DNA of 26,007 nt from a virus. Each line of letters opens with the position of its first letter. Position 1 is the stretch's first letter. Made by a program: the position numbers and the translations under genes. Positions 1 to 26,007 of the stretch are shown here, piece after piece. The notes beneath the pieces were generated by a model. It was given only the letters and a program-made list of their open reading frames with translations, ran no database searches and was not told the DNA's origin. The stretch lies in IMG/VR virus record IMGVR_UViG_3300017751_000189, positions 1-26,007 of that record; one strand, 5' to 3'.

Positions 1-1
1 A

Positions 2-130
2 CACGAAAACTCAAATCCTAAAATATTTTTCATTAGTGACATAAATCAAAAATTGCGTGACTTGATTAACAAAGTCTATGAAAAAGATTTTGAGCATTTT
101 AATTACGATCTAATACCGTTAACTACTTAA
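2..130 (+). CDS. C-terminal fragment, possible sulfotransferase-like protein
   Basis: An open frame runs from the window edge to TAA at 128-130 and gives the last 42 residues of a protein whose start lies upstream. The segment around LINKVYEKDFEHFNYDLI resembles the C-terminal end of sulfotransferase-family proteins, which often finish with a helix of the pattern L..Y..DF..F.Y. That match is from memory of the family, and the catalytic PAPS-binding motifs would lie outside the window. It ends 4 bases before gene 59. In T4 the gene upstream of 59 is 33, but this tail does not look like the clamp-binding end of gp33. Coding status is fairly sure because the frame is open to the edge and abuts the next gene; the function is tentative. 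Confidence 0.5.
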   Translation, partial: HENSNPKIFFISDINQKLRDLINKVYEKDFEHFNYDLIPLTT

Positions 131-134
131 ATAA

Positions 135-740
135 ATGGAAACATTGAATAACGGATATCAAGCATATCAAATATATCAGTCACTAAAGCTACACTTCACG
201 ACAGACTATGATGCCGTAAAATATAACTATAAGACGTCTGTAAAACAAATTAGTTTTGAAAGACGCAGAGACCGTTACTTTTTTGAAAAGCTTTCAAGGC
301 GTTTTAGTAGAGAAGAACTTATACAATATTTTACTGCAAATTTAATTGAAAATCAAAAAGTCTGGATTGGAGATATGTCAGATGAAATCTATTCCGCTTA
401 CGTAGCACGATACGATAAAATCACATATATGTTTAACGAAGACGTTAAATTCCTATATAATAAAGGGTACACATTCGACCAATTATGTTCAACAACTGAA
501 GACTACTCGGCAAATCCTCTTTTAGAGGCTCTCAGATCACGTGAGATTCATCCTGAGACAGTAGTGTTATTGGACATACTCGTTAACTTTCTTAACCGCC
601 TGAGGGCATCTGTAAGCGATCCATTAGGTATAAATAAAGAAACGATCGACATGCTTATTAAGTATAAGTCGATCATGCTGCAAAAGCCATTGCCAAAAAA
701 TAAAATCAAAGATAAGATACTTTTATTATTTACATCTTGA
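135..740 (+). CDS. 59: Helicase loader gp59
   Basis: This 201-residue protein resembles T4 gp59 (217 residues). In T4, gp59 loads the gp41 replicative helicase onto gp32-coated forked DNA and coordinates leading- and lagging-strand synthesis. The N-terminal half carries the family pattern: LKLHFTTDYDAVKYN followed by a basic stretch SFERRRDRYFFEKLSRRFS. The protein is basic and rich in helices, with no membrane segment. It lies directly upstream of gene 32, the same neighbourhood as in T4 (33-59-32), which supports the call. The ATG at 135 is 4 bases after the preceding stop; I see no Shine-Dalgarno sequence. An exact late-promoter box (TATAAATA) lies within the gene at 629-636. Confidence 0.85.
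   Translation: METLNNGYQAYQIYQSLKLHFTTDYDAVKYNYKTSVKQISFERRRDRYFFEKLSRRFSREELIQYFTANLIENQKVWIGDMSDEIYSAYVARYDKITYMFNEDVKFLYNKGYTFDQLCSTTEDYSANPLLEALRSREIHPETVVLLDILVNFLNRLRASVSDPLGINKETIDMLIKYKSIMLQKPLPKNKIKDKILLLFTS
629..636 (+). promoter_or_regulatory. Possible T4-type late promoter inside gene 59
   Basis: The exact octamer TATAAATA occurs here, about 175 bases before gene 32. With the usual T4 spacing the RNA would start near 642. In T4, gene 32 also receives transcripts from promoters located upstream within gene 59, so the position is plausible. The box also encodes part of GINKE in gp59, and a few such octamers are expected by chance in DNA this AT-rich, so confidence is limited. Confidence 0.35.
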
Positions 741-757
741 TCAAAATTTGGTAATAT
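729..757 (+). promoter_or_regulatory. Sigma70-type promoter for gene 32
   Basis: A -35 element TTTACA (729-734) and a -10 element TAATAT (752-757) are separated by exactly 17 bases, giving a predicted start near 764. The -35 lies in the last codons of gene 59. This would let the host sigma70 polymerase transcribe gene 32 without gene 59, in line with the high gp32 demand during replication. It is a sequence match only. Confidence 0.55.
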
Positions 758-763
758 AGCTCT

Positions 764-812
764 TGTCAGTCAAAAACAAACAAACATACACTGTAAATAC
801 AAAAAAAATACT
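764..812 (+). promoter_or_regulatory. Unstructured A/C-rich leader of gene 32, possible autoregulatory operator
   Basis: The predicted 5' leader is dominated by A and C with a run of eight A residues just before the start codon. It has no Shine-Dalgarno motif and no evident hairpin in its second half. T4 gp32 represses its own translation by binding cooperatively to an unstructured A/U-rich leader next to a pseudoknot. The unstructured half is seen here; I did not find a convincing pseudoknot. The regulatory role is inferred. Confidence 0.35.
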
Positions 813-1724
813 ATGTCATTCGAAAAACTAAAACAAAATCGCGATAGTGCGATTTCAAAACTCGTATCAGCTGCTGATTCTAGCAGCGAAAAGAAAACCT
901 ACGGCGACGATCGTGTCTGGAAACCAACTGTTGATAAAGCAGGTAATGGTTATGCCGTTCTTCGATTCTTGCCTGCCGGTGCCGGTGAAGACCTGCCATG
1001 GGTACGCTACTGGGATCATGGATTCAAAGGATCAACTGGTCGTTGGTATATCGAGAGGTCATTGACTTCTATCGGTCAGCCGGATCCAGTTTCTGAATTG
1101 AACTCACAGCTCTGGAATACAGGCCGTGATGAAGATAAAGAACTTGCTCGATTGCGTAAGCGTCGTCTACACCACGTTTCAAACGTACTAGTTGTATCCG
1201 ATTCTGGCAATCCAGAGAATGAAGGAAAGGTTTTTCTTTATGAGTACGGTAAAAAAATCATGGATAAAATTATGGATGTTATGCAACCACAATTCCAAGA
1301 TGAAACACCAATCAATCCCTTTGATTTCTGGTCTGGTGCTAATTTTAAGCTTAAGATTCGTAATGTAGAAGGTTATCGTAATTATGATAAGTCCGAGTTT
1401 GATAGCACAGCTTCACTATTTGATGGTGATGAAGCTCAGCTTGAAGAAGTATACAACAAGCTCCACAAACTAAGTGAGTTTACTGATCCAGAAAACTACA
1501 AGTCATACAGTGACCTCAAGCGCAAGTTGTTTGAGGTAATTGGTGAAGCCGAAGTAGCTACTGGACTTTCAACTGAACAGCAGGTAGAACTTAATACTGT
1601 TAAGGAAGCTCCTGTTATGAATACTACAGAAAGCGAAGCTCCTGTAGAAAAATCTGATGATGCTACATCAGAAGGTAACTCAGATGACACTCTTAGTTAT
1701 TTTGCTAAATTGGCATCTAGTTAA
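813..1724 (+). CDS. 32: Single-stranded DNA-binding protein gp32
   Basis: A 303-residue homologue of T4 gp32 (301 residues), which coats ssDNA cooperatively in replication, recombination and repair. Visible family blocks include WKPTVDKAGNGYAVLRFLPA, the DHGFKGSTGRWYIE strand, NPENEGKVFLYEYGKKI and FKLKIRNVEGYRNYDKSEF, all in the OB-fold core (about residues 35-215). The C-terminus (about 265-303) is acidic and Ser/Thr-rich, matching the protein-interaction tail of T4 gp32. The protein contains no cysteine at all. T4 gp32 binds Zn through one His and three Cys in this core, so the zinc subdomain is absent or altered here, which I believe is shared with cyanophage versions. It follows gp59 and ends just before a strong hairpin. 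Confidence 0.95.
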   Translation: MSFEKLKQNRDSAISKLVSAADSSSEKKTYGDDRVWKPTVDKAGNGYAVLRFLPAGAGEDLPWVRYWDHGFKGSTGRWYIERSLTSIGQPDPVSELNSQLWNTGRDEDKELARLRKRRLHHVSNVLVVSDSGNPENEGKVFLYEYGKKIMDKIMDVMQPQFQDETPINPFDFWSGANFKLKIRNVEGYRNYDKSEFDSTASLFDGDEAQLEEVYNKLHKLSEFTDPENYKSYSDLKRKLFEVIGEAEVATGLSTEQQVELNTVKEAPVMNTTESEAPVEKSDDATSEGNSDDTLSYFAKLASS

Positions 1725-1750
1725 TAGATACACAACATAATACTATAGTA

Positions 1751-1776
1751 GAGGGGTGGCTGAAAGGTCACCCCTC
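1751..1776 (+). terminator. Hairpin terminator between gene 32 and the tape measure gene
   Basis: GAGGGGTG at 1751-1758 pairs perfectly with CACCCCTC at 1769-1776, an 8-bp GC-rich stem with a 10-base loop. On the plus strand it is followed by TTTAGTTT, a short T-rich stretch typical of intrinsic termination. It lies between the end of gene 32 and the end of the converging tape measure gene (stop at 1785-1783), so it may block read-through from both sides. The minus-strand side lacks a T-tract and would be weaker. Confidence 0.75.
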
Positions 1777-1782
1777 TTTAGT

Positions 1783-3360
1783 TTAACCCATTGCAAATGC
1801 CCGTTGCATAGCGGCAATACCGTTATTAGACGGGGCGTTAATAGTATTGTTGATTACAGTCGGATTGTTATTTGCTACTCTAATACCACCACCCGTTCCG
1901 CCGCCAGGAAGTGGTGAACCGCTTGGTATTCCACCACCAATATCCTGGAGTGCTCTTAACTGCCTTGGACTTAGATTTAAGCTGGTGGAGGCATCCTCTT
2001 CATCATCCTTAATCCAGTTTCTGATATTCTCGCTTGGGATCATATTAATTGCAGCGTCCATCAATGAATCCCCAATGTCCTTAAGAGTTTGCATCGTAAA
2101 GATATCCCCGAGCTTATCTGCGAGATCACCAAACCAGTCGAACATGTCATTAAAGGCATCCCCAACAGGTTTAAAGAAGGCTTTAATATCAACATCAAAT
2201 ACGTCCTGGAAGAAAGCCGCAAGGGTATCAAACCAGCCTTCAGCAAAATTAACAATGCCTTCCCAAATTTTACCAAACCCCTTTTTTATTTTTGCCTTGT
2301 CGAACGTAATAACGCCTACTATTACGTCAACTAATCCACCAAATATATCTTTTACACTTTGAATAAGTGTTTCAGTAAATTTCCCGATTTCTTTCGAATA
2401 GTTATCTAAACCTAAAAGTTCAGCGATTTTTGCTGGTATCCACGAAAAAATACGCAATAAGCTTCCTATCAATCCATCAAATACATCCATAATACCCTGC
2501 TTAATGCCTTCAATAATACCACCTTCTGAGTAGCCCCGCATAAACCCTTTAACAAAATCAACTATTCCTAGTATAATAGTAAGAGGCAAAAATAGTTTAC
2601 CTAATATCCTACCGATGCCTCCTACAAATCTGGTTACAAATTTAAATGGTCCTTTGGTTACGAAATCTTTAATCCTTTTAAAAATATTAGCTAATTTACT
2701 GAAGAAACCGCCCTTTCCTGAAAAAATTCCTGACAAAAGACTTCTGATCGAAGTCAATATCTTACTATTTTTAATCTTGTTAAAAATGTTGCTAATAAAT
2801 CCTACTAGCTTACTATTTTTGACATTATTAAACAAGTTACTAACACCTTTCGCAACCTTACTATTTTTAATCGTTTTAGTAATGGATTGGAACTTAGCTT
2901 TTAAAGTGGAAAACATATTAGCAACAGCTTGCCCGATCTTACTATTTTTAATCTTTAAACCAATTTTTTTAATTCCATTTTTTATGTTGGTAATAAGACC
3001 ACTAAATAATCTACCTAACTTACTCTTTTTAAGCTTCCCCCATAATATCTTAAAAAACTGAACAATATCAAGAAAAAGAGTGGACAGCAACCCGAGAGCT
3101 CCAGCTAAAAAACCAAAGCCTGAACCCTCTTTAGGAATTAAACCTTTTAAACCATTAAGGAGAGCATCGCTAATATTTTCAAGAGCATCTGTTATGTCTT
3201 GAAACATGGCTTTTTGCTCAATACTTCTCTCAAGCTCTTTAAGATCATTATTTTTCTGTTGATCGATAAGAGGCTTTGCGATATCTTTTGAATTTTGAAT
3301 CGCAACTTTTTGAGTTACATCTTCAAGATCTTTTCTATTGATAAAGGATTCGTCAGCCAT
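1783..3360 (-). CDS. Tail tape measure protein (gp29-like)
   Basis: A 525-residue protein recognised as a tape measure from composition, length and place rather than close similarity. It is rich in Lys, Ile, Phe and Gly, with a predicted helical, amphipathic middle. Two hydrophobic segments (about residues 80-105 and 250-273) could insert into the host membrane during DNA entry. Residues 110-210 hold five KNSK-type repeats spaced 27, 27, 16 and 16 residues apart. The C-terminus is Gly/Pro/Asn-rich. T4 gp29 has 590 residues. Tape measure genes usually follow the tail assembly chaperone genes, and this one follows gp26 and its frameshift extension, whose stop codon lies 8 bases inside it (ATGGCTGA). 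By length, the tail should be somewhat shorter than T4's. Confidence 0.8.
   Translation of the reverse strand: MADESFINRKDLEDVTQKVAIQNSKDIAKPLIDQQKNNDLKELERSIEQKAMFQDITDALENISDALLNGLKGLIPKEGSGFGFLAGALGLLSTLFLDIVQFFKILWGKLKKSKLGRLFSGLITNIKNGIKKIGLKIKNSKIGQAVANMFSTLKAKFQSITKTIKNSKVAKGVSNLFNNVKNSKLVGFISNIFNKIKNSKILTSIRSLLSGIFSGKGGFFSKLANIFKRIKDFVTKGPFKFVTRFVGGIGRILGKLFLPLTIILGIVDFVKGFMRGYSEGGIIEGIKQGIMDVFDGLIGSLLRIFSWIPAKIAELLGLDNYSKEIGKFTETLIQSVKDIFGGLVDVIVGVITFDKAKIKKGFGKIWEGIVNFAEGWFDTLAAFFQDVFDVDIKAFFKPVGDAFNDMFDWFGDLADKLGDIFTMQTLKDIGDSLMDAAINMIPSENIRNWIKDDEEDASTSLNLSPRQLRALQDIGGGIPSGSPLPGGGTGGGIRVANNNPTVINNTINAPSNNGIAAMQRAFAMG
2761..3033 (-). repeat. Five direct repeats in the tape measure gene
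   Basis: On the plus strand the 15-mer CTTACTATTTTTAAT, or a close variant, occurs at 2761-2775, 2809-2823, 2857-2871, 2938-2952 and 3019-3033. Three copies are identical; the copies at 2809 and 3019 differ at two or three positions. Spacings are 48, 48, 81 and 81 bases, all whole codons. On the coding strand each copy encodes I/V/L-K-N/K-S-K at residues 196, 180, 164, 137 and 110. The repeats are therefore in-frame protein modules of 27 or 16 residues. Confidence 0.9.
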
Positions 3361-3538
3361 TGTTTTTTTGGTGTCTTAGTTCTTCTTCTTTAATGTGGTC
3401 TTTTAATAATGTAATGTAAATCTCCCTTTCCCATGGAATCATATTGTCAAGTTCTGTTAAGCTGTATTTATGATGTTGTACAAGCGAAAACTGAATATGA
3501 TAATAATTTTCTAATGAGTTATGAGAAAGGGCTAGACA
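3353..3538 (-). CDS. Frameshift-accessed tail assembly chaperone extension (T-like, gp51 position)
   Basis: A 61-codon frame fills what looks like a gap between gp26 and the tape measure gene. It reads CLALSHNSLENYY, then HIQFSLVQHHKYSLTELDN, then MIPWEREIYITLLKDHIKEE and a basic end, stopping at TGA 3355-3353, 8 bases inside the tape measure gene. Its frame has a stop (TAA, 3550-3548) just upstream and no ATG, GTG or TTG before an internal ATG that would leave only 29 residues. It is in the -1 frame relative to gp26 and overlaps its end, so the likely product is a 297-residue fusion: gp26 residues 1-236 plus these 61. The MIPWEREIYITLL segment resembles the short C-terminal domain of tail assembly chaperones such as lambda GT. 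T4 has gene 51 in the equivalent slot; homology to it is not established. Confidence 0.7.
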   Translation of the reverse strand, partial: CLALSHNSLENYYHIQFSLVQHHKYSLTELDNMIPWEREIYITLLKDHIKEEELRHQKNNG

Positions 3539-4245
3539 AAAAAATCGTTAAGGCCATTTAGCATCCTTGTTCTTTCTTTGCCCTTTGAACATTTATATTT
3601 AATTTCTTTTTTAAGTGCTGGAATACTATCAACCCATTCTTTGATTTTCATAACTTGCTCACTACTTAAAGAATCAATGAATTTTTCTATTTCTTTAGGA
3701 GATGCATCTGCTAATGGATAAACCGTTGCATTGTCGTAAACACTCTCAATCACGCTTGTCAATGATTGAACAATAGTGTCATTATTTTTAGTATTTTTAG
3801 ATGCCTTTTCGGCTTCTTTAAGACCTGGAGCTTTAAGCGTTATACCAACATCGTCGGTTAGCTGTACTTTATTATCTTTTTTCTCGCCGGTTGAAACTTT
3901 TATCTCTGAAAGATCTATTGTTAATTCTATAGTTTCATTGCACTCGTTACATTCAAAACTAATTTTAGATGTTTCACCAACGCTTTTTGAACGAATTTGT
4001 AGTAGAATATACTCAAGATCGCTCATAACTAACGAATAAAGATCTAATGAACCAAATGTACAGGAATTTATTACGTCCTTCATTGCTGAAATCATATTCC
4101 GAGTACTTTTTGTTTCTTGTGCAATCATTAAAACCTTTTCTTCCTTTACAAGGAAAGGTCTGAACTCAATTGTTTCATTCGTTGATGGAACAGTTAAAAA
4201 ATATTTTGGTGATTCAATTACTGGTAATGTCATAATGTTTTTCAT
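3532..4245 (-). CDS. 26: Baseplate hub / tail assembly protein gp26
   Basis: A 237-residue member of the T4 gp26 family (T4 gp26 has 208 residues). gp26 is needed for baseplate hub assembly in T4. Seen here: the N-terminal block ESPKYFLTVPSTNETIEFRP followed by FLVKEEKVLM, a Cys pair at C99/C102 (FECNEC), and the C-terminal block KYKCSKGKERTRMLNGLNDF. A second Cys pair expected for a zinc ribbon is incomplete: C219 is followed three residues later by Gly222 instead of Cys. The gene lies 8 bases after the tail-tube-like gene and ends with a seven-T slippery tract that would extend a minor product by 61 residues. In that reading gp26 is the counterpart of lambda gpG. The start ATG at 4245 has no Shine-Dalgarno motif. 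Confidence 0.85.
   Translation of the reverse strand: MKNIMTLPVIESPKYFLTVPSTNETIEFRPFLVKEEKVLMIAQETKSTRNMISAMKDVINSCTFGSLDLYSLVMSDLEYILLQIRSKSVGETSKISFECNECNETIELTIDLSEIKVSTGEKKDNKVQLTDDVGITLKAPGLKEAEKASKNTKNNDTIVQSLTSVIESVYDNATVYPLADASPKEIEKFIDSLSSEQVMKIKEWVDSIPALKKEIKYKCSKGKERTRMLNGLNDFFV
3538..3544 (-). other. Putative -1 ribosomal frameshift site, T TTT TTT
   Basis: On the minus strand the gp26 end reads GAT TTT TTT GTC TAG. The last T of GAT plus the two TTT codons form a seven-T heptamer in the exact X XXY YYZ phase for a -1 slip. The frame-0 stop (TAG, 3534-3532) comes one codon later. The -1 frame is closed by TAA at 3550-3548 upstream, so the shift must occur in the few bases that hold the heptamer. 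I see no clear downstream hairpin. An AAGGA motif about 19 bases upstream could act as a weak internal Shine-Dalgarno stimulator. Confidence 0.7.
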
Positions 4246-4252
4246 TTATAAT

Positions 4253-4909
4253 TTATAATAGCCGCTTAAGTATTTTAAGCTTGTTGCCAGTGCTATTTAT
4301 CATCGATCTAATAGGTGCTTCAGTCTCAAAAAAGTCGTACGTCATAGTTACACTTACGAATGCAACTGAATCAGTACTATCGTTGCTGAGGTCTACGCTG
4401 TTAACTGCTATAGGATATGCATCTCTTAAACGAACAGCGTACATGGGTGTATTATCTTTATTTAATTGTTGAATAAAAACGTCGGTTTTGTATGTCTCGT
4501 CGTACTCCACCAATTGAGATTCTTGATTAATAATAGAATTTTGCCACTTATCAAAAGTTTTCTTAGCATAAAAATCTCCTGTAATTAAAAACGAAAATTC
4601 AACATCTTCTTGAATAGAGCTTTGTGGATATTTCCTTGGATTAGCACCGTATGCATCATAATCACCTGTCATAATTAGTTTACCTGGCAAAGAACAAGAT
4701 TGGCATAATACGCTTATATCTCTAGGGTCGTTGATTAGCGGTCCGTTTCCAATTAATGCACCTAAATTTAAAAATGCTGCAGAGGGAGGAGTAATAGTAA
4801 CAGCAAATCTGTTTGTAGTGGCTATACCATTATGTTTTCCAATAGTTGCTTTAAACTCGTCAATTGTGACAGGGTTAATTGTATTTTTAATGTCGTCTAG
4901 TAGTCCCAT
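4253..4909 (-). CDS. Tail-tube-fold baseplate protein (gp19/gp54-like)
   Basis: A 218-residue protein whose blocks align in order with T4 tail tube gp19: NRFAVTITPP, the LCQSCSLPGKL segment (gp19 has a CKATALP segment there), a FSFLITGDFYAKKTFDKWQN strand-helix, TDVFIQQLNKDN, YAVRLRDAYPIAVNSVDL, and a final strand SVTMTYDFFE. It is longer than gp19 (163 residues) with extra residues at both ends. T4 gp48 and gp54, which cap the baseplate and start the tube, have the same fold. Since gp48 is encoded separately at 5993 and this gene sits between gp4 and gp26, a gp54-like tube initiator role is most likely. It could instead be a tube paralogue. It begins 6 bases after the preceding stop. Confidence 0.7.
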   Translation of the reverse strand: MGLLDDIKNTINPVTIDEFKATIGKHNGIATTNRFAVTITPPSAAFLNLGALIGNGPLINDPRDISVLCQSCSLPGKLIMTGDYDAYGANPRKYPQSSIQEDVEFSFLITGDFYAKKTFDKWQNSIINQESQLVEYDETYKTDVFIQQLNKDNTPMYAVRLRDAYPIAVNSVDLSNDSTDSVAFVSVTMTYDFFETEAPIRSMINSTGNKLKILKRLL

Positions 4910-4915
4910 AACTTT

Positions 4916-5506
4916 TTAAGTAAATTGTTTTTTAGATAGTGTCCATACACCTTGTGCTCTGACCTTTTTAAATTGTTCTGATGGTAAGAATAAAACAGAC
5001 TCCCAATGTTGAGCCGGAACCTCAACGATACGCGATTTAATGTGATCTGTAAGGTAACGTTTAAAGCATGGAGCAAAGTATCTCAGCTTTGCATTAGATG
5101 CAAGAAAGTTGTATTTAAGCCTTAAACGAGTGGTCTTATTATATTTCTTGTTGTTTGTGTATTCAGTCAAGTTATCAAAAAATATTGCTCTATATCTAGG
5201 TGACAAATAGTGCAAATTAAGTCCAAAAAAGCCGCCTTCAGCTCTGTCGATTAAGAATATTAGAGGAAATCTATCATAGTATGGAAGAGTTTTCTTATGC
5301 TTTGGATCATAGATATACATAAACATACGACCAACCAATGGCTTATTTGTGTAATCGAGATTTTCATCTGACAACAACTTCTTCCGGCTAGGCACGGTTT
5401 TAATGTTTTGAATTTCCTTTCTAAACCAATCTAGAGACTCTTTGGTATTTCTTTCAATACCGGCAAGAGTTGCTCTATCTTCAATCCTGTTAATAAATGT
5501 AGCCAT
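4916..5506 (-). CDS. Conserved marine T4-like protein of unknown function
   Basis: A 196-residue basic protein. I recognise it as a type found in marine T4-like phages but cannot give it a function. It has a central block GRMFMYIYDPKHKKTLPYYD followed by RFPLIFLIDRAEGGFFGLNL, then a basic helix region LTEYTNNKKYNKTTRLRLKY, an APCFKRYLTDHIKSRIVEVP segment, and a C-terminal HWESVLFLPSEQFKKVRAQG. There is no signal peptide or membrane segment. Its place, 10 bases after gp4 and before a tube-fold protein, suggests a head-neck or tail-assembly role. A DNA-end or completion function is one possibility given the basic residues and its neighbour gp4. The ATG at 5506 lies 7 bases after an exact late-promoter octamer. 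Confidence 0.8.
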   Translation of the reverse strand: MATFINRIEDRATLAGIERNTKESLDWFRKEIQNIKTVPSRKKLLSDENLDYTNKPLVGRMFMYIYDPKHKKTLPYYDRFPLIFLIDRAEGGFFGLNLHYLSPRYRAIFFDNLTEYTNNKKYNKTTRLRLKYNFLASNAKLRYFAPCFKRYLTDHIKSRIVEVPAQHWESVLFLPSEQFKKVRAQGVWTLSKKQFT

Positions 5507-5513
5507 CTAACTC

Positions 5514-5521
5514 TATTTATA
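5514..5521 (-). promoter_or_regulatory. T4-type late promoter at the gp4 stop codon
   Basis: TATAAATA on the minus strand (plus-strand TATTTATA) overlaps the TAA stop of gp4. With the T4 geometry (-13 to -6) the RNA would start at 5508, only 2 bases before the ATG at 5506. The arrangement is the same as that before gene 25, including the 7-base gap from box to ATG. Confidence 0.5.
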
Positions 5522-5957
5522 GGATTTTTATACCAAATGAACGTAAAGTATCCTCATGCCATATTTCAAACGTCATACCATACTTGTTTGCGTATGCTGT
5601 AGCAGCTTCCCATTTAGATTGGTTTTTTGTGTAAGTCAATACCTCTGTAAGGTATCTTTTAGTCTTACGGCCTGGCTTTTTAGGAGGAACAGTTTGTTTT
5701 TTAGGTTTAATTTCAATTAGAAATATCTTTCCATTCTTTGTACGAATAAACAAATCTACAAAATAACGGTGCACTTTACCATCGGTTTTACAACGATACG
5801 GAATAATAACTTCTTCAGATGACCAACCTATTACGCCTGGATTATTATCGAGCCATTTAAATGTCTGCCTTTCCCATAGAGATCTGTATTTGACTTTATT
5901 AAAATCACCCTCATATTTTTTTGGATTCTTTACTCTATATCGCCCAGAATAAGCCAT
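5517..5957 (-). CDS. 4: Head completion protein gp4
   Basis: A 146-residue protein close to T4 gp4 (150 residues), which acts late in head completion, before tail joining. Strong family blocks are MAYSGRYRVKNPKKYEGDFN, the YRSLWERQTFKWLDNNPGVI strand with WSSEEVIIPYRC, HRYFVDLFIRTKNGKIFLIE and IKPKKQT. The pattern D...(about 10 residues)...E-I-K is that of the TnsA / restriction endonuclease-like fold, with D in YFVDLF and EIK in FLIEIK as candidate catalytic residues. The end KWEAATAYANKYGMTFEIWH is also typical. It is the first gene of the leftward operon, with its start 22 bases from a predicted late transcription start. No Shine-Dalgarno sequence is seen. Confidence 0.92.
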   Translation of the reverse strand: MAYSGRYRVKNPKKYEGDFNKVKYRSLWERQTFKWLDNNPGVIGWSSEEVIIPYRCKTDGKVHRYFVDLFIRTKNGKIFLIEIKPKKQTVPPKKPGRKTKRYLTEVLTYTKNQSKWEAATAYANKYGMTFEIWHEDTLRSFGIKIL

Positions 5958-5965
5958 GGTTTTGT

Positions 5966-5973
5966 TATAAATA
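5966..5973 (+). promoter_or_regulatory. T4-type late promoter for the rightward baseplate operon
   Basis: Exact TATAAATA in the 35-bp divergent region, 19 bases before the gp48 ATG. Predicted transcription start is A5979. It would be recognised by the gp55 late sigma factor with gp33 and the clamp gp45 if late transcription works as in T4. It overlaps the initially transcribed region of the opposite promoter. Confidence 0.75.
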
Positions 5974-5985
5974 ACATTAAATACT

Positions 5986-5993
5986 TATTTATA
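5986..5993 (-). promoter_or_regulatory. T4-type late promoter for the leftward tail operon
   Basis: Exact TATAAATA on the minus strand (plus-strand TATTTATA), ending at the first base of the gp48 start codon. Predicted start is at 5980, one base from the opposing start, giving gp4 a leader of about 23 bases. The two boxes and their spacer form an inverted arrangement spanning 5966-5993. Confidence 0.75.
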
Positions 5994-7003
5994 TGGCAAA
6001 TTATCTTAAACAGGCAGCGAGCAATATGCTGGGTTCTGATAAAAATCTCGATGCGAAAATTTCTGGTAGGGGCTTCGGAGAGGGCACAATGAGGTTTCCA
6101 ATGAACCTTGGTGATAACGGAAGGCCTATTATTCATTTTAGCTGCATACCCGATGACGAACCAATGGAATCAATATTTTTTCCAATTCCTCAAGGTATTA
6201 CTTATGGTGATGGTGCATCTTATACCACCTTTGATGTTGGGATAATAGGAGAATTTGCCAAGTTAGTAGCCGAGACTGGAGAGCTCTCCGTGGATACCGC
6301 GTTTTCCGCGCTCGAAAGAACAGGAGAGATGATAGGAGCGGAATTTGATGCTGTAGGTGCAATTGGTGCGAGCATTATTGCCGCAAAAAAGAGTGGGTTT
6401 GATGCTTTAGCAACTAATATAGAATTTGCAAATAAGCAAATTATGAACCCTAGGACTAACAGTGCATTTAGTGGAAACACAATCAGAAATTTCCAGTTTG
6501 ATTTTAAAATGATTGGCAAATCTAATGCTGAAGTAAAGATGATTGATAAAATACAGCAGGCATTTAGGACATATGTGTATGCAGCAAAATACAATAAGAG
6601 TAGTAGTTTTATGCTTAGTTACCCACCAAAATGGATAATAAAATTCGTTGATCCGGACCAAAAAGAATTAGATTATATTCCTAAAATTTACAGTTGCTAT
6701 CTCACTGGAGTAAATACTGTTATAAACCCATCATCAAACACTTATCGAAGGGAAGACCTATCACCATATGAAATAGACATGTCTCTTCAATTTCAAGAAA
6801 CAAAAATTCTTACTCGCGATGAGTTTACAAACCTTGAAAACGATGGTAATAGAGAGAACGCACAAGATGAAGCCTTTGATGCGCTAATCAATAAGGCCAA
6901 TGCGGGGGCTGATCAAATCGGTGAAACGGCGAAGTCCTTTGTCGGGAAGCAGTTGATGGAGAAGCAAGCTGAAGCCAAAAAGGCGATGAACGAGGGCGGC
7001 TAA
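5993..7003 (+). CDS. 48: Baseplate tail-tube cap gp48
   Basis: A 336-residue protein of the gp48 family (T4 gp48 has 364 residues). In T4, gp48 binds the top of the hub and with gp54 starts tube polymerisation. Family signals are the early MRFPMNLG and HFSCIP strands and the central block IMNPRTNSAFSGNTIRNFQF followed by DFKMIGKSNAEVKMIDKIQQ. An RNFQFDF strand followed by a long helix is typical of gp48. A long Ala/Gly-rich insertion, probably helical (about residues 85-140), sits between the two parts. The C-terminus (about 275-336) is polar and helical. It is first in the rightward operon, 14 bases after the predicted late start; there is no Shine-Dalgarno sequence. Confidence 0.88.
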   Translation: MANYLKQAASNMLGSDKNLDAKISGRGFGEGTMRFPMNLGDNGRPIIHFSCIPDDEPMESIFFPIPQGITYGDGASYTTFDVGIIGEFAKLVAETGELSVDTAFSALERTGEMIGAEFDAVGAIGASIIAAKKSGFDALATNIEFANKQIMNPRTNSAFSGNTIRNFQFDFKMIGKSNAEVKMIDKIQQAFRTYVYAAKYNKSSSFMLSYPPKWIIKFVDPDQKELDYIPKIYSCYLTGVNTVINPSSNTYRREDLSPYEIDMSLQFQETKILTRDEFTNLENDGNRENAQDEAFDALINKANAGADQIGETAKSFVGKQLMEKQAEAKKAMNEGG

Positions 7004-7031
7004 CAAAAAAAGTAACAATTAAATAATTAAA

Positions 7032-8057
7032 ATGTTTTTTAACCAATTTCCAAAAATCGCGTATAGCATACAAAATAATGGTATACAAAGTGTAATAACC
7101 GACTATTTTCGGTATGTAGATGTCATTGACCGATTAGCACAATCTACTTACACGTATTCAACCACTGATATTTTAGACTCAGAACGGCCGGACACTGTTT
7201 CACGCCGCTTATATGGCACTACAGATTATTATTGGACATTTTATATTACTAATGATTTTCTTAAAGACGGCCTATCAGCATGGCCGAAAGGCGATTCTGA
7301 GATTAAAAACTATATTGCTAATCAATATAAAAACATTTCTGCTTTTAGATTCCCTTTTGGAGATGCCGACAGCAGTGGAAGGAGGTCTACTTTAGTAGGA
7401 ATTCCTATTAAAAACGAAGCATATTTGCCGTATTTAAAACTGTGTAAAGTAATAGACACTATTTCATCTAACAATAAAAGAGTTTTTTCTTCTGCTAAGA
7501 TTGTAGACTATGATCCAAATATGTCACTTATTTGGATAGATAATAGTGATGTTACATGGTTTTCTGAGGATGTTAACCTTAATGCTCAATTTGGTAATGG
7601 CGGATCAAATGATACAAAGTATGTAGCATTATCAAAGACTAGCATGTTTTACACCGCAGCATCTGTTTCAGATTTTAGTGTTCAATTTATTAGTGATGGT
7701 ACTTCACAGGCGGATTCCCTACGCAAGTCCTTTATTGATGATCTTAGGCCAATTACGGAAAGATTCAGGCCAAATGCATTTTTTAATACAATACCAGATG
7801 ATATCTTAGACAGAAACTACACACTAACATCTACGCAGTACTGGAAAGACGGTTCTCTTGCTCCTGCTTATTATTATGATCCGTTAAATATTAACGAAGA
7901 AATAAGTGAATTCAATGCCGGCCATGAAGCAACCAATTATGAATCGATATACGATGAAACAATCGGGGAAAACGACCAAAGAAGAACGATTAAAACGGTA
8001 AATCCTTTATATATCGAATCGTTTGCGAGAGAATTTAAAAAATTGTTGAATGAGTAA
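7032..8057 (+). CDS. 53: Baseplate wedge protein gp53
   Basis: A 341-residue homologue of T4 gp53 (196 residues), which joins neighbouring wedges into the hexagonal baseplate. The N-terminus matches well: FFNQFPKIAYSI, then ITDYFRYVDVIDRL, then ERPDTVSRRLYGTTDYYWTF, the pattern in which gp53 has a P-x-x-x-A-x-x-I-Y-G...YW segment. The extra length lies in the middle and C-terminal part, which ends in a helix around ESFAREFKKLLNE. Its stop codon lies inside the next gene (ATGAGTAA, 8-base overlap), suggesting coupled translation. Confidence 0.88.
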   Translation: MFFNQFPKIAYSIQNNGIQSVITDYFRYVDVIDRLAQSTYTYSTTDILDSERPDTVSRRLYGTTDYYWTFYITNDFLKDGLSAWPKGDSEIKNYIANQYKNISAFRFPFGDADSSGRRSTLVGIPIKNEAYLPYLKLCKVIDTISSNNKRVFSSAKIVDYDPNMSLIWIDNSDVTWFSEDVNLNAQFGNGGSNDTKYVALSKTSMFYTAASVSDFSVQFISDGTSQADSLRKSFIDDLRPITERFRPNAFFNTIPDDILDRNYTLTSTQYWKDGSLAPAYYYDPLNINEEISEFNAGHEATNYESIYDETIGENDQRRTIKTVNPLYIESFAREFKKLLNE

Positions 8058-9414
8058 TACATCAAATAAAGGTATTGTTGATGGCAAAGGCAATTCTCTA
8101 GCAAATTCTGCCTATGATCTAACACAGTGTATCATTGAAAACGTTTCAGGCCAGCAGCGGGATATACGTTCCATGGTTGCTTATACTAGAATACACGAAA
8201 CTCTTTTTGCGCCTGCGCTTGTTTGTGAGATCGGTATACAGGACCAATCTAACTTTTTAGAAGAATTTGGCATTACCGGTAACGAAACAATTTTTATTGA
8301 AATTGTTGTAAAATCCTTTGATGTAGAACGCACATTATCTTACAAATTTATTGTTCAGGAATACAACGATTACGCTAGAAATCCTGATGATACACAGGTT
8401 CAGGCTTATACTTTGGTTGCCGTCACAGAGCACGCTTATATTGCACCACTTAAAACAATTTCGAGAACGATATCAGGAAGTAGCGCATCTATTATCGAGC
8501 GAATTATGAAAGACGACTTAAATGTGTCTAACTTTGTGCAATCTGGTAAGTGTGGTACACAATTTGACGGTAATATAAACATCTCAAATCCACTGAGAGC
8601 TGCTATGACAGTAGTAAGTACTGCTGCAGATATTAATCGCACACCATATTTTTTGTATCAAGACCTTTCAGCGGCCGTTCAACTTTCGCCTTTAAGCTAT
8701 ATTAACGATCGCGATGAGAATCCTGTGTATAAAACTTTTCGTAATACAACCCATCTAGATACTACACCGAATACGCACGCCAACTATCTAGAACGTTCTA
8801 CGCAGATGCAAAAAGTAAGTTCAAATATCGGATTGGCACCGTCGTTACAAGCGAAGAAAGGTGCGTTTGCATCTGAAAATCGTTATATTGATATTGCAAA
8901 AAAGAATTATCGTAAGCACATATTTGACGCGCCGGCAGTACTTAAAAGCGAGCATAGTACATCAAAAAAGGATGTAGCATATGGCCAATCTGTCAAGAAT
9001 AAACGTGAATCGGAGGCCGGATCACCGTTAAATAAAATACCACAAGCGAATATAGCATACCATTATGTGAATCGTTCAGCATTTAATGGACCAAAGAATA
9101 TGAATGAGCTCGCCGAAGAGCAATCACACATCTCACGTGCGTATATTGCTAATTACGATGCGTGTTCTCATAGTTTTAAAGTAATGGGAGATACATTTCT
9201 CAATCCAGGAAAGACGATTGCATTACATTTTCCAAAGGCAACCGATCCACTTATTTACAAAAATTATACTGGAAAGTCAGATACTGAGCTATATGACCTC
9301 ATGTTATCGGGCAATTACCTCATATTTTCGACTATACATACGTTCCAAGACGGTGTACACGAGACGGAAATAATAGCAAAGACTGATTCGATACAACCTG
9401 AAACAACATTATGA
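8050..9414 (+). CDS. 27: Baseplate hub protein, gp27-like
   Basis: A 454-residue protein (T4 gp27 has 391). In T4, a gp27 trimer forms the hub ring between the tube and the gp5 spike. Recognised blocks are ENVSGQQRDIRSMVAYTRIH followed by ETLFAPALVCEIGIQD, the GNETIFIEIV strand, SYKFIVQEYNDY, and SRTISGSSASIIERIMKDDL. The last region resembles the 'two-tube' hub proteins where a helix precedes the second tube domain. A polar region about residues 250-340 may be an insertion. It overlaps gp53 by 8 bases and gp5 by 4 (ATGA), and the 27-5 pair is consistent with the gp27-gp5 complex. Confidence 0.82.
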   Translation: MSNTSNKGIVDGKGNSLANSAYDLTQCIIENVSGQQRDIRSMVAYTRIHETLFAPALVCEIGIQDQSNFLEEFGITGNETIFIEIVVKSFDVERTLSYKFIVQEYNDYARNPDDTQVQAYTLVAVTEHAYIAPLKTISRTISGSSASIIERIMKDDLNVSNFVQSGKCGTQFDGNINISNPLRAAMTVVSTAADINRTPYFLYQDLSAAVQLSPLSYINDRDENPVYKTFRNTTHLDTTPNTHANYLERSTQMQKVSSNIGLAPSLQAKKGAFASENRYIDIAKKNYRKHIFDAPAVLKSEHSTSKKDVAYGQSVKNKRESEAGSPLNKIPQANIAYHYVNRSAFNGPKNMNELAEEQSHISRAYIANYDACSHSFKVMGDTFLNPGKTIALHFPKATDPLIYKNYTGKSDTELYDLMLSGNYLIFSTIHTFQDGVHETEIIAKTDSIQPETTL

Positions 9415-10718
9415 TCACAAACCCACAATTCTTTTTTGGTGTCGTAGAAGACATTCATGATCCATCGCGATTAAATCGTGTACGCGTACGTATATTTAGT
9501 AAGCACACCGAAGATAAAACATTAATGCCGACCAAGAGCCTACCATGGTGTAATGTAGTTATGCCGGTTACGTCCGCATCGACGTCAGGTGTGGGCCAGA
9601 CAATCGGACTCGTACAAGGTAGCTGGGTGTTTGGTACATTTGTTGACGGGGCGAACGAACAAGATCCATTGATACTCGGATCAATGCCCGGGGAAAGTAC
9701 ACAGCAAACACAAGACGGAGAAGGTTTTAAAGACCCGGATGGAATATATCCTAAACAAACTGGAGCGGATACACCTAATTCTGCTACAGATTCTGGATCA
9801 GACGTATACAAAAACAGACTAGCACAAAGAGTTACAGACATACCTATTGCTACACGACCACAACTATCTACACTATCCGATGATGAGAAGCCAGAAGATA
9901 AAAGTGTATCAGTACCTGACCCACAAACATACTACCAACCTCAATATCCACACAATAATGTCACACAAACTGAGTCTGGACACATAATTGAATACGATGA
10001 TACGCCTGGTTATGAGAGAATATCTACTACACACCGCTCTGGTACATCATCTGACATCATAAACGATGGATCTAAGATAGAAACCATTGTAGGAGACGGA
10101 TATACTATACACTCTAAAGACAACACTGTGTATATAATCGGAAATTGCAATTTAACCGTCGAGAGAGACGTAAACGTTAAGTGTGGGGGTGATTATGTGC
10201 TTGACGTAGAAGGCGACATAGTTACTAACGTGCTGGGTAACACAATCACAAAAATAGGTGGTGATGCTATTACAGAACTGAGCGGTAAGCGTGAATTAAA
10301 TATAGGCACTACTGATTTGCTTAAAATAAAAGACGGACAAGTTATCGATATCGGTGATGACCAACAGCTAACAATCGGCGTTAATCAAATAACACAAGTC
10401 GGTGCAACACGTACGAACGTTGTATTAGCAGACGATATATTAAACGTAGGAGGTATAAGAGACAGCGTTATAACGGGCAACGATTATGATATATGTTTAA
10501 GTCAGAAATTAGTGTCATCTACTAATAATATGAAAATTAATTGCACTGAAAAGATTACTATAAATACACCTTTGCAACAAGTGAGCGGAGACATTCACGC
10601 TGGTGGTGCTAATGTATCTCTTATAACACATGTACATCCACAACCAAATACAGGAGCTGATGCTACATCACAAGGAGATACTAAAGTAGCAATCGGTAAA
10701 ACAGGGACAGGAGCATAA
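9411..10718 (+). CDS. 5: Baseplate central spike, gp5-like, without lysozyme domain
   Basis: A 435-residue spike protein. Residues 1-100 are a gp5-type OB-fold: FFGVVEDIHDPSRLNRVRVR, LPWCNVVMP, VGQTIGLVQGSWVFGTFVDG and DPLILGSMPG. A Pro/Asp-rich linker follows (about 100-185). Residues 188-395 are a repetitive beta-helix needle with strands such as VERDVNVKCGGDYVLDVEGD, IVTNVLGNTITKIGG and TELSGKRELNIG. Near the end H407-V-H409 matches the HxH metal-binding tip motif known from phage spikes such as P2 gpV. T4 gp5 (575 residues) carries a lysozyme domain between OB-fold and needle; there is no room or motif for it here. The next gene ends in a peptidase domain that may do this job. Confidence 0.88.
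   Translation: MITNPQFFFGVVEDIHDPSRLNRVRVRIFSKHTEDKTLMPTKSLPWCNVVMPVTSASTSGVGQTIGLVQGSWVFGTFVDGANEQDPLILGSMPGESTQQTQDGEGFKDPDGIYPKQTGADTPNSATDSGSDVYKNRLAQRVTDIPIATRPQLSTLSDDEKPEDKSVSVPDPQTYYQPQYPHNNVTQTESGHIIEYDDTPGYERISTTHRSGTSSDIINDGSKIETIVGDGYTIHSKDNTVYIIGNCNLTVERDVNVKCGGDYVLDVEGDIVTNVLGNTITKIGGDAITELSGKRELNIGTTDLLKIKDGQVIDIGDDQQLTIGVNQITQVGATRTNVVLADDILNVGGIRDSVITGNDYDICLSQKLVSSTNNMKINCTEKITINTPLQQVSGDIHAGGANVSLITHVHPQPNTGADATSQGDTKVAIGKTGTGA
10559..10566 (+). promoter_or_regulatory. TATAAATA octamer inside gene 5, doubtful late promoter
   Basis: An exact late-promoter octamer encodes part of KITINTP in gp5. It lies about 150 bases upstream of the 1157-residue gene, with a predicted start near 10572. 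It may be a chance match. Confidence 0.2.
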
Positions 10719-10722
10719 TAAC

Positions 10723-13700
10723 ATGGCAACGACAATTAATCACCCTTATCAAACGAATATTCTAAGTGCTACAGGTTCTGCCGAAGTATTAGGGCGTGGT
10801 AGTAATACGTATACTGATACATGGTCTCATTCAAGCGTATTAACACACTTAGAAGATTGGGATAAGTTTAGTAACTTTCCTACTGCAGTACGTACTGGCA
10901 ATTTTGTTTGGGTTTTACAGCAAATTTACGGTAGTAATAACGAAGCTATTTGGATTTTGGCCGATGTTGTACCTGATCCATCTGTTGATCGACAATTCGG
11001 TAATAATATTGCATATCCCGAAATACCAGACCACGTTAAATACCAGTTTGATTTTACTGCAAACGCAGCTGCTTATAAGGCAGGTGTTGATAGTATTAAT
11101 ACTGATACCACTGCAGGCGGTTATGACATATCAATTGACGGAACACCACGATACGCTTTTACAATAACAGATCATCAAACCGCCAAGGCAAATGGTGATA
11201 CACAATCTTATTTTGACTTGTCAACTCGCCAATATAAAGAAATAGTTTATAATGGTAGCAATGGTGGGGGCTTTATTACTACAGATACTGCACATATTCC
11301 ACGTTTATTCGGATGGGGATCAAAACAAAGATTATTGCAAACTGATAACTCAGCATTTAATGTGCCGTCTGACGGAAATGATTTCATATACAACTTATGG
11401 GCACCATTTGCAACAAAGGCACAATTCGATACGTTATATGGTACAGAAGATGCATGGATTCATAGTACTGTTAGCGCTTCACACCACGTTTTGTTTGATC
11501 AAGTTTATATTAAAACTGGAAGCAACGGCAACCGCACAGTAGTTTATAATGAAGACACAGTAATAGCTACAAGCGAACCACGCGTTTATCCATTCGCATT
11601 ACCTACGTTCACATCTAATACGTTGTTTCAAGAAATACCGGGTGATACGACTGGCGATGGCATCGATAATACACCAAGCTTCGAAGATGCATTAGCACTT
11701 ACTGCTGTTGCTTCTATAATAGAGTGCGATGGTTTTCCAGGTGACTTAATACCGGGCTTAGACATGGAAGCCATCAACAAAAAGCTCAAGGCTGCAAAGG
11801 CTGGTATAGAGTCAGCCATAGACTCAACAGGCCTTTTGGATTTGGGAGAAAAGCTCGAGGGGTTTAAGGACGGTCTATTGGACAAGTTTCCAAAGGCGAT
11901 TGAAGTACAAAATTTTATAGAAGCTATCGCTGATTTGGATCTAAACAATCTTGCAAAGGAAGGGATAGAAGCTATAAAGGGTAGTTTAAAGGAAGAGTGG
12001 AGAGAGGCCATTGATGAAGTAGATGAATTCGTAGATGGTATAATTGATAACATCGCAGATTTTGACATATGTTCTCTGACTGGCCTGAAAGGTAAGACAG
12101 GCGACGACGGTAAATTGGTGAAGAAGCCCGAGACTCCAAGTATACCTGATAAGGCTATTGAGGCTCCTAAGCAGAGTTCGTATGCTTCTACACAGTCAAA
12201 GGGTACAGCTCAGACTAAGGCGGCGGCGTCAGCAGGTATTACTCCTAGAGACATTGAGAATGCAAACAATGCATTAGAAAAAAATTGGCAGGATTTAAGT
12301 GAAGATGCTCAATTTTCATGGGGGAGGAAAATTGAGGTTGGTCCTCAGGAAGGCCCTCGTCGGACTTTCTTCTCTGATGAAATCGAGTGGGAGGGAGTGC
12401 TAGATGAGAATGGAAAATTAGTTCCTAAAGTAGATGCGTATGGAAACTGGATCCGGACGGATGGAGTTGGTGGTGGAGGTCAAGCTGAGTTCGCTGGTGG
12501 AGGATCAGAATTCTCTTCCCAGCCCGAGGCCAGTTTCAGAGACGGACTTGGCGGTGAAGTTAAGTTTCACGGCTCTGGCATTGGAACGGTATACGATAGA
12601 AAGAAAAGGCCAGAGCTTTATGAAAATGGCGCCGGCGGTGGTCGGTATACTGGTGTTCCCGTAAATCCCTACGATCTCGATCCGGATCGGGACGCAAAAA
12701 AGGCAGGAACCGGACCCCTATATAAGGGCTTTCTGGGGTTCCCGAATCTTGGGAGAACTGGAGCAGATTTAGTCTTACCTCCAGACGTTCCAGGTATAAC
12801 TAGTCCACTCACGCCTCCAAGCGTTCCAGGTATAACTAATACTGATCCAGAAGTTCAACAACGCGTTGATGATTTTATAAACTTGGAGGGAGGAGGAAGC
12901 CCCGGGGCAGCAAACAAGTTGTCGGAACAGCCTGTATCTAAGACCGGTCCAGAGTGGGAAAAACGCCTCCAAGAAATTAAGGCTAGTAAAGATTGGCAAA
13001 CTTACATAACAGCGTTCAATAATAAAGTTCATCCCATGGACAAGTATAGTCTCCCAGGTGATAGTGGGCTCAATTCCCGCGGTGGTATGTCGCAGGAAAG
13101 TTTAGATAAACTCGGGAGGGATATCCAGCAAGTAACAATGGGTCTATATATTTACCGCCAGTGGAAAGCACGATTTAATTACTATAAAGAGAAATTAAAG
13201 AATTCTATGCTTGTAGACGGGAAACGTGGAGAATACTTCCCGTCTGCTGACTACGATATTACGGATAAATGGAAGACTTACAACGAAGCCTACCCTGGAA
13301 GTCTGGTGGCTCCGGGTTCTTCGTTTTATCTTGATGACATTGTCTCAATGAATCAAACAGGTTTTGCTGATGAGTTTTTCGGCACTACTATGACTGAAAA
13401 AGCCGCCAATACAGTAGGTGGTATGGATAATGAATTTATTACTGCTATCAAAAAATATTTCTTCAGTAAAGAAGGTGTAAGACTACAACAAGAAATAATG
13501 ATGGGTCAAGATCCACCATTCGATGAAATTATTCAAAAGAAACTTCTAGATGCTCTTGTACCTAATGATAATGAAGGTGATCCGGTCACCGATAATGTTG
13601 CACCGATTAAAGGATACGACCCAAAATCAAAGAAAGATATTCCTGGTAGAGTTATAAACATATCAGCTACTGAGGGTGCATCTCGCTCTGGGCCGGTTCA

Positions 13701-14196
13701 AACTGATCTCTTGAATATATTAAAAAGATCTGCTAAACAAGCAAATTACACTATCGAGATTTTTTCAGGTGGACAAGTACCAGCAGCTAAGGGAGGTATA
13801 CATGGCGTCAATCGCTATGGCAATACTAAAAGACATGACGATGGATATGCCGCTGATATATACACATATAATGAAAATGGCCGGCAGCTTAGAGTGCAGT
13901 CAGATCCAAATCATAAGGACACTCTTGCTATAAGAGACTTTATAATAATACTGCTAAAGAATGGTATTACTTCTGTAGGAGCCGATGATGATTATATGAA
14001 TGGGGATCTCCACGTAGATATTGCAATACCTAGTAAAGCCACGCCAATAGCACATTGGGGAAAAGGGCCCGGAGGCCTTAAATCCGAGTACGCTCCGGCG
14101 TGGTTAACAACAATATTTAATGGTAACTACGATAAACAGTATACTCAAATGCTACTTAAAAAAGAATTAGAAAGAAGAAAAAATAACACAGGGTAA
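10723..14196 (+). CDS. Large hub-associated protein with C-terminal M15-type peptidase domain
   Basis: A 1157-residue mosaic protein. Residues 1-330 are beta-rich and unrecognised. Residues 345-460 are acidic and helical, with regularly spaced D/E-K segments. Residues 580-720 are Gly/Pro-rich with a 12-residue repeat (PPDVPGIT / PPSVPGIT). Residues 750-960 are unrecognised. Residues 975-1157 look like a LAS (M15-family) metallopeptidase: RHDDGYAAD gives H1038 and D1045 (HxxGxAxD motif), and GDLHVDI gives H1097, the three zinc ligands expected. Such enzymes cut peptide bonds in peptidoglycan. It starts 4 bases after the lysozyme-less gp5, with one of the few clear Shine-Dalgarno sites here (AGGAG, 9 bases before ATG). 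Likely a tail-tip wall-degrading protein; the rest of its role is unknown. Confidence 0.8.
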   Translation: MATTINHPYQTNILSATGSAEVLGRGSNTYTDTWSHSSVLTHLEDWDKFSNFPTAVRTGNFVWVLQQIYGSNNEAIWILADVVPDPSVDRQFGNNIAYPEIPDHVKYQFDFTANAAAYKAGVDSINTDTTAGGYDISIDGTPRYAFTITDHQTAKANGDTQSYFDLSTRQYKEIVYNGSNGGGFITTDTAHIPRLFGWGSKQRLLQTDNSAFNVPSDGNDFIYNLWAPFATKAQFDTLYGTEDAWIHSTVSASHHVLFDQVYIKTGSNGNRTVVYNEDTVIATSEPRVYPFALPTFTSNTLFQEIPGDTTGDGIDNTPSFEDALALTAVASIIECDGFPGDLIPGLDMEAINKKLKAAKAGIESAIDSTGLLDLGEKLEGFKDGLLDKFPKAIEVQNFIEAIADLDLNNLAKEGIEAIKGSLKEEWREAIDEVDEFVDGIIDNIADFDICSLTGLKGKTGDDGKLVKKPETPSIPDKAIEAPKQSSYASTQSKGTAQTKAAASAGITPRDIENANNALEKNWQDLSEDAQFSWGRKIEVGPQEGPRRTFFSDEIEWEGVLDENGKLVPKVDAYGNWIRTDGVGGGGQAEFAGGGSEFSSQPEASFRDGLGGEVKFHGSGIGTVYDRKKRPELYENGAGGGRYTGVPVNPYDLDPDRDAKKAGTGPLYKGFLGFPNLGRTGADLVLPPDVPGITSPLTPPSVPGITNTDPEVQQRVDDFINLEGGGSPGAANKLSEQPVSKTGPEWEKRLQEIKASKDWQTYITAFNNKVHPMDKYSLPGDSGLNSRGGMSQESLDKLGRDIQQVTMGLYIYRQWKARFNYYKEKLKNSMLVDGKRGEYFPSADYDITDKWKTYNEAYPGSLVAPGSSFYLDDIVSMNQTGFADEFFGTTMTEKAANTVGGMDNEFITAIKKYFFSKEGVRLQQEIMMGQDPPFDEIIQKKLLDALVPNDNEGDPVTDNVAPIKGYDPKSKKDIPGRVINISATEGASRSGPVQTDLLNILKRSAKQANYTIEIFSGGQVPAAKGGIHGVNRYGNTKRHDDGYAADIYTYNENGRQLRVQSDPNHKDTLAIRDFIIILLKNGITSVGADDDYMNGDLHVDIAIPSKATPIAHWGKGPGGLKSEYAPAWLTTIFNGNYDKQYTQMLLKKELERRKNNTG
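12778..12838 (+). repeat. 25-bp direct repeat, 36 bp apart
   Basis: CCTCCA + 2 variable bases + CGTTCCAGGTATAACTA occurs at 12778-12802 and 12814-12838. The offset of 36 bases is 12 codons, so it encodes two copies of PP-x-VPGIT in the Pro-rich linker of the 1157-residue protein. It looks like a recent in-frame duplication. Confidence 0.85.
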
Positions 14197-14200
14197 TTAA

Positions 14201-14626
14201 ATGAAAAATATATATTTAAAACCAGACGTTAATGGATTTGTAAATGAGAAATTTCTTACTGTTGCAATTTCAGATGAAGTACGTAAGACAAAGCTCAACA
14301 GCTATATTCCGGCCGGTTCAAACACTCATAAGGTTTATAGTGGTAAACCAGAAGAGTATGCGTTGTACTTTATTTCGTTGATGAAAGAGTCTTCTCAGCT
14401 TAATGCTAACTTTAGTAAGGTTGAGAGATCATATTCCTCAACAGGCAATTTGGAAGAGGTTCAACGCCTAGGCCTGTTTAGTGTGAATCCAGCAACCTGC
14501 CCTGGAATCGATGATGTAAAACTTTTCCTACCTGAAGTTAATATTGTTGAGGGTGTTCGGTTATACGAAGAGTTAATATTGAGAGAAGGTAAGCTTCCTG
14601 AGGTAAACGGTGTAATTTTTATATAA
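14201..14626 (+). CDS. Hypothetical protein between the peptidase and gp25 genes
   Basis: A 141-residue soluble protein that I do not recognise. It has mixed alpha/beta composition, one cysteine (in NPATCPGIDD) and no signal peptide or membrane segment. The C-terminal part, with DDVKLFLPEVNIVEGVRLYE, appears to be a compact helix-strand unit. The gene starts 4 bases after the peptidase gene with AGGG 7 bases before the ATG, and ends 10 bases before gp25. Its stop codon TAA is built into the late-promoter octamer that serves gp25. By position it may be a baseplate or hub component, or an assembly factor for the preceding protein. The tight spacing and its own ribosome site support it as a real gene. 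Confidence 0.75.
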   Translation: MKNIYLKPDVNGFVNEKFLTVAISDEVRKTKLNSYIPAGSNTHKVYSGKPEEYALYFISLMKESSQLNANFSKVERSYSSTGNLEEVQRLGLFSVNPATCPGIDDVKLFLPEVNIVEGVRLYEELILREGKLPEVNGVIFI

Positions 14627-14629
14627 ATA
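14622..14629 (+). promoter_or_regulatory. T4-type late promoter for gp25
   Basis: Exact TATAAATA overlapping the TAA stop of the preceding gene. With T4 geometry the transcript begins at 14635, 2 bases before the gp25 ATG. There is no Shine-Dalgarno sequence between box and start, so gp25 from this promoter would be almost leaderless. Confidence 0.55.
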
Positions 14630-14636
14630 GAATAAT

Positions 14637-15080
14637 ATGGGTTTAAGATCAGATTTTAATGTTAACGAGAAGGTACCGTCAATCGCTTCGGTTAGTGAGT
14701 CTGGTCTTTTTGCTGACATCCCCCTTGATTTTATTCCTCATCCTAACACAAAGGATATTCGTCCTATCACAGATGTTCAGGCAATTCGGCAGGCCGTAAA
14801 GATTCTCGTCTTAAGTAACTTTACTGATCGTCCATTTCATCCTGAACTTGGTGCTAATGTGACACGATATTTATTTGAAAATCCAGATTCATTTACAGCA
14901 GCTGCAATTAGGGATGAGATATTAAGAATCATAAGAAGAAAAGAGCCTCGTGTTAGAAATCCAAAAGTAGAAGTAGAACTTGACGAAGAGTATAACCGCC
15001 TTCTTGTAACATTAATTTTCCAAATTAGAAATACAAACACCAATACCGAGGTATCTTTCTACCTCGATCGAATCCGCTAA
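14637..15080 (+). CDS. 25: Baseplate wedge protein gp25
   Basis: A 147-residue member of the GPW/gp25 family (T4 gp25 has 132 residues). gp25 sits at the core of the wedge and starts sheath assembly by offering a sheath-like handshake strand. Seen here are the DVQAIRQAVKILVLSNFTDR segment followed by PFHPELGANVTRYLFENPD, the IRDEILRIIRRKEPRVRNPK helix with the conserved EPR triad (about residue 103), and the final strands of an open beta-sheet (LLVTLIFQIRN). The N-terminal 20 residues extend beyond the T4 protein. It is followed by gp6 after 6 bases; gp25, gp6 and the next protein form the conserved wedge core of contractile machines. Confidence 0.95.
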   Translation: MGLRSDFNVNEKVPSIASVSESGLFADIPLDFIPHPNTKDIRPITDVQAIRQAVKILVLSNFTDRPFHPELGANVTRYLFENPDSFTAAAIRDEILRIIRRKEPRVRNPKVEVELDEEYNRLLVTLIFQIRNTNTNTEVSFYLDRIR

Positions 15081-15086
15081 AATACC

Positions 15087-16907
15087 ATGGCAATTAAACA
15101 ATTAAATATCGCAGAACTTGATTTCGATAAGATCAAGGAAGAAATCAAATTATACTACAAAAGGACTGATGGACCATTTAAGGATTTTGATTATGATGGT
15201 TCCGGTCTTAATATACTTCTTGACATTCTTGCACATAACACACACTACAATGCTGTATTAGCACACCTTGCAGCGAACGAATCATTCATCTCTTCTGCAC
15301 AGCTTAGAAAGAACGTTGTAGCCCGTGCAAAGACTCTTGGTTATACACCTAAAAGTTCTTCAGCGGCGGGGGTAGTTCTTAAGATGACCGGGCTTAACGC
15401 AGCTATCACATCTCTACCGGAAGGTACAGCATTTACATCTTCTGATACATTAAATAATCAAACATATAACTTTGTTACTTTTGAAAATACTTCGGTTGGG
15501 GAAGGTACAGAATTTACAGTTTTTCAGGGTGCTATTAAAACAAAAGAATATATATTTGATGACAGTATTCCTAACCTTACGTTTGAAATACCAGAAATAA
15601 ATATTGATAAATCAAAACTTGTTGTAACAGTCGGTGATTCTGTTAGTAGCACACAGAAAGAAGTTTATACTCAGTTTTCTGAGCTTCCTGGTTTAGACAG
15701 TACGACAGCCGTATATTTTCTCAGTGAAAATCCAAGTGGAAAATATCAAATCTCCTTTGGTGATGGAATAGTAGGTAAAAAGCCTTTACCGGGCTCTCTT
15801 ATATCAATTAAATATTTAATTACAGACGCTGGCGCTGCAAATGGTTTATCAGTATTTACAACATCAGATTCTTTATTTGATAGTTTTAGTAAACCTTCAA
15901 TAACATCAATTGCTGCTTCTTCGGGAGGAGGTTCACGGGAAAATATTGAAAGTATCAGAGCAAATGCTCCTCTTCAATTTGTGTCGCAAAACCGAGCTGT
16001 TACGGTTGATGATTACAAGGCTATTGTTCGTAGTAACTCAACTGCAGAAACAGTATCAGTTTGGGGAGGAGAGGATAACGAACCACCTGAATATGGTAGA
16101 GTCTTTATCTCAGCAAAACCAGGTGTGGGAAATACTCTTACCGATGATGAAAAAAACCGGCTATTGCCTATCCTAGACTCAAAGGGGATCTTAACGGTCC
16201 GACCTAAGTTTGTTGATCCAGAATTTATCTCTATATATTTTAATATTTTTGCAAATTACAATTCTACACTAACTAATCTTTCTGCAGACGGTATATCTTC
16301 ACTTATTAGATCTGGCCTTACAGAATTTAGCAGCGAATTCCTTGAAAGCTTCGAAGGAATATTTAGATATTCACAATTCTTAAATTATGTTACTAATTTA
16401 GATCCTTCAATCCTAAGCGTATTTGCCAGGATATTTTGTAAGAAAGACTTTATTGCAACCACTTCTAATAATGCTCTCTATACAATAAATTTTGGATTTG
16501 AGCTAGAAAAACCATTAGATCCAACTAAATCGTTAATAACATCCACAGGATATGTATTTAATGGTGTTACATATTTCTTTAAAGATGAAGAATCTTCAAC
16601 AGAAAATATTAGAAACATATACCGCTATTATGTTAATGTAGACAATGTTGAAATTTTAGATAAAAGAGATTGCGGAACAGTTGATTGCTCAACAGGTATT
16701 ATTGAAATTAACGATTTTGATTTAGCATCTCAAACAAATATTTCAATCTTTGCTAGACCAGCATCGAATGATATAGCTCCCAAGAGAAACCAAATTGTTG
16801 AGATTGATTTGCTTAATACGACAATAGAATCAACGGTTGACACGGTTGCCGTCCGCGGTACATCAGGTGCAAGTGAATATGTTACAACACCACGCGAAGA
16901 ATACTAA
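15087..16907 (+). CDS. 6: Baseplate wedge protein gp6
   Basis: A 606-residue homologue of T4 gp6 (660 residues), the dimeric wedge scaffold that forms the continuous inner ring of the baseplate (gpJ-like family). The N-terminus is highly typical: LNIAELDFDKIKEEIKLYYK, then GSGLNILLDILAHNTHYNAV, then FISSAQLRKNVVARAKTLGY. A middle core block is ENIESIRANAPLQFVSQNRA followed by VTVDDYKAIV, the gpJ-like signature. The C-terminal 150 residues are beta-rich. It begins 6 bases after gp25 and ends with TAATG, where the stop TAA shares its last base with the next start, implying translational coupling. Confidence 0.94.
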   Translation: MAIKQLNIAELDFDKIKEEIKLYYKRTDGPFKDFDYDGSGLNILLDILAHNTHYNAVLAHLAANESFISSAQLRKNVVARAKTLGYTPKSSSAAGVVLKMTGLNAAITSLPEGTAFTSSDTLNNQTYNFVTFENTSVGEGTEFTVFQGAIKTKEYIFDDSIPNLTFEIPEINIDKSKLVVTVGDSVSSTQKEVYTQFSELPGLDSTTAVYFLSENPSGKYQISFGDGIVGKKPLPGSLISIKYLITDAGAANGLSVFTTSDSLFDSFSKPSITSIAASSGGGSRENIESIRANAPLQFVSQNRAVTVDDYKAIVRSNSTAETVSVWGGEDNEPPEYGRVFISAKPGVGNTLTDDEKNRLLPILDSKGILTVRPKFVDPEFISIYFNIFANYNSTLTNLSADGISSLIRSGLTEFSSEFLESFEGIFRYSQFLNYVTNLDPSILSVFARIFCKKDFIATTSNNALYTINFGFELEKPLDPTKSLITSTGYVFNGVTYFFKDEESSTENIRNIYRYYVNVDNVEILDKRDCGTVDCSTGIIEINDFDLASQTNISIFARPASNDIAPKRNQIVEIDLLNTTIESTVDTVAVRGTSGASEYVTTPREEY

Positions 16908-18055
16908 TGCATACATCGATTGCCAGTTATAGACCTCAAAACCACGAGAAATCTAAAGTAAGAGAGCTCATCCCACAATTTCTTCGGGATGGAGCATCTA
17001 ATTTGATTTCTTTTATTGAAGAGTACTATGATTACTTGAATCGTGAAGGGTTTGCATCATACGAACTAGCACATGCCATCGGTGAAAATGATATTGATTT
17101 TACTAGTGAAAAATACCTTAATGCTATTCAGGGGGAGATTGCAAAGGTAGTTCCTAACTCATCTGTAATTGATAGAAATACGCTTTACAAAAGAATAGTT
17201 CATTATTACCGTGTTAAAGGAACACCCGAAAGTGTTGAGGTCTTTTTCCAATTAATGTTCGATAGTATAGTTGAGGTCTACTATCCTTCTAATAATTTAT
17301 TTAAACTGTCGGCAGGAACATATGATTCAGCAAGAAGTGCTTATGTTAAACAGTCTGGAAATTTATCGGGTATTGACAAAATTCAAGACTCTCACTTTTG
17401 GCAAGATTTTAGTTATCAATTAAAATCTACTATTTCCACTGAGCGGTGGATAGATTCATATGAACGTTTGGTACATCCGGCCGGGATGAAATTTTTTGTT
17501 TCTGTTCTTATTGAATCTGTGATAAGAAACCGCTGGGAAGATGTAGAAACATATACCAGTGATGTTGATAATACAGAAAGTTGGCTTGAAAACTTAAGAC
17601 CTCCTAAATTGAGAGGTTTCCAATCTACTGAAGGTTATCACACGCCCAGATATCAACCAGGATGGCTCAGTACTACTATTGCAGAATTTATTAATGGTGT
17701 GTTTGAAAATTATTATGGATCTTCAGAACCTAATAACCCTAACAATTCTTCCTTTGATCGAACTGTAATAATTCAAGCTATACTTAACATTATTAATACT
17801 AATTGGTCAAACAGCATTAATGCTAATCAGTACTTTACTAGAGGATTCTGGGATGATCCGGCATGCCTCTCTGAACAGGAAGGTACGGATACAGCTCCGG
17901 AGCTGGCTCACCTCCGGAAGGGAATTTCGTCAGGCCTGACGTTATTTGAGGTACCTCTATCACTTTTAATTAATGAATATCAACAAGAATACGTAACAGG
18001 TCGATTAGAGACTGTTGACGCACCACAACCAGCAGTTGAAATAACAACTGCATAA
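16907..18055 (+). CDS. Baseplate wedge-associated protein in the gp7 position
   Basis: A 382-residue protein between gp6 and the gp8-like gene, where T4 has gene 7 (1032 residues). Blocks typical of marine T4-like baseplate proteins are visible: LIPQFLRDGASNLISFIEEY followed by YDYLNREG (about residues 22-50), YKRIVHYYRVKGTPESVEVF then FQLMFDSIVEVYYP (about 97-130), and ERLVHPAGMKFFV. The 'YxxKGTxxS...LF' helix pair followed by a 'YYP' strand recurs in several such proteins. The last 170 residues are Asn/Ser-rich and less conserved. Homology to gp7 is a positional inference; I am confident only that it is a virion baseplate protein. The start overlaps the gp6 stop by one base. Confidence 0.75.
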   Translation: MHTSIASYRPQNHEKSKVRELIPQFLRDGASNLISFIEEYYDYLNREGFASYELAHAIGENDIDFTSEKYLNAIQGEIAKVVPNSSVIDRNTLYKRIVHYYRVKGTPESVEVFFQLMFDSIVEVYYPSNNLFKLSAGTYDSARSAYVKQSGNLSGIDKIQDSHFWQDFSYQLKSTISTERWIDSYERLVHPAGMKFFVSVLIESVIRNRWEDVETYTSDVDNTESWLENLRPPKLRGFQSTEGYHTPRYQPGWLSTTIAEFINGVFENYYGSSEPNNPNNSSFDRTVIIQAILNIINTNWSNSINANQYFTRGFWDDPACLSEQEGTDTAPELAHLRKGISSGLTLFEVPLSLLINEYQQEYVTGRLETVDAPQPAVEITTA

Positions 18056-18057
18056 AA

Positions 18058-18081
18058 AGTGTATATGAATAAAAATACACT
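18058..18081 (+). other. Hairpin in the gap before the gp8-like gene
   Basis: AGTGTAT at 18058-18064 and ATACACT at 18075-18081 form a perfect 7-bp stem with a 10-base A-rich loop, 2 bases after the preceding stop codon. No T-run follows, so it is a poor terminator. It may stabilise or define the 3' end of the upstream transcript, just before the tandem late promoters. Confidence 0.45.
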
Positions 18082-18083
18082 CG

Positions 18084-18100
18084 TATAAATATTATAAATA
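18084..18100 (+). promoter_or_regulatory. Tandem T4-type late promoters for the gp8-like gene
   Basis: Two exact TATAAATA octamers at 18084-18091 and 18093-18100, separated by a single base, lie in the largest intergenic gap of the rightward operon. Predicted starts are 18097 and 18106, giving leaders of 26 and 17 bases before the ATG at 18123. The leader has no clear Shine-Dalgarno sequence. Confidence 0.75.
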
Positions 18101-18122
18101 ACATTTAAGAAAACAATTAATT

Positions 18123-19787
18123 ATGGCAGCAATTATTACAGATGACTTTCGTAGAAACCAAGCACGTCTTTTAGTCAATGACATTAAAGCATCGGCTGAT
18201 GCCGAGTTTGACTCTACGGCAAATAGTTCTAGCAACTCAAACGAATCAAATTGGCCTTACCGAGGCAATAACCGATATGCGGTAGGTCTTGGTAAATCAG
18301 ACTCATGGCCCGCACAAACCTCTGGTACAGTTACTGAAAATTCGACAAATTTTGTTATTCCTGCTCCTGCCGGAAACAGGCAAGAAGATGAAGATATTAT
18401 TAATAATCTTTTTACTCTTAAAGATGTTAGTGGCGGATCTGTAAAACAGATGATTGCTAAAAACCCTTGGACATCAGGTAGAAAATATAAAGTATATGAT
18501 TCAGCTGATAACGATGCGTTTTATTCAACAAATGATTTATATCCATGCTATGTAACACACGGAAATAGTGTTTGGATAGTTCTTTCAAACACGGCTGTAG
18601 ATAATGGATTTACTGGAGTTATTGGTTCGACCACACCACCTGCGGTAAGCTCGGGTGGTGATTACGGATATTCAGCTCCAGCTCAAGGATACGTTTGGTG
18701 CGAGGTCGCAAAGTTAGATTCAAGTGATGCTCTTATAACAAATCAATTTGTTCCAATTAAAAGAAACGTGGATGTTAGTCCGGCGATTGACGCATCAATG
18801 CAGAAGAAAACCGCAGGACTTCTATCTCACGTTGGTGTTATCTCTGGAGGAAGCGGATATAGTTCTAATACAGCTATTACAGCAACTATAGTTGATCATA
18901 CCGGTGAAGTAAAAACTCCCACTATAACATTTAAACCCATTATTCTAAATGGTGTTATTCAACGTGTTGATATTCGTGATTCTAATAGTAATCCAAATGA
19001 AGCTGGATCTTACGAATTTTGGACAAGTGGTGATGCCTCTGGTCTTGTTGCTAATAACGTAAATGTTGGTGATAGAATTAAATCTATTACTTTTCATATT
19101 ACCGATACCGGTAGTAGTTCTTCTGGTTCTGGTTCTGGTTCTGGTGAAAGCTCCTCAGAAAGTAACTCCGGAAGCGGAGCACGATTAAGTGCTACTATAG
19201 CTCCTTCTACTGGATATGGATATAACGCAATAGACGTATTACCTGCATGGTTTGTTGGTATTAACGTTGACTTTGCAGGAACAGAAACTGACAGCGATGC
19301 ACCAGCACTTAAGTTTAGACAAGTATCTTTGTTGAAAAACTTTATTAGAAATGCTGATTCTGGTGATACCTCCGCAGGGACTCTTGATGCTCTTCAATCT
19401 ATTACTTTACGCAATCCTGCAAGTTCTTTTCCATCATTGACTGAAGGACAGGTTTTGTACCAAAAAACTACTAATGCTAAATTTTATTTTGATTATTACG
19501 ATTCTGTTACTAGTAAACTATACTTTCACCAAAATTCAGATGGAGAAATAAACACAATTAAACCAAAGGCAGCCACTACCAATTCGATTGGAACAAGTGC
19601 TAATGGTAGTCAAGTCTCTGCGGGAGTACTTACAGTTAATCAACCGGAGTACCGATCTAGAATCACAGATACTAGTGCTGCTAATTTTGGTGAATTTAAC
19701 GGAGAAGTTATTTTCCACGAAAACCGAAAGCCTTTCTCCCGCAACTCATCTCAGACTGAAGAGGTAAAACTCATTATACAACTCTAA
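18123..19787 (+). CDS. 8: Baseplate wedge protein, gp8-like
   Basis: A 554-residue protein resembling the marine T4-like version of gp8 (T4 gp8 has 334). gp8 is a dimeric outer wedge protein that changes position on sheath contraction. Family signals are MAAIITDDFRRNQARLLVND, RYAVGLGKSDSWP (the 'YVGIGKSxxW' strand), MIAKNPWTSGRKYKVYDSAD, YPCYVTHGNSVWIVLSN and YVWCEVAKLDSSDALITNQF. A GGSGY module (about residue 236) and a Ser/Gly-rich stretch (about 331-352) lie in the second half and account for part of the extra length. The end SRNSSQTEEVKLIIQL is typical. It is transcribed from two tandem late promoters and starts a new transcription block. Confidence 0.85.
   Translation: MAAIITDDFRRNQARLLVNDIKASADAEFDSTANSSSNSNESNWPYRGNNRYAVGLGKSDSWPAQTSGTVTENSTNFVIPAPAGNRQEDEDIINNLFTLKDVSGGSVKQMIAKNPWTSGRKYKVYDSADNDAFYSTNDLYPCYVTHGNSVWIVLSNTAVDNGFTGVIGSTTPPAVSSGGDYGYSAPAQGYVWCEVAKLDSSDALITNQFVPIKRNVDVSPAIDASMQKKTAGLLSHVGVISGGSGYSSNTAITATIVDHTGEVKTPTITFKPIILNGVIQRVDIRDSNSNPNEAGSYEFWTSGDASGLVANNVNVGDRIKSITFHITDTGSSSSGSGSGSGESSSESNSGSGARLSATIAPSTGYGYNAIDVLPAWFVGINVDFAGTETDSDAPALKFRQVSLLKNFIRNADSGDTSAGTLDALQSITLRNPASSFPSLTEGQVLYQKTTNAKFYFDYYDSVTSKLYFHQNSDGEINTIKPKAATTNSIGTSANGSQVSAGVLTVNQPEYRSRITDTSAANFGEFNGEVIFHENRKPFSRNSSQTEEVKLIIQL
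19122..19145 (+). repeat. Hexanucleotide tandem repeat (TCTGGT)4
   Basis: Four perfect copies of TCTGGT encode SGSGSGSG in a Ser/Gly-rich linker of the gp8-like protein. Gain or loss of one 6-bp unit keeps the frame, so copy number could vary between relatives. Confidence 0.9.
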
Positions 19788-19799
19788 TAAATAAGATTT

Positions 19800-22700
19800 A
19801 TGGCAATAACCACATACTCTGCGGCTCCTTATTCTGATGACTTTAGCCAGGACAAGAATTATCTAAGAATTCTTTTTAGGCCGGGGAGAAGCGTTCAAGT
19901 AAGAGAACTAAATCAGCTTCAATCTAATATTCAAGATCAGATTGATAAATTTGGTCGTCACGTTTTTAAAGACGGTGATCGTGTATTAGACGGATACACT
20001 AATTATGATTCGTCTATTCAGAGTATCGGAATCACGTGGGCAAACAGTTCAACCTCTCTCACTGATGCTCAACTTACCGCGTTAAAGGGGAAAGAAATAA
20101 CGGCAACCAATTCTTCTGGGACTTGGAGAGCAAAGATTCTTAGTGTTGTTAAAGTAACTGATAATACAGTAGGTTACCGCTTGTATATAAAATTAATTGG
20201 TGGTGCAGGGACAATCATCACAAATAACGATTCTATAACTCTAGCAACCGGCGAAGCAAATATTACAATAGGAGGAAATACATATACCGCAGGAAATACA
20301 ATTGCAACTGTTGTTACAGCTGTTGAGTCTCCTGGTTTTCACGGTGGTGTTTTCCAAGATGCCGGCGTATTTTTTATTAAAGGACACTTTGTTCATACTG
20401 ATGCGACAGAAGCATTTTTTGCTAAGAGTGTAAATAGTGGTGTTATTTCTAAGTTAACTGGAAATGCTGTTTTTGATATAACAGAGACAATAGTAGAAAG
20501 TACAACAGATACTTCGCTTAATGATAACTCAAATGGTGAACCTAACGCAAATGCACCTGGTGCAGATCGTTATAAGATTTCGCTTAGTCTTAAGTTTATT
20601 CCTTCTACCAATACAAATGTTTTATCTGGCCAGCAACGTATTCAACTTCTTGATATTAAGGAAGATAGAGTTCTAAACCCTGCTCGTACTGAATATAGTG
20701 AGCTTGGTAAAGCACTTGCAGAAAGAACACAAGAAGAAAGTGGTTCATATGTCATCAATCCATTTAAGAACGAAGTTCGCGAATACTTAAATTCTGCTGG
20801 TAACCGTGGTAGATATACAGCCGCCGAAATTACAAATTCGGGAGGTACACCGCTTTTAGATCTTACCAATAGTACCGCTACGGCCGAAGGTAAGAAAAGA
20901 TTTATTATAGGTGTTGAACCCGGAGTTGCATATGTCCAAGGTTATCGTGTAGAGCTTGAAGATAAGCAGGATGTTGTTTGTGATAAAGGAAGAGAATCTT
21001 CCGATGAAGGAACTGAAGCTAATTATAAGTTGTCAGTTAATCGTGGACAATTTATTGAAGGATCACTTACTCGAAGCGATACTAATGGCACTAAAGAAAT
21101 AGCAATTGCTGATATTAGTGCTTTTGAATTTGCTCCGAATAAACAATACAAACTTTTTTCCTCTTCCACTTCTACTTCTGCTAACAATCAAGTTGGCACT
21201 TGTAGAATTCATGCAATTGAAAATACTAATTTTAACAGTGCTCCAAATCCGGCAGGAGATGAAACACCAGATAAAACAGAAGCTTCTAAAAGACTTTATA
21301 TCTATGATATACAATTGTTGAGTGGTAAAAAACTTAGCCAAGCAAAAGCTCTTATTCTAAATCCTGCTACTGCTACACCCGATGAACATACAGTTTTACA
21401 AAATAGCAGCGGGTTTGAACTTAAAGATACTGCTGAAAACGCTTCTCGTATGGTATACCCTCTTGGAGGCTATGATGTAAAATCTATTAATATTTCAGAT
21501 GCAAAACGTATTGTTCAGAAGCGCTTTTCAACAACGACCCCGTCTGCTCAGTCACCAAACTTGGAAATGGTCTCGGCCGGGGTTATTAAAATTACTGCTG
21601 CTAGTGGTAACGGTTTTATAAGCACAGATCCAGATGATTACGTAGTTGTTCAGGCTAATGCTGGAACTGATAGCGCAGCAGGTGAAACATTTGCAAAGGA
21701 TGTTACGATTGCAACGGTTTCGGGTCTTCAGGTTGCTACAATTAAACTTAGGCGCGCGGATGGAACTGCTCCTTCAAGTAGTGATCTTATTGTTGTGTTT
21801 GCTCCTGTTGAAGAACAAATGCCACTCGGTGTTAAAACACAAGCTACAGAAACATTTACAAATGGCGGGGTAAACCGGACATTAGGCCATGGTGATATTA
21901 TCACTTTAAATAAAGTAGATGCATATAGTATTACGAGTATAAAACACGGGGACCCGGCTGCCAGCCCAAGTACTCAAATTACTTTACCTCTTTCTGATTT
22001 TGAATTATTTAGTGGACAAACTGATACACATTATGGTCTTTCACAAATTGTTTATAAAGGATCATTAAATTTAAGATCTAATAAGCTTGAGATCATATTT
22101 AGTTATTATAATCATACAACAGCAGGAGTATTTGCGGCAAACTCATATAAAACCGCTGGAGGAGCATTAGTTGATTTGGAAGATATTCCACAATATGAAG
22201 ATCTTAAATTATCAAATTGTTTAGACTTTAGGCAATCAATTCAACTTGCTGGTGAAGAAACAAATACTAAACCGAATTCAGTTGCTAATGTTGCATTTAC
22301 TTACTATAAAGCAAGGAAGGATATTATAGCTTTATCTCAACTAGGAGAACTTAAATATGTAAAAGGTAATGCATCTGAAAGTCCGGTATTTCCACAAATA
22401 CCTTCGGACTCTTTAATACTTTACAGAATTAATAAGCCAGGATATTTATATTCCCTTAATGATTTGGTTATTGAAGTAGCCAATAATCGTAGATATACAA
22501 TGCGTGATATCGGTGATCTTGAACAGCGTATTCACAATCTTGAATATTATACAGCATTATCACAATTAGAATCTGAAGCTACTGAAACACAAATTAACGA
22601 TGGTGACGGTTTTCCAAGATTTAAAGGCGGTATTATTACTGATGCATTTAGAGGACACGGCGTTGGAGATACTAATAGTCCTGGTTATCGCGCTGCAATT

Positions 22701-25586
22701 GATCGTGATAACTTTACAGCACGACCAATGTATCTTTCTGATAATGCTCGTTGGAGCTATGTTTATACGAACACGGGAATGCAGACAGCTGCTACTAACA
22801 ATTTTAGTTCATGGAATCCTGGTGAGCCTGGAAATTCGTTCACAGTACACTCTGGAAAACGTAAAAATTCTCTTACACTTGACTTTATTGAAAAGGTATT
22901 AGTTGATCAACCATATGCCTCAGATCACATTAGTGTTAATCCTTATGATGTTGCAACTTGGAGTGGTAACCTTGAACTTTCACCATCTAGTGATGAGTGG
23001 AAAGATGTTACTAATGCTCCTGAAATTGTCACAAATATTGACGGTGATAATAGTGCTATTATGCAACAGATTGCAAACAATCCAAACATATTAGGTACAG
23101 AATGGAATGAATGGGAAAGTGAATGGTCACCGAACCCTCGTGGTAGGGGAATAACTGACACGTTTAGTGAAGATGAGCGTCTCTCTCAGCGACGTGCTCT
23201 ACGCAGAACATTCCGTAGAGAACTTCGTGAAGGTATTCAAACATCTCTTGTAGAAAACTTCCAAAGAGAAGTGATCGACGATAGAGTCTTAAATGTCACG
23301 TTCGTTCCATTCATTCGTTCTCGTAAGGTTCACTTTAAAGCAAGTATGCTTAAGCCGAATACTACTTTCTTCCTTTATTTTGATGATGTTAACATTACTT
23401 CATACGCTACTGATAGTGGCGCATTTGTTCAATTCGGAGGTGGTACTGGAGCCCCAACCACTGCTATCACACAGCAGCAGAGTGAAACTGTTATAAGATA
23501 CGAGGGACTCTACGGTACTCCGGCTCCGGCAGGTGAGACTAGTATTACTGGAACGAATGGCACTATTGTTTCAAACAATGCTGGTGAAGTTGATGGTTGG
23601 TTTGTTATTCCTAATAACGATAGTCTTAGGTTCCGCACAGGTTCACGACAAGTTAGACTTACCGACAGTTCAACCAATAACAGAGTTTTAGAACTTACCG
23701 CTGCTGAAAGTACTTATCATGCTAAAGGATTATTGGAAACCCGTCAACAAACAATTCTTTCAACACGTCAACTCGTCTTCGAAAGAACACGGCTTCAAGA
23801 AAGAAGAAATGTTCTTATAAGTGAGCGTGTTGTTCGTAGGGATCCTGTCGCACAGACATTCATGATTGGAAATGAGCCTACTGGTATTTTCCTTTCTTCA
23901 GTTGATATTTTCTTCCAAGCGATAGACCCAAATCTTCCTGTTGAGCTTAGCATTGTTTCTGTTGAGAATGGTATTCCTACACAAAAGACAATTCCATTCT
24001 CACGGGTAACTAAACTTCCTGGTGCCGTCAATACCTCGCCGACCGACGCCAGCGCAGAAACCAAGTTTATGTTTGATACTCCAGTTTACCTACAACCTGG
24101 TGTTGAATATGCTATTGTTCTAATATCGAACAGCGCAAGATACCGAGTATGGCATGCTGAAGTTGGTGAAACTAATGTAGTTCCGTCTGGACAAAATGCT
24201 GAAACTATTAATAAGAATGTCAATATGGGTGTTCTTCTTAAGAGTCAGAACGCATCAACATGGACACCTGATCAAAATAAAGATCTTAAGTTTACACTAA
24301 ACAGGGCTGATTTTAAAATCCCGTCAGTAAACAGCGGGGGAAACCAAACCGATCAGATAGGAGTATTCACCGGACTTTCACCACAAAGAGGGCAAGTCAC
24401 ATACATTAATGTTACTAACGGAGGTTCTGGTTATCTTGGTGGTCCTCCAGCAGTAACTCTTTCGGGAGGTGGTGCTACAACACAAGCAACTGCTAAAGCC
24501 TTTGTTAAAAAAGGAGGAGTCATTGACTATATTGAAGTTGTAACAAACGGCGCTGGTTACGGAAGCGGGACGATTACTGTTACTATTGCCGCTCCTAGTG
24601 AAATTAGTATTGTGAATAGCGCAGCAGGTGTTGACACTACTAATAATAGAATTATTCTTCCAGACAATGTTATTGAAGCAGTTAATGGACAAAAGTTCAC
24701 ATATAAAAAGAACGGCAGCCAATCTGCGATTACAAATTTACAGTCGGGAACCGAATACCATGCGAAAACCGTTGATTCCCTTGGGAATGAAGTTTCACAT
24801 AGTCGATTAATACAACTAAGTACAAGTGCAGGAGGAACCGCAATAACTTTAGGATCACTAGGAGATCCAGAGCAAACTCTTCTTCCTACTTCAACCGCTG
24901 CGGCAACTGCCGAAAAAGATGTTTGGAAAGCTTCTGCGTATCTTCCTATTATTCAAGATATGCTTCTTCCAGAAGTAAGTGTTGATTACACATTAAATAC
25001 TGCTGAAACTAAAGCATACACAGCATTTCCTGGAGAATTGGTTTACGCAGGCGATCGTGTTACTCATGACAAAGATAGTGGTCATGATAAGTCTGGTGCA
25101 GATCAGCTAAAACTTCAAGCGGAGCTTACTACAACTGATTCTAGACTTTCACCAATTGTTGATCTAGATCGTCTTTCCCTTGTTACATTTGATAATATTG
25201 TTAACGATTCAAACGAGTTTGAAACAACAGAAGATGACGGCCAATGCGCTGCAAGATATGTCACAAAGAGCGTTAAACTTGAAAATCCTTCTGATCAAGT
25301 TGATATTTACTTTGATGGTGTTCGCCCAGATGAATCAACAGCGATTGAAGTTTATGCTAGGTTTGGTAATAAAACATCTGCTAATTCTTTCGACGCTATT
25401 CCGTGGACTAAGATTGAAACAGATGGTGAAGTTCCAGTAAGTTCTAACTATCAATTTGGTGAAGTGCATTACACAGGTTCAGTCTCTGAAGAATTTGATC
25501 AAGTTGCTATTAAGATTCTATTTAGATCATCGAACTTGGCATACGTTCCTGAAATTAAAAACCTTAGAATTATTGCATCTCTATAA
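19800..25586 (+). CDS. Very large DUF4815-type baseplate/tail structural protein
   Basis: A 1928-residue protein, the largest in the window. The N-terminus matches the DUF4815 type seen in marine T4-like phages: PYSDDFSQDKNYLRILFRPG then RSVQVRELNQLQSNIQDQID. About residues 895-925 hold RRYTMRDIGDLEQRIHNLEY followed by YTALSQLE, a second hallmark. Later blocks are LNVTFVPFIRSRKVHFKASM (about 1163), RRDPVAQTFMIGNEPTGIFL (about 1345) and FMFDTPVYLQPGVEYAIVLI, which look like repeated beta-sandwich units. A GGSGY/GAGYGSG module lies near 1540-1595. It follows the gp8-like gene, where T4 has the peripheral baseplate genes 9-12, so it is probably a peripheral baseplate or fibre-anchor protein. Sequence homology to gp9-gp12 is not evident. 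Confidence 0.85.
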   Translation: MAITTYSAAPYSDDFSQDKNYLRILFRPGRSVQVRELNQLQSNIQDQIDKFGRHVFKDGDRVLDGYTNYDSSIQSIGITWANSSTSLTDAQLTALKGKEITATNSSGTWRAKILSVVKVTDNTVGYRLYIKLIGGAGTIITNNDSITLATGEANITIGGNTYTAGNTIATVVTAVESPGFHGGVFQDAGVFFIKGHFVHTDATEAFFAKSVNSGVISKLTGNAVFDITETIVESTTDTSLNDNSNGEPNANAPGADRYKISLSLKFIPSTNTNVLSGQQRIQLLDIKEDRVLNPARTEYSELGKALAERTQEESGSYVINPFKNEVREYLNSAGNRGRYTAAEITNSGGTPLLDLTNSTATAEGKKRFIIGVEPGVAYVQGYRVELEDKQDVVCDKGRESSDEGTEANYKLSVNRGQFIEGSLTRSDTNGTKEIAIADISAFEFAPNKQYKLFSSSTSTSANNQVGTCRIHAIENTNFNSAPNPAGDETPDKTEASKRLYIYDIQLLSGKKLSQAKALILNPATATPDEHTVLQNSSGFELKDTAENASRMVYPLGGYDVKSINISDAKRIVQKRFSTTTPSAQSPNLEMVSAGVIKITAASGNGFISTDPDDYVVVQANAGTDSAAGETFAKDVTIATVSGLQVATIKLRRADGTAPSSSDLIVVFAPVEEQMPLGVKTQATETFTNGGVNRTLGHGDIITLNKVDAYSITSIKHGDPAASPSTQITLPLSDFELFSGQTDTHYGLSQIVYKGSLNLRSNKLEIIFSYYNHTTAGVFAANSYKTAGGALVDLEDIPQYEDLKLSNCLDFRQSIQLAGEETNTKPNSVANVAFTYYKARKDIIALSQLGELKYVKGNASESPVFPQIPSDSLILYRINKPGYLYSLNDLVIEVANNRRYTMRDIGDLEQRIHNLEYYTALSQLESEATETQINDGDGFPRFKGGIITDAFRGHGVGDTNSPGYRAAIDRDNFTARPMYLSDNARWSYVYTNTGMQTAATNNFSSWNPGEPGNSFTVHSGKRKNSLTLDFIEKVLVDQPYASDHISVNPYDVATWSGNLELSPSSDEWKDVTNAPEIVTNIDGDNSAIMQQIANNPNILGTEWNEWESEWSPNPRGRGITDTFSEDERLSQRRALRRTFRRELREGIQTSLVENFQREVIDDRVLNVTFVPFIRSRKVHFKASMLKPNTTFFLYFDDVNITSYATDSGAFVQFGGGTGAPTTAITQQQSETVIRYEGLYGTPAPAGETSITGTNGTIVSNNAGEVDGWFVIPNNDSLRFRTGSRQVRLTDSSTNNRVLELTAAESTYHAKGLLETRQQTILSTRQLVFERTRLQERRNVLISERVVRRDPVAQTFMIGNEPTGIFLSSVDIFFQAIDPNLPVELSIVSVENGIPTQKTIPFSRVTKLPGAVNTSPTDASAETKFMFDTPVYLQPGVEYAIVLISNSARYRVWHAEVGETNVVPSGQNAETINKNVNMGVLLKSQNASTWTPDQNKDLKFTLNRADFKIPSVNSGGNQTDQIGVFTGLSPQRGQVTYINVTNGGSGYLGGPPAVTLSGGGATTQATAKAFVKKGGVIDYIEVVTNGAGYGSGTITVTIAAPSEISIVNSAAGVDTTNNRIILPDNVIEAVNGQKFTYKKNGSQSAITNLQSGTEYHAKTVDSLGNEVSHSRLIQLSTSAGGTAITLGSLGDPEQTLLPTSTAAATAEKDVWKASAYLPIIQDMLLPEVSVDYTLNTAETKAYTAFPGELVYAGDRVTHDKDSGHDKSGADQLKLQAELTTTDSRLSPIVDLDRLSLVTFDNIVNDSNEFETTEDDGQCAARYVTKSVKLENPSDQVDIYFDGVRPDESTAIEVYARFGNKTSANSFDAIPWTKIETDGEVPVSSNYQFGEVHYTGSVSEEFDQVAIKILFRSSNLAYVPEIKNLRIIASL

Positions 25587-25774
25587 TGGAAAGTAAGTTT
25601 ATAAGAAAAGGCCTGGGAGTACTTATTAATAAAGATGAGTCGGTTTATAATGCAAGAATAATAGCAAAGAAAAATAGTCAAAAACACCAATCTCAAGAAG
25701 AAGAAATTCAATACTTAAAGGCTGAAATTGACGAGCTGAAAGAAATACTTAACACATTAATATTAGATAAATAG
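25586..25774 (+). CDS. Small coiled-coil protein
   Basis: A 62-residue protein with a basic N-terminal half and a predicted coiled coil over about residues 38-60 (EEEIQYLKAEIDELKEILNT). Its start shares one base with the preceding stop (TAATG), so translation is probably coupled. It ends 4 bases before the next ATG. Marine T4-like phages often carry a small protein of this type at this point. A fibre-attachment or assembly role would fit, but no function is known to me. Confidence 0.7.
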   Translation: MESKFIRKGLGVLINKDESVYNARIIAKKNSQKHQSQEEEIQYLKAEIDELKEILNTLILDK

Positions 25775-25778
25775 CAAC

Positions 25779-26007
25779 ATGGACTCTATAAATTTTGACA
25801 ACTTTACCACCAATGGTGTAGAACTTAGCGATACACTTTCTAGTTGGAGGAAGAAGACGAATGGTATTATAGCAAAAATTAGTACAGAGGAAGCTGGATT
25901 AGACGCTTTACAACAAAAAGTTAACGGCTTTCAAGATGGTGCTAATACGGTTGCTCTTGGTAAGATACAACAAGTAAGTGACAATAAGCTTCTAGGTAAT
26001 GTGAGCG
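25779..26007 (+). CDS. N-terminal part of a probable tail-fibre or baseplate structural protein
   Basis: The first 76 residues of a protein cut by the window edge. It begins MDSINFDNFTTNGVELSDTL, continues SSWRKKTNGIIAKIS, and near the edge reads LGKIQQVSDNKLLGNVSG. The 'GVELSDTLxSWRKKTN' start is a pattern I associate with fibre-like structural proteins of marine T4-like phages, where it may serve as a virion attachment segment. 'DNKLLGN' strands are typical at the beginning of repetitive fibre shafts. It follows the small coiled-coil gene by 4 bases. A near-consensus GATAAATA at 25766-25773 precedes the ATG. Confidence 0.75.
   Translation, partial: MDSINFDNFTTNGVELSDTLSSWRKKTNGIIAKISTEEAGLDALQQKVNGFQDGANTVALGKIQQVSDNKLLGNVS

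Follow-up and report, generated by a model that had tools for sequence, protein, structure and literature searches.

Gene order and slippery heptamer in the window

The window analyzed here is a stretch of 26,007 nucleotides, positions 1 to 26,007 of the IMG/VR record IMGVR_UViG_3300017751_000189, and is a contig from an uncultured marine T4-like phage. Gene 26 lies between a gene of the tail tube family and the tape measure gene. The features around its 3' end are as follows:

4253..4909, minus strand: gene of the tail tube family, upstream of gp26 (PF06841, E 4.4e-8; phrog_45, E 1.4e-35)
3532..4245, minus strand: gp26 ORF, a TAC-N-like short form of 237 aa, T4_baseplate family (Pfam PF12322, PHROG 150, AlphaFold2 model)
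3548..3550, minus strand: upstream stop of the -1 frame, a TAA shortly before the heptamer (sequence)
3538..3544, minus strand: slippery heptamer T_TTT_TTT, one codon (GTC) ahead of the gp26 stop TAG (sequence)
3353..3538, minus strand: -1 frame extension, gp51 domain; 61 codons at 3538..3356 and TGA at 3355..3353 (PHROG 634 and the end of PHROG 150)
1783..3360, minus strand: tape measure gene, 525 aa, whose start overlaps the end of the -1 frame (phrog_4200, E 7.5e-15, among the PHROG tape-measure families)

The 3' end of gp26 in the window reads GAT TTT TTT GTC TAG, and the heptamer is in phase as X_XXY_YYZ. Closed upstream by the TAA, the -1 frame runs for 61 codons whose translation begins with CLALSHN and ends with KNNG, and its TGA is located 8 bases inside the tape measure ORF (ATG 3360..3358). 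No ATG, GTG or TTG is present in this frame before residue 14 of the extension, and the first ATG is found at residue 34. Joined at the slip site, 236 residues of gp26 and the 61 residues of the extension give a predicted gp26-gp51 fusion of 297 aa. An earlier note on this DNA had described the seven Ts in phase, the -1 frame between its two stops, the lack of a usable start before an internal ATG and the length of the fusion, and the coordinates agree with it on each of these points.

A second IMG/VR record (L002) matches the window exactly over 900 nt, the T count included. This identical record, and the presence of the motif in 89 of 89 related loci (see below), exclude a one-off error of base calling as the source of the T count. 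In the window, the -1 frame overlaps the start of the tape measure gene, and some relatives have an extra ORF in between. Elsewhere in the window, at 10723-14196, a protein of 1157 residues without a Pfam match is encoded among the baseplate genes. By eye, its C-terminal part (HDDGYAADI...NGDLHVDI) resembles a peptidase-type metal site.

Family identity of gp26 and the extension

The window gp26 matches the Pfam family PF12322 (T4_baseplate) with an E of 5.3e-57, over positions 2-218 of the 219 in the profile, and PHROG 150 with an E of 2.5e-59. The peptide encoded in the -1 frame falls into PHROG 634 ('baseplate hub assembly catalyst', gp51) with an E of 2.7e-28 (profile 56-116 of 121), and it also matches the far end of PHROG 150, the gp26 family itself (231-281 of 282, E 7.3e-7). 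Judged by these profiles, the 61-residue extension is gp51 and no new domain. It had previously been called an unannotated 61-codon chaperone domain. The coding frame stands, but the domain is not an uncharacterized one. Many cyanophage annotations list gp51 as an ORF of its own. A match to the extension is found in 621 public phage records; annotators either omit it or list it as gp51 or hypothetical, mostly with an internal start.

The AlphaFold2 models of the window gp26 and of a T4-type gp51 have a mean pLDDT of 91.5 and 90.7, respectively. Among solved structures, neither protein had a match, by profile or by the fold of the models. Characterized tail chaperones such as lambda G and HK97 gp13 are highly diverse, and the lack of a match does not rule out kinship with them. 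The matches in BFVD are gp26-family proteins and unnamed phage proteins, and the named ones are mostly from the gp26 family.

T4-type gp51 consists of a gp26-like protein (PF12322, E 3.9e-52) followed by the extension, with PHROG 150 matching over residues 3-248. Comparison of the gp26 and gp51 profiles resulted in a probability of 97.4 (E 1.1e-11), and in the alignment of the extension profile to gp51 the match begins at the residue that follows the junction. Together with the PHROG 634 match, this bears out the involvement of gp51, which had been raised as a possibility. T4 gp26 itself ends with GAG TTC TTT GAG, without the heptamer. Both genes are also present in Krischvirus, 44RR, Thanatos and RB43, and Vibrio phi-Grn1, likewise a member of the Straboviridae, carries the frameshift form. 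A tree built on the shared domain places all rows of the frameshift type, including the Ackermannviridae-type ones, on the same side (94/93) and unites gp51 in a single group (100/98); the gp26 proteins of RB43 and 44RR are long branches of which the placement is unsure. The tree is consistent with a duplication in the T4 lineage. T4 gp26 also weakly matches the family of gp28 (PHROG 1140, E 9.4e-4), which is encoded at 13349-13882 of the T4 record (L006), and gp28 might, on this similarity, belong to the gp26/gp51 family as a third and diverged member.

Conservation of the junction

Eighty viral contigs were retrieved by a pattern near the gp26 N-terminus, blind to the junction, with gp26 identities of 34-62%. 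The window, these contigs and 8 named phages make up 89 loci, which are related, and counts over them are not counts of independent events. The sequence NNT TTT TTY (TTT or TTC) is kept at the end of gp26 in all 89. The distance from the heptamer to the gp26 stop is 0 or 1 codon in 79 loci, 8 codons in 8 loci and 2 or 3 codons in the remaining 2. All 89 loci use TTT for the first Phe (background 71%), preceded without exception by a codon with T as its last base. In every locus, the -1 frame comprises 60-71 residues of one family, conserved from FF onward. The earlier note had expected relatives to have a conserved slippery heptamer and a conserved -1 frame ending in MxPWExExY; both were found in 89 of 89 loci, and in the window the motif is present as MIPWEREIY.

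In dinucleotide shuffles of these regions, the -1 frame is open for 58 codons in 1.0% of the cases (46/4450), compared to 89/89 observed. Past the gp26 stop, 271, 148 and 532 substitutions are found at positions 1, 2 and 3 of the -1 frame, respectively (30 non-overlapping pairs). With this excess at the third position, the -1 frame behaves as a coding frame and, by its substitution pattern, is coding sequence.

Two near-identical records of a Stenotrophomonas phage (L166 and L167, 2740-2760) differ in the slippery tract, in which L167 has one T fewer. Due to this difference, gene callers would draw gp26 differently in the two records. The record of Rhizobium phage RL38J1 (1-250) begins inside gp26, in an annotated repeat, so that parts of the gene fall at both ends of the record. 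The start of this record adjoins the slip site on the upstream side, and the site is the variant T_TTT_TTG.

Possible stimulatory signals

Glu-Gly, encoded by GAG GGN, is a frequent residue pair ahead of the site in the relatives. Where Glu is present, GAG is used 26 times and GAA 16 times, compared to a GAG share of 25% elsewhere in gp26. Of the 8-mers, the one that begins 15 nt ahead of the heptamer pairs most strongly with the anti-SD, with a mean of -5.5 kcal/mol vs -4.4 kcal/mol in synonymous shuffles. In the window, the SD-like element is weak where it would normally be placed (at -15, about -1.5 kcal/mol; at -26, -5.2), and an AGGA is located farther upstream.

For the 60 nt after the site, the mean z is -0.94, compared to -0.28 in a control region inside gp26, and the window has a z of -0.4; no consensus RNA structure was found over 86 loci. 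On these results, a downstream stimulatory RNA structure was rejected.

The Ackermannviridae variant

In Ackermannviridae (Vi01, KpS110 and IMG/VR relatives), gp26 ends with GAR ATT TTC ATY TAA and is without the T_TTT_TTY heptamer. A homologous -1 extension is present in these phages, which scored above every shuffled decoy, with an E of 0.0002-0.0013 when the search was scaled to 1000 sequences (Vi01, L101, 2780-2960; L107; L148-L165). No gene is annotated in this stretch in Vi01 and KpS110. In Vibrio phage D524 (L104), gp26 ends with CTT TTC AAG TAA and the -1 peptide looks similar; it did not pass the profile search that the Ackermannviridae extensions passed.

It is tentatively proposed, at somewhat less than even odds, that the slip is tuned throughout the family by a selected SD-like GAGGG, and that the heptamer has been lost and the -1 extension kept in Ackermannviridae and D524. 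If true, the long form in these phages would result from another event, for example slippage of a single codon on T_TTC, or re-initiation at TAATK. The ratio problem would then have three solutions within one chaperone family, namely a canonical slip, a non-canonical event and gene duplication (T4). The remaining interest of the locus lies in the upstream stimulator and in this variant.

Proposed mechanism and alternative explanations

A -1 programmed frameshift yielding both gp26 and gp26-gp51 is the best reading of the locus, with a probability of about 0.93. The slip site is present, the coding -1 frame is conserved from FF onward, and an in-frame version of the fusion exists as T4-type gp51. 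In the proposed mechanism, a -1 slip would take place on T_TTT_TTT, at the 3' terminus of gene 26. Most ribosomes would terminate at TAG, resulting in gp26 of 237 aa, and a minority, with the P and A sites occupied by the Phe codons, would shift by one base toward the 5' end, resulting in the 297-aa gp26-gp51. By analogy with lambda G/GT and T4 genetics, both forms together would act as a tail (hub/tape-measure) assembly chaperone pair that is absent from the virion, and the gp51 part would probably touch the tape measure protein. In a frameshifted pair of this kind, the fusion would be expected at a few percent and would be required for tail assembly. The pair likely works as the lambda G/GT tail chaperones do, a link based on gene order, slip architecture and T4 genetics. 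In the window phage, slippage, its efficiency and a function as chaperone are inferred. Weighing against this reading are the weak SD-like element of the window, the lack of a conserved RNA structure downstream and the lack of a match to any known tail chaperone among solved structures.

The extension could also be made as a separate small gp51 protein, through a start of its own or through coupled re-initiation after the gp26 stop. It is annotated as a separate ORF in S-SSM5, HTVC008M, DLP6, phiN3, Cr30 and Cygsa01, and in Cr30, Mendera and Cygsa01 an ATG overlaps the gp26 stop, where re-initiation is also possible. Between the upstream stop and residue 14, the -1 frame contains an ATG in 15 of the 89 loci, and coupled re-initiation could add product in some of these. 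However, the same stretch is without ATG in 74 loci and without any ATG, GTG or TTG in 57, the window included. Since conservation already begins at FF, ahead of any start that could be used, it favors the fusion, and in T4-type phages the gp51 domain is always joined to a gp26-like part. Re-initiation as a general explanation was rejected, as most loci, including the window, do not have a start codon for it, and it is considered very improbable. The probability that the two frames are one gene broken by a real or sequencing frameshift in the T run is negligible. Homopolymer indels do occur, as in the Stenotrophomonas record L167, but the identical second record of the window and the conservation of this architecture across all 89 divergent loci, some of them from named and isolated phages, rule this out.

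A different role for the same products was also considered, in which the frameshift is real and gp26 and gp26-gp51 are a structural hub component instead of a tail chaperone pair. Genes of the gp26 family are annotated as 'baseplate hub subunit', and some T4 genetic work places gp26 in the hub (PMC3004832). The same 2010 review, however, lists T4 gp26 and gp51 among the hub assembly chaperones and describes gp51 as essential, of unknown function and absent from the particle. The gene is also located directly upstream of the tape measure gene, as in the G/GT architecture, and a structural role is regarded as unlikely.

Programmed frameshifting into a gp26-gp51 chaperone would correct the annotation of hundreds of records from cyanophages, pelagiphages, and Vibrio and Rhizobium phages. 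The 'gp51' ORFs and the blank gaps after gp26 would mostly be the C-terminal half of a frameshift product, and the extension would mostly not be a gene with its own start.

Prior literature and comparison with known systems

The observation is right and the mechanism is well supported; this kind of frameshift is already known, and the window phage is a further case. The abstract of the study of Vladimirov, Gautam and Davidson from 2022 (Virology 566:9-15) reportedly names genes 26 and 51 and describes frameshifting as conserved in several T4-like groups. As cited in the PRFect paper (PMC10885494), this study describes T4-like phages in which a short chaperone gene occurs together with a long, fused one and, as cited in the Adele paper (PMC12846349), poly-T slippery sites in the TAC-N genes of T4-like phages. 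A literature search on gp26, gp51 and frameshifting found no direct account, and the prior work was reached through these citing papers. The small additions made here are the upstream SD-like element in many relatives, the finding of no conserved downstream structure and the Ackermannviridae variant.

The -1 frameshift of Escherichia coli dnaX has an SD-like stimulator about 10 nt upstream of the site. Many relatives of the window phage resemble this system, with a GAGGG that ends about 9 nt before the heptamer. Unlike the dnaX type, the SD-like element is weak in the window and no downstream hairpin was found.

The slippery heptamer of lambda is G_GGA_AAG. The window resembles lambda gpG/gpGT (Xu, Hendrix & Duda 2004) in having a short ORF with a -1 slippery site near its 3' end, a C-terminal extension and the tape measure gene immediately downstream. 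It differs in its heptamer, T_TTT_TTT, in the larger gp26 and in the CxxC motifs present in the gp26 of many relatives. The link of gp26 and gp51 to the G/GT family, as drawn in the earlier note, thus holds for gene order, slip architecture and T4 genetics and, going by the citing papers, is already in the literature; it does not extend to kinship in sequence or fold, for which no match to a solved structure was found.

In T4, as in the window, the same extension is joined to a gp26-like domain at the same residue. Unlike the window, T4 has genes 26 and 51 as two separate genes without a frameshift, with a gp26 lacking the extension beside a complete gp51. The window also resembles the gp26 (TAC-N) and gp51 (TAC-NC) of Vladimirov et al. 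2022, which, as represented in the citing papers, belong to the same families and have the same -1 poly-T arrangement in several T4-like groups, here found in an uncultured marine contig.
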